Origin: Streptomyces sp. HPF1205
GTDB taxonomy: Bacteria > Actinomycetota > Actinomycetes > Streptomycetales > Streptomycetaceae
Length of the DNA stretch: 64,000 nucleotides
Direction: 5' to 3'
Assembly: GCF_020400825.1 (NCBI RefSeq)
Contig: NZ_JAINVH010000032.1
Span: 1-64,000 of the forward strand
Position 1 is the stretch's first letter; every line of letters starts with the position of its first letter. The notes under the pieces were generated by a model. The model saw only the letters and a program-made list of their open reading frames with translations. It searched no databases and had not been told where the DNA came from. A program made the translations under genes and the position numbers. Shown here piece after piece: positions 1 through 64,000 of the stretch.

Positions 1-1
1 G

Positions 2-433
2 GTGAACTACGGCAACGGCGGCACCAGCACCGGCGGGTCGTCCGGCCCGCTGCACGCGGTGGGCGCGGGCAAGTGCCTGGACGTGCCGAACTCGACCACC
101 ACGCTGGGCACGCAGACGCAGATCTACGACTGCAACGGCCAGGCCAACCAGAACTGGACGCACACCTCGTCCAACCAGCTCACGGTCACCCTCGGCGGCA
201 CCCAGCTGTGCCTGGACGCCTATGCCAAGGGAACCACCAGCGGCACCAAGGTGGACACCTACAGCTGCAACGGCCAGACCAACCAGCAGTGGCAGTTGAA
301 CTCCAACGGCACCATCACCGGCGTCCAGTCCGGCCTGTGCCTGGACGTCACCGGAGCCTCCACCGCCAACGGCGCCCTGGCCGAACTGTGGACCTGCAAC
401 GGCCAGTCCAACCAGCAGTGGACCCTCGGCTGA
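2..433 (+). CDS. C-terminal CBM13 (ricin B-type lectin) domain of a truncated secreted protein
   Basis: The left edge of the window cuts this gene; only the last 143 codons are visible and the GTG at position 2 is probably not the real start. The visible part is a Gly/Ser/Thr linker followed by one beta-trefoil carbohydrate-binding module. Three CLD segments (KCLDV, LCLDA, LCLDV) and three QxW motifs (QNW, QQW, QQW) mark the three sub-domains. Such modules anchor secreted glycosidases to polysaccharides. The module matches that of the GH54 enzyme at 3297-4778 almost base for base, so the lost part may be a related hemicellulase. That is inference; the catalytic domain is outside the window. 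A strong terminator follows. Confidence 0.85.
   Translation: MNYGNGGTSTGGSSGPLHAVGAGKCLDVPNSTTTLGTQTQIYDCNGQANQNWTHTSSNQLTVTLGGTQLCLDAYAKGTTSGTKVDTYSCNGQTNQQWQLNSNGTITGVQSGLCLDVTGASTANGALAELWTCNGQSNQQWTLG
47..431 (+). repeat. 385-bp near-identical CBM13 coding repeat, copy 1 (copy 2 at 4392-4776)
   Basis: Positions 47-431 align to 4392-4776 at a constant offset of 4345 with no gap. I count nine mismatches, about 97.7 percent identity. Several mismatches are synonymous third-position changes; others change Thr to Ser, Ala to Gly, Ser to Asn, Asn to Asp and Ile to Val. Similarity ends sharply in the upstream linker and at the stop codon (TGA versus TAG), so the shared unit is the lectin module only. 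Confidence 0.95.
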
Positions 434-519
434 CCTGAACGGCGCCACTTCGTGGCCGGTACGCGCCGGCCGCGGGTCGTGGCGGGCCGCCGGGGCGCGA
501 ACGCCCGCGCCCCGGCAGC

Positions 520-550
520 GGTGAGAGGCCCGCGCCACGGGCCTCTCACC
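520..550 (+). terminator. Rho-independent-type hairpin after the CBM13 gene
   Basis: A perfect 13-bp inverted repeat (arms 520-532 and 538-550, GGTGAGAGGCCCG and its complement) with a 5-nt loop lies 87 bp after the stop at 433. There is no U-run, as is usual in Streptomyces. Confidence 0.8.
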
Positions 551-1118
551 GGATCACTGTCCCCCACCAGTGAGGCAAGCTGATGACGAACCACTCCGCG
601 GCGCCGGCAGCCGCGCGCGGCGGGTGCGCGGCGGTCGCCGCGATCCGCCGGGACGCGACCCGCCCGTCGTCCGACGGGCCGATGGTCCCCCGCGGCAGCG
701 GCCGGCCGGGCCGGGCCGCCCGCGACGCGCGGACCCGGCCCCGTACCAGGGTCGAGACCTGGACGAGCGACGGCGGCGACGGGCGGCAGCGGCCTCCTGG
801 AACACCTCCCGCGGGCGGACGGCCCGCGAGCGGACGGCCGTCGACGGCGAGCGGCTCCCGGGCCGTCCTGGCGTCCATGACGGCCCGACGACCGGCGGCC
901 CCAGCCCTCGGCACGCCCCGTACGCCCTGACGGCTGCCCCGGTCCCCACGCCCGGTCGGAGCGACTCCCGCGGCATCCAGGCCCATCCGACCCACGACCG
1001 CGGCACACACCGGAAGCGGTCGCGCGGTCGGGCCCACGGTCCGACGGGAGCCGACCCGACCACCGCTCAGCCCCACCCCGCGTTGTGCGATCCGCTACCC
1101 CACACGAAAGGCTCCCAC
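551..1118. other. Intergenic region upstream of the GH29 gene; no supported gene
   Basis: About 570 bases lie between the terminator and the fucosidase start. Open frames exist in several frames on both strands, including an ATG at 583, but they have Arg/Pro/Gly-rich translations and no ribosome binding site. They read as high-GC shadows. The region presumably carries the promoter and any operator for the fucosidase; I could not identify a convincing palindrome or -10/-35 pair. Confidence 0.5.
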
Positions 1119-3110
1119 ATGTCCGATTCTTCCCTTCCGATCAGCCGGCGTCGGTTGCTGGCGTCGGCGGCCGGCGCGGCCACGGCCTTCGGTCTGCTGC
1201 GGTTCGCCCCCGACGCCGCGGCCACCACGGGCCCCAGCAGCTACTCGGCCAGTTGGTCGTCGGTGGACCAGCACCCGCCGGCCCCGGCGTGGTTCCAGGA
1301 CGCCAAGTTCGGCATCTACTACCACTGGGGTGTCTTCAGCGTTCCCGCGTTCGGGAACGAGTGGTACCCGCGCAACATGTACATCTCGGGCTCGAACGAG
1401 AACAACCATCACAAGGCCACCTACGGCGACCCGTCGGTGTGGCCGTACAACTTCTTCATCGACGGCGGGCGTGACAAGTCCGGCAACTTCGTGCAGTTCG
1501 CGCCCAAGCTGACCTCGGCGGGCGGGAACTTCGACCCCAACGCCTGGGCAAGCCTGTTCAAGGCCGCCGGCGCGAAGTTCGCCGGCCCCGTCGCCGAGCA
1601 CCACGACGGTTTCTCCATGTGGAACAGCCAGGTCAACCCGTGGAACTCCGTCCAGCGCGGTCCCAAGCTGGACCTGGTGAACCTGCACGCCCAGGCCATC
1701 CGCGGCCAGGGCCTGAAGTTCATGACCTCGCTGCACCACGCGTACCACTTCAACGGCTACTACGACCACGTGCCGGCCCAGTCGGACCCGACGCTGAAGA
1801 TCCTGTTCGGGCAGCAGGGCACGACCGCGGAGAACCTGCTCTGGTACAACAAGCTCATCGAGGTCATCGACGGCTACCAGCCGGACCTGATCTGGCAGGA
1901 CTTCGACCTGAACCTGGTGCAGGAGTCCTATCGCCTGCAGTTCCTGGCGTACTACTACAACAAGGCCGTCGCCTGGAACAAGGACGTCGTCGCCACCTAC
2001 AAGGACGGCCTGGACAACAAGGGCGAGGTCTTCGACTTCGAACGCGGCGGGCCGTCGGGGCTGATGACGCCGTACTGGCTGACCGACGACAGCATCTCCT
2101 CCTCCAGTTGGTGCTACACCGTGGGCATCGGCTACTACACCACCCAGGCCCTGCTGCACGCGCTGATCGACCGCACGGCCAAGGGCGGCACGATGCTGCT
2201 GAACATCGCGCCCATGGCCGACGGCACCATCCCGTCGGGACAGCAGACCATCCTGCGCGGCATGGGCGACTGGCTGAGCCGCAACGGTGAGGCGATCTAC
2301 GGCACCCGGTCGTGGTCCAGCTACGGCGAGGGCCCCACCGCCATGGGCGGCGGATCCTTCAGCGGCCCCAAGGCCGGCGTGGCCCAGGACGTCCGCTTCA
2401 CCCGCACCCAGGACAACACGGTGCTCTACGCCACCTCGCTCGGCTGGCAGGGCGGCACCATGACCATCACCACCTTGAACTCCAACCAGTTCAACATCAG
2501 CACCCTGACCAGCGCACAACTGATCAACAACGCCGCGGGCAGCTACATCAACCTGCCGACGCCGACCCAGGACGCCTCCGGCCTGCACCTGACCATGCCG
2601 TCCTCCAGCGCCCCCTTCAGCGCCCTGGCGTACACCGTCAAGCTCACCTTCTCCGGGCAGATCCCGGCGCTGGGCAGCGGCGGGACCGGCACCGGCACCG
2701 GCTACGTGAAGATCGCCAACGTCACCACCGGGCTGGTCCTCGACAGCGGCGGCAACGTCTCCTCCGGCTCCAACCTCAAGCAGTGGAACTACGACGGCAG
2801 CACCAACCTGCAGTGGCAGCTGGTGGACCTGGGCGGCGGCTACTACCGGATCGTCAACCGCACCAACGGCATGGTCGCCGACAGCTGGGGCAACACCGCC
2901 AACGGCGCCCCCGCCCGCCAGGCCGCCTGGAACGGCGGCAACAACCAGCAGTGGTCGCTGAACAACCTCGGCAACGGCCGCTACCAGATCATCAACCGCG
3001 GCACCGGCACCGCCCTCGACGGCGCCGGCCTGACCTCGGCCGGCTCCACCGCCGAGCTGTGGGCGCCGAACGGCAGCACCAACAACGAGTGGACCATCAC
3101 CGGAGTGTGA
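1119..3110 (+). CDS. Secreted GH29 alpha-L-fucosidase with C-terminal ricin-type lectin domain
   Basis: Predicted 663-residue exo-enzyme releasing terminal alpha-L-fucose from glycans. The N-terminus has a twin-arginine signal (SRRRLLAS, residues 8-15, then an Ala-rich hydrophobic stretch). The GH29 catalytic barrel covers roughly residues 45-420; DLIWQDFDL near residue 257 contains Asp261, which matches the family nucleophile position, and a CVGIGYY-type strand and TMLLNIAP follow. After a beta-sandwich, residues about 525-663 form a CBM13-like domain with QxW repeats (LQW, QQW). The frame is open far upstream, but ATG 1119 has GAAAGG seven bases before it and begins the signal peptide. It faces the same way as the GH54 gene, with hairpins between. 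Confidence 0.9.
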   Translation: MSDSSLPISRRRLLASAAGAATAFGLLRFAPDAAATTGPSSYSASWSSVDQHPPAPAWFQDAKFGIYYHWGVFSVPAFGNEWYPRNMYISGSNENNHHKATYGDPSVWPYNFFIDGGRDKSGNFVQFAPKLTSAGGNFDPNAWASLFKAAGAKFAGPVAEHHDGFSMWNSQVNPWNSVQRGPKLDLVNLHAQAIRGQGLKFMTSLHHAYHFNGYYDHVPAQSDPTLKILFGQQGTTAENLLWYNKLIEVIDGYQPDLIWQDFDLNLVQESYRLQFLAYYYNKAVAWNKDVVATYKDGLDNKGEVFDFERGGPSGLMTPYWLTDDSISSSSWCYTVGIGYYTTQALLHALIDRTAKGGTMLLNIAPMADGTIPSGQQTILRGMGDWLSRNGEAIYGTRSWSSYGEGPTAMGGGSFSGPKAGVAQDVRFTRTQDNTVLYATSLGWQGGTMTITTLNSNQFNISTLTSAQLINNAAGSYINLPTPTQDASGLHLTMPSSSAPFSALAYTVKLTFSGQIPALGSGGTGTGTGYVKIANVTTGLVLDSGGNVSSGSNLKQWNYDGSTNLQWQLVDLGGGYYRIVNRTNGMVADSWGNTANGAPARQAAWNGGNNQQWSLNNLGNGRYQIINRGTGTALDGAGLTSAGSTAELWAPNGSTNNEWTITGV

Positions 3111-4778
<1,668 letters not shown>

Positions 4779-4810
4779 CCATCCCCGCGGGCCATGTCCG
4801 CCAGTCCGAC

Positions 4811-4852
4811 GGGACCGCCCCCGGAGCCGGCAAGGGCTCCGGGGGCGGTCCC
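4811..4852 (+). terminator. Perfect 18-bp hairpin after the GH54 gene
   Basis: Arm 4811-4828 and its exact complement 4835-4852 enclose GGCAAG. It begins 32 bases after the TAG stop and separates the glycosidase transcript from the convergent gene at 4911. Confidence 0.9.
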
Positions 4853-4910
4853 GTGCCGTCCCACGGGCGTGCCGTCGTACGGGCGTGTCCGCGCGGGTGT
4901 GCCGCGTCCT

Positions 4911-5318
4911 TCACTTGTGCGGCCAGTGGGGCCGCCGGGGGTGGGAGGGGCCGCGGGGGCGGGTCGGGCCGGGCGGCCGGGGCTGCGAGGGCGGCCCGCC
5001 CGGGTCCGGATGCGCGGGGAGGTCGCCGGGCGGGTGCAGCCCTTCCTCGGAGTACCGGGTCGCGGCGATGGCGTCGACGGTCTGCTCCTCGGTGAAGGTC
5101 TCGGAGCCGGGGATGTGCGGCACGTATCCGATGAGGGTGCCGTCGCGCACCACCTCGGCGTCCAGTCCGGCGGCCCCGTCGGCGTTCCACAGGGCCTCGC
5201 TCCCGTCGGGGATGACCACGCGGATCCCGAACTCGTACACGCCCTCCTCGGCGCGGTGGGCCATGATGCCCCGCGTACGCAGGGCGGACACGATGCGGTC
5301 GATGCGGTCGGGTTCCAT
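4911..5318 (-). CDS. Conserved hypothetical protein, small, Pro-rich tail
   Basis: Predicted 135 residues. I do not recognise a named family. Residues 1-90 look like a compact folded domain (MEPDRIDRIVSALRTRG, then EFGIRVVIPDGSEALWNAD and GTLIGYVPHIPGSETFTEEQ). Residues from about 95 are a Pro/His/Arg-rich tail. ATG 5318 is preceded by GAGGAGG eight bases away, which decides the start over a longer open frame reaching 5420. It is transcribed alone, converging on the GH54 terminator. No signal peptide or membrane segment is visible. The tail is low-complexity, but the frame has no other stop, so it is probably translated. Confidence 0.65.
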   Translation of the reverse strand: MEPDRIDRIVSALRTRGIMAHRAEEGVYEFGIRVVIPDGSEALWNADGAAGLDAEVVRDGTLIGYVPHIPGSETFTEEQTVDAIAATRYSEEGLHPPGDLPAHPDPGGPPSQPRPPGPTRPRGPSHPRRPHWPHK

Positions 5319-5439
5319 GGCCGGGCATCCTCCTCGGGCGGCCTGCCGTCGGCGCCCGCCCGGAGCGGGCACCCGCCCCCCCTCGTCTCCACGGTACTGC
5401 GGCCGTCCCGGACCCCCCACCGGAAGCCGCGGGACCCGG

Positions 5440-5484
5440 GGCCGTCTGAGGCGGACCGCCGGGGGCCGTCCGCCTCAGACGGCC
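5440..5484 (-). terminator. 17-bp hairpin overlapping the stop codon of the GNAT gene
   Basis: Arms 5440-5456 and 5468-5484 are exact complements with an 11-nt loop. The right arm contains the last codons and the TGA (5475-5477) of the acetyltransferase, so the terminator stem begins inside the gene. Confidence 0.85.
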
Positions 5485-5963
5485 CGCTCGAACCAGGTGC
5501 CCTGCTTCCCGCCGAGGTCGGCCGGATCCGCCGGGCCGACCGGGACGAAACCGGTTTTGGCCAGCACCCTTCGTGAGGCGATGTTCTGGTGCGGCGCGGC
5601 CGCCCGCAGCCTGCGCAGGCCGTGCCGGCGCGCCGCGAAGGCGCACAGCTCCGTCACGGTCGCGGTCGCGACCCCGCGCCCGGCGGTCTGCCGCGCGACG
5701 CGGTAGCCGAGCACGGCGGTGCCGTCCTCGATGTCGTACAGGTTGAACCTGCCCAGTACGGAGCCGTCCTCGTCCAGGAGCAGGTAGAAGACGCAGATGC
5801 CGCTCTCCTGCTCGGCCAGCAGGTCGGCGTACCGGTCGTCGAAGGCGGCGAAGTAGTCGTCGCCGCGGTCCGTGATGTGGGCGGCGAAGTAGTCGCGGTT
5901 GGCCAGTTCGAAGGCCAGCACCGCCCGGGCGTGGTCGTGGCGCAGCCTCTGCAGTTCGGGCAT
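5475..5963 (-). CDS. GNAT-family N-acetyltransferase
   Basis: Predicted 162 residues, the usual length for a RimJ/RimL-like acetyltransferase. The substrate, possibly a protein N-terminus or a small amine, cannot be told from the sequence. The fold is recognisable: SVLGRFNLYDIEDGTAVLGYRV gives strands 4-5, then RQTAGRGVAT is the acetyl-CoA binding R/Q-x-x-G-x-G/A loop. It is followed by LRRLRAAAPHQNIASRRVLAK, in which the N-x-x-S-x-x-V-L-x-K pattern is typical of this branch. No Shine-Dalgarno is visible, but a TACGGT box ends six bases before the ATG, so a leaderless transcript is likely and supports this start. It is divergent from the YciI-like gene. Confidence 0.85.
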   Translation of the reverse strand: MPELQRLRHDHARAVLAFELANRDYFAAHITDRGDDYFAAFDDRYADLLAEQESGICVFYLLLDEDGSVLGRFNLYDIEDGTAVLGYRVARQTAGRGVATATVTELCAFAARRHGLRRLRAAAPHQNIASRRVLAKTGFVPVGPADPADLGGKQGTWFERAV

Positions 5964-5969
5964 CCGCCG

Positions 5970-5975
5970 ACCGTA
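5970..5975 (-). promoter_or_regulatory. -10 box (TACGGT) for leaderless GNAT mRNA
   Basis: TACGGT fits TANNNT and is separated from the ATG (5963) by CGGCGG, six bases. Transcription would start at or next to the start codon. Confidence 0.5.
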
Positions 5976-6071
5976 CCGCCGGGCCGCGCCCGCCCGTCCA
6001 CCGGGCCGCGCCCGTCGGGTGAGCCGTAATCGAGGAGCGGGCCGGGTTGGCACGGTGATAGGGAAGGCGGC

Positions 6072-6638
6072 ATGGAGTTCTTCTGCTACCACCGCGACCG
6101 GCCCGGCTCGTCGACGCTGCGCGACGAACTGCTGGAGGAGCACTGGTCGTACATGGACCGGTTCGGGAAGGAACTGATCGCCCGCGGCCCGACCTTCACC
6201 GACGACGACGTGCCGACCGGCAGCGTGCACATCGCCGACCTGCCGGACCCGGCCGCCGCCCGCGCCTTCGCCTTCGACGAGCCCGGCTACCAGGCCGGCG
6301 TCTACCGGGACGTGCTGCTGCGCCGCTGGCGCAACATGCTCGGGCGCACCATGTGGGACTTCCCGGGCGGCCGTACCGGCGGCAACCGCTACCTGGTGCT
6401 CGGCCTCGGCCCGGCCGGGGCCGGAGCCGGGGCGGAGCCCGCCGTGCCGGACGACCGGGACGAACTCGTCGCCTACGGACCGCTGCTGTCCGACGACGGG
6501 GTCACCTGGGTGGGGACGGCGGCGCTGGTCCGCGCGCCCGACCCGGACACGGCACGCGCGGTCCTGACCGCGGACCGCGGTGCCGGCCCGTACGCCGGAG
6601 TCGAGGTGCACAACTGGGAGTTCGGCGGGCGGCGGTAG
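6072..6638 (+). CDS. YciI-like (YCII domain) protein
   Basis: Predicted 188 residues. The first 95 resemble the YCII domain (EEHWSYMDRFGKELIARGP, with the conserved His and the RGP turn, then DPAAARAFAFDEPGY). The second half repeats the pattern more weakly (DELVAYGPLLSDDGVTWVG, then RAPDPDTARAVLTADRG), so it is probably a tandem of two ferredoxin-like domains. YCII proteins are small cytosolic enzymes of largely unknown substrate, related to chloromuconolactone dehalogenase. ATG 6072 has GGGAAGG five bases before it. It is monocistronic, divergent from the GNAT gene and convergent with the DUF4232 gene. Confidence 0.75.
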   Translation: MEFFCYHRDRPGSSTLRDELLEEHWSYMDRFGKELIARGPTFTDDDVPTGSVHIADLPDPAAARAFAFDEPGYQAGVYRDVLLRRWRNMLGRTMWDFPGGRTGGNRYLVLGLGPAGAGAGAEPAVPDDRDELVAYGPLLSDDGVTWVGTAALVRAPDPDTARAVLTADRGAGPYAGVEVHNWEFGGRR

Positions 6639-6684
6639 GAGAGCACGGGCGCCGCCGGCCGGCCCCGGTCGCCGGCGCGTCCCG

Positions 6685-7218
6685 TCAGGGAGCGGTGAGC
6701 GACACCGGGCTGACCCGGAACATGCCGCAGACGCGCAGGCGGTAGGTGATGAGCGCGGAGTTGCCGCCGGCGCCGGGCGGGAAGACCCGGATGAACGAGG
6801 AGGGCGGCCGGCACCTGGGCCCGAAGCCCTGGTTGTTGGTACGGATGGTGGCGAACGCCTTGTGGCCCGTGCGCACGGTCACGGTGGTCACCGGACGGTT
6901 GAAGCTGCGGCGGGCCGGGAACGTGATCGGGCGCTTGCCCTGGTCGAGCAGGACGACAACCGGATAGCCGCGCATCACGCAGTTGTGCGGGTTGACGTTC
7001 TGGAACTGGATGGGGACGAAGACCGACCCCGCGCCGGCCGTCACCCGGCCGATGGACAGGTGAAGGTCGCTCACCTGGCAGTTGGGTACGGGCGGTGAGG
7101 CCTTGGCGCCCTGGGCGCCGTCGGCGGCCTGGGCACCGGTGGCGCCAACGGTGGCACCGGTGGCGGCGAACAGGGCGGCGGACGCAAGGACGAGCGCCCG
7201 CCTGGAAATGCTGGTCAT
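6685..7218 (-). CDS. Secreted DUF4232 protein
   Basis: Predicted 177 residues. Residues 1-32 are a signal peptide (SRRALVLASAALFAAT, ending TGAQAA), possibly twin-arginine since SRR begins it. The mature protein begins with a Cys (PNCQVSDLHLSIG) and contains RTNNQGFGPRC and the ending LRVCGMFRVSPVSL, which gives the three-Cys pattern of DUF4232, a beta-sandwich domain abundant in Streptomyces exoproteins with unknown role. ATG 7218 has GGGAG six bases upstream and begins the signal peptide, so I prefer it to the longer frame. Its neighbours suggest no pathway. Confidence 0.8.
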   Translation of the reverse strand: MTSISRRALVLASAALFAATGATVGATGAQAADGAQGAKASPPVPNCQVSDLHLSIGRVTAGAGSVFVPIQFQNVNPHNCVMRGYPVVVLLDQGKRPITFPARRSFNRPVTTVTVRTGHKAFATIRTNNQGFGPRCRPPSSFIRVFPPGAGGNSALITYRLRVCGMFRVSPVSLTAP

Positions 7219-7709
7219 GTTGCACTCCCGTCCGGATCGACAAATGCCCAAATACCCGTCCAATTTACGTCTTCCGCCGCACAGCGGCATCGCGGGCACG
7301 AGTGGCGCGGCGGACCCGAGCGCGGTATGGGCGGCGGGCGCGGCCCTCGCAAAAGGCGAGGTGGGCGCGGCGCGGGCGGCGCCCGGACGGCCTCCTCCCG
7401 GCCGTCAAGCCGCGGATGACGCGAGGACCCAGGGTGCGGATCGCGGTACGCAGGGTGAGAGCGGGGCGGGGCGACGGCGGTGCCGGCTCGCGTCGTGCCG
7501 CGGGCCGGTGGACGTCCCCGGACGCGGCACACCGGCGTCCATTCGGCGCCCCGGACCGCCACGGAAGTCGCCGCCGCCACCGTCGTCGCCACTTGGGCCC
7601 CCGCGCGGGCGCCGCGCCCCGCGTCATAGGCGTCGACGTCTGACCGCCCCTTATGATTCGTCCGACCACTACGGGCGGGCGGCTCGTCCGGTACGGGCGG
7701 GCGGGACGG
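7219..7709. other. Divergent intergenic region between DUF4232 and GH95 genes
   Basis: About 490 bases without a supported gene. The part next to the DUF4232 start is AT-richer (7240-7270) and contains a TAAATT box (7267 to 7262 on the minus strand) that could be its -10. The rest is GC-rich with Arg-rich open frames that lack ribosome binding sites. Confidence 0.4.
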
Positions 7710-10232
7710 ATGGGGGTGGGTGCGGTGCGCGTGCCGCGGGAACCACAGGAACCACAGGAACCACAGGAAGCGGAGGCGGGAGCGGCGGCGCAGGCGCTGG
7801 AGCTGGCCTACGACGGGCCGGCGGCGATCTGGGCGGAGGCGCTGCCGGTGGGCAACGGCAGGCTCGGCGCCATGGTGCACGGCACCTGCCCGGTGGAGCG
7901 GATCGACCTCAACGAGGACACCTTCTGGTCCGGCCCGGGCGACACGGACGTGCCCGAGGTGCCCGAGGGGCTGCTGGCCCGGGCCCGGGCACAGGTACGG
8001 GCCGGTGAACACGTCGCCGCCGGGCGGACCCTGACCGCCACTCAGGGCGCGGACGCCGAGGCCCTTCAGCCGGTCGGCACCCTGGAGATCGAATTCATCG
8101 GATCACCCGCCGCCCCGGCTTCGTACCGGCGCTCGCTCGACCTGCGCGACGGGGTGGCTCATGTGGTGCGCGGCCAGGCGGCCGGGCACCACGTACGGCA
8201 GCAGGTGCTCGCCTCCGCGCCGCACCAGGTGGTCGCGGTGCGGCTGGAGTCGGACGCCCCGGAGGGCCTGCACCTGCGGGCGCGGCTGACCACGCCTCAG
8301 CCGCGCTCCCGGTTCCGCGCGCAGGGCCCGGGAGCGGTGGCGCTGCTCCTCGCCGCGCCCCGGCACGTGGTCCCGTGGCCGCGCCGCGACGGCGTGCGGT
8401 ACGAGGACGACGAGACGCGCTCCGTACGGGCCGCGGCGCTGCTGCGCGTGGACGCCGAGGGGGCGGGGGCGACCACCGGGCAGGACGACGGGCCGGGTGA
8501 GGGACCAGGCGGCGGGCCGGACGGCGGGCCGAGGGTCGCGGGCCCCGCGGTGACGGTGCGCGGCGCGAGGGCGGTGACCGTGTACGTGGCCGTCCGTACC
8601 GGCTTCGCGGGTGCGCTGACGCCTCCCGTACGGGACCCGGAGGAGTGCCTCGCCGAGGCCGCGCGGGACGTGGCGGCGGCGCGGGCGGCCGGGTGGAGCG
8701 GGCTGCGCGCGGCCCATCTCGCCGACCACAGGGCCCTCATGGACCGCGTGACGCTGCGTCTCGACGACGTGGGGCCGGTGCCCGGTCTCCCGGTCGACGC
8801 CCGCCTGTCGCGGCGCGCCGCCGGGGAGCGCGACGAGCACCTGTGCGTGCTGGCCTTCGCCTTCGGCCGCTACCTGCTGGCCGCGTCCTCCCGTCCCGGA
8901 ACGCAGGCGGCGACCTTGCAGGGCGTCTGGAACAGCGAGGTGACGCCGCCGTGGAACTGCCAGTACACGGTGAACATCAACGCGGAGATGAACTACTGGC
9001 CCGCCGAGACCACCGCCCTGCCCGAGTGCCACGAACCGCTGCTCGACCTGGTCACCGGGCTCGCCGAGGCCGGCCGGCCCGCCGCGCGGGGCATTTACGG
9101 CGCCCGCGGCTGGACCTGCCACCACAACACCGACCTGTGGCGGATCACCGTACCGGTCGGCAAGGGCCTGGGCGACCCGATGTGGTCGCAGTGGCCGATG
9201 GGCGGCGCCTGGCTGAGCCTGCACCTGGCCGAGCGGTGGCGGTTCGGCCGGGACGTGCGGTTCCTCGCGCGGGTCGCGCTGCCGGTGGGCGCGGACGCGG
9301 CCCGGTTCGTGCTCGACCTGATGGTGCCGGACGCGGACGGGTGGCTGGTCACCTCGCCGTCGACCAGCCCGGAGAACCGGTTCGTCACCGCGGACGGCCC
9401 GGCCAGCGTGGTCGAGGGCAGCACGATGGACCTGACCCTGGCGCGGGAGCTGTTCGCGTTCCTGCTGGAGGCGGAGCGCGAACTGGCGGCGGCCGGCCTC
9501 GCGCCGTCCGCCGAGGACGCGGCCGCGCTGGAGGAGGTGCGCGCGGCCCTGCCGCGGCTGGCCCCCCTGCGCGTCGGCTCCGACGGCAGGCTGCTCGAAT
9601 GGCCGGGCGAACGCGAGGAGGCCGAGCCGCACCACCGGCACGTCTCGCACCTGGTCGGCCTCTACCCCGGGCGGATCCTGGCCGGGGACGGGCGGTTGCG
9701 GGACGCGGCGCGCCGCTCGCTCGAAGGCCGCGGGGACGCGGGCACCGGGTGGTCGGTGGCGTGGAAGACCGGCCTGTGGGCGCGGCTCGGCGACGGCGCG
9801 GCCGCGCACCGGCTGCTGGGCGAGTACCTGCAGCCGGTCGGCCCCGGGCTCTCCGGCGGGTCCTCCTCCGGCGGCGGGGTCTACCGCTCGATGCTGTGCG
9901 CGCACCCGCCGTTCCAGATCGACGGCAACTTCGGCGTGACGGCGGCGATCGCCGAGATGCTGCTGCAGAGCCACACCGAGTACGAGGGCGCGCCCGTGCT
10001 GGAGCTGCTGCCCGCGCTGCCGCCGCGGTGGCCGGCCGGGCGCGTGACCGGTCTGCGGGCGCGTGGCGCGGTCCGCCTGGCCGAACTGGTATGGGCGGAC
10101 GGCGCGGTGCGCTCCGCGCGGGTCGAAGCGCTCGCCGACACCCGCGTCGAGGTGCGCTGGACGGCTCCGACGGGCGAGGCCCGCGCTCTTCGGCTGCGCC
10201 TGCGCGCGGGGGAATGGGCGGACGTGCGCTGA
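7710..10232 (+). CDS. GH95 alpha-L-fucosidase (or alpha-L-galactosidase), cytoplasmic
   Basis: Predicted 840 residues from ATG 7710; an in-frame ATG at 7653 would add 19. Neither has a strong ribosome binding site, so the start is uncertain. GH95 enzymes hydrolyse alpha-1,2-L-fucosyl (some alpha-L-galactosyl) bonds by inversion. The N-terminal beta-sandwich begins LAYDGPAAIWAEALPVGNGR and LNEDTFWSGPG, both family hallmarks. The (alpha/alpha)6 barrel contains NINAEMNYWPAE, HHNTDLWR, and later SPSTSPENRF and IDGNFGVTAAIAEML. No signal peptide is present, so it likely acts on imported oligosaccharides, which fits the transporter downstream on the other strand. Residues about 263-290 are a Gly/Asp/Pro-rich insertion. 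Confidence 0.88.
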   Translation: MGVGAVRVPREPQEPQEPQEAEAGAAAQALELAYDGPAAIWAEALPVGNGRLGAMVHGTCPVERIDLNEDTFWSGPGDTDVPEVPEGLLARARAQVRAGEHVAAGRTLTATQGADAEALQPVGTLEIEFIGSPAAPASYRRSLDLRDGVAHVVRGQAAGHHVRQQVLASAPHQVVAVRLESDAPEGLHLRARLTTPQPRSRFRAQGPGAVALLLAAPRHVVPWPRRDGVRYEDDETRSVRAAALLRVDAEGAGATTGQDDGPGEGPGGGPDGGPRVAGPAVTVRGARAVTVYVAVRTGFAGALTPPVRDPEECLAEAARDVAAARAAGWSGLRAAHLADHRALMDRVTLRLDDVGPVPGLPVDARLSRRAAGERDEHLCVLAFAFGRYLLAASSRPGTQAATLQGVWNSEVTPPWNCQYTVNINAEMNYWPAETTALPECHEPLLDLVTGLAEAGRPAARGIYGARGWTCHHNTDLWRITVPVGKGLGDPMWSQWPMGGAWLSLHLAERWRFGRDVRFLARVALPVGADAARFVLDLMVPDADGWLVTSPSTSPENRFVTADGPASVVEGSTMDLTLARELFAFLLEAERELAAAGLAPSAEDAAALEEVRAALPRLAPLRVGSDGRLLEWPGEREEAEPHHRHVSHLVGLYPGRILAGDGRLRDAARRSLEGRGDAGTGWSVAWKTGLWARLGDGAAAHRLLGEYLQPVGPGLSGGSSSGGGVYRSMLCAHPPFQIDGNFGVTAAIAEMLLQSHTEYEGAPVLELLPALPPRWPAGRVTGLRARGAVRLAELVWADGAVRSARVEALADTRVEVRWTAPTGEARALRLRLRAGEWADVR
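7741..7767 (+). repeat. Three tandem copies of a 9-bp unit in the GH95 N-terminus
   Basis: AACCACAGG repeats three times without change and encodes a Glu-Pro-Gln repeat just after the start codon. Such a unit can change copy number by slippage without shifting frame. Confidence 0.9.
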
Positions 10233-10542
10233 CGGTTCGCCTGCCGGCGGGGAACCGGGCCGACTGCGGCCAGGTGGGCGGACCCTGCCTGCGGCCGGTG
10301 GCCGGGCCACTTGCGGCCGGTGGCCGGACCCCTGCCTCCGCCCGTGGCCGGAAGCCCTCGCGGCCGGTGGCCGAACCGCGAAAGGGGCTGCCCCTTGCCG
10401 CCGGTGGCGACCTGCCGCACCGTGCCGGCTGGTCGCGCAGTTCCCCGCGCCCCTGGGTACTTCCGGCCGTACCGGCCCCGAAGACGCGTCGCCCCCACCG
10501 GCGCGTAGTGGCCCGCGGTGCCGCCGTCGCCCTCGGCTCGGC
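10233..10542. repeat. Non-coding region with degenerate GCGGCCGGTGGCCGG repeats
   Basis: This 310-base gap between the convergent GH95 and permease genes holds exact copies of GCGGCCGGTGGCCGG at 10291-10305 and 10313-10327, a one-base variant near 10360, and weaker copies near 10342 and 10397. A small hairpin (AAGGGG/CCCCTT) lies near 10382. At 10427-10459 is a GCGCAGTTCCCCGCGCCCCT-containing segment that I recognise as a very common interspersed sequence of Streptomyces genomes. No gene is supported. Confidence 0.7.
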
Positions 10543-11397
10543 CTACTTGGAGAAGCCCGCTGTCAGGCCGGCGATCAGGGGGCGGCGGGCGAGGGCGAAG
10601 AGGGCGACCACGGGCAGGGTGGACAGGACGACCGCCGCCATGGTCGCCGGGACGTCGATGCCGTACTGGCCGCGGTAGAGGGTCAGGGCCAGCGGCAGGA
10701 CGGCCTTGTCGGGGTTCTGGGTGAGGATGAGGGGGAAGAGGAAGCCGTTCCACACCTGCAGGCCGTCGTAGACGGCGACGGTCACCAGGGCGGGCCGGGC
10801 CAGCGGTACGGCGAGCGACCACAGCACACGCCAGTCGGACGCCCCGTCCACCACCATCGCCTCGAACAGCGACCGCGGCACGTCCCGCAGGAAGGTGACG
10901 AGGATCAGGACGGTGAGCGGCAGCGCGAACGCCGCCGAGGGCAGCACGACCGCGAAGAGGTTGTCGTACATGTGCAGCCGGATGATCAGCAGGTAGACCG
11001 GGATGACCACCGCCTGCAGCGGGACGGCCAGGCCCAGCAGGAACAGCCGGAAGTACATCCGGGTCCAGCGCCCGGTGCCGCGCACGATGACGAAGGCGGC
11101 CAGCAGCCCGGAGGCGACGGTCAGGGCGAGGGTGGCCGCGGTGACCACGGCGCTGTTGAGGAGGTAGGTGGAGAAGCCGTTGTCCAGGACGGTCCGGTAG
11201 TTCGCCAGGGTGGGGCGGTGGGGCACCGTCAGCGGGCCCGCGGTGACGTACTGGTCACGGGCCCGCAGGCTCGTGACGACCACCCAGTAGACCGGGACCA
11301 GGACGACCGCGGTCCACAGCAGGGCGGCGCCGCCGGTCGCGGTACGGCGCAGGGCCCGCGCGGCGCGGCGCGCCCGGTCCGCCGTCCCGGCGTTCAC
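10543..11397 (-). CDS. Carbohydrate ABC transporter permease, MalG/CUT1 type
   Basis: Predicted 284 residues, normal for this family. It is one of two membrane subunits of a sugar importer. Six membrane segments are visible, from LLWTAVVLVPVYWVVVTSL to the last near AAVVLSTLPVVALFALA. The EAA loop that contacts the ATPase is FEAMVVDGASDWRVLWSLAVP. GTG 11397 overlaps the TGA of the upstream permease (GTGA) and has AGGAGGG five bases before it, so the pair is translationally coupled. It is the last gene of the binding-protein/permease operon. No ATPase gene is adjacent; a shared MsiK-like ATPase elsewhere is likely, as in other Streptomyces CUT1 systems. Confidence 0.9.
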   Translation of the reverse strand: MNAGTADRARRAARALRRTATGGAALLWTAVVLVPVYWVVVTSLRARDQYVTAGPLTVPHRPTLANYRTVLDNGFSTYLLNSAVVTAATLALTVASGLLAAFVIVRGTGRWTRMYFRLFLLGLAVPLQAVVIPVYLLIIRLHMYDNLFAVVLPSAAFALPLTVLILVTFLRDVPRSLFEAMVVDGASDWRVLWSLAVPLARPALVTVAVYDGLQVWNGFLFPLILTQNPDKAVLPLALTLYRGQYGIDVPATMAAVVLSTLPVVALFALARRPLIAGLTAGFSK

Positions 11398-12446
11398 ACG
11401 CCCTCCTGACGGCTGTCCATCCGGTGGAAGCCGGACAGGCGGGTGGTCAGCAGCGACAGGCCGAGGCCGATCACCACGAGCAGGGTGGCCACCGCGCTCG
11501 CCCGGCCCATGTCGTGCGCCTGGAAACCGGTGAGGTACATCGCCAAGGGCAGGACGCGGGTCGCGGTGCCCGGGCCGCCGGTCCCGCTGGACAGGACGAA
11601 GATCAGGTCGAAGGAGGTCAGCGAGCCGACCAGCACGAGCGTGGTCGAGGTGACGAGGGTGTACCGCAGCTGGGGCAGGGTGATCCGCAGGAAGCGGGCG
11701 CACGGCCCGGCGCCGTCGATGGCGGCGGCCTCGTACAAGGCGGCCGGGATCTGCCGCAGCCCGGCCTGGTAGAGCAGCGCGTGGAAGGGGACGAACTGCC
11801 AGGCGATCACGAAGACCACCGTGTAGAGGGCCAGGTGCGGCGAGCCCAGCAGCGGCCGGGCCAGCCAGTGCAGGCCGGGGGTGGTGCCGAGGCCGAAGGC
11901 GGGGTCGAGCAGGGACTGCCAGGTCAGCCCGACGGCCACGGCGGACAGCAGCAGCGGCAGGAACCACAGGACCGCGAGAAGCGACCGCCACCGGCCGCGC
12001 GGGGCCTGGAAGAGGCCGAGCGCGAGCGCGAGCGGGGTCTGGACGAGCCAGCTCACCGCCATCACCTTGACCGTGAGCCACAGGGCCTGCCAGGTGGCGC
12101 CGTCGGTGAGCACGCCGTGCCAGTCGGCGCCGCCCGCCCAGCTCAGCGGGCCGAGCCCGTCCCACCGGGAGACGCTGAGCGCCGCCACGCCGGCCAGCGG
12201 CACCAGCGCGAACAGGCCGAAGAGGATCAGGGCGGGGGCCGCCATGAGCACCGCGCTGCCGCGCCCGCTGCCCCGTCCGCGCCGCCCGCGGGCCCGCCCG
12301 CCCGGCGCGGACCGCGCGGACCGCGTGCCCTGCGTGACCCCCGCGGCCTGAGCCGCCTGCGCGGCCCGATCGCCCTGCACGGCCTCCGCGGCCCGTACCG
12401 GCGCCTGCGGCGACCCGGGCCGGCGCCCTCGTACCACGGCCGCCAT
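11394..12446 (-). CDS. Carbohydrate ABC transporter permease, MalF/UgpA type
   Basis: Predicted 350 residues. A basic, low-complexity cytoplasmic N-terminus (about 60 residues, GRARGRRGRGSGRGS) precedes six membrane segments, the first being LMAAPALILFGLFALVPLAG. The EAA loop is YEAAAIDGAGPCARFLRITLP. ATG 12446 shares one base with the TGA of the binding protein (TGATG) and has GAGG eight bases upstream; an in-frame GTG lies directly before it. With its partner it would form the translocation channel for a mono- or oligosaccharide. From the neighbouring enzymes a fucosylated or arabinosylated oligosaccharide is plausible, but that is inference. Confidence 0.9.
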   Translation of the reverse strand: MAAVVRGRRPGSPQAPVRAAEAVQGDRAAQAAQAAGVTQGTRSARSAPGGRARGRRGRGSGRGSAVLMAAPALILFGLFALVPLAGVAALSVSRWDGLGPLSWAGGADWHGVLTDGATWQALWLTVKVMAVSWLVQTPLALALGLFQAPRGRWRSLLAVLWFLPLLLSAVAVGLTWQSLLDPAFGLGTTPGLHWLARPLLGSPHLALYTVVFVIAWQFVPFHALLYQAGLRQIPAALYEAAAIDGAGPCARFLRITLPQLRYTLVTSTTLVLVGSLTSFDLIFVLSSGTGGPGTATRVLPLAMYLTGFQAHDMGRASAVATLLVVIGLGLSLLTTRLSGFHRMDSRQEGV

Positions 12447-13804
12447 CACGGCACCTCGCTCATGGCCGCGCCGAACTCCTCGGGCCGGATCTGTCCCAGC
12501 AGGGAGCGGTCCACGCCGGTCAGCACCGGGTCGGCCCGGCGCGAGGGCAGGTCCTGGTCCCAGGAGAGCTGGAAGCCGGGCGCCTTTCGCACCAGGGCGT
12601 ACACGAACCGCAGCCAGGCCCTGTCGGGCGTGGCGACCGCCGCGAGCTTCGGCTCCAGGCCGGTGACCGGCGGTACGCTCCCGGCGGCGAGGTAGGCGTC
12701 CTGCTGCGTGCCGTTCATGACGTAGTCCTTGAGGAAGGCCAGCGCCGCCGCCTTGTGGGTGCTCGCCGCGTTGAGCGACAGGTAGTTGGCGGGGCCGCCG
12801 ACGAGGTCGCCGGGCTCGCCCCTGCCGCCGGCCACGGTGGGGAAGGTGGTCCAGCCGAGGCCGCCGCCGGAGACGAAGGAGGGCGCGGCGGCGGCGATGT
12901 TGGCGTACTCCCAGGTGCCCATGACCTCCATGGCCGCCTTGCCGGTGTAGAGCAGGGCCGTGGCGACGCCTTGGTCGTACGTCATGCCGGAGGCGTTGCC
13001 GCCGAAGGCGCCGGCCCTGGCGAGGGTCTGCAGGTCCCGGTCGGCCTCGGTGACCGCCGGGTCCTTCCAGGCGGAGGCGTCCCCGGCGGCGATCCTGGTG
13101 AAGACCGACGAGCCGCCCACCCGGTCGAGCAGGTACTCCATGTACATCAAGGTGGGCCACCTGTCGTTGGCCGCGAGCGAGAGCGGCACGACGCCTCTGG
13201 CCTTCAGGACGCGCACGTCGGCGAGCAGTTCCGCGTACGTCGCCGGCGGCCGCAGCCCGGCGGCGGCCATCACCTTCTTGTTGTAGTAGAGGACGACGGG
13301 CGCGAGCCCGTTGCACGGCACCCCGTAGACCTTCCCGCGGAAGGCGGCCGAGCGCATGACGGCCGGCATGAACCGCCCGGCGCCCACGGCCGCCGGGGGC
13401 AGGGCGGCCACCTTCCCGGCGCCGACGTAGTCGTCGAGGGCCCCGCCGCCCCAGTTGAAGAAGAGGTCCGGGGCGCGGCCGGCACCGAAGGCGATCCGCA
13501 GTTTCTGCTTGTAGTCGTCGTTGGCGTACAGCCGCAGTGTGATCTTCTGCCGCGGGTGGTCCTGGTTCCAGGCGGCCACGGCCCGCGCGAGGATCGTCTG
13601 GTCGGACAGCGCCCACAGCGTGAGCCCGCGCGCCGGGGAGCCCGCCGCCGCGCTGCCCGCCGGCCCCGCGGTCCCGCACCCGGCCGCCGCCAGGAGCGCG
13701 GACACGGCGAGCAGGGCCGTACGCACGCGGGTACGGGTACGGGCACGCGTGCGGCCATGGGTACGGGCGCGTGCGGGGACGCCGGGGGATCTGATCACGT
13801 GCAT
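12446..13804 (-). CDS. Extracellular sugar-binding lipoprotein of the ABC transporter
   Basis: Predicted 452 residues, a solute-binding protein of the CUT1 family. The signal peptide has an unusually basic N-terminus (alternating Arg/Thr) and ends at the lipobox LLAAAGC, so Cys43 would be lipidated. The mature part begins GLTLWALSDQTILARAVAAW and keeps the family features GRAPDLFFNWGGG, KVYGVPCNGLAPVVLYYNKK and GKAAMEVMGTWEYAN. ATG 13804 has GAGGAG about ten bases upstream. It starts a three-gene operon whose stop/start codons overlap. The upstream region has 10-bp tandem repeats that may be part of its promoter. Confidence 0.92.
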   Translation of the reverse strand: MHVIRSPGVPARARTHGRTRARTRTRVRTALLAVSALLAAAGCGTAGPAGSAAAGSPARGLTLWALSDQTILARAVAAWNQDHPRQKITLRLYANDDYKQKLRIAFGAGRAPDLFFNWGGGALDDYVGAGKVAALPPAAVGAGRFMPAVMRSAAFRGKVYGVPCNGLAPVVLYYNKKVMAAAGLRPPATYAELLADVRVLKARGVVPLSLAANDRWPTLMYMEYLLDRVGGSSVFTRIAAGDASAWKDPAVTEADRDLQTLARAGAFGGNASGMTYDQGVATALLYTGKAAMEVMGTWEYANIAAAAPSFVSGGGLGWTTFPTVAGGRGEPGDLVGGPANYLSLNAASTHKAAALAFLKDYVMNGTQQDAYLAAGSVPPVTGLEPKLAAVATPDRAWLRFVYALVRKAPGFQLSWDQDLPSRRADPVLTGVDRSLLGQIRPEEFGAAMSEVP

Positions 13805-13820
13805 GGGTTCCGCTCCTCGT

Positions 13821-13921
13821 CGGTCCGGTTCGGTCCGGTTCCGTCAGGTTCCGTCAGGTCCGGCCTGGGTCCAGTCCGGCCCGTTTCGGCCCGGTCAGGT
13901 CCGGCCCGGTCCGGTCCGGCC
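13821..13921. repeat. 10-bp periodic repeats upstream of the transporter operon
   Basis: CGGTCCGGTT occurs twice in tandem (13821-13840), followed by two copies of CCGTCAGGTT/C (13841-13860), then degenerate GGTCCGG units to about 13921. The run lies between the binding-protein start and the divergent gene at 14064. Confidence 0.8.
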
Positions 13922-14050
13922 GGACGTGCGCGTCCGCTCATCGGACAGGCGTGCAGACATGGTCCGCACACGCCGGACAAGGAAGAGGAACGCCCTGGTC
14001 ACAAAATCCTTTCGCCTGCCGGCCGGGACCGTTCCCCGGGCCTTCTCCGT

Positions 14051-14056
14051 TAGGCT
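14051..14056 (+). promoter_or_regulatory. -10 box (TAGGCT) for a leaderless gene at 14064
   Basis: TAGGCT fits TANNNT and is followed by seven bases and ATG 14064. There is no ribosome binding site. No clear -35 hexamer is visible. Confidence 0.5.
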
Positions 14057-14063
14057 CCGGCTC

Positions 14064-14579
14064 ATGGCGAGAGCACGGTTCATCGCGCTGACCACCGCGA
14101 TCGTGGTCCTGGGGGGCGGCGCCGCGGCGATCGTCGAGGTGTCGCAGGGCGGGGGCGGCGGTCACGGCGGCCGTGCGGGCGGCGGCCCGGTGGACCCGGC
14201 CCGGCTCCAGTCGGACATCGCGGCGAAGCTGCCCGCCGGGTGGACCGACACCGTCGACCGCAGCGGCGACACGGTCAATGTCCGCCTGGTGCACGAGGGC
14301 GGGACGAAGGAGCTGCTCGCCGCGATCCACGCGCACAAGATCGTCGACCCGGACGAGCCCGAGATGATGCGGCTGCTGCCGGCCGACCTGTCGGACACCG
14401 GCTACCTCATCCACTACTCCGACACGAAGGACAAGGGCACGCTGCTGCGTGTGGCGGCGGGCAAGGGGCACCCGGGCCCGCATCCGGTGCTGGTGTTCGC
14501 GAGCCGGGAGTTCATCGCCGCCGAGCTCGCGCAGGCGCCGCCGTTCACCCCGACGGCCGTCGTCGTGCCCCTGCCGTGA
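14064..14579 (+). CDS. Membrane-anchored or secreted hypothetical protein
   Basis: Predicted 171 residues; I do not recognise the family. Residues 1-25 are a hydrophobic N-terminal segment (FIALTTAIVVLGGGAAAI), either an anchor or an uncleaved signal. A Gly/His-rich linker leads to a domain from about residue 48 to 171 (DIAAKLPAGWTDTVDRSGDTVNVRLVHEGG; VDPDEPEMMRLLPADLSDTG; VLVFASREFIAAELAQAPPF). The start is chosen because a TAGGCT -10 box sits seven bases upstream, which predicts a leaderless mRNA, and because the hydrophobic segment begins there. It is divergent from the transporter and ends 15 bases from the convergent GH15 gene. Confidence 0.7.
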   Translation: MARARFIALTTAIVVLGGGAAAIVEVSQGGGGGHGGRAGGGPVDPARLQSDIAAKLPAGWTDTVDRSGDTVNVRLVHEGGTKELLAAIHAHKIVDPDEPEMMRLLPADLSDTGYLIHYSDTKDKGTLLRVAAGKGHPGPHPVLVFASREFIAAELAQAPPFTPTAVVVPLP

Positions 14580-14594
14580 GCCGGGCCGCCGCGC

Positions 14595-16529
14595 TCAGCC
14601 CAGCACCCGGTCCAGGTTGAAGGCCGCGCTGATCAGGGACAGGTGGGTGAACGCCTGCGGGAAGTTGCCGAGCTGCTCGCCGGTGGGGCCGATCTCCTCG
14701 GCGTAGAGGCCGACGTGGTTGGCGTACGTCAGCATCTTCTCGAAGGCCAGCCTGGCCTGCTCGGTGCGGCCCGCCCGGGCCAGGGCCTCGACGTACCAGA
14801 AGGAGCAGATGGAGAAGGTGCCCTCGGTGCCGCCCAGGCCGTCCGGGCTGGCGCTCGGGTCGTAGCGGTAGACCAGCGAGTCCGAGACCAGGTCGGCGGT
14901 GAGGGCGTCGAGGGTGGACAGCCACTTGGGGTCGGTCGGCGAGACGAACTTGGCCAGCGGCATCATCAGCAGCGAGGCGTCCAGCACCTCCCCGTCGAGC
15001 CGCTGCACGAACGCGCCGCGCTCGGCCGACCAGCCGCGCCCCATTATCTGCCGGTAGATCGCGTCGCGGGTCTGCCGCCAGCGCGGCAGGTCGGCCGGCA
15101 GGCCGCGGTGGTTGGCCAGCCGTATCGCCCGCTCGATCGCCACCCAGCACATCAGCCGCGAGTAGATGTAGTGCTGCCGGCCGCCGCGCGACTCCCACAC
15201 GCCCTCGTCGGGCTGGTCCCAGTTGTCGCACAGCCAGTCCACGACCACGCCGACCTCGTCCCAGCGGTCGCTGCTGATCGCCCGGCCCCACTTGTCGTAG
15301 AGGTAGACGGAGTCGATGAGCGCGCCGTAGATGTCCAGCTGGAGCTGTCCGGTGGCGGCGTTGCCGACGCGTACGGGGGCGGAGCCGAGGTAGCCCTCCA
15401 GGTGCGGCAGCTCGTACTCGGGCAGGTCCTCGCGGCCGTCGATGCCGTACATGATCTGCAGCGGGCCGCCGGCCAGGGCGCCCGTGGAAGCGCTCGCGCG
15501 TTCGGACAGGAAGTCCATGAACGCCTCGGCCTCGCTGGTGAAGCCCAGCCGGAGCATGGCGTAGACGCAGAAGGCGGCGTCGCGGATCCACACGTAGCGG
15601 TAGTCCCAGTTGCGCTCGCCGCCGATGCGCTCGGGCAGGCTGGTGGTGGGGGCGGCCACGATGGCGCCGGTCGGCGCGTAGGTGAGGAGTTTCAGGGCCA
15701 GCGCCGAGCGGTGCACCATCTCGCGCCAGCGGCCGTGGTAGCGGGACTGGTGCAGCCAGCCGCGCCAGAAGCGGACGGTGGTCTCGAACTCCTCCTCCGC
15801 CTCGGACTGCGGGCACACCCGGGGCAGCTCCGCCTCACCCGCGCCGTCCCCGATCCGGTCCAGCGTGAACACCGCCGACTCCCCCTCCAGGAGCTTGAAG
15901 CGGGCGAAGGCGTCCTGGCCGTCGCACTCCAGCGGGACGGTCGCGGTCAGCGCCATGGACAGCGCGGAGGAGCGGAACACCACGGCCCGGCCGTGCGACT
16001 CGGCGGTGTGCCGGAGGGTGCCGTAGCCGAAGCGGGGGGCGACGCGCGCGCTGAAGGGGAGCGTGCCGCGTACGCAGATGACGCGGCGGATCAGCCGGTG
16101 CATGCCGCTGTCGCCGTCCCCGCGGTCGCCGTCCCCGCGCGCCCGGCGGCCGTCGCCCCCGGCCGGACCGCTCCCGGCCGGATGGCCACCGGCCGGATCG
16201 TCCACGACCGGCATGAAGTCCTGGATCTCGGCCACGCCGTCGGCGGCGAAGAAACGGGTGATCAGTACGTTGGTGTCGGGGAAGTAGAACTGCCGGGTCC
16301 TGGCCGGCACGTCCGCGCTCAGCGCGAAACCGCCGCCCCGCTCGGCGTCCAGGATGCCCGCGAAGACGGCGGGCGAGTCGAAGCGCGGGCAGCAGTACCA
16401 GTCGATGGTGCCGTTCGTGCCGACGAGCGCGGCCGTCCGAAGATCGCCGATCAGTCCGTGCTCGGCGATCGGGAGGTACCGGGCGGACGGCTCGCGCCCG
16501 CGCTCGAATCCGCCCGGCTCGAAGGTCAT
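14595..16529 (-). CDS. GH15 family enzyme (glucoamylase- or trehalase-like)
   Basis: Predicted 644 residues. The N-terminal beta-sandwich begins YLPIAEHGLIGDLRTAALVG and NGTIDWYCCPRFDSPAVFA, both typical of bacterial GH15. The (alpha/alpha)6 barrel has ERNWDYRYVWIRDAAFCVYA and, near the C-terminus, VGLYAEEIGPTGEQLGNFPQ, whose Glu pair should hold catalytic acid residues. Actinobacterial relatives include experimentally shown trehalases, and others cleave alpha-glucans; the sequence alone does not separate them. Residues about 108-150 are a Gly/Asp-rich insertion coded by short tandem repeats. No signal peptide is visible, so it should be cytosolic. It fits the trehalose and glycogen genes further along, although about 15 kb away. 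Confidence 0.85.
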   Translation of the reverse strand: MTFEPGGFERGREPSARYLPIAEHGLIGDLRTAALVGTNGTIDWYCCPRFDSPAVFAGILDAERGGGFALSADVPARTRQFYFPDTNVLITRFFAADGVAEIQDFMPVVDDPAGGHPAGSGPAGGDGRRARGDGDRGDGDSGMHRLIRRVICVRGTLPFSARVAPRFGYGTLRHTAESHGRAVVFRSSALSMALTATVPLECDGQDAFARFKLLEGESAVFTLDRIGDGAGEAELPRVCPQSEAEEEFETTVRFWRGWLHQSRYHGRWREMVHRSALALKLLTYAPTGAIVAAPTTSLPERIGGERNWDYRYVWIRDAAFCVYAMLRLGFTSEAEAFMDFLSERASASTGALAGGPLQIMYGIDGREDLPEYELPHLEGYLGSAPVRVGNAATGQLQLDIYGALIDSVYLYDKWGRAISSDRWDEVGVVVDWLCDNWDQPDEGVWESRGGRQHYIYSRLMCWVAIERAIRLANHRGLPADLPRWRQTRDAIYRQIMGRGWSAERGAFVQRLDGEVLDASLLMMPLAKFVSPTDPKWLSTLDALTADLVSDSLVYRYDPSASPDGLGGTEGTFSICSFWYVEALARAGRTEQARLAFEKMLTYANHVGLYAEEIGPTGEQLGNFPQAFTHLSLISAAFNLDRVLG

Positions 16530-16580
16530 CGCCGGTATGTCATCGCGGCTTTTCCGCGGCGGCGCCCGGTCGGCACCCGG

Positions 16581-16796
16581 TCAGCGCCTGCGGCCGGTGG
16601 TCGCCGACGAGGTCGCCGACGTGTCGAGCACGCAGTCCGAGCCAGGGAAGATCTCCGTCTCCCGGCCGTCCTCGTACCGGACCCGGTACGGAGGCTCGCC
16701 CTCGCGTCCCAGCACCTCCAGCACCTCGGCCCGGTGCTCCGGAGTGCCCACCGTGTGCCCTGTGAAGCGCAGCACGTCGCCCTTGTGCACCTGCAT
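16581..16796 (-). CDS. DUF1918 protein
   Basis: Predicted 71 residues. The first 58 are a complete DUF1918 domain (GDVLRFTGHTVGTPEHRAEV, then YRVRYEDGRETEIFPGSDC), a small SH3-like beta barrel widespread in actinomycetes and of unknown function. The last residues are a Ser/Thr/Arg tail. ATG 16796 has GGGGAG seven bases upstream. It lies 51 bases upstream of the GH15 gene on the same strand, so co-transcription is possible. Confidence 0.85.
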   Translation of the reverse strand: MQVHKGDVLRFTGHTVGTPEHRAEVLEVLGREGEPPYRVRYEDGRETEIFPGSDCVLDTSATSSATTGRRR

Positions 16797-16954
16797 GGTC
16801 CGCTCCCCTCGCGCAGCACGTGCGTCCTGTGCGGTCGTGGAAGACCTCTTTGTCCGAGGGTACGCCTGTACGACCGGTACGACCCGGCGAGCGCGGCGGC
16901 GTCCGTACGGGTGCTTCGCGGCGCGGCTCCGGGGTGCGCCGGTGGACGGGTGCG

Positions 16955-17767
16955 TCAGTGGATGCCGTGGCGGGCCAGCAGCGACGCGAAGGCGGACGCC
17001 GTGAAGAGGGAGTTGGCATCGCTGCCGGTGACCGTGGTGCCGTCGATCTTCACGGTGGGGGTGCCGGTGGCACCGCCGGCGAGGAACGCGGCCTCGGAGC
17101 GGTGGACGAAGGCGAGGTAGCGGTCGGTGGTCACCGCGGCCTTGAAGGCGGGTGTGCTCAGCCCGGGGACCTGGCCCGCCAGGCTGAGCAGGGCGGCGGT
17201 GGTGAAGCCGTCGGCCGACTCGGGCGGCTGGTTGGCGTAGAGCACGTGGTGGTACGCGGGGAAGCGGTTCTCCTGGACGGCCGCGCGCAGGGCGTTGACC
17301 GCGCGGTGCGAGCCGTCACCGCCCGCGGTGCTGTCGATGAACGACGCCAGGACGTAGCGCAGCTGCACGGTGCCCGCCTTGGCCAGCGCGAGGAGCTGGG
17401 CGTCGTTGGCGTCCTCGAACCGCTTGCAGATCGGGCAGCGCGGGTCCTCCTCGATGGTCACCGTGTGCTTGGCGGCCGGGTCGCCCACCACGATCGTGGT
17501 GCCGTCCGCGGCCACCACCGAGGGCAGGCCCCCGGGGGGCGGGGGCGCGGTGGTCGGCGTCTGGGGCGGCGGCGGGGGCGGGGAGGGGACCGCCGTGGGG
17601 TTCGTGGCGCCCGTGGCGCTCGCCGAGGCCCGGCCGCCGGGCCGGGCGGCGTCTGTGTGCCCGCCGCTGCCGCCGCTTCCGCCCGAGCCGCCGCAGGCCG
17701 TGAGCGCGAACGCCATCAGCGCCGCCACCGTACCCGCCGTCATCGCGCCCACTCGCGACCGCCGCAC
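16955..17767 (-). CDS. DsbA/thioredoxin-like disulphide oxidoreductase lipoprotein
   Basis: Predicted 270 residues. A GTG at 17767 begins a signal with lipobox FALTAC (Cys25), then a Gly/Ser and Pro/Thr-rich wall-spanning linker to about residue 80. The thioredoxin-fold domain follows: VTIEEDPRCPICKRFEDAND has the redox CxxC pair (CPIC), and TGTPTVKIDG supplies the cis-proline loop. The inserted helical segment matches the DsbA_2/thioredoxin_4 family. It should act outside the membrane, making or isomerising disulphides in exported proteins, many of which are encoded here (for example the Cys-rich GH54 enzyme). It is monocistronic as far as can be seen. Confidence 0.85.
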   Translation of the reverse strand: MRRSRVGAMTAGTVAALMAFALTACGGSGGSGGSGGHTDAARPGGRASASATGATNPTAVPSPPPPPPQTPTTAPPPPGGLPSVVAADGTTIVVGDPAAKHTVTIEEDPRCPICKRFEDANDAQLLALAKAGTVQLRYVLASFIDSTAGGDGSHRAVNALRAAVQENRFPAYHHVLYANQPPESADGFTTAALLSLAGQVPGLSTPAFKAAVTTDRYLAFVHRSEAAFLAGGATGTPTVKIDGTTVTGSDANSLFTASAFASLLARHGIH

Positions 17768-18042
17768 CGCGCCCCCCGACTCCCGCCCGCCACGCCCGAC
17801 TTGCGGCCGGCACGCCCGTCCTGCCGCTCTGGCCGCGACCCTACCGGAAGGGGCGAGGCGGCGGAGGACGGTTGCGAGCCGGTCGTGTACCGGCTACTCG
17901 TATGCCCGCCGGTCGCGGACGGGCGGGTCGCGTACGGGCCTGCCGGTCGTGCCGTCGACGCGCCCGCTTCCCGGCGAAGGCGGGCGGGGGCGGCGGCGGG
18001 CATCACGCGAGGCCCCTGGTGATCGCCGACGATCGCGGGCGG

Positions 18043-18810
18043 TCACGGCAGGGTGAGGACGCGCGGCCCCTCCTCGGTGACGGCGATGGTGTGCTCCATG
18101 TGGGCGGCGCGGCTGCCGTCGACGGTGCGCAGGGTCCAGCCGTCCGGGTCGACGCGGTACGCGCCGCTGCCGCCCGCCATCAGCATCGGCTCGATGGCCA
18201 GGGTGAGGCCGGGCCGCAAGGGGAAGCCGCGCCCGGGCCTGCCCTGGTTGGGCACGTGCGGGTCCTCGTGCATACGGCGCCCGATGCCGTGGCCGCCGAA
18301 GTCGGCGGGCATGCCGCAGCGCGCGGCGCGGGCCACCGTACCGATCGCGTGCGCGATGTCGCCGAGGCGGTTCCCGGCCGTGGCGGCCGCGATGCCCGCG
18401 TCCAGGGCGCGCCGGGCGGCGGAGACGAGTGCGGTGTCCGCCGGCCTCGGGGCGCCGACGCAGAACGTGATGGCGGCGTCGCCGGTCCAGCCGTCGAGTT
18501 CGGCGCCGCAGTCGACGCTCAGCAGGTCGCCGTCGCGCAGCCGGTAGTCGCCGGGGATGCCGTGGACGACCGCGTCGTTGACGGACGCGCAGATCACCGC
18601 GGGGAACGGTACGGGCGCGAAGGACGGACGGTAGCCGAGGAAGGGCGAGCGGGCACCGGCCCGGCGCAGCACGTCGCGCGCCACCTCGTCCAGCTCCCGC
18701 AGGCTCACCCCGACGGCCGCGGCCTCGCGGGTGGCGGCCAGCGCGTTCGCCACGACGCGGCCGGCCTCGCGCATCGCGTCCAGGGCGTCGGCGCTCTTGA
18801 TCTCGACCAT
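18043..18810 (-). CDS. map: Type I methionine aminopeptidase, second (stand-alone) copy
   Basis: Predicted 255 residues, the full length of type I MetAP, which removes the initiator Met from nascent proteins. The metal ligands are present in order: Asp and Asp in [19 protein letters not shown], His in [15 protein letters not shown], Glu in LAIEPML and Glu in [12 protein letters not shown]. The substrate-binding His is in [12 protein letters not shown] 18810 has GAGGAG seven bases upstream, so I prefer it to an ATG 33 bases earlier. The essential ribosomal-locus copy should lie elsewhere, so this is probably a paralogue. It is divergent from a small XRE regulator across a palindrome that overlaps both promoters, which suggests control by that regulator. 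Confidence 0.9.
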
Positions 18811-18846
18811 GGGGGTCTCCTCGACGGGGTCACCGTGTTCCAATTC

Positions 18847-18860
18847 TTATACCGGTATTA
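18847..18860. promoter_or_regulatory. Palindromic operator between map and the XRE regulator
   Basis: TTATACCGGTATTA has a perfect 10-bp core, ATACCGGTAT (18849-18858). It lies in an AT-rich patch of the 61-bp divergent gap and overlaps or abuts candidate -10 boxes for both genes (TAGTAT for the regulator; TATAAG, read on the minus strand, for map). Confidence 0.6.
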
Positions 18861-18864
18861 GTAT
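18859..18864 (+). promoter_or_regulatory. -10 box (TAGTAT) for the leaderless XRE gene
   Basis: TAGTAT is followed by CACGTGC and then ATG 18872, so transcription would start at the initiation codon. Confidence 0.55.
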
Positions 18865-18871
18865 CACGTGC

Positions 18872-19156
18872 ATGGTACGTACTCCCCTGACCCCCGAGGA
18901 GCGGGCCCGCGGCGAGCGCTTCGGCACGCTGCTGCGCGAGGCCCGCGGCGACCGCAGCATGCCCGAGGTGGCGGCGGCGGCCGGTATCTCCGCGGAGACG
19001 CTCCGCAAGATCGAGACGGGCCGCGCCCCGACCCCCGCGTTCTTCACGGTGGCCGCCCTGGCCTCGGCCCTCGGCCTGTCCCTCGACACCCTGGCCGCGG
19101 CCTGCGCCCAGCCGTCACCGGACGACCGGACGCAGCCGCGCGAGGCGGCGGCCTGA
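18872..19156 (+). CDS. Small XRE-family (Cro/CI helix-turn-helix) transcriptional regulator
   Basis: Predicted 94 residues: almost the whole protein is one HTH_3 domain. FGTLLREARGDRSMPEVAAAAGISAETLRKIETG gives helices 1-4, with SAETLRKIETGRAPT as recognition helix, and FFTVAALASALGLSLDTLAA completes the fold. There is no effector domain, so it probably binds DNA as a dimer. The start is ATG 18872; the frame is open upstream, but the only sensible signal is the -10 box seven bases before it. It is divergent from map with a shared palindrome, the usual layout of a self- and neighbour-controlling repressor. Confidence 0.85.
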   Translation: MVRTPLTPEERARGERFGTLLREARGDRSMPEVAAAAGISAETLRKIETGRAPTPAFFTVAALASALGLSLDTLAAACAQPSPDDRTQPREAAA

Positions 19157-19163
19157 CCCCCGG

Positions 19164-19187
19164 CCCGCCCCGCGCGGCGCGGGCGGG
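19164..19187. terminator. Hairpin between convergent XRE gene and 19190 gene
   Basis: CCCGCCC (19164-19170) pairs with GGGCGGG (19181-19187), and three further pairs follow after a bulged C. The 33-base gap between two convergent stops is almost filled by it, so it probably serves both. Confidence 0.7.
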
Positions 19188-19189
19188 TC

Positions 19190-19573
19190 TCAGGTCTCCT
19201 CCATCCGCCGGCCGGTGAGTTCGTAGCTGTGGCCGCCGGGGTGGCCGCCGTACTCGCAGCACCCCTCGCCCGCGGGCGGCGGCCCCACCGCCGGGCAGTC
19301 CGGCAGCACGACCAGCCGCACTTCGCCCTCCGGGCGGCTCCAGCGGGCCCACACGGCTCCGGTGTCGCGGCCGGCCAGGTGCATCACGTGAGCGTGGTGC
19401 TCCCCGGTGGCGTGCGCCTGCAACGAGCAGCGCAGATCCCGCTCGACGTCCTCCACCGCTGCCGCCCCGCCCGGGGCGAACCCCATGGCCACGGGCACGA
19501 GGTACGCGGGCAGCCGCGCCCGCCGCCCGCATACGCGCGCGGGCGCCGAGCACTGCCAGCTCTCGTCGATCAT
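19190..19573 (-). CDS. Hypothetical protein coupled to an anti-sigma-like ATPase
   Basis: Predicted 127 residues; family not recognised. It is rich in Cys and His (CSAPARVCGRRARL near the start; EGCCEYGGHPGGHSYELTG near the end), which could bind a metal. No membrane segment is visible. ATG 19573 shares one base with the stop of the preceding ATPase gene (TGATG), so the two are translationally coupled and likely work together. Such ATPase-plus-small-protein pairs next to XRE regulators are common in Streptomyces; the role of this small partner is unknown to me. Confidence 0.65.
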   Translation of the reverse strand: MIDESWQCSAPARVCGRRARLPAYLVPVAMGFAPGGAAAVEDVERDLRCSLQAHATGEHHAHVMHLAGRDTGAVWARWSRPEGEVRLVVLPDCPAVGPPPAGEGCCEYGGHPGGHSYELTGRRMEET

Positions 19574-20037
19574 CAGGCCACCCTGATCAAGGCCCAGACA
19601 GCCTTGCCCTCGTTCCCGTGGAGCGTTACCCCCCATTGCCCGTCGGTGAGCACGTCCACGAGTGCAAGACCCCGGCCGCTCTCGTCGTCCTTCCCCGCCC
19701 TGCACGGCCGCAGTCGGACACCGGCACCATCGTGCACCTCGACGCGCACGGCGTCTTCCAAGCGGAGGAATCGCGTCTCGATCGACCTTCCTCGCGGCGA
19801 ATGGCCATGCCGAACCGCATTGGTCACAAGCTCGGAGAGCACGAGTTCCGCGGTGCTCGCCAGATCGGCGAGGTCCCAGGCAGCGAGGACGCGACGGAGT
19901 TCGCTGCGTGCCGATCCGACGCAGTGAGCCTGTGCGGGCCACGTCCGCACAACCTCCGTCCCGTCCGCGCGCGACTGGTCGACGGGCTCTGGACGCCCTT
20001 TCCCCACAGGCGGGTCATGCAAGTCGATCGGGTTCAC
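19573..20037 (-). CDS. ATP-binding protein, SpoIIAB/RsbW-like (HATPase)
   Basis: Predicted 154 residues. The GHKL ATPase motifs are present: N box ELVTNAVRHG, a G1-like VEVHDGAG, and G2 ESGRGLALVD followed by WGVTLHGNEGKAVWALI. These single-domain kinases usually act as anti-sigma factors or anti-anti-sigma kinases, but many Streptomyces copies have no known partner. GTG 20037 has GGAG nine bases upstream. It overlaps the hypothetical gene at 19190 and is divergent from the large XRE regulator at 20207. The GC content here is visibly lower than in flanking genes, which may indicate a more recent arrival. Confidence 0.85.
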   Translation of the reverse strand: MNPIDLHDPPVGKGRPEPVDQSRADGTEVVRTWPAQAHCVGSARSELRRVLAAWDLADLASTAELVLSELVTNAVRHGHSPRGRSIETRFLRLEDAVRVEVHDGAGVRLRPCRAGKDDESGRGLALVDVLTDGQWGVTLHGNEGKAVWALIRVA

Positions 20038-20143
20038 GGTGAATCACTCCATTGGTGCGTGCGGCCTGTCCGGGCGATTCCCAACGCTTTCGCCTCTTCG
20101 GCCGGCCTGGAAGTGTGTGCCGACGCCGAGTGAGCGTGTGCGT

Positions 20144-20160
20144 TTCACACATCGTGTGAA
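20144..20160. promoter_or_regulatory. Perfect inverted repeat upstream of the XRE/repeat-domain regulator
   Basis: TTCACAC and GTGTGAA flank ATC, a perfect 7-3-7 dyad. It is 12 bp upstream of a TAGTCT -10 box and 47 bp from the start codon, where a repressor or autoregulator could block transcription. It lies in the gap shared with the divergent ATPase gene. Confidence 0.65.
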
Positions 20161-20171
20161 TGCGCGGCGGC

Positions 20172-20177
20172 TAGTCT
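20172..20177 (+). promoter_or_regulatory. -10 box (TAGTCT) for the XRE/repeat-domain regulator
   Basis: TAGTCT fits TANNNT. Transcription would begin near 20184, giving a leader of about 23 bases that includes GAGGGGG before ATG 20207. Confidence 0.45.
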
Positions 20178-20206
20178 CGGTCGAGGGTCGGCAGTGAGGG
20201 GGTCGC

Positions 20207-21544
20207 ATGGAGCCGAACACATTGCTGGACGCACTGCTCGATGAGGCAGGCATGTCCCGTGCCGGACTGGCAGCACGTGTCAACAGCCTCACGAAATCAC
20301 GGGGGAAAGCCACCCGATATGATCACGCCTCGGTCATCCGGTGGTTACGCGGTCAGCGCCCGCGGGGCGCTGTCCCCGACATGATCTGCGACATCTTCAC
20401 GGAACAGTTGGGCCGCCCGTTTTCGCACGACGACATCGGCATGGGCGAGCCCCTGTCGGTCGACGTGCCGAGGGGTGGGCTGGCCGCTTTCATCGACAGG
20501 TCAACGGCTCTGTGGCGTGCGGACGAGCAACAACGATCCGATGTACGGGAGGCGTCCACGATTGACGGCCTCGCCGCAGTGGCCCCCGTGTGGGAATGGG
20601 AGAACCCGCCGGAGGACACCGACGTGTCCCGCGAGGGAACATCGCACGTCGGGGCGCCCGACATCGATGTTCTGCGTACGGCACGCACCCACTACGAGCA
20701 GATGTACCGCAAGGTCGGCGGTGTAGCGGCAAGGGACCGGATCGTCCGCTTCCTCACCGGAGATGTCGCACCAGTGCTTCGCGGTTCGTACTCGGATGCG
20801 GTTGGGCGGGAGTTGCACCGTGCCGTGGGCGGCCTGGTGTCGATCGCCGGGATCTGCGCCTACGACAGCGATGCGCAGGGCTTGGCCCAGCGTTATTTCC
20901 ATCAAGCGCTACGTCTTGCCAAGGCCAGCGGCGATCGGTCGTTCGGTGGCTACGTCATCGCGCTGATGGTCAACCAGTCCGTTTTCCTCCGTGAATACCG
21001 ACAAGCCGTGGCATTCGCGGAGGCAGGCCTGCGGACCGCCGGCTCCCACATCTCTCCTGCCTTGGCCACCGACTTGTACGCGATGCAGGCGAAGGCGTTC
21101 GCACGCATGGGCGACCAGATCAATGCCCATCGCTGTATGGCGCTCGCTGAAACGGCTGCCGGACGGATTCACCCGGGCGACGAACCGGAGGAGACCGGCT
21201 ATGTTCAACCCGGCCTTGTGGAAGCCCACTTGGCAGAGGCACTGATAAGTCTCGGTGACATGAGCCCTGCGCAGGAGTACGCCCACGAAGCCGTACGTTC
21301 GCAGGCGCACGCCCGTGGGCGCGTACACCGACTGGCGACCCTCACCAACGTACAGCTACGCAGCGGCGAGAACGAGCAGGCAGCCGCCACCGCGGCCGCG
21401 ATGGTCCGTGAGGCCCGCGGCATGGAATCCCAGCGCTTGAGAGACCGGCTGATCTCGGTCCGGCGGTCCTTCGCCGAGCATGGCGGAGCGGCGGCCAGGG
21501 ACACGACAGAACTGATCGACGAGACTCTGCGCCTGCCGCTGTAG
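20207..21544 (+). CDS. Large XRE-type regulator with TPR-like C-terminus and a TTA codon
   Basis: Predicted 445 residues. Residues 1-75 are a helix-turn-helix-like domain (LLDALLDEAGMSRAGLAARV, then YDHASVIRWLRGQRP). A variable linker follows to about residue 150, and the rest is helical repeat (ALRLAKASGDRSFGGYVIAL; QAVAFAEAGLRTAG; AHLAEALISLGDMSPAQEYA), resembling the TPR sensory part of Streptomyces pheromone- or stress-type regulators. Leu47 is encoded by TTA (20345-20347), the only TTA leucine codon I noticed in the window, so translation should need the bldA tRNA. ATG 20207 has GAGGGGG upstream. It is divergent from the ATPase pair and followed by a Nudix gene. Confidence 0.85.
   Translation: MEPNTLLDALLDEAGMSRAGLAARVNSLTKSRGKATRYDHASVIRWLRGQRPRGAVPDMICDIFTEQLGRPFSHDDIGMGEPLSVDVPRGGLAAFIDRSTALWRADEQQRSDVREASTIDGLAAVAPVWEWENPPEDTDVSREGTSHVGAPDIDVLRTARTHYEQMYRKVGGVAARDRIVRFLTGDVAPVLRGSYSDAVGRELHRAVGGLVSIAGICAYDSDAQGLAQRYFHQALRLAKASGDRSFGGYVIALMVNQSVFLREYRQAVAFAEAGLRTAGSHISPALATDLYAMQAKAFARMGDQINAHRCMALAETAAGRIHPGDEPEETGYVQPGLVEAHLAEALISLGDMSPAQEYAHEAVRSQAHARGRVHRLATLTNVQLRSGENEQAAATAAAMVREARGMESQRLRDRLISVRRSFAEHGGAAARDTTELIDETLRLPL
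20345..20347 (+). promoter_or_regulatory. TTA leucine codon (bldA-dependent translation point)
   Basis: It is codon 47 of the regulator, within IRWLRGQ. In Streptomyces TTA is read only by the bldA tRNA, whose abundance rises during development, so this codon is a likely translational control point. Confidence 0.75.
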
Positions 21545-21597
21545 CGTGGGCTGCGCCTGGGACAGTGCCGAGCCCCAGCGCGGAAGGCGGCCGGGTC

Positions 21598-22134
21598 GTG
21601 GCAGCGTGGAAGAACCTTGGAGAACGGACCGTTTACGAGAACCCCTGGCTCAGGGTGAACCTCGCCGACGTGGAACTGCCCGACGGCCGCCACCTCGATC
21701 ACTATCTGCTCCGGCAGCGGCCGGTCGCGCTGGCCACGGCCGTCAACGAGAAGAACGAGGTACTCCTGCTGTGGCGGCACCGGTTCATTCCCGATTCCTG
21801 GGGGTGGGAGATCGCCGCCGGGGTGGTCGAGGACGGGGAGGACGTACAAGAGGCGGCCGCGCGGGAGATGCTGGAGGAAACGGGATGGCGGCCTGTACTG
21901 CCGTTGCGGCATTTGCTCACGGTGGAGCCGTCCAACGGACTGTCCGACGCGCGGCACCACGTCTACTGGGCCGAAGGAGCGGAGCACGTGGGCGATCCCG
22001 AGGACGACTTCGAATCGGACCGCCGTGCGTGGGTGCCGCTCAAGGACATCCCGGAGCTTGTGGGGCGCGGCGAGATCCGGGCGTCGAACACCGCGGCCGC
22101 CCTGCTTTTGCTGCACCACATGCGACTGGGCTGA
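21598..22134 (+). CDS. Nudix hydrolase, ADP-ribose pyrophosphatase-like
   Basis: Predicted 178 residues from GTG 21598, which has GGAAGG ten bases upstream; an in-frame GTG at 21565 would add 11 residues but lacks such a site. The Nudix box is intact: GVVEDGEDVQEAAAREMLEE followed by TGW (G-x5-E-x7-REUxEExGU). Upstream, WKNLGERTVYENPWLRVN and LLWRHRFIPDSWGWEIAAG match the ADP-ribose and nucleoside-diphosphate-sugar branch. It should hydrolyse nucleoside diphosphates linked to another moiety. It starts 54 bases after the XRE regulator and may be co-transcribed. Confidence 0.85.
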   Translation: MAAWKNLGERTVYENPWLRVNLADVELPDGRHLDHYLLRQRPVALATAVNEKNEVLLLWRHRFIPDSWGWEIAAGVVEDGEDVQEAAAREMLEETGWRPVLPLRHLLTVEPSNGLSDARHHVYWAEGAEHVGDPEDDFESDRRAWVPLKDIPELVGRGEIRASNTAAALLLLHHMRLG

Positions 22135-22322
22135 GCACAACCTGACCGGCCCCGAGCCCGGCTGCGGGGCGGACCGGGCCGAACTGCCCGCGCGGCAGCG
22201 CGAGACCGACGTTCGAGACGGTCGCGAACCGCGGAGTCGGCCGGGGCCGGCCGGGCCGGGCGTGGGAGCGTGGAGGGCCCGGGGAGTCGGGAACTCCCCC
22301 ATAAGAAAGAAAAGGGAGCACC

Positions 22323-22823
22323 GTGGCCCACCCGCACGCCGATGGACGGCCCGCCCCGCAGGAACCCGCCGTCCGGTCGATGACCCTGCTCGTCGCCGCC
22401 GTCATCGTCCACGACGCGGCGGCCGGGCGGGTGGCGCTGCTGCGGCGCGGCGAGAACGCGCGGTTCGCGCCCGGGAAGTGGGACCTGCCGTCGGGCAAGA
22501 GCGAGCCCGGCGAGCCGGTCAGCGGGACGGCCGTACGGGAGCTGCGGGAGGAGACCGGGCTGCTGGTGGAGCCCGGGTCCCTGGAGGTCGTCCACGTCGT
22601 CCACGGCGCCTGGGGTGTCGAGGCGCCCGGCGGCTTCCTCACCGTCGTCTTCGCGACCCGCGCGTGGGAAGGGGAGTTGGAGAACCGCGAGCCGGGCAAG
22701 CACGCCCGGGTGCGCTGGTTCGCCACGGACGACCTCCCCGCCGATTTCGTGCCCAGCACCGGGAGCGCCCTGCGCGGCTACCTCTCCGGCGGCCCGCGGC
22801 TCACCCTGCGCGGCTGGCACTGA
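22323..22823 (+). CDS. Nudix hydrolase, MutT/NUDT1-like
   Basis: Predicted 166 residues. The Nudix box GKSEPGEPVSGTAVRELREE followed by TGL is complete. VAAVIVHDAAAGRVALLRRG and FAPGKWDLPSGK match the MutT-like group with the conserved LPSGK/LPGGG strand before the box. RWFATDDLPADFVPST follows. The substrate is unknown; oxidised nucleotides or dinucleotides are the usual choices. GTG 22323 has AGGGAG five bases upstream in an unusually A-rich leader (22300-22316). It is the second Nudix gene in a row but only distantly similar to the first. Confidence 0.85.
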   Translation: MAHPHADGRPAPQEPAVRSMTLLVAAVIVHDAAAGRVALLRRGENARFAPGKWDLPSGKSEPGEPVSGTAVRELREETGLLVEPGSLEVVHVVHGAWGVEAPGGFLTVVFATRAWEGELENREPGKHARVRWFATDDLPADFVPSTGSALRGYLSGGPRLTLRGWH

Positions 22824-22856
22824 CCGGGCGGGCGGCCACCGGGCCGTAAACCCCCC

Positions 22857-23510
22857 TCACGCCGTGCCGAGTTCCCCGCGGGCCGAGGCCACCCAGGCCG
22901 CGACGCCCGGGGAGTCCGAGTCGCGGGCCAGGTCCGCCGCTTCGTCGAGCAGGGTCGCGGCGTCGTCGGGCCGCTCCTGCTGGGCGGCGAGGTGGGCGAG
23001 GCCGATCAGGTTCGCCGCGACCCCGGGCAGGAAGCCGAGGTCGCGGCGCAGCCGGGTGGACTCCTCGAGCAAGGACCGCGCCTCGTCCAGCCGGCCGGCC
23101 ATGTGGGCGGCGAACCCGAGGTGGCGCAGCGCGTAGGACATGGTGAGACGGTCCTCGGCCCGGGTGGCGAGCTCCAGGGAGCGCTCGAAGGAGGGCAGGG
23201 CCGTCTCGTCGTCCTCGCGCACCACCTGGTGGTACGTCCCGATCCAGAACAGCGCCTCGCCCTCGCCCCGCACGTCGCCCAGCCGCCGGTAGAGCGCCGC
23301 GGCGCGCTCGAAGAGCTCCAGTTCGGCCGAGGCGTCCAAGCTCCGGTCCGCCAGGAAACGGGCGTGCACCAGCCGGCCCCGGGCCAGGGCGACATCGGCC
23401 TCGACCGCGTCCAGCCCCTCGTCGGCGGCGGGCAGCACCCCGGCGTCGCCCCCGAAGACCGCCCGCTCGTAAAGGAGTTGGGCCCGCTCGATCCGCTCGT
23501 CCACAGTCAT
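22857..23510 (-). CDS. Tetratricopeptide-repeat protein
   Basis: Predicted 217 residues made almost wholly of TPR-like helix pairs: LELFERAAALYRRLGDVRGE, TALPSFERSLELATRAEDRL, GRLDEARSLLEESTRLRRDL and ERPDDAATLLDEAADLARDS. The last three have the typical A/G-L-Y/F-A/G spacing. Such proteins bind partner proteins; no catalytic domain is attached, so its role is open. It has no signal peptide. ATG 23510 is six bases after a TAGGAT box, predicting a leaderless mRNA. It is divergent from the secreted nuclease. Confidence 0.8.
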   Translation of the reverse strand: MTVDERIERAQLLYERAVFGGDAGVLPAADEGLDAVEADVALARGRLVHARFLADRSLDASAELELFERAAALYRRLGDVRGEGEALFWIGTYHQVVREDDETALPSFERSLELATRAEDRLTMSYALRHLGFAAHMAGRLDEARSLLEESTRLRRDLGFLPGVAANLIGLAHLAAQQERPDDAATLLDEAADLARDSDSPGVAAWVASARGELGTA

Positions 23511-23516
23511 GCGGCG

Positions 23517-23522
23517 ATCCTA
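23517..23522 (-). promoter_or_regulatory. -10 box (TAGGAT) for the leaderless TPR gene
   Basis: TAGGAT is followed by CGCCGC and ATG 23510 on the minus strand. Confidence 0.5.
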
Positions 23523-23620
23523 CGCAGCCGGGTACGCGGGGCCGCGCGCCGCCGGCCGCCACCGGGCGCCCCCGAGGACCGCCCCGCCGGCGCCCCCGTA
23601 CCCGCCCCTGCCCGCGCCCG

Positions 23621-23644
23621 GCCGCCCGGCCGCCCGGCCGCCCG
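23621..23644. repeat. Three tandem GCCGCCCG octamers
   Basis: GCCGCCCG repeats exactly three times in the divergent gap between the TPR and nuclease genes, just upstream of the AT-richer presumed promoter of the nuclease. A TTCACCCGG sequence (23653-23661) resembling one half of a PhoP box lies shortly after it. Confidence 0.8.
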
Positions 23645-23807
23645 CCGAAGAATTCACCCGGAAACCCCTTCGGGGGAACTGTCTACGCGCGTATCTTGGG
23701 CCGGATCGCGCGCGCCCGCGAGGGCGTGACGCACCGTCGCATGCCGTGAACGCCAACGGAACGCGGGCAAGCCCGCGCAACCCGCTCCGTACGAAGGAGA
23801 AGCCCCG

Positions 23808-26366
23808 GTGCCGCACCCCTCCGAGGACACACCCACCCCCGCAAGACCCGGACCGGCAACCCCGGCGGCCCAGGCCGCCCCGGTGACCCCGGCCGCCCGC
23901 CGAAACGGCAGCCCCGCCCTCAAGAAGCGGCTGCTGCCCGTCGGCATAGCCGGCTCCCTCGTCCTGGCCGCGCTCGGCGTGCACGCCGCCGTCGCCACGC
24001 CCTCCGCGGACGCCGTGATCAGCGAGGTGTACGGCGGCGGCGGCAACTCGGGCGCCACGTACACCAACGACTTCGTGGAACTTGCCAACGCCGGTGCCGC
24101 GCCCCTGGACCTGAGCGGCTACAGCGTGCAGTACCTGCCGGGCAGCCCCACCGCGAGCTCGAAGTGGCAGGCCACCGCGCTGAGCGGGACGCTGGCCGGC
24201 GGCGGGCGGTACCTGGTGCAGGAGGCGGCCGGGACCGGCGGCACCACCGCGCTGCCCACACCGGACGCGACGGGCACCGTCAACATGTCGGGGACGACCG
24301 GCACGGTCGCGCTGGTGTCCGGCGCCGACCCGCTGACCTGCCTGACCGCCGCGGACTGCGCGGCCGACTCGCGGGTGAAGGACCTGGTCGGCTTCGGTAC
24401 GGCGGTCGTCCACGAGGGCGGCGGCCCGGCGGCCGGCGCGAGCAACACCGCGTCGGTCGCCCGCAGTGCCGCCCTGACCGACACCGACGACAACGCGGCG
24501 GACTTCACCGCGGGCGCACCGACCCCGCAGAACTCGGCCGGGGGCGGCACGCCGACGACACCTCCCACGACGCCGCCGAGCACGCCCCCCACCACCCCGC
24601 CGACCACGCCGCCGAGCACCACTCCCCCGGTCGCCGCCAGGATTCACGACATCCAGGGCCCCACCCGCCTGTCGCCGCTCGCGGGCAAGGCCGTCACCGG
24701 CGTGACCGGCGTCGTCACGGGCGTACGCGGCTACGGCTCGTCGCGCGGCTACTGGGTGCAGGACCCGCGGCCGGACGACGACCCCCGTACCAGCGAGGGC
24801 ATCTTCGTCTACACCGGCTCGGTGAGCCCGGCCGTGGCGGTCGGCGACAGTGTGAGCCTGGACGGCACGGTCTCGCAGTTCTACCCGGGCGGCACGGGCA
24901 TCGGCGGGCAGTCCGTCACCGAGCTGACCAAGGCGAAGGCGACCGTGGTCTCCAGCGGCAACCCGCTGCCGGCGCCCGTGGTCCTGGACGCGGCCGACGT
25001 GCCCGACGCCTTCGCGCCGAGCGCGGGCGGCGGCAGCATCGAGTCGCTGCCGCTGCGGCCCGCGGACTTCGCGCTGGACCTGTACGCGTCGCTTGAGGGC
25101 ATGAACGTGGCGTTCTCCGACGCGCGCGTCGTGGGCGCCACCGACCCCTACTCCGAGTTGTGGGTCACGGTGAAGCCGCGGCAGAACCCGACCAGGCGCG
25201 GCGGCACCGTGTACACCGGGTACGACCAGCCGAACTCCGGCCGCTTGATGGTGCAGTCGCTGATCCCCCTGGCCACCCAGGCGTTCCCCACGGCCGACGT
25301 GGGCGACACGCTGGCCGGGCGGACCGAGGGGCCGCTGGACTGGAGCCAGTACGCCGGCACGTACGCCGTTCAGGCGCGCGCGATCGGCACCGTCGAGGAT
25401 GGCGGCATCGCCCCCGAGGTGACCGCGAAGGCGCGGCCGGACCAGGTGACGGTGGCCACGTACAACGTGGAGAACCTGGCGCCCTCCAACGATCGGGCGA
25501 AGTTCGACCGGCTGGCCAAGGGTCTGGTCACCAACCTGCGCTCGCCCGACATCGTGGCGCTGGAGGAGATCCAGGACAACGACGGCGCCACCGACGACGG
25601 TGTGGTGGCCGCCGACAGGACGCTCACCGAGCTGACCGGCGCGATCGCGGCCGCGGGCGGCCCGCACTACCAGTGGCGGGAGATCGACCCGGTCGACGAC
25701 AAGGACGGCGGGCAGCCCGGCGGCAACATCCGCCAGGCGTTCCTGTTCAACCCCGACCGGGTGTCCTTCACCGACCGCCCGGGGGGCGACGCGACGACCG
25801 CGGTGGGCATCACCGGCACCGGCAGGAACACCGCCCTGACCGCCTCCCCCGGCCGGATCGCGCCGGACGACCCGGCCTGGACCGACAGCCGCAAGCCGCT
25901 GGCGGGCGAGTTCACCTTCCGCGGCCGCACGCTGTTCGTGATCGCGAACCACTTCGTCAGCAAGGGCGGCGACCAGGGCGTCGACAGCCGCTTCCAGCCG
26001 CCGGTGCGCGGCTCGGAGGTCCAGCGCATCCAGCAGGCGATCGTGGAGCACGACTTCGTGCGGCGGCTGGAGCAGGCGGACCCGCGCGCGGACGTCGTCG
26101 TCCTGGGCGACCTGAACGACTACCAGTTCTCGCCCGCGGTCCTCGGCCTCACCGGCGACGGCGAGGTCCTCACCGACCTGGTCGACACGCTGCCGCCGCG
26201 CGAGCGCTACTCGTACGTGTACGAGGGCAACTCCCAGGTGCTGGACCACATCCTGGTCAGCCCCAACCTGCGCCACGACGTGGACTACGACGTGGTCCAC
26301 ATCAACTCCGAGTTCGCCGACCAGACCAGCGACCACGACCCGCAGGTGATCCGCCTGGAGCCGTAG
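23808..26366 (+). CDS. Secreted ExeM/NucH-type extracellular nuclease with lamin-tail domain
   Basis: Predicted 852 residues. The first 65 are a long signal (KKRLLPVGIAGSLVLAALGV after a Pro/Ala-rich start). Residues about 68-195 form a lamin-tail-like domain (VISEVYGGGGNSGATYTNDF, DFVELANAGAAPLDLSGYSV). A Pro/Thr linker follows near 240-280, then an OB-like region, then the endonuclease/exonuclease/phosphatase domain from about 545: VATYNVENLAPSN, IVALEEIQDNDG (metal Glu), FVIANHFVSKGGDQG, VVVLGDLNDYQF and SDHDPQ (catalytic His). Relatives degrade extracellular DNA. GTG 23808 has AAGGAG nine bases upstream. A possible PhoP half-box upstream would suit a phosphate-scavenging role, but this is weak. 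Confidence 0.9.
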   Translation: MPHPSEDTPTPARPGPATPAAQAAPVTPAARRNGSPALKKRLLPVGIAGSLVLAALGVHAAVATPSADAVISEVYGGGGNSGATYTNDFVELANAGAAPLDLSGYSVQYLPGSPTASSKWQATALSGTLAGGGRYLVQEAAGTGGTTALPTPDATGTVNMSGTTGTVALVSGADPLTCLTAADCAADSRVKDLVGFGTAVVHEGGGPAAGASNTASVARSAALTDTDDNAADFTAGAPTPQNSAGGGTPTTPPTTPPSTPPTTPPTTPPSTTPPVAARIHDIQGPTRLSPLAGKAVTGVTGVVTGVRGYGSSRGYWVQDPRPDDDPRTSEGIFVYTGSVSPAVAVGDSVSLDGTVSQFYPGGTGIGGQSVTELTKAKATVVSSGNPLPAPVVLDAADVPDAFAPSAGGGSIESLPLRPADFALDLYASLEGMNVAFSDARVVGATDPYSELWVTVKPRQNPTRRGGTVYTGYDQPNSGRLMVQSLIPLATQAFPTADVGDTLAGRTEGPLDWSQYAGTYAVQARAIGTVEDGGIAPEVTAKARPDQVTVATYNVENLAPSNDRAKFDRLAKGLVTNLRSPDIVALEEIQDNDGATDDGVVAADRTLTELTGAIAAAGGPHYQWREIDPVDDKDGGQPGGNIRQAFLFNPDRVSFTDRPGGDATTAVGITGTGRNTALTASPGRIAPDDPAWTDSRKPLAGEFTFRGRTLFVIANHFVSKGGDQGVDSRFQPPVRGSEVQRIQQAIVEHDFVRRLEQADPRADVVVLGDLNDYQFSPAVLGLTGDGEVLTDLVDTLPPRERYSYVYEGNSQVLDHILVSPNLRHDVDYDVVHINSEFADQTSDHDPQVIRLEP

Positions 26367-26395
26367 CCGGCGCGGCCGCCGGCCCGGCGGCATGA

Positions 26396-26467
26396 GCGAG
26401 GGCCCCGGCATCCGGATCCGCCGGCCACGACGTCACGTCGGCGGCGGTCCGGTGCCGGGGCCCTCGC
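26396..26467. terminator. Very long stem-loop between nuclease and aquaglyceroporin genes
   Basis: GCGAGGGCCCCGGCA (26396-26410) pairs exactly with 26453-26467, and inner segments (CCGGA with TCCGG, CGACG with CGTCG) can pair too. It starts 30 bases after the nuclease stop; the convergent layout makes a bidirectional terminator likely. Confidence 0.8.
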
Positions 26468-26530
26468 GGTGCCAGGTCCCTCGCGGTGCCGGGTCTCGGC
26501 GGTTCCGGCGACTCGGCGGTTCCGGCGGCT
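26461..26530. repeat. Direct repeats of 17-bp period beside the terminator
   Basis: CCCTCGCGGTGCC occurs at 26461-26473 and 26478-26490, then CTCGGCGGTTCCGGCG at 26495-26510 and 26512-26527. All four units keep a spacing of 17 bases. Confidence 0.75.
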
Positions 26531-26553
26531 CGGCGCCCACGGGCGCCGGGCCG

Positions 26554-27441
26554 TCAGTACTCCTCCACGCCCGGGCCTTCCTCGACCTCGCCCATCCTGG
26601 CCTTGATCACCGGGGCGATCAGCAGGTCGTAGACACCGACTCCGATGACCGCACCGGCCAGCGGGCCGACGATGGGAATCCAGAAATAATGATGGAACCA
26701 TTGGAATGTTCCCGGTAGGGCGATCGCGTCCCAGCCCTCGGCCCAGGTGAACAACCGGGGGCCGAAGTCACGGGCCGGGTTGATGGCGTATCCGGAGTTG
26801 GTGCCGAAGGTCAGACCGATCGCCACGACCACCAGGCCGATGAGGAACGGGTGGAGATTCGACATCGGGGCCGTGTTGCGCGTGTCGATGAGCGCGCAGA
26901 TCAGCATGAGCAGCAGCCCGGTGCCGATCATTTCGTCGAGGAACGGACCCCACCAGGAATTCCCGAAGTACTGGGCCGGGAATGTGGCGAAGATGGAGTA
27001 CGTCGGCAGCGACTTGTTCCGTGGGATGCCCGCCTTGGACTCGGCCGAGTCGATCGCCCAGTGGTAGGAGGCGTAGACGAGGGCGGCGGCGACGAAGGCG
27101 CCCGCGAGCTGCGCGAACCAGTAGGGGATGATCTTCTTCCAGGGGAAGTCCCGGCGGACGGCGAAGCCCAGGGTCACCGCGGGATTGAGGTGGGCGCCGC
27201 TGATGCCGCCGGCGACGTACACGCCGAACACGACGGCCAGGCCCCATCCCCAGGAAATGATGAGCCAGTTGGGGGCACCGAACGGAACGCTCTGCCGCCC
27301 CGAACCGGGGAGGCCGACGACGGCGACGGCGACCGATCCGACGCCGATCAGAATCAGAACAAAGGTTCCCAGGAATTCGGCGAGCATCTCACCGCCGATT
27401 CCTTCTCGATAACCGCGTCGACGCGCGATGTGCTCAGCCAT
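26554..27441 (-). CDS. Aquaglyceroporin, glycerol facilitator (MIP family)
   Basis: Predicted 295 residues with six membrane segments and both half-helix signatures: GAHLNPAVTLG and AINPARDFGPR. The Asp after the second NPAR is the usual mark of glycerol-conducting GlpF-type channels rather than water-only aquaporins. Facilitated uptake of glycerol or small neutral solutes is therefore likely. ATG 27441 has AAGGAGAG eight bases upstream, so the longer open frame is not the gene. No glycerol kinase or glpD is adjacent, which is unusual for glpF. The C-terminus ends in an acidic tail (GEVEEGPGVEEY). Confidence 0.88.
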   Translation of the reverse strand: MAEHIARRRGYREGIGGEMLAEFLGTFVLILIGVGSVAVAVVGLPGSGRQSVPFGAPNWLIISWGWGLAVVFGVYVAGGISGAHLNPAVTLGFAVRRDFPWKKIIPYWFAQLAGAFVAAALVYASYHWAIDSAESKAGIPRNKSLPTYSIFATFPAQYFGNSWWGPFLDEMIGTGLLLMLICALIDTRNTAPMSNLHPFLIGLVVVAIGLTFGTNSGYAINPARDFGPRLFTWAEGWDAIALPGTFQWFHHYFWIPIVGPLAGAVIGVGVYDLLIAPVIKARMGEVEEGPGVEEY

Positions 27442-27613
27442 CGGCTCTCTCCTTGGTCGGCATGGAAACAGACCTACCGCTTTCCGGCGGTCCGCGCATG
27501 CACGAGGGACGCCATCGGAGTGAACCGTTCGGCGAGTCGCCGTCACATTCCCCCGGGCGGCCGGAACCGGGTTTCCGCCACGGCCGGTTCCGGCCGCCGG
27601 GGGGGCGCGGGTG

Positions 27614-28585
27614 TCAGACGGTCAGAACGATCTTCCCGGTGACGTGGCCGCGTTCGCTCTCGCGATGCGCCTCGGCGGCCTGGTCCAGCGGGTAGACGCG
27701 GTGGATCACGACACGCAGCTTGCCGGCCGCGAACAGCGCCAGCGCCTCTTCGAAGGCGGGCCGGTGGCGGGGCTCGTCGGAGGCACCGGAGCTGAAGTGG
27801 ACCCCGAGGCGGGCGGCGCCGGCCGCGTCGGCGATGGTCACCACCCGCTCCTTGCCGCCGGTCAGCTCGATGGACGCGGCGAGCGCGTCGCCGCGTCCGG
27901 CCCCGTCCATGGCCGCGTGGACGCCGTCGGGGGCCACCGCCCGCACGCGGTCGACGAGCCCGTCCCCGTACGCCACCGGGATCGCCCCGAGCGAGCGCAG
28001 CAGGTCGTGGTTGGCCTCGCTCGCGGTACCGATCACGGTGGCGCCGCGGGCGACCGCGATCTGGACGGCGATCACGCCGACCGCACCGGCCGCGGCGTGG
28101 ACGAGCAGCGTCTCGCCGGGCCGCAGGGCGAGCAGTTCCAGTACGCGGTACGAGGTCTCGGCCGCGACCGGCAGCGCCGCGGCCTGCTCCCAGTCGAGCG
28201 GGCCGGGCTTGAGGGTGGTGACGGCGGCCGGGGCCAGCGCGTACCCGGCGTAGGAGCCGGTGGCCGTGGGGCCGAACACCTGGTCCCCGAGGGTGAGGCC
28301 GGTGACGCCCTCCCCGAGCGCGTCGATCACGCCGGCGGCCTCGACGCCGGGGATGTGCGGGAAGTCCACCGGGAAGACCTGCCGCAGCGAGCCGTCCCGG
28401 ATCTTGCAGTCCAGGGCGTTCACGCCGGCCGCGCGGACCGCGACGCGCACCTGGCCGGGTCCGGGCTCGGGCAGCGGGAACTCCTGGCGGCGCAGGACGT
28501 CCGCGGGGCCGAACTCGCTGTAGGCGACGGCGGCCATGGACGTCGTGGGCGCCGTGGGCGCCGTGGACGCTGGTGACTGGCTCAT
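27614..28585 (-). CDS. NADPH:quinone oxidoreductase-like, zinc-less MDR family
   Basis: Predicted 323 residues. The GroES-like N-terminal domain (VRVAVRAAGVNALDCKIRDG; HIPGVEAAGVIDALGEGVTG) leads to a Rossmann domain with LLVHAAAGAVGVIAVQIAVA and GATVIGTASEANHDLLRSLG. The zinc-binding Cys residues of alcohol dehydrogenases are missing, as expected for quinone reductases. It should reduce quinones or enones with NADPH. ATG 28585 has GAGGAA about 11 bases upstream; a GTG nine bases earlier is possible. The upstream region is AT-richer and contains GCCAC/GTGGC arms (28770-28794), perhaps an operator. Confidence 0.85.
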   Translation of the reverse strand: MSQSPASTAPTAPTTSMAAVAYSEFGPADVLRRQEFPLPEPGPGQVRVAVRAAGVNALDCKIRDGSLRQVFPVDFPHIPGVEAAGVIDALGEGVTGLTLGDQVFGPTATGSYAGYALAPAAVTTLKPGPLDWEQAAALPVAAETSYRVLELLALRPGETLLVHAAAGAVGVIAVQIAVARGATVIGTASEANHDLLRSLGAIPVAYGDGLVDRVRAVAPDGVHAAMDGAGRGDALAASIELTGGKERVVTIADAAGAARLGVHFSSGASDEPRHRPAFEEALALFAAGKLRVVIHRVYPLDQAAEAHRESERGHVTGKIVLTV

Positions 28586-28914
28586 GTGGCTCACGTTTCC
28601 TCGGAAGTCGGGGGCGATGAGATGACCGGTTCCAGCATGGACGGGTGGGCGGGCCGGTGGGCCGCTTCCCGGCGCGCACGGCGTTTCCGACGCGCCGACG
28701 GCGGCGAAGCGGACCGAAAAGGCCGACACGCCCGGGACGGACACATGAAAAGGAAATGCGCACACTTAGCCACTGTTTACAAGGCAGGTGGCGCATATCA
28801 CCCGCGATTCACCAAGCTCGTGGCCCATTATGTCTGGAATGCGGCAGACGCGCGTTTGCCTCTACCCCCTCCGACGTGTCACAGTCGATGTCAACGGCGG
28901 CCGATCGACCCGGG
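28586..28914. other. Intergenic region between quinone oxidoreductase and 6C RNA
   Basis: About 330 bases with no supported gene. The part near 28740-28850 is AT-richer than its surroundings and probably holds the promoters of the oxidoreductase (minus) and of the 6C RNA (plus). Apart from the GCCAC/GTGGC dyad I see no clear operator. Confidence 0.45.
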
Positions 28915-29017
28915 CTCCGCCGTTCCACAGGCGCCGCGGACACACCCCCCCTGTCGCGCGGCGGTTCCGAAGAGGCCCTCCCGCGTCATCCCCCCCCGAT
29001 GCGGAGGGCCTCTTCTT
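28915..29017 (+). ncRNA. 6C RNA (actinobacterial small RNA with two C-rich loops)
   Basis: Two consecutive stem-loops each expose a run of at least six cytosines, the defining feature of the 6C RNA family. Stem 1 is GCCGCG plus GACA (28933-28942) pairing with TGTC and CGCGGC (28952-28962, one bulged G) around a loop with seven Cs (28945-28951). Stem 2 is GAAGAGGCCCTCC (28969-28981) pairing exactly with 29003-29015; a CATC/GATG inner stem carries the second C-run (28991-28997). Stem 2 followed by TTG also fits a terminator, so the 3' end is near 29017. The 5' end is my estimate. No open frame fits. In other actinomycetes 6C is a trans-acting, growth- and development-linked sRNA. Confidence 0.82.
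28969..29015 (+). terminator. Second 6C stem acting as terminator
   Basis: A perfect 13-bp outer stem followed by a short T-containing tail. It closes the 6C RNA transcript before the convergent ATPase gene. Confidence 0.7.
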
Positions 29018-29067
29018 GTGCCCGCGCTTCCCTCACCCGCCCCCGCGTACCGCGCCGGGCGGCGCAC

Positions 29068-29571
29068 TCAGCGGTCGGCGGAGACCCGCAGCTCGAACCA
29101 GGTGGTCTTGCCGCGCGGCTGGAGGTCGACCCCCCAGCGGTCGGAGAGCGTGTCGACCAGGAACAGCCCGCGCCCGCTGATGTCGAGCGGCCGGACCGGC
29201 AGCAGGCACGGCAGCGCCCGCGAGGGGTCGCGCACCTCGACCCTGATCCAGCCGCGCCGCCGCGGCATCCGCAGCCCGAAGGTGCGCGCGCCGGTGTGGC
29301 GTACGGCGTTGCCGACGAGTTCGGAGACCAGCAACTCGACGGTGTCGCCGAACTGGGGCAGGCCCCACATCCTGAGCACGGAGAGCGACAGCCGGCGGGC
29401 GGTGGCGGCCGACTCCGGGCGGGAGGTGAGGTGGACCTCGCGGGCCGACGGATCGCCGAGCAGGTCGAGCGCGGTGACCGCGGCGTCGTCGGCCGGGATC
29501 GGCGTCACCCGCGCGACGCTCTCCGCCCGCTGCGACTGCTCAGATCCTCCCCGGCCCGCCATGTCCTTCAT
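29068..29571 (-). CDS. ATP-binding protein, RsbW/SpoIIAB-like (HATPase)
   Basis: Predicted 167 residues from ATG 29571; another in-frame ATG three codons on (29562) and a longer open frame make the start uncertain. The N box is ELLVSELVGNAVRHTG, the G1 box is degenerate (VEVRDPSRALP, lacking the usual D-x-G-x-G) and G2 is SGRGLFLVDTLSDRWGVDL. KTTWFELRV ends the fold. Proteins of this type bind ATP and may regulate sigma factors, but no partner gene is adjacent. It converges on the 6C RNA. The weakened G1 box may mean weak ATP hydrolysis. Confidence 0.8.
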   Translation of the reverse strand: MKDMAGRGGSEQSQRAESVARVTPIPADDAAVTALDLLGDPSAREVHLTSRPESAATARRLSLSVLRMWGLPQFGDTVELLVSELVGNAVRHTGARTFGLRMPRRRGWIRVEVRDPSRALPCLLPVRPLDISGRGLFLVDTLSDRWGVDLQPRGKTTWFELRVSADR

Positions 29572-29812
29572 GATGGCCGTAACGGCGGTGCCGCGCGGGG
29601 TAACCACCGGAATTGATGACACCGGATCAGGCCATGTACCGGCCGCCTGTCGCATATGCCGGCAGCACCTGCGGGCGTCGGCGACCCCGCCCGCCCGGGG
29701 AGTCGCGCAGGCCGTCGCGGACACGGAGAGTCGCCGAGTCGTGACACCGGGGAGTCGCGCGGGGTTCCCCGAAAGTGCCGCCACGACCCCATCGCTACTC
29801 TCCGTCATGCCC

Positions 29813-30580
29813 TCACCCGAACTTGGCCTTGCCGGGGCCCTCCTCCACGAAGCTGCGCATGCCGGTCTCGCGGTCGTCGGTGGCGAACAGCGCGGCGAAC
29901 AGGTGCCGTTCGAGGGCGAGCCCGGTGTCGAGGTCCGCGTCGAGCCCCTTGTCGACGGCCTCCTTGGCGGCCCGCAGCGCGTACGCCGGCCCGCGCGCCA
30001 GCCGCTCGGCCCAGGCGCGGGCGGCCCCGTACACCTCCTCGGCGGGCACCACCTTGTCGACCAGGCCGAGCGACAGCGCCTCCGCCGCGTCCACCATGCG
30101 GCCGGTGAAGACGAGGTCCTTGGCCCGCGAGGGGCCGATCAGCCGGGCCAGGCGCTGCGTGCCGCCCGCGCCCGGGATCAGGCCGAGCAGGATCTCGGGC
30201 TGGCCGAGCTTGGCGTTCTCCGCCGCGATCCGGATGTCCGCGCACAGCGCCAGTTCGCACCCGCCGCCGAGCGCGTAGCCGTTGACGGCCGCCACGACCG
30301 GCTTGGGGATCCGCGCCACGGCGGTGAACGCGGCCTGCAGGTCGCCCGCCCGCAGGGCCATGTCCTGGTAGGACATGGCCCGCATCTCCTTGATGTCCGC
30401 GCCCGCCGCGAACACCTTCTCGCCGCCCCACACCACCACGGCCCGCACCTCCGCCCTGCGGGCCGCCTCCTCGGCGACCTCCTTGAGCAGGTCCTGGGTC
30501 CGCGCGTCCAGCGCGTTCATCGGCGGCCGGTCCAGCCGGATCGTCCCGACACCGGCGTCGACTTCGAGGGTTACTGTCAT
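29813..30580 (-). CDS. Enoyl-CoA hydratase/isomerase family protein
   Basis: Predicted 255 residues, typical of crotonases. The oxyanion-hole residues are in VFAAGADIKEM and ALGGGCELALCADIRIA; LGQPEILLGLIPGAGGTQRL contains the Glu used for catalysis in enoyl-CoA hydratases, and ARGPAYALRAAKEAVDKG follows. It should hydrate trans-2-enoyl-CoA in fatty-acid or amino-acid breakdown. A TACTCT box ends six bases before ATG 30580 and there is no ribosome binding site, so the mRNA is probably leaderless. No other beta-oxidation genes are adjacent. Confidence 0.88.
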   Translation of the reverse strand: MTVTLEVDAGVGTIRLDRPPMNALDARTQDLLKEVAEEAARRAEVRAVVVWGGEKVFAAGADIKEMRAMSYQDMALRAGDLQAAFTAVARIPKPVVAAVNGYALGGGCELALCADIRIAAENAKLGQPEILLGLIPGAGGTQRLARLIGPSRAKDLVFTGRMVDAAEALSLGLVDKVVPAEEVYGAARAWAERLARGPAYALRAAKEAVDKGLDADLDTGLALERHLFAALFATDDRETGMRSFVEEGPGKAKFG

Positions 30581-30586
30581 GGCCGG

Positions 30587-30592
30587 AGAGTA
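30587..30592 (-). promoter_or_regulatory. -10 box (TACTCT) for the leaderless enoyl-CoA hydratase gene
   Basis: On the minus strand TACTCT is followed by CCGGCC and ATG 30580. Confidence 0.5.
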
Positions 30593-30623
30593 CGCCGGGC
30601 GACGCCCGGCGACCGCCCGAGGG

Positions 30624-31859
30624 TCACAGGGCCGAGCCCGCCACCCACTCCTGCCAGGTGAGGTTCCAGCCACCCATCCCGTTGTCAGGGGAGACGGTCG
30701 CGTCGTGGGAGTTGACGACCCGGATCGGGTCCCCCACCAGGGAGTGGGTGAAGAACCAGCCGGCCGGCGTGTCCGCGCTCCCGCCCTTGGTGTCGCGCAG
30801 GCCGATGCAGCCGTGGCTGACGTTGGTGGCGCCGAAGACGTCGGGCGGCGACCAGTAGTTGCCGTGGACGAAGGTGCCGGAGCGGGTCAGCCGCATCGCG
30901 TGCGGCACGTCGGGGATGTCGTACTCGCCGCCGAAGCCGACCGTGCGGCTGTCCATCCGGGTCAGCGCGAACTTCTCGGCGATGACCATGACGCCGTTGT
31001 ACGTGGTGTGCTCGGGGCTGCCCGCCGAGACCGGGAGGGTGCGGATGACCGTGCCGTCGCGCCGCACGGTCATGATGTGGGTGGCCGCGTCGACCGTGGA
31101 GCGCTGGTCGCGGCCGATGGTGAAGGCCACCGTGCGTACTTGCGTGCCGTACACGCCGGGCGCGGCGCGCACGTCACGCAGCCGCAGGGCGAGGGTGACG
31201 TGGGTGCCGGGGCGCCAGTAGGCGGCCGGCCGCAGGTCCAGGCGCCGGTCGCCGAACCAGTGGCCCACCACCCGCACCGGCGGGTCGGACGTCACGGTGA
31301 CCCCGCGCTCGACGGCGGCGCGCTCGATGACGGGCCGGTTGAACCGCACGGTGATGATCATCCCCGTGCCCACGGTCGCCCCGTTCGCGGGCGTCGGGAA
31401 GCCGATGAGGTCGTCCCTGGGCACGAGTGTGGTGAAGGTGGTGTGCCTGGCGGTCGCGTGGCCGTCGGCGTCGACGGCGTAGGCGTCCACCGTGTACGGG
31501 GTGGCCGGCAGCAGTGCCGCGTCCGGGCGCCAGGTGCGGGCGTCCGGGGAGACCGTGCCGGGCACCGCGGCGCCGTCGCCGCTCTGCACGGAGACCTCGG
31601 TGAGGGTGCCGCCGGTGACGGTGACCGCGAGCGGGCCGGCCGGCGGCACGTCCTTCGCGCCGTCCTCCGGGCTGACCGCGATGACCGCCCGCGAGTCCTG
31701 CGGGCGCTGCGCCCCGGCGGTGGCGGCGGGGACCGGGGGCGGGACCCGCTTGCCGTCCGAGCCGAACCCGGGGCCGCAGCCGACCGCGACCACCGCGCCC
31801 AGCACCGTCCCCAGCATCGCGCCCCACACCGCGCCCGTGCGTCTCGCCGCTGTCCTCAC
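30624..31859 (-). CDS. L,D-transpeptidase lipoprotein with Ig-like domains
   Basis: Predicted 411 residues from GTG 31859; the start is not well supported by a ribosome binding site. The signal ends at the lipobox VVAVGC (Cys28). Two Ig-like domains follow (about 60-150 and 150-250: VIAVSPEDGAKDVPPAGPLA; FNRPVIERAAVERGVTVTSD), then the YkuD catalytic domain. HGNYW and the active site VSHGCIGLRD (Cys near residue 344) are intact, with PAGWFFTHSLVGDPIRVV after. It should form 3-3 cross-links in peptidoglycan outside the membrane, which are abundant in actinomycetes. It is divergent from glgX. Confidence 0.9.
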   Translation of the reverse strand: MRTAARRTGAVWGAMLGTVLGAVVAVGCGPGFGSDGKRVPPPVPAATAGAQRPQDSRAVIAVSPEDGAKDVPPAGPLAVTVTGGTLTEVSVQSGDGAAVPGTVSPDARTWRPDAALLPATPYTVDAYAVDADGHATARHTTFTTLVPRDDLIGFPTPANGATVGTGMIITVRFNRPVIERAAVERGVTVTSDPPVRVVGHWFGDRRLDLRPAAYWRPGTHVTLALRLRDVRAAPGVYGTQVRTVAFTIGRDQRSTVDAATHIMTVRRDGTVIRTLPVSAGSPEHTTYNGVMVIAEKFALTRMDSRTVGFGGEYDIPDVPHAMRLTRSGTFVHGNYWSPPDVFGATNVSHGCIGLRDTKGGSADTPAGWFFTHSLVGDPIRVVNSHDATVSPDNGMGGWNLTWQEWVAGSAL

Positions 31860-32119
31860 GCACCCACAACGACGCCGCACCCGCCGGGGAAACGCGCCGC
31901 CTGACCATCGCCGCTTCCGGAGGGTGACGCACCACCCCCTGGTGGGAAGAATGCCGGGAAGGACACGGCCCGCCGGCGGGCACGGGACGCCCGCGCGGCA
32001 GCCCGGGCCGGGTCCTTGCGCCGGCGAGCCGCGGGAGGCAGACACGTGTCCGAGACGGAGTCCGGCGCGGCCGGGCGAGCCCCGCGAGGCCCGTCGGGGC
32101 CGGACGGTGCGAGGGCGGC

Positions 32120-34555
<2,436 letters not shown>

Positions 34556-34575
34556 GCGCTGTCGGTGCCCGGCCT

Positions 34576-34581
34576 TACTGT
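34576..34581 (+). promoter_or_regulatory. -10 box (TACTGT) ahead of the ABC exporter operon
   Basis: TACTGT lies five bases before an in-frame GTG (34587) and eight before ATG 34590; a leaderless or near-leaderless transcript is likely. Confidence 0.4.
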
Positions 34582-34589
34582 CAGGGGTG

Positions 34590-36440
34590 ATGCCTGCCAC
34601 GACCCCTGACTCCGCGCCCGCCGTCCGCTCCCGGTCGGTCATCCGGTCGCTGCTGCGCCTGTGGCCGTACGTCAGACCCGTGCGGCTGCGGCTCGGGCTG
34701 TCGGCCGTGGTCGCGGTCGTGGCGTCCTGCATGGCCCTGCTCATCCCCCTGGTGCTCAAGTGGATGGTCGACGGCCCGATCCAGGACCACGACACGGCCG
34801 GGGTGTGGCGCGGCGGCCTGCTGATGCTGGGGCTGGGGCTGCTGGAGGCGGGACTGTTCGGGGTGCGCCGTTGGCTGGTGGCCAGGCCCCTGGCGGGGGT
34901 CGAGGCGGCGATGCGGGCCGACCTGTACCGGCACCTCCAGCGGCTGCCGGTCGCCTTCCACGACCGCTGGGCGTCGGGGCAGCTCCTGTCGCGGGCCACC
35001 ATGGACCTGCAGATCCTGCGCATGTTCCTGGCCTTCCCGCTGGTCTTCCTGGTGGTCAACGGCGCCACCATCCTCATCGGCTTCGCGATCCTGTTCGCCC
35101 AGGCGTGGCTGCTGGGCCTGGTGCTGCTCGTGCCGGTGATCCCGCTGGTGGTCCTGTGCTCGTACTTCGAGACGCGGTACGCGCTGGCCGCCCGTACGGC
35201 CCAGGACCAGGCCGGCGACCTGGCGACCGTGGTCGAGGAGTCGGTGCTGGGCATCCGCATCATCAAGGCGTTCGGGCGGCACCGCAGCCAGGCGCGGGCG
35301 TTCCGGCTGCAGACCGGGCGGCTGTGGGACACCGAGATGCGCAAGGCCCGGCTGCTGTCGGACATCTGGGCGGTCATCATGACGCTGCCGGAGCTGGCGA
35401 TCGGCGCGGCCCTGGTCGTCGGCGTGCTCCGGGTCTCCGACGGCCGGCTGTCGGCGGGCACGCTGGTGGCGTTCCTGTCCACCGCCCTCACGCTGCGCTG
35501 GCCGGTGGAGTCCATCGGCTTCCTGCTGGCGATGAGCAACGAGGCCTCCACCGCCGCCGACCGCTACTTCGAGGTGATGGACCACCCGGAGGCCGACGTC
35601 TCGGGCACGGAGCCCGAGGAGGACCGGGGCCAGGACGGGCTGCGGATGAGCGGCGTCCGCTTCCGCTACCCCGACGCCCCGGCCGGCACCCCGGACCTGC
35701 TGCGCGGGGTCGACCTGCACATCCGGCCGGGCGAGACGATGGCGCTGGTCGGCGCGACCGGCAGCGGCAAGACCACCCTGACGGCGCTGCTGCCCCGGCT
35801 GCACGAGGCGACCGGCGGCCGGATCACCCTGGACGGAGCGGACGTCGCGGGCCTGCCGGTGCGCCGGGTGCGCGAACTGCTGTCGGTGGCCTTCGAGGAG
35901 CCGACACTCTTCTCCGCCTCGGTGCGCGAGAACGTCGCCATGGGCGCGGGTCCTGCGGGCGTCACCGAGGCCGACATCCTGCGCGCCCTGGACATCGCGC
36001 AGTGCGACTTCGTGACGAACCTGCCGCAGGGCCTGGACACCCAGGTCGGCGAGCAGGGGCTGAGCCTGTCCGGCGGGCAGCGGCAGCGGCTCGCGCTGGC
36101 CCGCGCCGTGGTCGGGCGGCCCCGCTTCCTCGTCCTGGACGACCCGCTGTCCGCGCTCGACGTGCACACCGAGGCGCTGGTCGAGGCCGCGCTGCGCGAG
36201 GTGCTGCGGGAGACCACGGCGCTGGTGGTCGCCCACCGCCCCTCCACCGTGCTGCTCGCCGACCGGGTGGCGCTGCTGTCGGACGGCCGGATCACGGCGG
36301 TGGGCACGCACACCGAACTGCTGCGGGACAGCGCCGAGTACCGCTGGATGATGTCGGGCGCGTCCGGCCCGGGGGATCCGCTCGGACCGCCCGGTCCGCA
36401 GGGCGGGCGGACCCCGCTGGAAGGGAGCAGGACCCGATGA
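34590..36440 (+). CDS. ABC exporter subunit A, degenerate ATPase site
   Basis: Predicted 616 residues: six membrane segments (about 30-320) and one nucleotide-binding domain (about 355-590). Walker A GATGSGKTT (near 388) and signature LSLSGGQRQR (near 490) are normal. However, the Q-loop Gln is replaced (SVAFEEPTLF) and the catalytic Glu after Walker B is Asp (LVLDDPLSALD). Such changes mark the non-catalytic half of heterodimeric exporters. The start may be ATG 34590 or the adjacent GTG 34587. Its stop overlaps the start of the second subunit (ATGA). The substrate is unknown; lipids, peptides or drugs are usual for this class. Confidence 0.9.
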   Translation: MPATTPDSAPAVRSRSVIRSLLRLWPYVRPVRLRLGLSAVVAVVASCMALLIPLVLKWMVDGPIQDHDTAGVWRGGLLMLGLGLLEAGLFGVRRWLVARPLAGVEAAMRADLYRHLQRLPVAFHDRWASGQLLSRATMDLQILRMFLAFPLVFLVVNGATILIGFAILFAQAWLLGLVLLVPVIPLVVLCSYFETRYALAARTAQDQAGDLATVVEESVLGIRIIKAFGRHRSQARAFRLQTGRLWDTEMRKARLLSDIWAVIMTLPELAIGAALVVGVLRVSDGRLSAGTLVAFLSTALTLRWPVESIGFLLAMSNEASTAADRYFEVMDHPEADVSGTEPEEDRGQDGLRMSGVRFRYPDAPAGTPDLLRGVDLHIRPGETMALVGATGSGKTTLTALLPRLHEATGGRITLDGADVAGLPVRRVRELLSVAFEEPTLFSASVRENVAMGAGPAGVTEADILRALDIAQCDFVTNLPQGLDTQVGEQGLSLSGGQRQRLALARAVVGRPRFLVLDDPLSALDVHTEALVEAALREVLRETTALVVAHRPSTVLLADRVALLSDGRITAVGTHTELLRDSAEYRWMMSGASGPGDPLGPPGPQGGRTPLEGSRTR

Positions 36441-38302
36441 CCTCCGTCGCCGAGCAGACGGCCGAGCGGCCCCCGGAGGAGGACGGCACGCCGGGCGCCC
36501 CCGGGGCCGCGCCGGACCCCTTCGACCAGGACGTCCTGCCGGCTCCGAAGAACGCCCAGCTCACCTTGCTGCGTTCGCTGCTGAGCCCGCACCGCGCCAG
36601 GCTGTGGCTGGCCACGGCGCTGCTGCTGGTCCAGCAGGCGGCCGTGCAGGTCGGCCCGCTGCTGGTCGCGTACGCCATCGACCACGCCATCCCGGCGGTG
36701 CGCCACGGGCGGCACGGCCCGCTGGTCGCCGTCGCCTGCGGCTACCTCGGCTGCGGCCTGGCGGCCGGGATCCTGCAGCGCGCCTTCATCCGCACCGCCG
36801 CCCGTACCAGCCAGGACGTGCTGGTCGACCTGCGCGGGCGGATCTTCCGCCACGCCCAGTCGCTCAGCCTGGACTTCCACGAGCGCTACACCTCCGGGCG
36901 GCTGATCTCGCGGGCCACCTCCGACGTCGAGTCGATCCGCGAGCTGCTCGCGGAGGGCCTGGAGGAGCTCATCGAGGTCGTGCTGTCCGCGGTCTACATC
37001 TCGGTGCTGCTGCTGGTGCTGGACTGGAAGCTGGGCCTGGCCACCATGGTGTCGTTCGGGCCGCTGTACGTGGGGATCCGGAGCTACCGGCGCCGGTCGA
37101 TGGTCGCGTACCGCAGGCGCTCGACGGCGACCGCGGCGGTCATCGTGAAGTTCACCGAGACGATGAACGGCATCCGGCCGGTCAAGGCGTTCCGCCGCGA
37201 GGAGCCCGGCGACGCGGCCTTCGAGGAGCTCAACCGCCGCCACGAGCGGGCCAACGGCGACGCGATCCTGGAGATGGCCAGGTACGTGGTGGGCTCGCGG
37301 CTGATCGCCAACGTCACCATCGCGGCGATCGTGCTGTGGGGCGCGTACCGGGTGGCCCAGGGCGGCATGGCGCTGGGCGTGCTCGCCGCCTTCGTGCTGT
37401 ACCTGCGGCGGCTGTACGACCCGATCGACCGGCTCGGGATGTTCCTCAACTCCTACCAGTCGGCGGCCGCGTCCCTGGAGAAGATCGCCGGGCTGCTGGC
37501 GCAGCGGCCGGGGGTGCCGGAGCCCCGGCAGCCGCTGCCGCTGCCGGAGCGGGCGGCCGGGCAGCCGGGCCGCGAGGTCGTCTTCGAGGACGTGCGGTTC
37601 GCCTACCGCACCGGCGGGGAGGTGCTGCCCGCCTTCGACCTGCGGCTGCCGGCCGGGCAGACCGTGGCGGTGGTCGGCGCCACCGGCGCGGGCAAGTCCA
37701 CGCTGGCCAAACTGCTCGCGCGCTTCTACGACCCCACCAGCGGGCGGGTGCTGCTCGACGGCGTCCCGCTGCGTGACCTCGCCCCCGCCGACCTGCGGCG
37801 CGGCGTGGTCATGGTCACGCAGGAGGCGTTCCTCTTCTCGGGGACCGTCGCCGACAACATCACCATCGGGCGGCCCGACGCCACGCGCGAGGAGGTCGAG
37901 GCGGCGGCCAAGGCCATCGGCGCGCACGACTTCATCACCGCCCTGCCCGACGGCTACGACACCGACGTCCGCAAGCGCGGCGGCCGCATCTCGGCCGGGC
38001 AGCGCCAGCTCGTCGCCTTCGCCCGCGCCATGCTCGCCGACCCGGGCGTCCTGATCCTGGACGAGGCCACCTCGTCCCTGGACGTGCCCGGAGAACGCGC
38101 GGTCCAGCACGCCATGCACACCGTGCTGCGCGGCCGCACCGCGGTGATCATCGCGCACCGCCTGTCCACGGTCGAGATCGCCGACCGCGTCCTGGTCATG
38201 CGTGCCGGCCGGATCGTGGAGGACGGCCCGCCGGACCGGCTCATCGCGTCCGAGGGCCACTTCGCGGACCTGCACCAGGCGTGGCGGGACAGCCTGGTGT
38301 GA
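36437..38302 (+). CDS. ABC exporter subunit B, canonical ATPase site
   Basis: Predicted 621 residues with the same layout as subunit A. An acidic/Pro-rich N-terminal 40 residues precedes six membrane segments. In the nucleotide-binding domain Walker A GATGAGKST (near 414), Q-loop VMVTQEAFLF and Walker B VLILDEATSSLD with catalytic Glu are canonical, but the signature is RISAGQRQL rather than LSGGQ. Combined with subunit A, one composite site has all canonical residues (B Walker motifs with A signature) and the other is degenerate (A Walker with B signature). ATG 36437 overlaps the TGA of subunit A, so translation is coupled. The pair should act together in the cell membrane. Confidence 0.92.
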   Translation: MTSVAEQTAERPPEEDGTPGAPGAAPDPFDQDVLPAPKNAQLTLLRSLLSPHRARLWLATALLLVQQAAVQVGPLLVAYAIDHAIPAVRHGRHGPLVAVACGYLGCGLAAGILQRAFIRTAARTSQDVLVDLRGRIFRHAQSLSLDFHERYTSGRLISRATSDVESIRELLAEGLEELIEVVLSAVYISVLLLVLDWKLGLATMVSFGPLYVGIRSYRRRSMVAYRRRSTATAAVIVKFTETMNGIRPVKAFRREEPGDAAFEELNRRHERANGDAILEMARYVVGSRLIANVTIAAIVLWGAYRVAQGGMALGVLAAFVLYLRRLYDPIDRLGMFLNSYQSAAASLEKIAGLLAQRPGVPEPRQPLPLPERAAGQPGREVVFEDVRFAYRTGGEVLPAFDLRLPAGQTVAVVGATGAGKSTLAKLLARFYDPTSGRVLLDGVPLRDLAPADLRRGVVMVTQEAFLFSGTVADNITIGRPDATREEVEAAAKAIGAHDFITALPDGYDTDVRKRGGRISAGQRQLVAFARAMLADPGVLILDEATSSLDVPGERAVQHAMHTVLRGRTAVIIAHRLSTVEIADRVLVMRAGRIVEDGPPDRLIASEGHFADLHQAWRDSLV

Positions 38303-38492
38303 GCGGGTGACGCCGGGCGGGCGACGCGAGCGGGCGGGCCGGTCGGCCGGTTCGCGGCGTCACCCGAACGGCGTGGCCGGTCACCCGTCCGGCGGTCGCG
38401 GCCCGGGCCGAAACCCCAGCGGGCGGCCCGAGTTCGGGTGTTTTGCCGGGTTTCTCCGGTGTGGGGTGATCGGTCCGCGGGATCCGCGTCCG

Positions 38493-38498
38493 TACAGT
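38493..38498 (+). promoter_or_regulatory. Possible -10 box (TACAGT) of the cold-shock gene
   Basis: TACAGT fits TANNNT and lies 37 bases upstream of the start. Transcription near 38505 would leave a short leader containing AGGAGAG. Confidence 0.4.
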
Positions 38499-38535
38499 GC
38501 GGGTGCGAACACTGCCCCACCCTGTAGGAGAGAAC

Positions 38536-38739
38536 ATGGCAACCGGCACCGTGAAGTGGTTCAACTCGGAGAAGGGCTTCGGCTTCATCGAGCAGGACGG
38601 CGGCGGCTCCGACGTCTTCGCCCACTACTCGAACATCCTGGCCAAGGGCTACCGCGAGCTGCTGGAAGGCCAGAAGGTCGAGTTCGACGTCACCCAGGGC
38701 CAGAAGGGCCCCCAGGCGGAGAACATCCGCGCGGTCTGA
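38536..38739 (+). CDS. Cold-shock domain protein, CspA family
   Basis: Predicted 67 residues forming one cold-shock domain. [19 protein letters not shown] has RNP1 (KGFGFI) and [10 protein letters not shown] has RNP2 (VFAHY). These OB-fold proteins bind single-stranded RNA and DNA and act as RNA chaperones. ATG 38536 has AGGAGAG seven bases upstream; the frame is open a little further upstream without another start signal. It stands alone, with an exceptionally stable terminator after it. Being short and well expressed, it may serve in vegetative growth rather than only in cold shock. Confidence 0.93.
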
Positions 38740-38760
38740 CCCGGGACGCGACACGTCCCA

Positions 38761-38801
38761 CGGCCCCGGTGGCACACGGATCGCGTGTGCCACCGGGGCC
38801 G
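38761..38801. terminator. 18-bp perfect hairpin between csp and glgP
   Basis: Arm 38761-38778 and its exact complement 38784-38801 enclose GATCG. It lies 22 bases after the csp stop and 25 bases before the glgP stop on the other strand, so it can serve both. Confidence 0.9.
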
Positions 38802-38825
38802 GTGCGTGTTCCCGGGACGCGAGGG

Positions 38826-41447
38826 TCAGCGCAGGACGCCCGCCGTCATCCCCTCGGCCTCGGCCGGTACGGCGACCAGTCCCAGCTCCGCCGGGGTGGC
38901 CAGCAGCGGGTGCGAGGGCAGGACGCGCACGGTGTAGCCGAAGGAGCCGGTGCGGTCCAGGGTGAGCGTGCCCTCGTACGTGTGGCGGCCCGAGACGTCC
39001 GGGCGGGCGGTCGGCTTGAGCGCGACGATCGCGGGAGCGGTGATCCGGTCGCCCGCGTCGACCCGGCCGGACAGCAACTGCACCTCCACGTCGGCGGGAT
39101 CGAGGCCGCCCAGGGTGACCTGGGCGCGCAGGGTGAGCGTGGAGCCCAGCTCCGGCGCCCCCTCGGCCGGCCCCTCGGTCGCGCTGGTCTCCACGTGGTC
39201 CACGCAGACCCCCGCCCAGTGCCGGCGGACCCGGCGCTTCCAGGCGGCCAGGTCGGCCGCGTGCGGACCCTGTATGGCGCGGTGGGATCGGGCGGCGGGG
39301 GCGTACAGCCTGGTCACGTAGTCGCGGACCATCCGGCCGGCCAGCACCTTGGGGCCGAGGCCGGCCAGGGTGTGCCGGACCATCTCGATCCAGCGCTCGG
39401 GCAGCCCGTTCCTGCCCTGGTCGTAGAAGCGCGGGGCGACCTGGTTCTCCAGCAGGCCGTAGAGCGCGGCGGCCTCCAGTTCGTCGCGCCGGTCCTCGTC
39501 GGTGATGCCGTCGGCGGTGGGGATCGCCCAGCCGTTGTCACCGTCGAACCACTCGTCCCACCAGCCGTCGAGCACCGACAGGTTCAGGCAGCCGTTCAGG
39601 GCGGCCTTCATCCCGGAGGTGCCGCACGCCTCCAGCGGGCGCAGCGGGTTGTTCAGCCAGACGTCGCAGCCGGGGTAGAGCAGCCGCGCCATCCGCATGT
39701 CGTAGTCCGGCAGGAAGACGATGCGGTGCCGCACCCGCGGGTCGTCGGTGAACTTCACCAGTTCCTGCACCAGCCGCTTGCCGCTGTCGTCGGCCGGGTG
39801 GGCCTTGCCCGCGACCACGATCTGGATCGGCCGCTCGGGGTGCAGCAGCAGCTCCCTCAGCCGGTCCTGGTCGCGCAGCATCAGGGTGAGCCGCTTGTAC
39901 GAGGGGACCCGGCGGGCGAAGCCGATGGTCAGCACGTCGGGGTCGAGGACGGAGTCGGTCCAGCCGAGCTCGGCCTCGCCCGCGCCGCGCTGCCGCCAGG
40001 AGGCACGCAACCGGCGCCTGACGTCCTCCACGAGCTGTTCGCGCAGCTCGCGGCGCAGCTCCCACAGCCTGGCGTCCGGAATGTCCGCGATGACCCGCCA
40101 CGACTCGGTGCCGCCGACGGTCATGGCGTCCTCGGCGGCCTGCTGGCCGGCCTGGCGCGCGGCCAGCCGCTGCACCTCGGGCGCCACCCAGGTGGGGGCG
40201 TGCACGCCGTTGGTGATGGACGTGATGGGCACGTCCTCGGGGTCGAAGCCGGGCCACAGCCCGGCGAACATCCCCCGGCTGACCGCCCCGTGCAGGGTGG
40301 ACACGCCGTTGGCCCGCTGGGCTAGCCGCAGGCCCATGACGGCCATGTTGAACAGGTTGGGGTCGCCGCCGCTGTGGGTCTCCAGGCCCAGTTCGAGGAT
40401 GCTGCCGACGTCCACGCCGGGCAGCTCCCCGCCGTCGCCCAGGTGGCGGGCGACCAGCTCGCGGTCGAACCGGTCGATTCCGGCCGGTACGGGGGTGTGG
40501 GTGGTGAACACGGTGCCGGCCCGGACCGCCTCCAGGGCGGCGTCGAAATCGAGCCCTTCCTGGGCCAGTTCCCTTATCCGCTCCAGGCCGAGGAAGCCGG
40601 CGTGGCCCTCGTTGGTGTGGAACACCTCGGGGTCGGGGTGGCCGGTGATGCGGCAGTAGGCGCGGACGGCCCGGACGCCGCCGATGCCCAGCAGCATCTC
40701 CTGCAGCAGCCGGTGCTCGCTGCCGCCGCCGTAGAGCCGGTCGGTGACGTCGCGCTCGGCGGCCTGGTTGCCCTCGACGTCGGAGTCGAGCAGAAGCAGC
40801 GGCACCCGCCCGACCTGGGCCTTCCAGATACGGGCGCGCAGGGAACGGCCGCCGGTGAGGGTGAGGCCGATCCCGGCGGGGGTGCCGTCGGCCTCGCGGA
40901 GCAGGGTCAGGGGCAGGGAGTTGGGGTCGAGCACCGGGTAGTGCTCCTGCTGCCAGCCCTCCCGGGACAGGCTCTGGCGGAAGTAGCCGTGCCGGTAGAG
41001 CAGGCCGACGCCGATGAGCGGGACCCCGAGGTCGCTCGCGGCCTTGAGGTGGTCGCCGGCGAGGATGCCCAGGCCGCCGCTGTACTGCGGCAGGGCCGAG
41101 GTGATGCCGAACTCGGGTGAGAAGTAGGCGATGGCTGCCGGCAGGTCGCTCTGTTCCTGGTACCACCGTGGGTTGGCCAGGTAGTCGGCGAGGTCCTCGG
41201 AGGCGGCGTCGAGCCGCCGCAGGAAGCGGCGGTCGGCGGCCAGGGCCGCCAGCCGCTCCTTGGACACGCCGCCGAGCAGCCGTACCGGGTCGCCCTGGGC
41301 CGCCCGCCAGCCCTCGGGGTCGACACTTCCGAACAGTTCTCCGGTCTCCTGGTGCCATGACCAGCGTAGGTTCTGGGCCAGTTCCCCCAGCGGGCGCAGA
41401 GGTTCCGGCAGGACGGTGCGCACGGTGAATCGACGAATTGCCTTCAC
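38826..41447 (-). CDS. glgP: Alpha-glucan (glycogen) phosphorylase
   Basis: Predicted 873 residues, matching the GT35 alpha-glucan phosphorylase subtype of actinomycetes. It releases glucose-1-phosphate from glycogen ends. FHTNEGHAGFLGLERIRELA and VFTTHTPVPAGIDRF give the substrate and phosphate region, FARRVPSYKRLTL follows, and EACGTSGMKAALNG contains the Lys that binds pyridoxal phosphate. The N-terminus VKAIRRFTVRTVLPEPLRPL is typical; GTG 41447 is preceded by TACGGT seven bases upstream, so the transcript is probably leaderless, and the 200-codon open frame upstream is not part of the gene. It is divergent from the glgE operon, a natural pairing of breakdown and synthesis. Confidence 0.93.
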   Translation of the reverse strand: MKAIRRFTVRTVLPEPLRPLGELAQNLRWSWHQETGELFGSVDPEGWRAAQGDPVRLLGGVSKERLAALAADRRFLRRLDAASEDLADYLANPRWYQEQSDLPAAIAYFSPEFGITSALPQYSGGLGILAGDHLKAASDLGVPLIGVGLLYRHGYFRQSLSREGWQQEHYPVLDPNSLPLTLLREADGTPAGIGLTLTGGRSLRARIWKAQVGRVPLLLLDSDVEGNQAAERDVTDRLYGGGSEHRLLQEMLLGIGGVRAVRAYCRITGHPDPEVFHTNEGHAGFLGLERIRELAQEGLDFDAALEAVRAGTVFTTHTPVPAGIDRFDRELVARHLGDGGELPGVDVGSILELGLETHSGGDPNLFNMAVMGLRLAQRANGVSTLHGAVSRGMFAGLWPGFDPEDVPITSITNGVHAPTWVAPEVQRLAARQAGQQAAEDAMTVGGTESWRVIADIPDARLWELRRELREQLVEDVRRRLRASWRQRGAGEAELGWTDSVLDPDVLTIGFARRVPSYKRLTLMLRDQDRLRELLLHPERPIQIVVAGKAHPADDSGKRLVQELVKFTDDPRVRHRIVFLPDYDMRMARLLYPGCDVWLNNPLRPLEACGTSGMKAALNGCLNLSVLDGWWDEWFDGDNGWAIPTADGITDEDRRDELEAAALYGLLENQVAPRFYDQGRNGLPERWIEMVRHTLAGLGPKVLAGRMVRDYVTRLYAPAARSHRAIQGPHAADLAAWKRRVRRHWAGVCVDHVETSATEGPAEGAPELGSTLTLRAQVTLGGLDPADVEVQLLSGRVDAGDRITAPAIVALKPTARPDVSGRHTYEGTLTLDRTGSFGYTVRVLPSHPLLATPAELGLVAVPAEAEGMTAGVLR

Positions 41448-41454
41448 ACCTTCG

Positions 41455-41460
41455 ACCGTA
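41455..41460 (-). promoter_or_regulatory. -10 box (TACGGT) for leaderless glgP
   Basis: On the minus strand TACGGT is followed by CGAAGGT and GTG 41447. Confidence 0.5.
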
Positions 41461-42002
41461 GCCCCGCGAGCAGGACGTCTGCGGGCTCTCTCCGCGATCT
41501 GCTGGTTCAAACGCTCGAACGGCGGCTCATTGAGGCGAAACGGGGCGGCGAGCGGGCGCCGGTCGCTTGCGGGACAGGGCGCGCACATCTGAGGGAACCG
41601 GTGATCGGCCGTGCGCGGCGCCCGATCGGGTGCGATCCTGGTGGCTTGAACGAGACGAGGCGCAGGGGGCTCTTGTGGGGCTCCGCGGCCCGTGGGGGCG
41701 CACGCGGGGGCGCATGTGGGGGCGCGTTCGGCGCGAAACCGGGGGGCATTCAGGACATGAGCCGCACTCCCGCGGGGGGCGCGGATTCGGGCTTCCGTGA
41801 CGTGCTCCCGAAAGACCGTCATGCGGGTGGTTTCGCGCGTAGACCGGGGAGCACTCTGAAGAGTGTCCGACACCGCGCGCGGCCGCCGCGATGGCCACAG
41901 ACCCTCCCGCCCTCCGCCGTCAAGCCTCCGGCGCCCGCCACCCGGGTGAACGCGGACCCGAGTGGCCACGCGGGCAGGCTCCGATGGCCAAGAACAGGTA
42001 AA

Positions 42003-42036
42003 AAGAGCGGGGGCCGACATCCCGTCTCCCGCTCTT
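42003..42036 (+). promoter_or_regulatory. Hairpin in the glgE leader
   Basis: AAGAGCGGG (42003-42011) pairs exactly with CCCGCTCTT (42028-42036), loop 16 bases, 18 bases upstream of the AGGTGAGGAA ribosome binding site. An attenuator or stability stem are both possible. Confidence 0.5.
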
Positions 42037-42064
42037 CCGGGAACCCGAACTGCCAGGTGAGGAA

Positions 42065-44050
42065 ATGATCGGTCGTATTCCCGTGCTCGATGTCCGCCCA
42101 AGCGTGGACTGCGGCCGCCGGCCGGCGAAAGCGGTGGTCGGCGAGACGTTCCAGGTGACGGCGACAGTGTTCCGTGAAGGGCATGACGCCGTCGGCGCCA
42201 ACGTCGTGCTGCGCGACGCCGCCGGACGGTCCGGCCCGTGGACGCCCATGCGCGAACTGGCCCCCGGCACCGACCGCTGGGGCGCCCTCGTCACGCCCAC
42301 CGCCGAGGGGCGCTGGACGTACACCGTCGAGGCCTGGTCGGATCCGGTCGCCACGTGGCGGCACGCCGCCGGCATCAAGATCCCGGCCGGTATCGACACC
42401 GAACTGGTGCTCACCGAGGGCGCGCTGCTGTACGAGCGGGCGGCCGCCGGGGTGCCGAAGAACGACGGCCGCGCCGCGGTCCTGGCCGCGGTCGACGCGC
42501 TGCGCGACGCGACCCGCCCGCCGTCGGCGCGGCACGCGGCGGCCCTGGTGCCCGAGGTGGTCGCGGTGCTGGACCGGCACCCGCTGCGGGAGCTGGTCTC
42601 CGCCTCCCGCCCGATGCAGTTGAACGTCGAGCGGGAGCGGGCGCTGTTCGGTTCGTGGTACGAGTTCTTCCCGCGGTCGGAGGGCGCGGTGGTCACGGAG
42701 GGCGAGCCGCCGCGTTCGGGCACCTTCCGCACCGCCGCCGAGCGGCTGCCGGCGATCGCCGCGATGGGCTTCGACGTGGTGTACCTGCCGCCGATCCACC
42801 CCATCGGCACCGCGTTCCGCAAGGGCCCCAACAACAGCCTGTCGGCCGGCCCGTACGACGTGGGCTCGCCGTGGGCGATCGGCTCGCCGGAGGGCGGGCA
42901 CGACGCGGTCCACCCGGACCTGGGCACCCTCGCGGACTTCGACCACTTCGTGGCGCGGGCCCGCGAGCTGCGGCTGGAGGTCGCCCTGGACTTCGCGCTG
43001 CAGTGCTCACCGGACCACCCGTGGGTCGCCAAGCACCCGGAGTGGTTCGCGCACCGGGCCGACGGCAGCATCGCCTACGCGGAGAACCCGCCGAAGAAGT
43101 ACCAGGACATCTACCCGATCGCGTTCGACGAGGACTTGGCCGGCATCGTCCGGGAGACCCTGCGGGTGCTGCGGCACTGGATGAACCACGGGGTGCGGAT
43201 CTTCCGCGTCGACAACCCGCACACCAAGCCCGTGGTGTTCTGGGAGAAGGTCATCGCCGACATCAACCGCACCGACCCGGACGTGATCTTCCTGGCCGAG
43301 GCGTTCACCCGTCCGGCGATGATGAACACCCTCGGGCAGATCGGGTTCCAGCAGTCGTACACGTACTTCACCTGGCGCAACGGCAAGGACGAGCTCACCG
43401 ACTACGTGCGGGAGCTCAGCGGCGAGCCGGCGGCCTGGATGCGCCCCAACTTCTTCGTCAACACCCCTGACATCCTGCACGCCTACCTGCAAAGCGGCGG
43501 GCGGCCGGCCTTCGAGACGAGAGCCGTGCTCGCCGCGACGCTCTCCCCCTCCTGGGGGGTCTACGCGGGATTCGAACTGTGCGAGGCGACCCCCGCACAC
43601 CCCGGCAGCGAGGAGTACCTCGACTCCGAGAAGTACGAACTGCGGCCGCGCGACTGGGCGGCCGCCGAGGCGGCGGGCCGCTCCCTGGCCCCGCTGATCA
43701 GCACCCTCAACCGGCTGCGCCGCCGCCATCCGGCGCTGCAGCAGCTCCGGGACATCACCTTCCACCACGTGGACAACGACGCGCTGATGGCCTACTCCAA
43801 GCGGCGCGGCGGAGATGTCGTACTGGTGGTCGTCAACCTGGACCCGTTCCACACCCAGGAGGCGACCGTGTCGTTGAACATGCCAGAACTCGGCCTCTCC
43901 TGGCACGAGTCGTTCCCGGTGCGCGACGAGCTCACCGGTGAGACCTACCACTGGGGCAGGGACAACTATGTGCGCCTGGAGCCGGGCCGCGCACCCGCGC
44001 ACGTCTTCTCCCTGCGACCGTCTCCACCGATCGGAGGGTCACTCAGTTGA
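42065..44050 (+). CDS. glgE: Alpha-1,4-glucan:maltose-1-phosphate maltosyltransferase
   Basis: Predicted 661 residues, close to the known GlgE length. It extends alpha-1,4-glucan with maltose from maltose-1-phosphate. Family hallmarks: an N-terminal all-beta domain ([20 protein letters not shown]), [69 protein letters not shown] (nucleophile Asp) and [14 protein letters not shown] (acid Glu). ATG 42065 has GAGG close upstream. Its TGA overlaps the treS start (TTGA). It is the first gene of glgE-treS-mak-glgB, the complete trehalose-to-glycogen pathway apart from trehalose synthesis. Confidence 0.95.
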
Positions 44051-45747
44051 TCGTCAACGAACCCGTCCCTGACACCTTCGAGGACACCCCCGCCAAGGAC
44101 CGTGATCCCGACTGGTTCAAACGGGCGGTGTTCTACGAAGTCCTCGTCCGCTCCTTCCAGGACAGCAACGGCGACGGTGTGGGCGACCTGAAGGGCATCA
44201 CCGCCAAACTCGACTACCTGCAATGGCTGGGCATCGACTGCCTGTGGCTGCCGCCGTTCTTCGCCTCCCCCCTGCGGGACGGCGGCTACGACGTGGCGGA
44301 CTACACCGCGGTCCTGCCGGAATTCGGCGACCTGGCCGACTTCGTGGAATTCGTGGACGCCGCCCACCAGCGCGGCATGCGCGTGATCATCGATTTCGTC
44401 ATGAACCACACCAGCGACCAGCACCCGTGGTTCCAGGCGTCCCGCAGCGATCCCGACGGCCCCTACGGCGACTACTACACCTGGGCCGACGACGACAAGC
44501 AGTTCGGCGACGCCCGCATCATCTTCGTCGACACCGAGACGTCGAACTGGACGTTCGACCCGGTCCGCAAGCAGTACTACTGGCACCGCTTCTTCTCCCA
44601 CCAGCCGGACCTGAACTACGAGAACCCGCAGGTGCAGGAGGAGATCCTGGCCGCCCTGAGGTTCTGGCTGGACCTGGGCATCGACGGCTTCCGGCTGGAC
44701 GCGGTGCCCTACCTCTACCAGCAGGAGGGCACCAACTGCGAGAACCTGCCGCGCACCCACGGCTTCCTGAAGCGGGTGCGCGCGGAGATCGACGCGCACT
44801 ACCCGGACACGGTGCTGCTGGCCGAGGCGAACCAGTGGCCCGAGGACGTCGTCGACTACTTCGGGGACTTCCGCAAGGGCGGCGACGAATGCCACATGGC
44901 CTTCCATTTCCCGGTGATGCCGCGCATCTTCATGGCGGTCCGCCGCGAGTCGCGCTACCCGGTCTCCGAGATCCTGGCCAAGACCCCGGCGATCCCGGCG
45001 AACTGCCAGTGGGGGATCTTCCTGCGGAACCATGACGAGCTGACCCTCGAAATGGTCACCGACGAGGAACGCGACTACATGTACAGCGAGTACGCCAAGG
45101 ACCCGCGGATGCGCGCCAACATCGGCATCCGCCGCCGGCTGGCCCCGCTGCTGGACAACGACCGCAACCAGATCGAGCTGTTCACCGCGCTGCTGCTGTC
45201 CCTGCCCGGCTCGCCGATCCTCTACTACGGCGACGAGATCGGCATGGGAGACAACATCTGGCTCGGCGACCGCGACGCGGTGCGCACCCCCATGCAGTGG
45301 ACCCCGGACCGCAACGCGGGCTTCTCCTCCAGCGATCCCGGCCGCCTGTTCCTGCCGACGATCATGGACCCGGTGTACGGCTACCAGGTCACCAACGTCG
45401 AGGCGCAGATGAGCTCGCCCAGCTCGCTGCTGCACTGGACCCGGCGGATGATCGAGATCCGCAAGCAGAACCGGGCGTTCGGCCTGGGCTCGTTCACCGA
45501 GCTGCCGTCCAGCAACCCGGCGGTGCTCGCGTTCCTGCGTGAGGACGGCGACGACCTCGTGCTGTGCGTGAACAACTTCTCCCGGTTCGCCCAGCCCACG
45601 GAGCTGGACCTGCAGCAGTACGCGGGCCGGCACCCGGTGGAGCTGATCGGCGGGGTGCGCTTCCCCGCGATCGGCCAGCTCCCGTACCTGCTCACCCTCG
45701 CCGGCCACGGCTTCTACTGGTTCCGGCTGCGCAAGGACCCGTCCTGA
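44047..45747 (+). CDS. treS: Trehalose synthase (maltose alpha-D-glucosyltransferase)
   Basis: Predicted 566 residues, GH13_16. It interconverts trehalose and maltose by internal rearrangement. [20 protein letters not shown] and [18 protein letters not shown] begin the barrel; [26 protein letters not shown] (nucleophile Asp), [17 protein letters not shown] (acid Glu) and [14 protein letters not shown] are the conserved regions. The start is a TTG at 44047 that overlaps the glgE stop, with GGAGGG nine bases upstream; no better start exists nearby, so it relies on coupled translation. Unlike some fusions, TreS here is not joined to maltokinase. A hairpin terminator follows directly. Confidence 0.94.
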
Positions 45748-45751
45748 CGAC

Positions 45752-45780
45752 CGGGGGGCCGACGCGACGCCGGCCCCCCG
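45752..45780 (+). terminator. Hairpin directly after treS
   Basis: CGGGGGGCCG (45752-45761) pairs exactly with 45771-45780 around nine bases, four bases after the TGA. It may separate glgE-treS from mak-glgB. Confidence 0.75.
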
Positions 45781-46084
45781 TGGCGCCCCTTCGCCGAGTA
45801 GTTCGCCGAGTAGCGGGCCCGACGCACCTTTGGCAGTATCCAGAAGTACCCCGGCAGCACCCGACGGCCACGCCTCCGCCACCACACGGGGGACCCGGCC
45901 GGCCGGCCGACACGCGCCCGGCACCGGAACGTTACGCCGGCGAGTCCGTACGGCGGTTTCCTGTCACCCGCCCGGGGCAGGCTCCCCGTGTCGCCGGACA
46001 GCCCGAACCCGCCATCCGGGAGGCTGGCGCCCCTGCCGTTCGCACGTTCGGGCAGGTGGCGCGACTCCCCGGGGAAAGGACGTC
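45781..46084. other. treS-mak gap with a 12-bp direct repeat
   Basis: The 337-base gap after treS holds, beyond the terminator, TTCGCCGAGTAG twice in tandem (45790-45801 and 45802-45813). It probably contains a separate promoter for mak, but I could not assign a -10/-35 pair. No gene is supported in it. Confidence 0.5.
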
Positions 46085-47518
46085 ATGTCGGACAGCTCCT
46101 GGACCCGTGTTTCCTCCACCACCGGCCGTGCCGTGGTGCCCGGGCTGCTGCGCTCGCTCGACCCGCTGCTGCGCGCCTGGCTGCCGCGGCAGCGCTGGTT
46201 CGCCGGGAAGGGCCTGCCGATCGGCGGGTTCCACCTGACCGCGGCCACCGAGCTGGTGCCGCCCGGCGGGCGGCTCGGACCGCTGGGCCTGCTGCACGTC
46301 CTGGTCGACGTCGAGCAGCCGGGCCGGTCCCCCGACTGCTACCAACTGCTCCTCGGCGCCCACCCGCTGCTGCCGTCCGCCCTGGTGCGCGCCGCCCTCG
46401 GCCCCGCGGTCGGCGGCCCGTACGACGGCCTGACCCTCTACGACGCCCCGCACGACCCGCGGCTGGCCGCCCTGCTGCTGGAACGGCTGCGGATGCCGGG
46501 CCGGATCGGCCGGCTGCGCTTCACCACCGAGCCGCGCGCCCAGTTCCCGCCGGGCCTGACCCCGCGCGTGTCCACCGCCGAGCAGTCCAACACGTCGGTG
46601 GTGTACGGCGACACGTACATCCTGAAGCTCTTCCGCCGGGTCTCCCCCGGCACCAACCCCGACCTGGAACTGTCGCTGGCGCTGGCCAGGGCCGGCTGCA
46701 AGCGGGTGGCGGAGCCGGTGGCGTGGTTCGAGGCGGACGCGGCCGACGCGGCCGACTCGTCCGACTCGGCCGGGGAGGGCGAGCCGATGACGCTGGGCGT
46801 GCTGCAGCGGTACCTGCCCGGTTCCACCGACGGCTGGACGCTGGCCCTCGCCTCGGTCGCCGAGGACGGCGACTTCCGGCAGGAGGCGGCCGCCCTGGGC
46901 CGGGCCACCGCCGAGGTGCACGCCTCGCTGGCCGCCGCCCTGCCCGTGCACCGCCTCGGCGGCGCGGCGCTGGAACGGCTCGCCGCCGCGATGACGCACC
47001 GGCTGGAGGAGACCGCCGCCGAGGTCCCCGCGGTGCGCCCCTACGCGGGCGCCCTGCGCTCGGCGTTCGACGACCTGGCCAAGCTCGGGGCCGGCGCCGG
47101 GACGGCGGGCGCGGTGACCGCCCAGCGCGTCCACGGCGACCTGCACCTGGGCCAGGCCCTGCGCGGGCCGGACCGCGAGTGGGTGCTGATCGACTTCGAG
47201 GGCGAGCCGGCCCGGCCGCTGGCCGAGCGGCGCCGGGCGGCGCCGCCGGTGCAGGACGTCGCGGGCATGCTCCGCTCCTTCGACTACGCGGCCCACCACA
47301 GCGGCAACGGGCCCTGGGCGGCCCGCCACCGCGACGCCTACTGCTCGGGCTACGCGCAGGTGTCCGGCCACGACCCGCGCGAACAGCCCGTGCTGATACG
47401 GGCCTTCGAGACGGACAAGGCGGTGTACGAGGCCAGGTACGAGGCGCGGCACCGTCCCGCCTGGCTGCCCATCCCCCTCTCGGCCCTGGCCCGCCTGGCC
47501 GCCGCGGGGCCGGTATGA
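46085..47518 (+). CDS. mak: Maltokinase (Mak, formerly Pep2)
   Basis: Predicted 477 residues. It phosphorylates maltose with ATP to maltose-1-phosphate, the GlgE donor. The N-terminal cap has LRAWLPRQRWFAGKG, typical of maltokinases; the kinase-like part has AEQSNTSVVYGDTYILKLFR (ATP-lobe Lys), QRVHGDLHLGQALR (catalytic loop Asp) and WVLIDFEGEPARPLAERR (metal Asp), followed by VQDVAGMLRSFDYAA. A short Ala/Asp/Ser-rich insertion near residues 219-235 is low-complexity. ATG 46085 is chosen because a GAAAGGA site lies seven bases upstream and it begins the conserved domain, although the frame is open for 85 more codons. Confidence 0.93.
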   Translation: MSDSSWTRVSSTTGRAVVPGLLRSLDPLLRAWLPRQRWFAGKGLPIGGFHLTAATELVPPGGRLGPLGLLHVLVDVEQPGRSPDCYQLLLGAHPLLPSALVRAALGPAVGGPYDGLTLYDAPHDPRLAALLLERLRMPGRIGRLRFTTEPRAQFPPGLTPRVSTAEQSNTSVVYGDTYILKLFRRVSPGTNPDLELSLALARAGCKRVAEPVAWFEADAADAADSSDSAGEGEPMTLGVLQRYLPGSTDGWTLALASVAEDGDFRQEAAALGRATAEVHASLAAALPVHRLGGAALERLAAAMTHRLEETAAEVPAVRPYAGALRSAFDDLAKLGAGAGTAGAVTAQRVHGDLHLGQALRGPDREWVLIDFEGEPARPLAERRRAAPPVQDVAGMLRSFDYAAHHSGNGPWAARHRDAYCSGYAQVSGHDPREQPVLIRAFETDKAVYEARYEARHRPAWLPIPLSALARLAAAGPV

Positions 47519-47583
47519 AGCCGGTCCGAAGCGGCCTGCCACCGGTACGCAGCGGTACGAGCGGGCGTGAAGCCGGTATGAAG
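47510..47583 (+). repeat. Direct repeat around the mak stop codon
   Basis: CCGGTATGAAG occurs at 47510-47520, containing the mak TGA, and again at 47573-47583; shorter GCGGTACGA-like copies lie between. The 124-base mak-glgB gap is otherwise featureless. Confidence 0.65.
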
Positions 47584-47642
47584 GCGTAAGGACCGGGGCG
47601 CGCCCCGCACCACCGACACGAACCCCCGAGGAGAATCCGCCC

Positions 47643-49985
47643 GTGACCCCGCGCACACCCGAAACCCCCTCCGGCCGCACTCCCGAGGCGACGGCGCGCG
47701 GCTACGACGCGACCACACCGCGGCCGAAGGCGTCCGGTACCGCCCCGAAGAAGGCCGCGGCCAGGAGGGAGGCCGCTCCCGCGCACGTCGCGGCCGGTGC
47801 CACCGGGAGCAGCCTCGACCCGCGCGAGCGGGAGCGGCTGCTGGGCGGGGAGCACCACGACCCGCACTCGCTGCTCGGCGCCCACCGGGAGGGCGGCGCC
47901 GTGCGGTTCCGGGCCCTGCGCCCGTACGCGCGGGGCGTGGCCGTCCTGGCCGACGGGATGCGGGTGGAGCTGGAGCCGGAGGGCGACGGCCTGTTCTCCG
48001 CGCTGGTGCCGCTGGCGGAGATCCCCGCGTACCGGCTCGCGGTGACGTACGAGGACGGGGAGCACGTCGTCGACGACCCGTACCGGTTCCTGCCCGCGCT
48101 CGGCGAGCTCGACCTGCACCTGATCGGCGAGGGGCGGCACGAGGAGCTGTGGCGGGCGCTGGGGGCCCGCGTGATGGAGCACGGCGGGGTGCGGGGCACG
48201 CGGTTCACGGTGTGGGCGCCGAACGCGCGGGGTGTGCGGCTGGCGGCGGACTTCACCTACTGGGACGGCACGGCGTTCCCGATGCGGTCGCTGGGCGCGA
48301 CCGGGGTGTGGGAGCTGTTCGTGCCCGGCGTGGGCGCGGGCACCGCGTACAAGTACGAGATCGCCACGCGCGGCGGCGGGCGGGTGACGAAGGCGGACCC
48401 GATGGCGCGCGCCGCCGAGGTGCCGCCGAGCACGGCCTCGATCGTCACCGAGTCGCGGTACGAGTGGACCGACGAGGAGTGGATGGCGCACCGCGGCGAC
48501 GTGCCCGTCCACCGCGCGCCCTTCTCGGTGTACGAGGTGCACCTGCCGTCGTGGCGGCCGGGCCTGGACTACCGGGAGCTGGCCGAGCAGCTTCCCGCGT
48601 ACGTCAAGGAACTGGGCTTCACGCACGTGGAGTTGATGCCGGTCGCCGAGCACCCCTTCGGCGGCTCGTGGGGCTACCAGGTCACCTCGTACTACGCGCC
48701 GACCTCGCGGCTGGGGTCGCCGGACGACTTCCGGTACCTGGTCGACGCCCTCCACCGGGCCGGGATCGGCGTGATCATGGACTGGGTGCCGGCCCACTTC
48801 CCGAAGGACGAGTGGGCGCTGGCCCGGTTCGACGGCGAGCCGCTGTACGAGCACCCGGACCCGCGGATGGCCGAGCACCCGGACTGGGGCACGCTGACCT
48901 TCGACTTCGGCCGCACGGAGGTGCGCAACTTCCTGGTGGCCAACGCGGTCTACTGGTGCGAGGAGTTCCACATCGACGGGCTGCGGGTGGACGCGGTCGC
49001 CTCGATGCTGTACCTGGACTACTCGCGCGAGCCCGGCCAGTGGACGCCCAACGCCCACGGCGGCCGGGAGAACCTGGACGCGGTCGCCTTCCTGCAGGAG
49101 ATGAACGCGACCGTGTACCGCCGCTGCCCCGGCGCGGTCACCATCGCCGAGGAGTCCACCGCCTGGGACGGCGTCACCCGCGCCACCCACCACGTGGGCC
49201 CGACCGGTTTCGGCGGCCTCGGCTTCGGCCTGAAGTGGAACATGGGCTGGATGCACGACTCGCTGCAGTACGTGCAGCACGAGCCGGTGCACCGCAGGTA
49301 CCACCACGACGAGATGACGTTCTCGATGGTGTACGCGTACAGCGAGAACTACGTGCTGCCGATCTCGCACGACGAGGTGGTGCACGGCAAGCGGTCGCTG
49401 GTCAACAAGATGCCCGGCGACTGGTGGCAGCAGCGCGCCACCCAGCGCGCGTACCTGGCCTTCATGTGGGCGCATCCGGGCAAGCAGCTGCTGTTCATGG
49501 GCCAGGAGTTCGCGCAGGGCGCCGAGTGGTCGCACGACCACGGCCCGGACTGGTGGCTGCTGGACGAGACCTACTCGGCGGCGGGCGACCACCGCGGGGT
49601 ACGGGACCTGGTGCGCGACCTGAACGCGGTGTACGCCGCGACGCCCGCGCTGTGGCAGCTGGACACCGACCCCGCGGGCTTCGAGTGGATCGACGGGGGC
49701 GCGGCGGAGGACAACACGTTCTCCTTCCTGCGGTTCGGGGCCGACGGCGAACCGCTGCTGTGCGTCAGCAACTTCTCCCCCGTGGTACGGCACGACTACC
49801 GCCTGGGCACGCCCGACGAGGTGTGGACGCGGGTGCTGAACACCGACGACGCGCGGTACGGCGGCAGCGGGGTGGCGGTCGACGTGCCGCTGAAGCCCGA
49901 GGCGACGCCGTGGCACGGCCGTAAGCACAGCGTCCGGCTGACGCTGCCGCCGCTGGCGACGGTGTGGCTGCGGCCGGCGGAATGA
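47643..49985 (+). CDS. glgB: 1,4-alpha-glucan branching enzyme
   Basis: Predicted 780 residues. It adds alpha-1,6 branches to the growing glucan. The first 55 residues are a low-complexity Thr/Pro/Arg/Ala extension; two CBM48-like domains follow ([40 protein letters not shown]), then the GH13 barrel with [56 protein letters not shown] (nucleophile Asp), [12 protein letters not shown] (acid Glu) and [18 protein letters not shown] 47643 has GAGGAG ten bases upstream. It ends the cluster, and its terminator is shared with the convergent DUF1254 gene. Confidence 0.95.
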
Positions 49986-49999
49986 CGCGGGGCCGGGGC

Positions 50000-50027
50000 G
50001 GCCTGAGGCGGCCGGCCGCCTCAGGCC
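50000..50027. terminator. Perfect 28-bp palindrome between glgB and a DUF1254 gene
   Basis: GGCCTGAGGCGGCC is followed directly by its complement, a 14-bp stem with no fixed loop. It lies 14 bases after the glgB stop, and its right arm includes the TGA (50021-50023) of the convergent gene. A bidirectional terminator is likely. Confidence 0.85.
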
Positions 50028-51454
50028 GGTTCGATCTCGCCGGGCCGCCAGGTCTGGTCGAACCAGCTTTCGAGCGGGCCGTACAGCCGCAGTATGACGA
50101 ACCATCCTTTGCCGGGCACGGTGCGGATCCAGTTCGCCTCCCTGCCCGCCGGCGGGGTCGGGCCGAAGTGGACGATCGTGTCGCCGTTGGCCTCCGCCCG
50201 GACGTCGCCGGACAGGCTGTTCACGCTCGGGTAGGGGTCGTCGGTGCGCAGCAGTGAGCGGGTCTGCGGGTCGTAGACGTTGACCGCCCAGAAGTCCTCT
50301 GCCGGGACGTCGCGCGGCAGCCTGAGCGTGTAGCTCCTCGCGCCGTCGAGCCACGCGCCGGTGGAGTCCTCCGCCGTGTAGGCGTACTGCGATCCGGCCC
50401 CGACGGCCGCTGCCGCCATCGCCGGTGAGGAGGCCGTCGCGAAGTAGTGGAACACCGCCCGGGCGTCCAGCAGCCGGGCGCCTTGCGGGGACAGGAACTC
50501 GTGGCTGCGCGAGGGCCACGGGTTCTTCCAGGAACTGCCGGAGTAGAGGTAGAAGGCGGGGTCGCGCGGCTTGAAGGCCAGCGTCCGTACGATGCCCGCC
50601 GCGATCCTGGCGGCGGTGTCCAGGATCGCGCGCATGCGGTCGTCCGGCCGGAACGGCGTGCCGTGCACGATGCCGACCGAGGCGAGCTGCCCGGCCAGTT
50701 CGCTGTCGAGCGCCTCGGGCGGTTCCCCCTGGACGAGGGTGTCGATCTCCTCGAAGAACGAGAAGTCGTTCGCGTGGATCGTGTTGAAGTCCGCCTCGGC
50801 GAAGTCGACGAAGCGCTGCTCGGGCGGGTCCGCCGCGGCCGAGAGCGGATGGACGCGCGCCTGGAGCAGGTTCTGCGCGCCGCCCAGCGCTCGCATCAGC
50901 ACCCAGCAGGAGAAGGTCGCCGGCCGCGCGACGACGTATCCGTCCGGCACGTCGCCGTCGTAGCCCGGGGGCAGGAAGAGGTACCTGCCTCCTTCTCCCT
51001 TGTCGGGCCCGGCGATGCCCATGTCGATGACGTAGCGCTGCCACAGGTCGTTGACGAGGCACAGCGAGTCCGGCGGTGACTCGACGACGGTGGGCCCGTC
51101 CTCGTCGAGGGCCAGGCAGGTCATGCCGTACGTGGTCTCCGTGTTGGCCGTCAGCAGCATCGGTGCCGAGCCGCAGCGCGTGGCCGTGTAGCCGATCGTG
51201 CGGGAGTCGACGCCCAGGCCGCGCAGTCCTCGCCGCATCGCGACCATCGAGGCGCCGGGCACGCAGTTGAGGAACACCTCGATCCCGCGCAGCAGGTCCA
51301 GGGCGTCGTAGCTGCGGGTGACCGCGTCGGGCAGCGGCATGCCGTCGAAGAAGTCGAGCGCGCCGAAGACCGTCTCCACCCGGTCCGGGACGCTGATCGA
51401 GGCAAGGGCCGCGGCCGTGGTGCCGGGGCCCGGGCCGTCGCTCGTGTGCGGCAT
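50021..51454 (-). CDS. DUF1254/DUF1214 protein, paralogue 1
   Basis: Predicted 477 residues. The DUF1254 half (about 50-170) includes LLTANTETTYGMTCLALDED and GPTVVESPPDSLCLVNDLWQ, and the DUF1214 half (about 330-470) includes FWAVNVYDPQTRSLLRTDDP and PPAGREANWIRTVPGKGWFV with the ending LESWFDQTWRPGEIE. Such proteins are widespread and lack a firmly known function. No signal peptide is visible, unlike many proteobacterial members. ATG 51454 has AGGAGG six bases upstream. It follows a second, longer copy by 45 bases on the same strand, so the two probably form an operon. Confidence 0.85.
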   Translation of the reverse strand: MPHTSDGPGPGTTAAALASISVPDRVETVFGALDFFDGMPLPDAVTRSYDALDLLRGIEVFLNCVPGASMVAMRRGLRGLGVDSRTIGYTATRCGSAPMLLTANTETTYGMTCLALDEDGPTVVESPPDSLCLVNDLWQRYVIDMGIAGPDKGEGGRYLFLPPGYDGDVPDGYVVARPATFSCWVLMRALGGAQNLLQARVHPLSAAADPPEQRFVDFAEADFNTIHANDFSFFEEIDTLVQGEPPEALDSELAGQLASVGIVHGTPFRPDDRMRAILDTAARIAAGIVRTLAFKPRDPAFYLYSGSSWKNPWPSRSHEFLSPQGARLLDARAVFHYFATASSPAMAAAAVGAGSQYAYTAEDSTGAWLDGARSYTLRLPRDVPAEDFWAVNVYDPQTRSLLRTDDPYPSVNSLSGDVRAEANGDTIVHFGPTPPAGREANWIRTVPGKGWFVILRLYGPLESWFDQTWRPGEIEPA

Positions 51455-51499
51455 CGCGTACCTCCTGTGCGGGTCGTCCCCTCCGGTCCGTTCCGGTCC

Positions 51500-53092
51500 T
51501 CAGTCCGCCGCCTCGATCTCGCCCGGGCGCCAGGTCCTGTCGAAGAACGGCGGCAGGGGGCTGTAGAACCGCAGGACCACGAACCACCCGCGGCCCGGCA
51601 CGGTCCGGATCCAGTTGCCCTCCGGCACGCCGTCGGGCCGGCCGGGCCCGAAGTGCAGCGTGGTCGTGCCGTCGGCGTCGCGGACCGCCGCCGGGCCCGG
51701 GTAGTCCTGGCTGCCGGCCCGGGGAAAGCGCTGCGGAGTGTCGAGCATGGAGCGGGTCTGGTTGTCGTACACGGTGCACGACCAGAACCTGGCGGCGGGG
51801 ATGTCCGGCGGCAGCGCCAGGCGGTAGCGCCTCGCGCCGTCCAGGGCCTCGCCCCGCCGGTCGGCGAACGCGAACACGTACTGCGAACCGATGCCGGTCA
51901 GACGCGCCGTGAACGCCGGGCTGATGCCCACGCCCAGGTACCACCACCACGACCGCAGGTTGAGCTTGCGGGCGCCGTCGCTCGCCCGGGTCTCCACGCC
52001 CCGGTCGGTGATGTCCGCGGGCGGGGTCATGAAGTCGTGGCCGGACACGAGCAGGCCGTTGAGCCACTGGGACCGCGGGCCGTAGTAGTGCGCGCCCTCG
52101 GCCGGGCGCGGGCGGCAGGCCAGGGTACGGGCCGTGGCGTTCCCCACCGCCGCCGCTTCGGCGAGGATCTCCCGCATCCGCGCGTCGGGCCGGAAGGGCC
52201 GGCCCTTGGCGATCCCGACCGCGGCCAGCGCGCCAGCGATCTCGGGGTCGAGCGCCTCGGCCGGCTGGTCGTGCACGAGCTCGCTCGCGAGGTCGAAGTA
52301 CGTCGCGTCCGCGGGCGGGATCATGTCGACGGCGAGCCCGCTGCCCTCGACGAAACGCGGCGCGTCGGCCTCGCGCAGGCCGGCCGTCCAGAACCGCGGG
52401 GTCAGCGGCATGGGCGGCTCGGTGCCGCCGGTGACGATCGGCGCGAGGCCGGTCCCGTACAGCCCGTGGACGTAGCGGTAGAGGCGCAGCCCCCGCTTGA
52501 CGCGCTCGGCGACCGGCGCCGGATCGCCGTCCTCCAGGAACGCCCGCCCGACCAGGACGAGCCGGGTGGTGCGCGCCACGCGCGTGAAGAATCCCCCTTC
52601 GGGCAGCGGGCCCCGGTAACCGGGCGGCACGAAGAGGTACTTGCCGCCCGTCCCGCGATCGGGTCCCGGCAGCCCGGGGTCCTCGACCCAGCGGAACCAC
52701 ATGTCGTTGACGAAGCAGAGGGTCAGGGGCGGCACCTCGACCACCAGCGGCCCCTCGGTCAGGTCGAGGAACGACAGGAAGTAGACGGTGTCCGCGTTGC
52801 CGGTCAGCACCAGCGTGCGGGCGTCCATGAACCGCGAGAAGAGCAGGACGTCGTGGTCCAGGACGCCCGCCTCGTGGAAACCCTTGCGGGCCGCCCACAG
52901 GCTGACGCCGGAATAGGCGTCGAGGAACGCGCTGACCGCGCGCATGCGGTCCAGGTGGTCGTAGACGCGGTCCGCGGTCTCCTCGGTGGGCATCCCGAGC
53001 GGGAAATCCCAGGTGCCCAGCCGCGTCTCGACCCGCTCGGGAGTCGAGATCGCCGCGATGGCCCGCGGTGACGTCCGTGCGGCTTCCTGCAA
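51500..53092 (-). CDS. DUF1254/DUF1214 protein, paralogue 2
   Basis: Predicted 530 residues. The domain order matches its neighbour: LVLTGNADTVYFLSFLDLTE, PPLTLCFVNDMWFRWVEDPG, then FWSCTVYDNQTRSMLDTPQR and VPEGNWIRTVPGRGWFVVLR with the ending PPFFDRTWRPGEIEAAD. Extra segments in the middle (about 190-270) explain the greater length. There is no ATG near the N-terminus; I chose TTG 53092, with ACGGAG seven bases upstream, over a TTG at 53191 without a site. The start remains uncertain. The pair diverged long ago: only short motifs are shared, so it is an old duplication or two separate acquisitions. Confidence 0.8.
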   Translation of the reverse strand: MQEAARTSPRAIAAISTPERVETRLGTWDFPLGMPTEETADRVYDHLDRMRAVSAFLDAYSGVSLWAARKGFHEAGVLDHDVLLFSRFMDARTLVLTGNADTVYFLSFLDLTEGPLVVEVPPLTLCFVNDMWFRWVEDPGLPGPDRGTGGKYLFVPPGYRGPLPEGGFFTRVARTTRLVLVGRAFLEDGDPAPVAERVKRGLRLYRYVHGLYGTGLAPIVTGGTEPPMPLTPRFWTAGLREADAPRFVEGSGLAVDMIPPADATYFDLASELVHDQPAEALDPEIAGALAAVGIAKGRPFRPDARMREILAEAAAVGNATARTLACRPRPAEGAHYYGPRSQWLNGLLVSGHDFMTPPADITDRGVETRASDGARKLNLRSWWWYLGVGISPAFTARLTGIGSQYVFAFADRRGEALDGARRYRLALPPDIPAARFWSCTVYDNQTRSMLDTPQRFPRAGSQDYPGPAAVRDADGTTTLHFGPGRPDGVPEGNWIRTVPGRGWFVVLRFYSPLPPFFDRTWRPGEIEAAD

Positions 53093-53258
53093 GGAATCGC
53101 TCCGTTCTCGCGCCGAGGCCCCCGGGCTCCCGTCCTCCTCGTCCTCGGAAGTCCTTGCCGACCATCGTCCGCGCCCGCCGCCCGGCCGCAACCGGCGCCG
53201 CGCCGATCGAGTGGCCCGGGGCAGGCGGGCGGGGGGGCGCGTCGCCGGAAGGCCGGCG

Positions 53259-54704
53259 TCAGGCCGGCTGCCATGCCCGGATCAGGTCGGTGGGGCCGTA
53301 GAGGGCGGCGGGACCGGGGGCGGCGGTGCCGGTGCGGGAGACGGCGATCAGGGGGGTGGCGGCTGTGGCGCCCGGGACCGCGAGGGCGTCGCGGGCCAGC
53401 GCGGCGAAGTCGTGGGAGTCGAAGGCGGCGTTCTCGTGCCATTTGATGGAGCCGACGAAGTGGACGGCTCGGGCCGGGGCCGCGCGGTCGGTGCCGACCA
53501 GGTCGACCTCGGGGTTGTTGGTACGCGGCCACCAGCCGCCGACCTCGGCGGTGTCCGGCCAGCGGTCGTCGGGCAGCAGCCGGGCCAGCGCCTCTCGGAC
53601 GACGGGTTCGATCGCGCGGCCGCGCCAGGAGGTCCAGCCCCGCTCGACGGTCTCCGCCAGGCGTGCCCCCCGGCCGCGCTCCACCTCGGAGATGCCGCGC
53701 TCCAGGAAGGCCAGCCAGAACCGCAGGTAGGGGTCGGCGACACGGTAGCGGCGGTCCCGGTCACCGGGCCGGGTGGACAGGGGCGTGTCGACGGCGACGA
53801 CGCGCCGCGAGGTCAGCCGAGCGAGCACGGGATTCAGCGAACCGGCCGCCAGCGGCTTCTCACCGGAACCCGATTTTGCCGCGATGGAGCTGAAGGTGCG
53901 CTCGCCCGTCCCGATCACCGACAGCACGTGCCTCGCCTGGAGTTCGGCCGGGAACTCCGCCGCCAGCGAGCGCTCGCCCGAGACGAGCAAGGGTGAGGTC
54001 GGGTCGTCCAGGGCGCGCCGCAGGAAGTCCGTACGGCTCTCCCCCTCGCGCCATTCCTGGCAGATCAGCGGCAGCCCCCCGGTGACCAGATGGGCGTCGA
54101 AGGCGTCGGCGGGCGGCAGCCCGGTCATCGTCATGACCTCGTACGGGGTGAGCGGCGCCAGGACCATTTCGACCGCTCGCTGGTGGAACGGCCGTCCGTA
54201 CTCGGACAGTTGCTCCATCATCGCCAGGTCACTGCCGATCAGGACCAGCAGAACGGGTTTGCCGCTCAGCGCCCGGTCCCACGCCGTCTGCAAGGTGCCC
54301 TCGGCCACCGGGTCCGCCTCGATCAGCCACGGCAGCTCGTCCACTACGACGATGCTCGGCTCGTCCTCGGGCAGCACCGCCGCGAGCAGCCGGAACGCGG
54401 CGTCCCAGGTGGCCACGGACTCCACGCCCGCCAGCAGTTGGCGGCCCGGCAGCGCGGAATCCCGCAGAGCGGCGAGGAAGCCGGCCCGCTCCTGGGCGGG
54501 GGACTCGCCGCGGGTCGCCTGATAGACCACGTACGGCACCCCGGCGCGTTCGCAGAAGACGTCCACCAGCCGTGACTTCCCCACCCGGCGCCGCCCCCGC
54601 AGCAGCAGCGCCCGGCCCCGCTGGTCTCCCCGCCCCTCCCGCACCCAGTCCAGGTGGCGTTCCAGCATGGCCAGCTCGCGCCCGCGCCCCACGAATCCGG
54701 CCAT
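53259..54704 (-). CDS. DUF234-type AAA ATPase with nuclease-like C-terminus
   Basis: Predicted 481 residues. The N-terminal ATPase is clear: FVGRGRELAMLERHLDWV, Walker A LLRGRRRVGKSRLVD (near 35-49), Walker B IVVVDELPWLIE (near 117) and LIGSDLAMME as sensor strand. A winged-helix part (about 240-330) precedes a DUF234 region with a PD-(D/E)xK-like fold: WWPRTNNPEVDLVG has the Asp (401), but the following strand reads HFVGSIKW with Ser419 where active nucleases have Glu, so it may not cut DNA. Relatives are frequent in archaea and bacteria, with unproven roles. The AT-rich repeats just upstream suggest control or binding by a cognate factor. Confidence 0.85.
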   Translation of the reverse strand: MAGFVGRGRELAMLERHLDWVREGRGDQRGRALLLRGRRRVGKSRLVDVFCERAGVPYVVYQATRGESPAQERAGFLAALRDSALPGRQLLAGVESVATWDAAFRLLAAVLPEDEPSIVVVDELPWLIEADPVAEGTLQTAWDRALSGKPVLLVLIGSDLAMMEQLSEYGRPFHQRAVEMVLAPLTPYEVMTMTGLPPADAFDAHLVTGGLPLICQEWREGESRTDFLRRALDDPTSPLLVSGERSLAAEFPAELQARHVLSVIGTGERTFSSIAAKSGSGEKPLAAGSLNPVLARLTSRRVVAVDTPLSTRPGDRDRRYRVADPYLRFWLAFLERGISEVERGRGARLAETVERGWTSWRGRAIEPVVREALARLLPDDRWPDTAEVGGWWPRTNNPEVDLVGTDRAAPARAVHFVGSIKWHENAAFDSHDFAALARDALAVPGATAATPLIAVSRTGTAAPGPAALYGPTDLIRAWQPA

Positions 54705-54723
54705 GAACTACCTGCCTTCTCTG

Positions 54724-54806
54724 ACTCAACCAAAGTTTACTCAAGTCAATTTTACTCTACTTGAGTTTAGTCAACTAGAATTGAGTAACCGGGAGTAGCG
54801 AGTCAA
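54724..54806. promoter_or_regulatory. AT-rich ACTCAA/AGTCAA repeat array upstream of the DUF234 ATPase
   Basis: In about 80 bases I count ACTCAA at 54724-54729 and 54739-54744, its complement TTGAGT at 54761-54766 and 54781-54786, and AGTCAA at 54744-54749, 54769-54774 and 54801-54806. ACTCAAGT (54739-54746) and ACTTGAGT (54759-54766) form a perfect 8-bp dyad. The stretch 54721-54790 is only about 34 percent GC by my count, against over 70 percent in flanking genes. Confidence 0.75.
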
Positions 54807-54825
54807 GCCCTTTCCGTGAGACCCC

Positions 54826-55851
54826 TCAGAAGACCGACTCCGCCTCCTCCATGCGGTCCTCCGGGACGGTCTTGAGGTGGGTGACCGCGTCGGCCAGCGG
54901 GACCATGGTGATGCGGGTGCCGTGCAGGGCGGTCATGTGGCCGAAGGCGCCCTTGTGGGCCGCCTCCACCGCGTGCCAGCCGAAGCGGTTGGCCAGCACC
55001 CGGTCGTAGGCGGTGGGCACCCCGCCGCGCTGGACGTGGCCCAGGATGACCGGCCGGGCCTCCTTGCCCAGCCGCGCCTCCAGTTCGCGGGCCAGGGTGG
55101 TCCCGATCCCGGCGAACCGCTCGTGGCCGAACTTGTCGATCTCGCCGACGCCGTAGTCCATCGTGCCCTTGGCCGGGTGGGCGCCCTCGGCGACGCAGAC
55201 GACGGCGAACCGCTTGCCGCGCGAGAAGCGCTCCTCCACCATCGCCACCAGGTCGGCCGGGTCGAAGGGCCGCTCGGGCACGCAGATGCCGTGGGCGCCG
55301 CCCGCCATGCCGGCCTCCAGGGCGATCCAGCCCGCGTGCCGCCCCATGACCTCCACCACCATCACCCGCTGGTGCGACTCGGCGGTGGTCTTGAGCCGGT
55401 CGATCGCCTCGGTGGCGACGGTGACGGCGGTGTCGAAGCCGAAGGTGCGGTCGGTGCCGCTGATGTCGTTGTCGATGGTCTTGGGCACGCCGACCACGGG
55501 CATCCCGGCGTCGGACAGCATGCGGGCGGCGGTCAGGGTGCCCTCGCCGCCGATCGGGATGAGGACGTCCAGGTCGTAGGAGGCCCGCAGTTCCTCGGCG
55601 TTGTCGGCGGCCTCGCGCAGCCGGCCGCGCTCCAGGCGGGCCGAGCCGAGGATGGTGCCGCCGCGGGTGAGGATGCCGCTGACCGAGTCCAGGTCCAGCG
55701 GCCGGAAGCGGCCCTCCAGCAGGCCGCGGAAGCCGTCCTCGAAACCGATGACCTCGTCGCCGTGGCCGGTCAGGGCCCGGTGGGTGACGGAGCGGATGAC
55801 GGCGTTCAGTCCGGGGCAGTCGCCGCCCGCGGTGAGGACTCCGATACGCAT
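54826..55851 (-). CDS. pfkA: 6-phosphofructokinase
   Basis: Predicted 341 residues, normal for a bacterial PFK-A-type enzyme. It phosphorylates fructose 6-phosphate, the committed step of glycolysis. GVLTAGGDCPGLNAVIRSV begins the protein; IGGEGTLTAA replaces the usual GGDGS of E. coli-type ATP enzymes, as in other actinomycete PFKs. PKTIDNDISGTDRTFGFDTA holds the catalytic Asp, and GRHAGWIALEAG and GHVQRGGVPTAYDRV the substrate sites. Nucleotide preference (ATP or PPi) should not be taken for granted, but ATP is likely. ATG 55851 has GGAGAG eight bases upstream. It follows the D-lactate dehydrogenase-like gene by 115 bases on the same strand. Confidence 0.92.
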   Translation of the reverse strand: MRIGVLTAGGDCPGLNAVIRSVTHRALTGHGDEVIGFEDGFRGLLEGRFRPLDLDSVSGILTRGGTILGSARLERGRLREAADNAEELRASYDLDVLIPIGGEGTLTAARMLSDAGMPVVGVPKTIDNDISGTDRTFGFDTAVTVATEAIDRLKTTAESHQRVMVVEVMGRHAGWIALEAGMAGGAHGICVPERPFDPADLVAMVEERFSRGKRFAVVCVAEGAHPAKGTMDYGVGEIDKFGHERFAGIGTTLARELEARLGKEARPVILGHVQRGGVPTAYDRVLANRFGWHAVEAAHKGAFGHMTALHGTRITMVPLADAVTHLKTVPEDRMEEAESVF

Positions 55852-55966
55852 CAGGGGTTGCTCTCCAGACTTCCCGTGCCAGGGCTCGCGCCCGCTGACG
55901 ATCCGCGGCCGCGCGCCGGGGCGGAGGTGCGGTCCACCGGCACGTGCCCCGCGCGGCCCCGCCCAT

Positions 55967-56965
55967 TCACGGCGACCTCGGCACCAGCGTGCACTCCGTG
56001 ATCCGCCCGGCGAGATAGTCGTCCACATTGCGGACGGTCGCGGCGATGATCTCGTCGACCGCCTCCTCGGTGAAGTACGCCTGGTGCGAGGTGACCAGCA
56101 CGTTCGGGTACGTCATCAGGCGGGCCAGCACGTCGTCGGTCATGACCTCCAGCGACTTGTCGTAGAAGAAGACCCCTGCCTCCTCCTCGTAGACGTCCAG
56201 GCCGACGCCGCCCAGCCGCCCGTCGCGCAGCGTGGCGACCAGCGCCGAGGCGTCCAGCAGCGCGCCGCGGCCGGTGTTGATCAGGATCGCGTCGTCCTTC
56301 ATCGCGGCCAGCCGCCGGGCGCCGACCAGGTGGTGGGTGGAGGGCATCAGCGGTACGTGCAGGCTGATCAGGTCGGCCTCGCGGAACAGCCGGTCCAGCT
56401 CGACGTACTCCACGCCGAGCTCGGTGCACTCGGGGTTGACCGCGATGTCCCAGCCGAGCATGCGCATCCCGTAGCCGCGGGCGATCCTGGCGAAGGCGGT
56501 GCCGATCCGGCCGGTGCCGACCACGCCGACCGTGCGGCCGTGGAAGTCGCGGCCGAGCAGCCCGTCGAGGCGGAAGTCGAAGTCGCGGGTGCGGCTCGCG
56601 GCGCGCACGATGCGCCGGTTCAGCGCCGTCGCCAGCGTCCAGGCGAACTCGGCCACCGCGTACGGGGAGTAGCCGGTGACCCGGGCGACGGTCAGGCCGA
56701 GGCGCTCGGCGTGGTCGAGGTCGATGTTGTTGTAGCCGGTGGAGCGCTGGGTGACCAGCCGGGTGCCGCCGCGCACCAGGCCTTCGAGCACGGCCGCGTC
56801 CAGCACCGCGTTCACGCTGGTGGAGACCGCTTCGAAGCCGGTGGCCAGCGGCAGCGTCTCGGCGTTGAGCGAGGTCTCCAGGGCCCGCAGCTCGTGCCGT
56901 CCGGCGAAGGCCGCCGCGAGCCGCGGCCGCTCGTCGCGCTGCACTCCGGTCGCCAGGATCTCCAC
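55967..56965 (-). CDS. ldhA: D-2-hydroxyacid dehydrogenase, LdhA (D-lactate dehydrogenase)-like
   Basis: Predicted 332 residues. TVGVVGTGRIGTAFARIARG is the NAD-binding motif; catalytic residues are Arg in AILINTGRGALLD region neighbours, Glu in GLDVYEEEAGVFFYDKS and His in VTSHQAYFTEEAVDEI. The FFYDKS and SHQAYFTEEA segments are typical of fermentative D-lactate dehydrogenases. It would reduce pyruvate to D-lactate with NADH. GTG 56965 has GAGGAGG eight bases upstream. It is divergent from pta-ackA-pyk, placing two pyruvate-overflow routes side by side in what should be an obligate aerobe. Confidence 0.88.
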   Translation of the reverse strand: MEILATGVQRDERPRLAAAFAGRHELRALETSLNAETLPLATGFEAVSTSVNAVLDAAVLEGLVRGGTRLVTQRSTGYNNIDLDHAERLGLTVARVTGYSPYAVAEFAWTLATALNRRIVRAASRTRDFDFRLDGLLGRDFHGRTVGVVGTGRIGTAFARIARGYGMRMLGWDIAVNPECTELGVEYVELDRLFREADLISLHVPLMPSTHHLVGARRLAAMKDDAILINTGRGALLDASALVATLRDGRLGGVGLDVYEEEAGVFFYDKSLEVMTDDVLARLMTYPNVLVTSHQAYFTEEAVDEIIAATVRNVDDYLAGRITECTLVPRSP

Positions 56966-57203
56966 CGCACCGCCTCCTCGGTCCGCCTGCGCTCACTCTA
57001 CGTGCACACCGCCGCTGTCCGGGGGAGCACACGGGCCGAAACCCCCCGCACGGGGACAGTGGGGGCTCGGGGAGCGTGGGCGGCGCGCGCACGTTAGCGT
57101 CGGACGTACGCACGCCCGTAGGCCCGTTCGGCCCACGCCGCTCGCACAGGCGCGGCCGGACGGACGGCAGACGGACGACCGGACAGATGCAGGGAGCACA
57201 GGG

Positions 57204-59285
57204 GTGACGCGCAGCGTCTATGTCACGGGGGTCGGCCGCGGGGACGGCCGCCAGGTGGTGGAGCTGGGGGTGATGGAACTGCTCACCCGGCAGGTGGACC
57301 GGGTCGGGGTCTACCGCCCGCTGGTGCACGACGCCCCGGACCGCATCTTCGCGCTGCTGCGCGCCCGCTACCGCCTCACCCAGGACCCCGCGACGGTCTA
57401 CGGGATGGGGTACGAGGAGGGCGCCGCGCTCCAGGCCGAGCAGGGCCAGGAGGCACTGACCGCGCGGCTGGTCGAGGGGTACCTGCGGGTCGCCGAGGAG
57501 TACGACACCGTGCTGATCCTCGGCTCGGACTTCGCCGCCACCAATCTGCCCGCCGAGCTCGGGGTGAACGCGCGGCTGGCCAACGAGTGCGGCGCCTCGG
57601 TGCTGCCGGTGATCGGCGGGCGCCACCAGAGCGCCGAGTCGGTGGTCGCCGAGGTCCGCAACGCCCACCACGCCTACACCAACCTCGGCTGCGACGTGAT
57701 CGCGATGGTCGCCAACCGGGTGGACCCGGCGGTGGCCGAGGAGGCGGCCGGGCAGCTTCGCCGGACCCTGGACGTACCGGTGTACGTGCTGCCGGAGGAC
57801 GCCGCGCTGTCCGCGCCGACGGTCTCGCAGATCGTGGAGACGCTGGGCGCCGAGGTGCTGCTCGGCGACGACGCGGGGCTGGCCAGGGACGCGCTGGACT
57901 TCGTGTTCGGCGGCGCGATGCTGCCGACCTTCCTGCCCGCGCTGACCCCCGGCTGCGTGGTGGTGACGCCCGGCGACCGGGCCGACCTGATCGTGGGGGC
58001 CATGGCCGCGCACTCCGCCGGCAGCCCGCCGATCGCCGGGGTGCTGCTCACCCTGGACGAGAAGCCGCCGCCGCACATCCTGGCACTGGCCGGCCGGCTG
58101 GCCCCCGGCACGCCGGTCCTGGCGGTGCCCACCGGCTCGTTCCCGACCGCCGCCGAGCTGTTCGCGCTGGACGGCAAGCTGGGCGCGGGCACCCCGCGCA
58201 AGGCCGAGACCGCGCTGGGCGTGTTCGAGACCCACGTCGACACCGCCGAGCTGACCGCCCGGCTGTCGGTGGCCCGCTCGGCCCGGGTCACGCCGATGAT
58301 GTTCGAGCACGCGCTGCTGGAGCGGGCCCGCGCGGACCGGCGCAGGATCGTCCTGCCGGAGGGCGGCGAGGAGCGCATCCTGCGCGCCGCCGAGGTGCTG
58401 CTGCGCCGCGGGGTGTGCGACCTGACGCTGCTCGGCGACGAGGACGCGGTCCGCAAGAAGGCCGCGGACCTGGGCATCTCGCTGGACGACGGGGCCGTGA
58501 CGCTCATCGACCCGCAGACCTCGCCGCTGCGCGACCGCTTCGCCGAGGTGTACGCGAGGCTGCGCGCCCACAAGGGCGTCTCGTACGAGCTGGCCTACGA
58601 CGTGGTCGCCGACGTCTCGTACTTCGGCACCCTCATGGTCCAGGAGGGCCTGGCCGACGGCATGGTGTCGGGCGCGGTGCACTCCACGGCGGCCACCATC
58701 CGCCCGGCCTTCGAGATCATCAAGACCCGCCCGGACGCGGCCATCGTCTCGTCGGTGTTCTTCATGTGCCTGGCCGACAAGGTCCTGGTCTACGGCGACT
58801 GCGCGGTCAACCCGGACCCGGACGCCGAGCAACTGGCCGACATCGCGATCCAGGCGGCCGGCACCGCGGCCCGCTTCGACGTGGAGCCGCGCGTGGCGAT
58901 GCTCTCGTACTCCACCGGCACCTCGGGCACGGGCGCGGACGTCGACAAGGTGCGGGCGGCCACCGAGCTGGTACGGGGGCGCCGCCCGGACCTGCTGGTG
59001 GAGGGGCCGATCCAGTACGACGCGGCGGTCTCGCCCGTGGTGGCGGCCACCAAGCTGCCGGGCTCGGCGGTGGCCGGGCAGGCGACCGTACTGGTCTTCC
59101 CGGACCTCAACACGGGCAACAACACCTACAAGGCGGTGCAGCGCTCGGCGGGCGCGGTGGCGGTCGGACCGGTGCTGCAGGGGCTGCGCAAGCCGGTCAA
59201 CGACCTGTCGCGGGGTGCCCTCGTGCAGGACATCGTCAACACCGTCGCCATCACGGCGATCCAGGCGCAGGGGGACCGGGCATGA
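57204..59285 (+). CDS. pta: Phosphate acetyltransferase, long (three-domain) form
   Basis: Predicted 693 residues. It interconverts acetyl-CoA and acetyl phosphate. An N-terminal BioD-like P-loop domain (about 1-220) and a DRTGG domain (about 220-340) precede the catalytic PTA domain (about 365-690): RIVLPEGGEERILRAAEVLL, GMVSGAVHSTAATIRPAFEI, SYSTGTSGTGADVDKVR and VFPDLNTGNNTYKAVQRSAG. The P-loop is degenerate (VTGVGRGDGRQVVEL, no GKT), so this part is likely regulatory rather than catalytic. GTG 57204 lies six bases after AGGGAGCA. It overlaps ackA (ATGA). Confidence 0.93.
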   Translation: MTRSVYVTGVGRGDGRQVVELGVMELLTRQVDRVGVYRPLVHDAPDRIFALLRARYRLTQDPATVYGMGYEEGAALQAEQGQEALTARLVEGYLRVAEEYDTVLILGSDFAATNLPAELGVNARLANECGASVLPVIGGRHQSAESVVAEVRNAHHAYTNLGCDVIAMVANRVDPAVAEEAAGQLRRTLDVPVYVLPEDAALSAPTVSQIVETLGAEVLLGDDAGLARDALDFVFGGAMLPTFLPALTPGCVVVTPGDRADLIVGAMAAHSAGSPPIAGVLLTLDEKPPPHILALAGRLAPGTPVLAVPTGSFPTAAELFALDGKLGAGTPRKAETALGVFETHVDTAELTARLSVARSARVTPMMFEHALLERARADRRRIVLPEGGEERILRAAEVLLRRGVCDLTLLGDEDAVRKKAADLGISLDDGAVTLIDPQTSPLRDRFAEVYARLRAHKGVSYELAYDVVADVSYFGTLMVQEGLADGMVSGAVHSTAATIRPAFEIIKTRPDAAIVSSVFFMCLADKVLVYGDCAVNPDPDAEQLADIAIQAAGTAARFDVEPRVAMLSYSTGTSGTGADVDKVRAATELVRGRRPDLLVEGPIQYDAAVSPVVAATKLPGSAVAGQATVLVFPDLNTGNNTYKAVQRSAGAVAVGPVLQGLRKPVNDLSRGALVQDIVNTVAITAIQAQGDRA

Positions 59286-60496
59286 CGGACGCAACGGACA
59301 CGACGGACACCACGGACGCGAGCGGTACGGGCGGGGCGGGTGGTACGGGCGGGGCGACCTGGGTGCTGGTCCTCAACTCCGGCTCCTCGTCGGTGAAGTA
59401 CCAGCTGCTGGACATGGCGGGCGAACGGCGGCTGGCGTCCGGGGTGGTGGAGCGGATCGGCGAGGAGGGCGGTGTCGCCGACCACGCCGAGGCGCTGCGG
59501 CAGGCGTCGGCGGAGCTCAAGGAGCGCGGCCTGGGCCTGGACTCCCCCGCCCTCGCCGCGGTCGGCCACCGGGTGGTGCACGGCGGCACCCGCTTCACCG
59601 AGCCCACCGTGGTGACCGACGAGGTGCTCGCCGAGATCGAGAAGCTGGTGCCGCTGGCGCCGCTGCACAACCCGGCGAACATCACCGGCATCAAGGTCGC
59701 CCGCGAGCTGCGTCCCGACCTGACGCAGGTCGCGGTGTTCGACACCGCCTTCCACTCCACCATCCCCGAGGCGGCGGCCCGCTACGCCATCGACACCTCG
59801 GTCGCCGACCGGTTCGGCATCCGCCGCTACGGCTTCCACGGCACCTCGCACGCGTACGTCTCCGCCGCCACCGCCGCCCTGCTGGGCCGCGACCCCGCGC
59901 AGGTGAACGTGATCGTGCTGCACCTGGGCAACGGCGCCTCGGCGTCCGCGGTGCGGGGCGGGGTGTGCGTGGACACCTCGATGGGGCTGACCCCGCTGGA
60001 GGGCCTGGTCATGGGCACCAGGTCGGGCGACATCGATCCCGCGGTGGTCTTCCACCTGGAGCGGGTAGGCGGTATGAGCACCGACGAGATCGACACGCTG
60101 CTCAACAAGAGGTCGGGGCTGCTCGGCCTGTGCGGCGCCAACGACATGCGGGAGATCGGCCGCCGCATGGGCGAGGGCGACGAGGCGGCGCGGCTGGCCT
60201 TCGACGTGTACGTGCACCGGCTGCGGCGGTACGTGGGCGCCTTCACCGCGGTGCTGGGCCGGGTGGACGCCATCGCCTTCACCGCGGGCGTCGGGGAGAA
60301 CTCGGCGGCCGTGCGGGTGGCCGCGCTGGACGGCCTGGAGGCGCTGGGCATCCACGTGGACCCGGTACGCAACGCGGTGCGCGGCTCCGGGCCCCGGCTG
60401 ATCTCGGCCGACGGCTCCCCGGTGGCCGTCGCGGTGGTGCCCACCGACGAGGAGCTGGCGATCGCCCGCGATACTTACGCCTTGGCCCGCGCGTGA
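59282..60496 (+). CDS. ackA: Acetate kinase
   Basis: Predicted 404 residues. It interconverts acetyl phosphate and acetate with ADP/ATP. VLVLNSGSSSVKYQLLDM, GHRVVHGGTRFTEPTVV, FDTAFHSTIPEAAARYAI, RYGFHGTSHAYVS, LHLGNGASASAVRGG and FTAGVGENSAAVR cover both acetate-kinase signatures and the catalytic Arg/Asp/His. The first 26 residues (Thr/Asp then Gly/Thr repeats) precede the conserved core and are coded by short repeats of ACGGAC and GGTACGGGC type. ATG 59282 overlaps the pta stop, so the two are translationally coupled. Confidence 0.93.
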   Translation: MTDATDTTDTTDASGTGGAGGTGGATWVLVLNSGSSSVKYQLLDMAGERRLASGVVERIGEEGGVADHAEALRQASAELKERGLGLDSPALAAVGHRVVHGGTRFTEPTVVTDEVLAEIEKLVPLAPLHNPANITGIKVARELRPDLTQVAVFDTAFHSTIPEAAARYAIDTSVADRFGIRRYGFHGTSHAYVSAATAALLGRDPAQVNVIVLHLGNGASASAVRGGVCVDTSMGLTPLEGLVMGTRSGDIDPAVVFHLERVGGMSTDEIDTLLNKRSGLLGLCGANDMREIGRRMGEGDEAARLAFDVYVHRLRRYVGAFTAVLGRVDAIAFTAGVGENSAAVRVAALDGLEALGIHVDPVRNAVRGSGPRLISADGSPVAVAVVPTDEELAIARDTYALARA

Positions 60497-60555
60497 CCGA
60501 CGCCGCTCAGCGGGGCCGGCAGCCCCGGACAAAATTCCGGACCGGAACAAACGGA

Positions 60556-60561
60556 TAGGAT
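60556..60561 (+). promoter_or_regulatory. -10 box (TAGGAT) for leaderless pyk
   Basis: TAGGAT is followed by AGCGCCC and ATG 60569. It lies in an AT-richer patch after ackA and gives pyk its own promoter. Confidence 0.6.
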
Positions 60562-60568
60562 AGCGCCC

Positions 60569-61996
60569 ATGCGCCGAGCCAAGATCGTCTGCACCCTGGG
60601 ACCCGCCGTCGACTCGTTCGACCAGCTCAAGACGCTGGTCGAGGCGGGCATGAACGTCGCCCGCCTCAACTTCAGCCACGGCAGTCACTCCGAGCACGAG
60701 GACCGCTACCAGCGGGTGCGCAAGGTCGCGGCCGAGACCGGCCGGGCGGTCGGCGTGCTCGCCGACCTGCAGGGCCCCAAGATCCGGCTGGGCAAGTTCG
60801 CCGACGGACCGGTGGAGCTCGTCGCGGGCGACGAGTTCACCATCACCACCGAGGAGGTCGCCGGCGACAAGCACCTGTGCGGCACCACCTACAAGGGCCT
60901 GCCCGGCGACGTCTCGCAGGGCGACCCGGTCCTGATCAACGACGGGAACGTGGCGCTGCGGGTCATCGAGGTCGACGGCCCCCGGGTGCGCTGCCTGGTG
61001 GTCGAGGGCGGGGTGATCTCCGACCACAAGGGCATCAACCTGCCCGGCGCGGCCGTCAACGTGCCCGCGCTGTCCGAAAAGGACATCGACGACCTGCGGT
61101 TCGCCCTGCGGATGGGCGTGGACATGGTGGCGCTGTCCTTCGTGCGCGACGCCAAGGACGTCCGGGACGTGCACCGGGTGATGGACGAGGAGGGCCGCCG
61201 CGTCCCGGTCATCGCCAAGGTGGAGAAGCCGCAGGCGGTGCGGAACATGGAGGACGTCGTCATGGCGTTCGACGCGGTGATGGTCGCGCGCGGCGACCTC
61301 GCCGTGGAGTACCCGCTGGAGCAGGTGCCGGTGGTGCAGAAGCGGCTGATCGAGCTGTGCCGGCGCAACGCCAAACCGGTGATCGTGGCGACCCAGATGA
61401 TGGAGTCCATGATCACCAACTCCCGCCCCACCCGCGCCGAGGCGTCCGACGTGGCCAACGCCATCCTCGACGGCGCCGACGCGGTGATGCTCTCCGCGGA
61501 GTCCTCGGTCGGCAAGTACCCGGTGGAGACGGTCAAGACGATGTCCCGCATCGTCGAGGCCGCCGAGGAGGAGCTGCTGCGCCGGGGCCTGCAGCCGCTG
61601 GCCCCCGGCAAGAAGCCGCGCACCCAGGGCGGCGCCGTGGCCCGGGCCGCCGCCGAACTCGCCGACTTCCTCGACGCCAAGACGCTGGTGGCCTTCACCA
61701 AGTCCGGCGACACCGCCCGCCGCCTGGCCCGCTACCGCGTCCCGGCCCCGGTCCTGGCCTTCACCACCGACCCCTCGACCCGCAACCAGCTCGCCCTGAC
61801 CTGGGGCGTGGACGCGTTCGTGGTCGAGCACGTGGAGACGACCGACGAGATGGTCGCGCTGGTGGACCGGGAGATGCTCAAGCTCTCGGAGTACGCCAAG
61901 GGCGACACCGTGATCATCACGGCCGGCTCCCCGCCCGGCGTCCCGGGCACCACCAACCTGGTCCGCATCCACCACCTGGGCGACATGCCGCACTGA
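60569..61996 (+). CDS. pyk: Pyruvate kinase
   Basis: Predicted 475 residues. It converts phosphoenolpyruvate and ADP to pyruvate and ATP. AKIVCTLGPAVDSFDQL, RLNFSHGSHSEHEDR, SDHKGINLPGAAVNVPA, IAKVEKPQAVRNMEDV (catalytic Lys), VMVARGDLAVEYPLEQVPVV and VATQMMESMITNSRPTRAE are all intact. The C-terminal allosteric domain is complete (TVIITAGSPPGVPGTTNLVR). No ribosome binding site precedes ATG 60569, but a TAGGAT box seven bases upstream predicts a leaderless mRNA. It follows ackA by 72 bases. Streptomyces usually have a second pyruvate kinase elsewhere. Confidence 0.94.
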   Translation: MRRAKIVCTLGPAVDSFDQLKTLVEAGMNVARLNFSHGSHSEHEDRYQRVRKVAAETGRAVGVLADLQGPKIRLGKFADGPVELVAGDEFTITTEEVAGDKHLCGTTYKGLPGDVSQGDPVLINDGNVALRVIEVDGPRVRCLVVEGGVISDHKGINLPGAAVNVPALSEKDIDDLRFALRMGVDMVALSFVRDAKDVRDVHRVMDEEGRRVPVIAKVEKPQAVRNMEDVVMAFDAVMVARGDLAVEYPLEQVPVVQKRLIELCRRNAKPVIVATQMMESMITNSRPTRAEASDVANAILDGADAVMLSAESSVGKYPVETVKTMSRIVEAAEEELLRRGLQPLAPGKKPRTQGGAVARAAAELADFLDAKTLVAFTKSGDTARRLARYRVPAPVLAFTTDPSTRNQLALTWGVDAFVVEHVETTDEMVALVDREMLKLSEYAKGDTVIITAGSPPGVPGTTNLVRIHHLGDMPH

Positions 61997-62105
61997 CGCC
62001 CGCCGGCCGGCCGCCGCCGCCCGAGCCGCCGTACGGCCGCGGGATGTCCCCGCCGTACGGCTGCCGCCGCGGAAGCAGCGGACGCCCCGGCCCGCGAAAC
62101 GCCGA

Positions 62106-62143
62106 GCGGCCCGGACCCCCGTGCTTCACGGGGTACGGGCCGC
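62106..62143. terminator. Two-part hairpin between pyk and the convergent gene
   Basis: GCGGCCCG (62106-62113) pairs with 62136-62143 and CCCCGTG (62117-62123) with CACGGGG (62127-62133) around CTT. It lies 110 bases after pyk and 36 before the convergent stop. A self-complementary GCCGTACGGC occurs twice further upstream (near 62020-62060). Confidence 0.8.
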
Positions 62144-62179
62144 GCTGCGGTTCGTGCGGTGTCGCGGTCGGGCCGCGGG

Positions 62180-63535
62180 TCAGGGCCGGCCCGGGAGGAC
62201 CTGCATGCCCGGGACGTGGAGGTCGCCGCCGAACTGGCCGGCCTGGACGACGGTGACGTGGGTGAAGAACAGCTCGGGCAGCGTCAGCGGCGGCGGGGCC
62301 TTGGGCGTGAACGTGATGGGGATCAGGCCCAGCAGGTTGCCGCTGAGGGACTCGGTGTACATCGTCACCGTGCCGTTGCGGATGGTGGACGTGGAGCCGG
62401 GTGCGGCCTTGACGAACGTGTGGCCGCCATTCGGACCGTTCACGGTCTGCCACAGGTCGTCGATGTCGATGCCGGTCGCGGTGAACTTCAGCACGTCCTT
62501 GACCTTGCCGCTCCAGGTGCGCACCTGGACGATGCCGTCGTACTGCAGGCCGTGCAGGGTCAGCTTGGAGCTCTTCAGGGTCCACGGGTCGTCCGGCAGC
62601 AGCGGGATGCCGCCCTCGACCTGGGCGTCGGCGAGCGCCTTCGCGTCGTACGTCGGGCAGGGGTAGGACTGCGAGCCGCCAGAAGCCGCTGTGGAGCCCG
62701 TGGGGGTCGCCTTGGGCGTGGCGGTCGCGGAGGTGCCCGCGAGGTCCTTCACGGTCTTGCTGAGGGTCTCCGCGGGGCTTTTCCCGGTCTGCTTCGGCGT
62801 CGCCTTCGGGGTGGCCGAAGTACCGCTGTCCGGCGCGGACTTCGCGGGCGCCGACGGCGAGGGGCTCGCGCTGGGGGCGGGCGCGCTCTTCGTCGGGGAC
62901 GGCGACGGGCTCGGCGTCGTGGGCGACGGCGACGGCGCGGACTTGTCGGTGCCCAGCAGGCCGCCGAGCAGGTTGCCCAGGCCCAGCGGGTCCAGCGGGT
63001 TGGTGGTCGAGGAGGACGAGGGGGCCGATGAGGTCGTGCCGGACGTGCCCGACGTACCCGTGGAGCCCGAGGAACCACCGGCCGGCGACGGACTGGCGCT
63101 CGGCTTGGGCGCGGCCGTCGTCGTCGCGGGCTTGGGCAGCGCCTTCTTCAGCGGGCTGTCCGCCGTCGGGCTCGGCGAGGCCGACGGGCTCGCCGACGGG
63201 GACGGGGTCGCCTTGCCGCCGCTCCCGTCCGTCGAGCTGTCCTTGCCCGCGCCCGACGCCGACGGTGACGGGGTCGCGGTCGGGGTGTCCGTCTGGGAAA
63301 CGCAGGGCCCGGCCTTGAACTTGCTCTTGGGCATCTCGTCGGCCTGGGCGAGGTGCGGCGTGAAGCCCATGCCCATCAGGACGGCCGTCGGCATCGCCGC
63401 CAGCGCCACCGCCTTCCCGGCGGGGACGTGCAGCTTGGTCAGCAGCGACTTGCGGGGGGCCGCGTGGCGCGGCCCCGAGGGCGCCCCGTTGCGGGCTCCG
63501 TCGCTCTCGGCCGGCTGAGTTTGGTCACCCAGCAC
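62180..63535 (-). CDS. Secreted Ser/Thr/Pro-rich protein of unknown function
   Basis: Predicted 451 residues. A cytoplasmic stretch (1-33) leads to a signal-like segment (AVALAAMPTAVLMGMGF, ending HLAQADE). Residues about 70-290 are almost wholly Ser/Pro/Thr/Ala with scattered Lys (repeated PSPSAS and TPKAT units), as in wall-spanning stalks. The C-terminal 150 residues are a globular domain (YPCPTYDAKALADAQVEGGI; KLTLHGLQYDGIVQVRTWSG; LPELFFTHVTVVQAGQFGG). I do not recognise it by name, but proteins of this type follow DUF6114 genes in other Streptomyces. GTG 63535 overlaps the 3' end of the DUF6114 gene by 11 bases, so they form an operon. Confidence 0.78.
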   Translation of the reverse strand: MLGDQTQPAESDGARNGAPSGPRHAAPRKSLLTKLHVPAGKAVALAAMPTAVLMGMGFTPHLAQADEMPKSKFKAGPCVSQTDTPTATPSPSASGAGKDSSTDGSGGKATPSPSASPSASPSPTADSPLKKALPKPATTTAAPKPSASPSPAGGSSGSTGTSGTSGTTSSAPSSSSTTNPLDPLGLGNLLGGLLGTDKSAPSPSPTTPSPSPSPTKSAPAPSASPSPSAPAKSAPDSGTSATPKATPKQTGKSPAETLSKTVKDLAGTSATATPKATPTGSTAASGGSQSYPCPTYDAKALADAQVEGGIPLLPDDPWTLKSSKLTLHGLQYDGIVQVRTWSGKVKDVLKFTATGIDIDDLWQTVNGPNGGHTFVKAAPGSTSTIRNGTVTMYTESLSGNLLGLIPITFTPKAPPPLTLPELFFTHVTVVQAGQFGGDLHVPGMQVLPGRP

Positions 63536-64000
63536 GGTGCCTCCCGTTCTTTTCGGTGGTCTCTTCGTCGGACCGTGCTCCCGCGTGCACCGGTTCGGGT
63601 GCCGTGAACGGCGCCCCGCCCTGGGCCGGTACGACGGGCCCGGCGGGCGGCGCCCCGGGTTCCCGCGCGTCGCCGCCGGAGTCCGGGGCGGCGCCCGGCA
63701 GTTCGGCCTTGTCGCCCGGGTCGTCGGTGGCCGGGACGCCGGGCGCCCAGGCGACGGCGAGCGCGCCGCCGAACAGCGCGAGCAGGAAGCCCAGCAGGAA
63801 GCCGCCGAAGTTCGACACCACGAGCGAGACGAGCGCGAGCAGGATCGAGGCCACACCGGCGAAGATCCGCACCTGGCTCTGGAACCACATGGTCAGGCCG
63901 AGCACGAACAGCAGGACGCCGATGATGAGCGAGCCGGAACCGGCCGTGGTCGCCATCCTGACGGTCAACTGACCGAGCGTGAGGTTCGCGTACGGGAAGT
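63525..64000 (-). CDS. DUF6114 membrane protein, 5' end beyond the window
   Basis: The frame stays open to the right edge, so the start is missing; an ATG at 63968 is probably internal. About 158 residues are visible. Three hydrophobic segments can be seen (SLIIGVLLFVLGLTMWFQ, IFAGVASILLALVSLVVS, FGGFLLGFLLALFGGALAVA), which match the C-terminal half of DUF6114, a four- to six-helix membrane protein of unknown role. A Pro/Ala/Glu-rich tail of about 70 residues ends in a basic segment. It overlaps the next gene by 11 bases. Confidence 0.75.
   Translation of the reverse strand, partial: FPYANLTLGQLTVRMATTAGSGSLIIGVLLFVLGLTMWFQSQVRIFAGVASILLALVSLVVSNFGGFLLGFLLALFGGALAVAWAPGVPATDDPGDKAELPGAAPDSGGDAREPGAPPAGPVVPAQGGAPFTAPEPVHAGARSDEETTEKNGRHRAG

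Follow-up and report, generated by a model that had tools for sequence, protein, structure and literature searches.

The window, a 64,000-nt stretch of DNA that was analysed as a whole, contains between two protein-coding genes a short segment with two cytosine-rich hairpin loops, for which an earlier note had proposed membership in the 6C RNA family. The questions raised by this locus are whether the segment is an RNA gene and, if so, whether it belongs to 6C or to a family of its own. Judged from sequence comparison, a small-RNA gene with a cytosine-rich loop is very probably present here, and the RNA looks like a representative of a small-RNA family of Streptomycetaceae that is similar to 6C but distinct from it.

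Structure and extent of the RNA unit

Both of the adjacent C-loop hairpins that had been claimed are present and can be read directly from the plus strand: a run of seven C at 28945-28951 and a run of eight C at 28990-28997. The interval 28915-29017 given in the earlier note contains both hairpins but falls short of the full unit, which extends from about 28788 to 29021, because that note had missed a 5' hairpin (28893-28924), the promoter-like hexamers, and an upstream box.

As modelled, the small RNA is about 125-130 nt long (28892-29021, plus strand), as suggested by its score of 108.5 bits with model R1 (the 22 sequences used to build R1 include the window's own), its orthologues, and covariation. 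It comprises three hairpins, all on the plus strand: (i) P1 (28893-28924; AACGGCGG / CCGCCGTT, with GACCCGGGC in the loop), (ii) P2 (28932-28963), whose loop ACACCCCCCC includes the C7 run and is the presumed pairing loop, and (iii) the terminator-like P3 (28969-29015), which carries the C8 loop. P1 and P2 are marked by loop conservation and covariation, and P3 by its stability and a covarying stem.

The folding energy of a 111-nt stretch is -58.7 kcal/mol, compared with -39.2 +/- 3.1 kcal/mol for dinucleotide shuffles (z -6.2). When folded alone, P3 reaches -34.6 kcal/mol (z -7.5), and the first C hairpin, P2, is ordinary for its composition (z -1.0). The second C hairpin is terminator-like, as the earlier note had claimed, and would presumably act in termination; a point against this is that its tail, with a T fraction of 0.24 over 10 nt, does not form a strong U tract. 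A conserved RNA structure, a promoter-like region of its own, and a terminator-like hairpin, the features of a gene for a trans-acting bacterial small RNA, are found together at this locus.

Conservation and covariation of the RNA

In alignment A3, which consists of 52 orthologues fitted to the model (locus L233 was left out as it has no P1), 96.8% of 1693 cells are paired and 25 of the 33 pairs show changes on both sides, counts that lean towards the structure, as the alignment is model-fitted and the sequences are related and not independent. None of 500 shuffles reached the observed pairing values, and slid structures were only 33-50% paired. Changes on both sides were observed in five of the six modelled pairs of P1 and in seven of the eleven pairs of P2, and the P3 stem covaries as well. 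An independent MAFFT alignment of 22 closer sequences gives both-side changes for 4 of the 33 pairs and a covariation term of only -0.39, which is low because the sequence itself is so conserved. Among the 52 orthologues, G-U cells (58) outnumber A-C cells (16), and the plus strand is therefore favoured.

The three loops are conserved to different degrees. The P1 loop contains GACCCGNGC in 49 of the 52 orthologues, and the P2 loop has a run of at least four C in all 52 and ACACCCC in 50, whereas a run of at least five C in the P3 loop was found in 15. Loops with at least six C in both P2 and P3 are present in 12 of the 52, the window included, and are missing from the other 40. Across the aligned sequences, then, P2 is the only hairpin of this RNA in which a C loop is general. 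Self-pairing through the P1 loop, which offers a CCCGGG palindrome, was considered as well; GACCCGGGC itself occurs in 33 of the 52 orthologues, with CCCGAG, for example, among the others, so that this property is not general. Two loci from the window's genus, L233 (4084-4214) and L301 (1501-1623), have no P1 and keep the box, the -10-like hexamer, P2, and P3.

In the set of 89 orthologues, a closed open reading frame of at least five codons is absent from 67 transcripts (frames running past the stretch were not counted), which argues against a small-protein gene, though 18 of the 89 contain a closed frame of at least 20 codons.

Promoter-like region and operator-like box

The hairpins are directly preceded by a promoter-like region (28856-28885). 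It consists of a predicted -35-like hexamer, TTGCCT (28856-28861, plus strand), located 18 nt before a predicted -10-like hexamer, CACAGT (28880-28885, plus strand), the latter being CATAGT in many Streptomyces. A NANAGT hexamer at the start of the RNA was identified in 86 of the 89 orthologues, and in 81 of these 86 TTG is found at a spacing of 17 or 18, compared with 4.3% in shuffles. Many Streptomyces come close to the pattern TTTTGGC-N17/18-TGCCATAGT. For known sRNA genes, control by HrdB has been reported in 75 of 105 cases (PMC6344877).

Farther upstream, the operator-like box GTGGCGCATATCAC (GTG-N8-CAC; 28788-28801, plus strand) has its centre about 97.5 nt upstream of the predicted start of transcription and forms the core of a wider conserved block, TTTACAAGGC-n-A-GTGGC-n-CA-nn-TCACC (28745-28810 in the window). 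Among the 86 orthologues with a recognised -10, such a box is present upstream in 79 (compared with 9% of shuffled sequences), and its centre lies 96-100 nt before the predicted start in 67 (0.17% in shuffles); of the other boxes, five are at 53-55 nt, four at about 65 nt, and three elsewhere, and seven of the 86 have none. The distances cluster near -98, -65, and -54 (about 33 and 44 nt apart), and a single box is located at -108.5, 10 nt farther out. Such spacing near whole DNA turns would be the pattern left by a regulator that faces RNA polymerase from one side, a reading that depends on related sequences and a predicted start site.

The GTG-N8-CAC site at this conserved upstream place fits the form GTG(N)8CAC of C. 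glutamicum GlxR, and the window's box does not match the stricter form GTG(N)6GNCAC of S. coelicolor Crp (both forms from PMC10033298), the additional G being present in 15 of 79 boxes. BldD was rejected as the upstream regulator, as its box TNAC(N)5GTNA (PMC4151990) differs from the conserved one. The far -98 position of the box could also serve something else. At the level of sequence, these comparisons establish a set of three hairpins, in which compensatory changes occur, together with a promoter-like region and an upstream box that stays with the RNA.

Neighbouring genes

The flanking genes agree with those named in the earlier note: one encodes a zinc-type alcohol dehydrogenase/quinone oxidoreductase, the other a HATPase_c_2 protein. 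The latter gene (anti-sigma-like; Pfam PF13581) occupies 29068-29808 on the minus strand and is a convergent neighbour outside the RNA unit. Beyond the flanking genes are an enoyl-CoA hydratase and an L,D-transpeptidase gene. Just past the quinone oxidoreductase gene, 23808-26363 and 26557-27546 encode a lamin-tail/endonuclease-phosphatase protein and an aquaporin-family major intrinsic protein.

The HATPase gene is convergent with the RNA in 85 of the 89 orthologues (separated by 2-207 nt in 84 of these) and has the same direction in two; 37 of the 89 were found with the HATPase gene as bait, so that adjacency in these is by design. In the remaining two loci, L028 and L171, no HATPase gene was found in the retrieved stretch. 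At L214 (4064-4186) and L216 (3976-4098), the two same-direction loci, the cassette of box, promoter, and RNA has flipped as a whole next to the HATPase gene, probably through one event. On the other side, a quinone oxidoreductase match was observed upstream in 12 of the 89 retrieved loci, many of which are short on that side, and the upstream genes of the Streptomyces locus L215, as read from translations, encode an amidase-like and a calcium-binding-type protein. The upstream neighbour of the RNA thus seems to change between loci and the cassette inverts as one; therefore, the box most likely belongs to the RNA.

Distribution of the RNA

With a 151-base query, blastn detected the RNA in the window's genome and in 21 of the 24 relatives from the same genus; 16 genomes from other genera gave no match. 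The three relatives that blastn had missed (G001, G013, and G010) all have model matches. A pattern scan of named genomes yielded at least 13 orthologues among the 120 stretches listed, all labelled Actinacidiphila or Streptomyces, the other listed matches being mostly due to chance. In the family-wide search, R1 was applied with strict filters and matched 53 of 249 Streptomycetaceae genomes, belonging to 4 of 17 genera. Loci were newly retrieved for 23 R1 matches, and all 23 stretches contain the HATPase gene.

With the HATPase protein as bait, its gene was found in all 61 sampled Streptomyces genomes (genus inferred). At E <= 0.01, R2, the model of the window's RNA family, matched 18 of 30 and 19 of 30, in total 37 of 60, of these Streptomyces HATPase loci; the 61st genome, G257, in which the RNA had already been found (locus L215), is outside the 60. 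The other 23 loci have neither an R2 match at E <= 0.01 nor a promoter motif within 900 nt, and the RNA is therefore dispensable; three of the 23 (L275, L294, and L295) have short flanks, and none of them is among the 89 orthologues. The genus of these genomes is deduced from S. buecherae, in whose genome the RNA directly adjoins the coordinates that the HATPase gene has in G548, one of the sampled genomes.

A set of 28 further genomes, 15 of them Streptomycetaceae and 13 from outside this family, was searched with R2 under laxer filters (E <= 0.1). Four of the Streptomycetaceae were matched, each time beside the HATPase gene, and none of the 13 others. Loci L300-L303 come from a later search and are outside the 89-orthologue set. 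Seventeen genomes were reached through their loci. Among the 10 labelled Streptomyces, three were matched, two of these three being already known (hence 1 of 8 new), and the 7 from other families gave no match. A phylum-wide sample, in which few candidates were scored per genome, gave 2 matches in 246 genomes, the own genome and one Streptomyces.

Opposite-strand R2 matches at E <= 0.01 were observed in L250, L281, and L282, no doubt because P3 is palindromic, and no -10 was recognised in L290, L218, and L246; the weakest orthologue rows are therefore uncertain. Among such rows, L290 scores 33 bits and L274 lies 1369 nt from the HATPase gene. As far as sampled, the matches are confined to Streptomycetaceae, where they are the rule in the window's genus and occur patchily in Streptomyces.

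Comparison with 6C and Scr3202

In an Rfam search at the families' own thresholds, nothing in the window exceeded any gathering score, and no entry for the window's RNA family was found in Rfam 15. At lax thresholds, the families that matched this locus best were Scr3202, which reached 37.4 bits where 52 are required, and 6C, which reached 34.3 bits where 47 are required. The earlier assignment to 6C is thus lost on the score threshold that the earlier note itself had named as decisive. In the same genome, the only 6C match over the cut-off is a canonical 6C on another contig (G000:C131:37242-37318, locus L001; 51.5 bits). A second and weaker 6C match of this genome is at G000:C56:106019-106081 (L002; 35.1 bits). 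Over the cut-off, 6C was found in 37 of 41 genomes, comprising the own genome and relatives, and some of these also carry the window-type RNA. No R2 match at E <= 0.01 was obtained on 24 loci retrieved by the 6C model; the highest-scoring hit, with 22 bits and E 0.085, was at a 6C gene. Likewise, an Rfam search of 11 orthologue loci returned nothing at E <= 0.5, a weak test given that, with a search this large, a 6C score at the window's level would miss this limit too.

The RNA resembles 6C (RF01066; B11) as a stand-alone RNA with adjacent C-loop hairpins, the second of which is terminator-like. It differs from 6C by an extra 5' hairpin with the GACCCGGGC loop and by having only one general C loop. 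The 6C identity was rejected because the score is below the cut-off, a true 6C is located elsewhere in the same genome, two C loops are retained in few orthologues, and R2 has no match at E <= 0.01 in the 24 loci retrieved by the 6C model. C-loop architecture by itself, then, does not identify 6C. The Streptomyces family Scr3202 (RF02833) is similar in its two C-loop hairpins and has the best Rfam score here; it was rejected as well, this score being below the gathering score, Scr3202 being unlisted in the 11 orthologue loci at E <= 0.5, and the genome search showing none over the cut-off in the own genome. The Scr3202 gene is located beside hrdD.

Related small RNAs

The published small RNAs of actinobacteria offer several further points of comparison. 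According to PMC4046766, 6C has been reported to belong to the GlxR network of C. glutamicum, which may parallel the GlxR-type box of the window's RNA. Within Streptomyces, 6C has been reported in S. lividans, S. ambofaciens, and S. clavuligerus (PMC8079986, PMC8388888, PMC11678152), and a predicted Scr3202 in the studies on the first two species (PMC8079986, PMC8388888); functionally characterised Streptomyces small RNAs are few (PMC8388888). The small RNA scr4677 of S. coelicolor likewise lies beside an anti-sigma-type gene, 14 nt upstream of SCO4676 and antisense to its 5' region (PMC3896431), whereas the window's RNA converges on the HATPase gene with the enoyl-CoA hydratase gene beyond, a comparison by layout alone. 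Two conserved small RNAs whose terminal loop is C-rich, scr5583 and scr1434, are described in a three-species survey (PMC3765725). By name these two belong to other loci, and it is the locus name alone that sets them apart from the window's RNA.

An S. coelicolor orthologue, should one exist, may lie in the SCO5459-SCO5461 region, as guessed from the gene order at L215 and the annotation of SCO5460. SCO5460 has been listed as an orphan histidine kinase (PMC9739842). The names scr5459, scr5460, scr5461, and scr5462 were not found in the literature, supplementary tables aside, nor was a description of the window's RNA in the passages on Streptomyces small RNAs that were covered; an earlier record of the transcript under another name is possible.

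Proposed function and alternative explanations

On balance, we consider it probable that the locus encodes a stand-alone, non-coding, trans-acting RNA of about 125-130 nt, which is probably controlled by Crp and pairs through its P2 loop. In the proposed pathway, (i) a Crp/GlxR-type, cAMP-dependent regulator would bind the box and set transcription, (ii) the RNA would be transcribed and terminated at P3, (iii) the P2 loop (ACACCCC...) would pair with G-rich mRNA stretches, most simply near ribosome binding sites, and (iv) this pairing would lower translation of the targets, by analogy with 6C/B11 in mycobacteria. In the mycobacterial system, each of the two C loops of B11 is able to repress a leader containing six G, and repression is regained with paired mutations (PMC10470900). 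P1, with its GACCCGGGC loop, probably makes a second contact or protects the 5' end.

The earlier note had suggested that G-rich ribosome binding regions within the window could be targets, which gained no support from a count of loop complements. The sequence GGGGGGTG, the complement of part of the P2 loop, is rarer than expected across positions 1-64000, with 2 occurrences compared with 9.98 +/- 3.09 in shuffles (a rough test), and one of the two sites is the complement of the RNA gene itself; no target of the P2 loop was found among the GGGGGGTG occurrences within the window.

Three other explanations were weighed against this proposal. That the RNA is a genuine but divergent member of 6C is, in our estimate, the least probable of them. 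In its favour are two neighbouring hairpins with loops of seven and eight C, the terminator-like character of the second, the end-to-end alignment of the 6C model, and the weak R2 match to one 6C gene; these points are opposed by a score under the gathering threshold and below that of Scr3202, by the presence of a canonical 6C elsewhere in this genome and in most relatives, by the 40 of 52 orthologues without two loops of at least six C, and by the lack of R2 matches at E <= 0.01 in the 24 loci retrieved by the 6C model, together with the weaker, score-limited null result of the Rfam search in the 11 orthologue loci. It is likewise very improbable that the unit is merely a shared bidirectional terminator or 3' region of the HATPase gene that is incidentally transcribed. 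P3 is indeed a long palindrome, and the HATPase gene is convergent at a short distance in nearly all loci, some of them by bait. Against a mere terminator stand the conserved and covarying P1 and P2, the promoter-like elements and box conserved on the RNA strand, and a cassette that is kept both when inverted (L214 and L216) and where no HATPase gene was found (L028 and L171).

A real small RNA that acts via a protein, for example with an RNA-binding regulator held at the GACCCGGGC or ACACCCC loops, or one whose own regulator is not Crp, is an unlikely alternative, though less so than the other two. In its favour, the loop conservation exceeds the need of simple C runs, no targets were found, and the box is an imperfect match to the Crp site. 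On the other hand, the hairpins do not repeat one motif, P1 is missing from L233 and L301 while P2 and P3 stay, and the closest studied C-loop RNA acts by pairing. The preferred reading is the pairing RNA under probable Crp control. A more specific version of it, in which a C-loop RNA restricted to Streptomycetaceae is under direct Crp/cAMP control and shares the design of 6C, having descended separately and acting beside 6C in one cell, is put forward tentatively, as somewhat less than probable.

If the more specific version is true, two C-loop RNAs with similar loops, 6C and the window's RNA, exist side by side in one cell. Deletion of Crp has been reported to speed growth and sporulation, and its overexpression raised antibiotic yield (PMC12093943). 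The combination of a conserved RNA, a promoter-like region, a fixed box, and a short pairing loop offers a testable route from Crp to mRNA translation. With the RNA present at 37 of the 60 Streptomyces HATPase loci and no match at the other 23, its gain, its loss, and changes in its loops can be compared with candidate targets.
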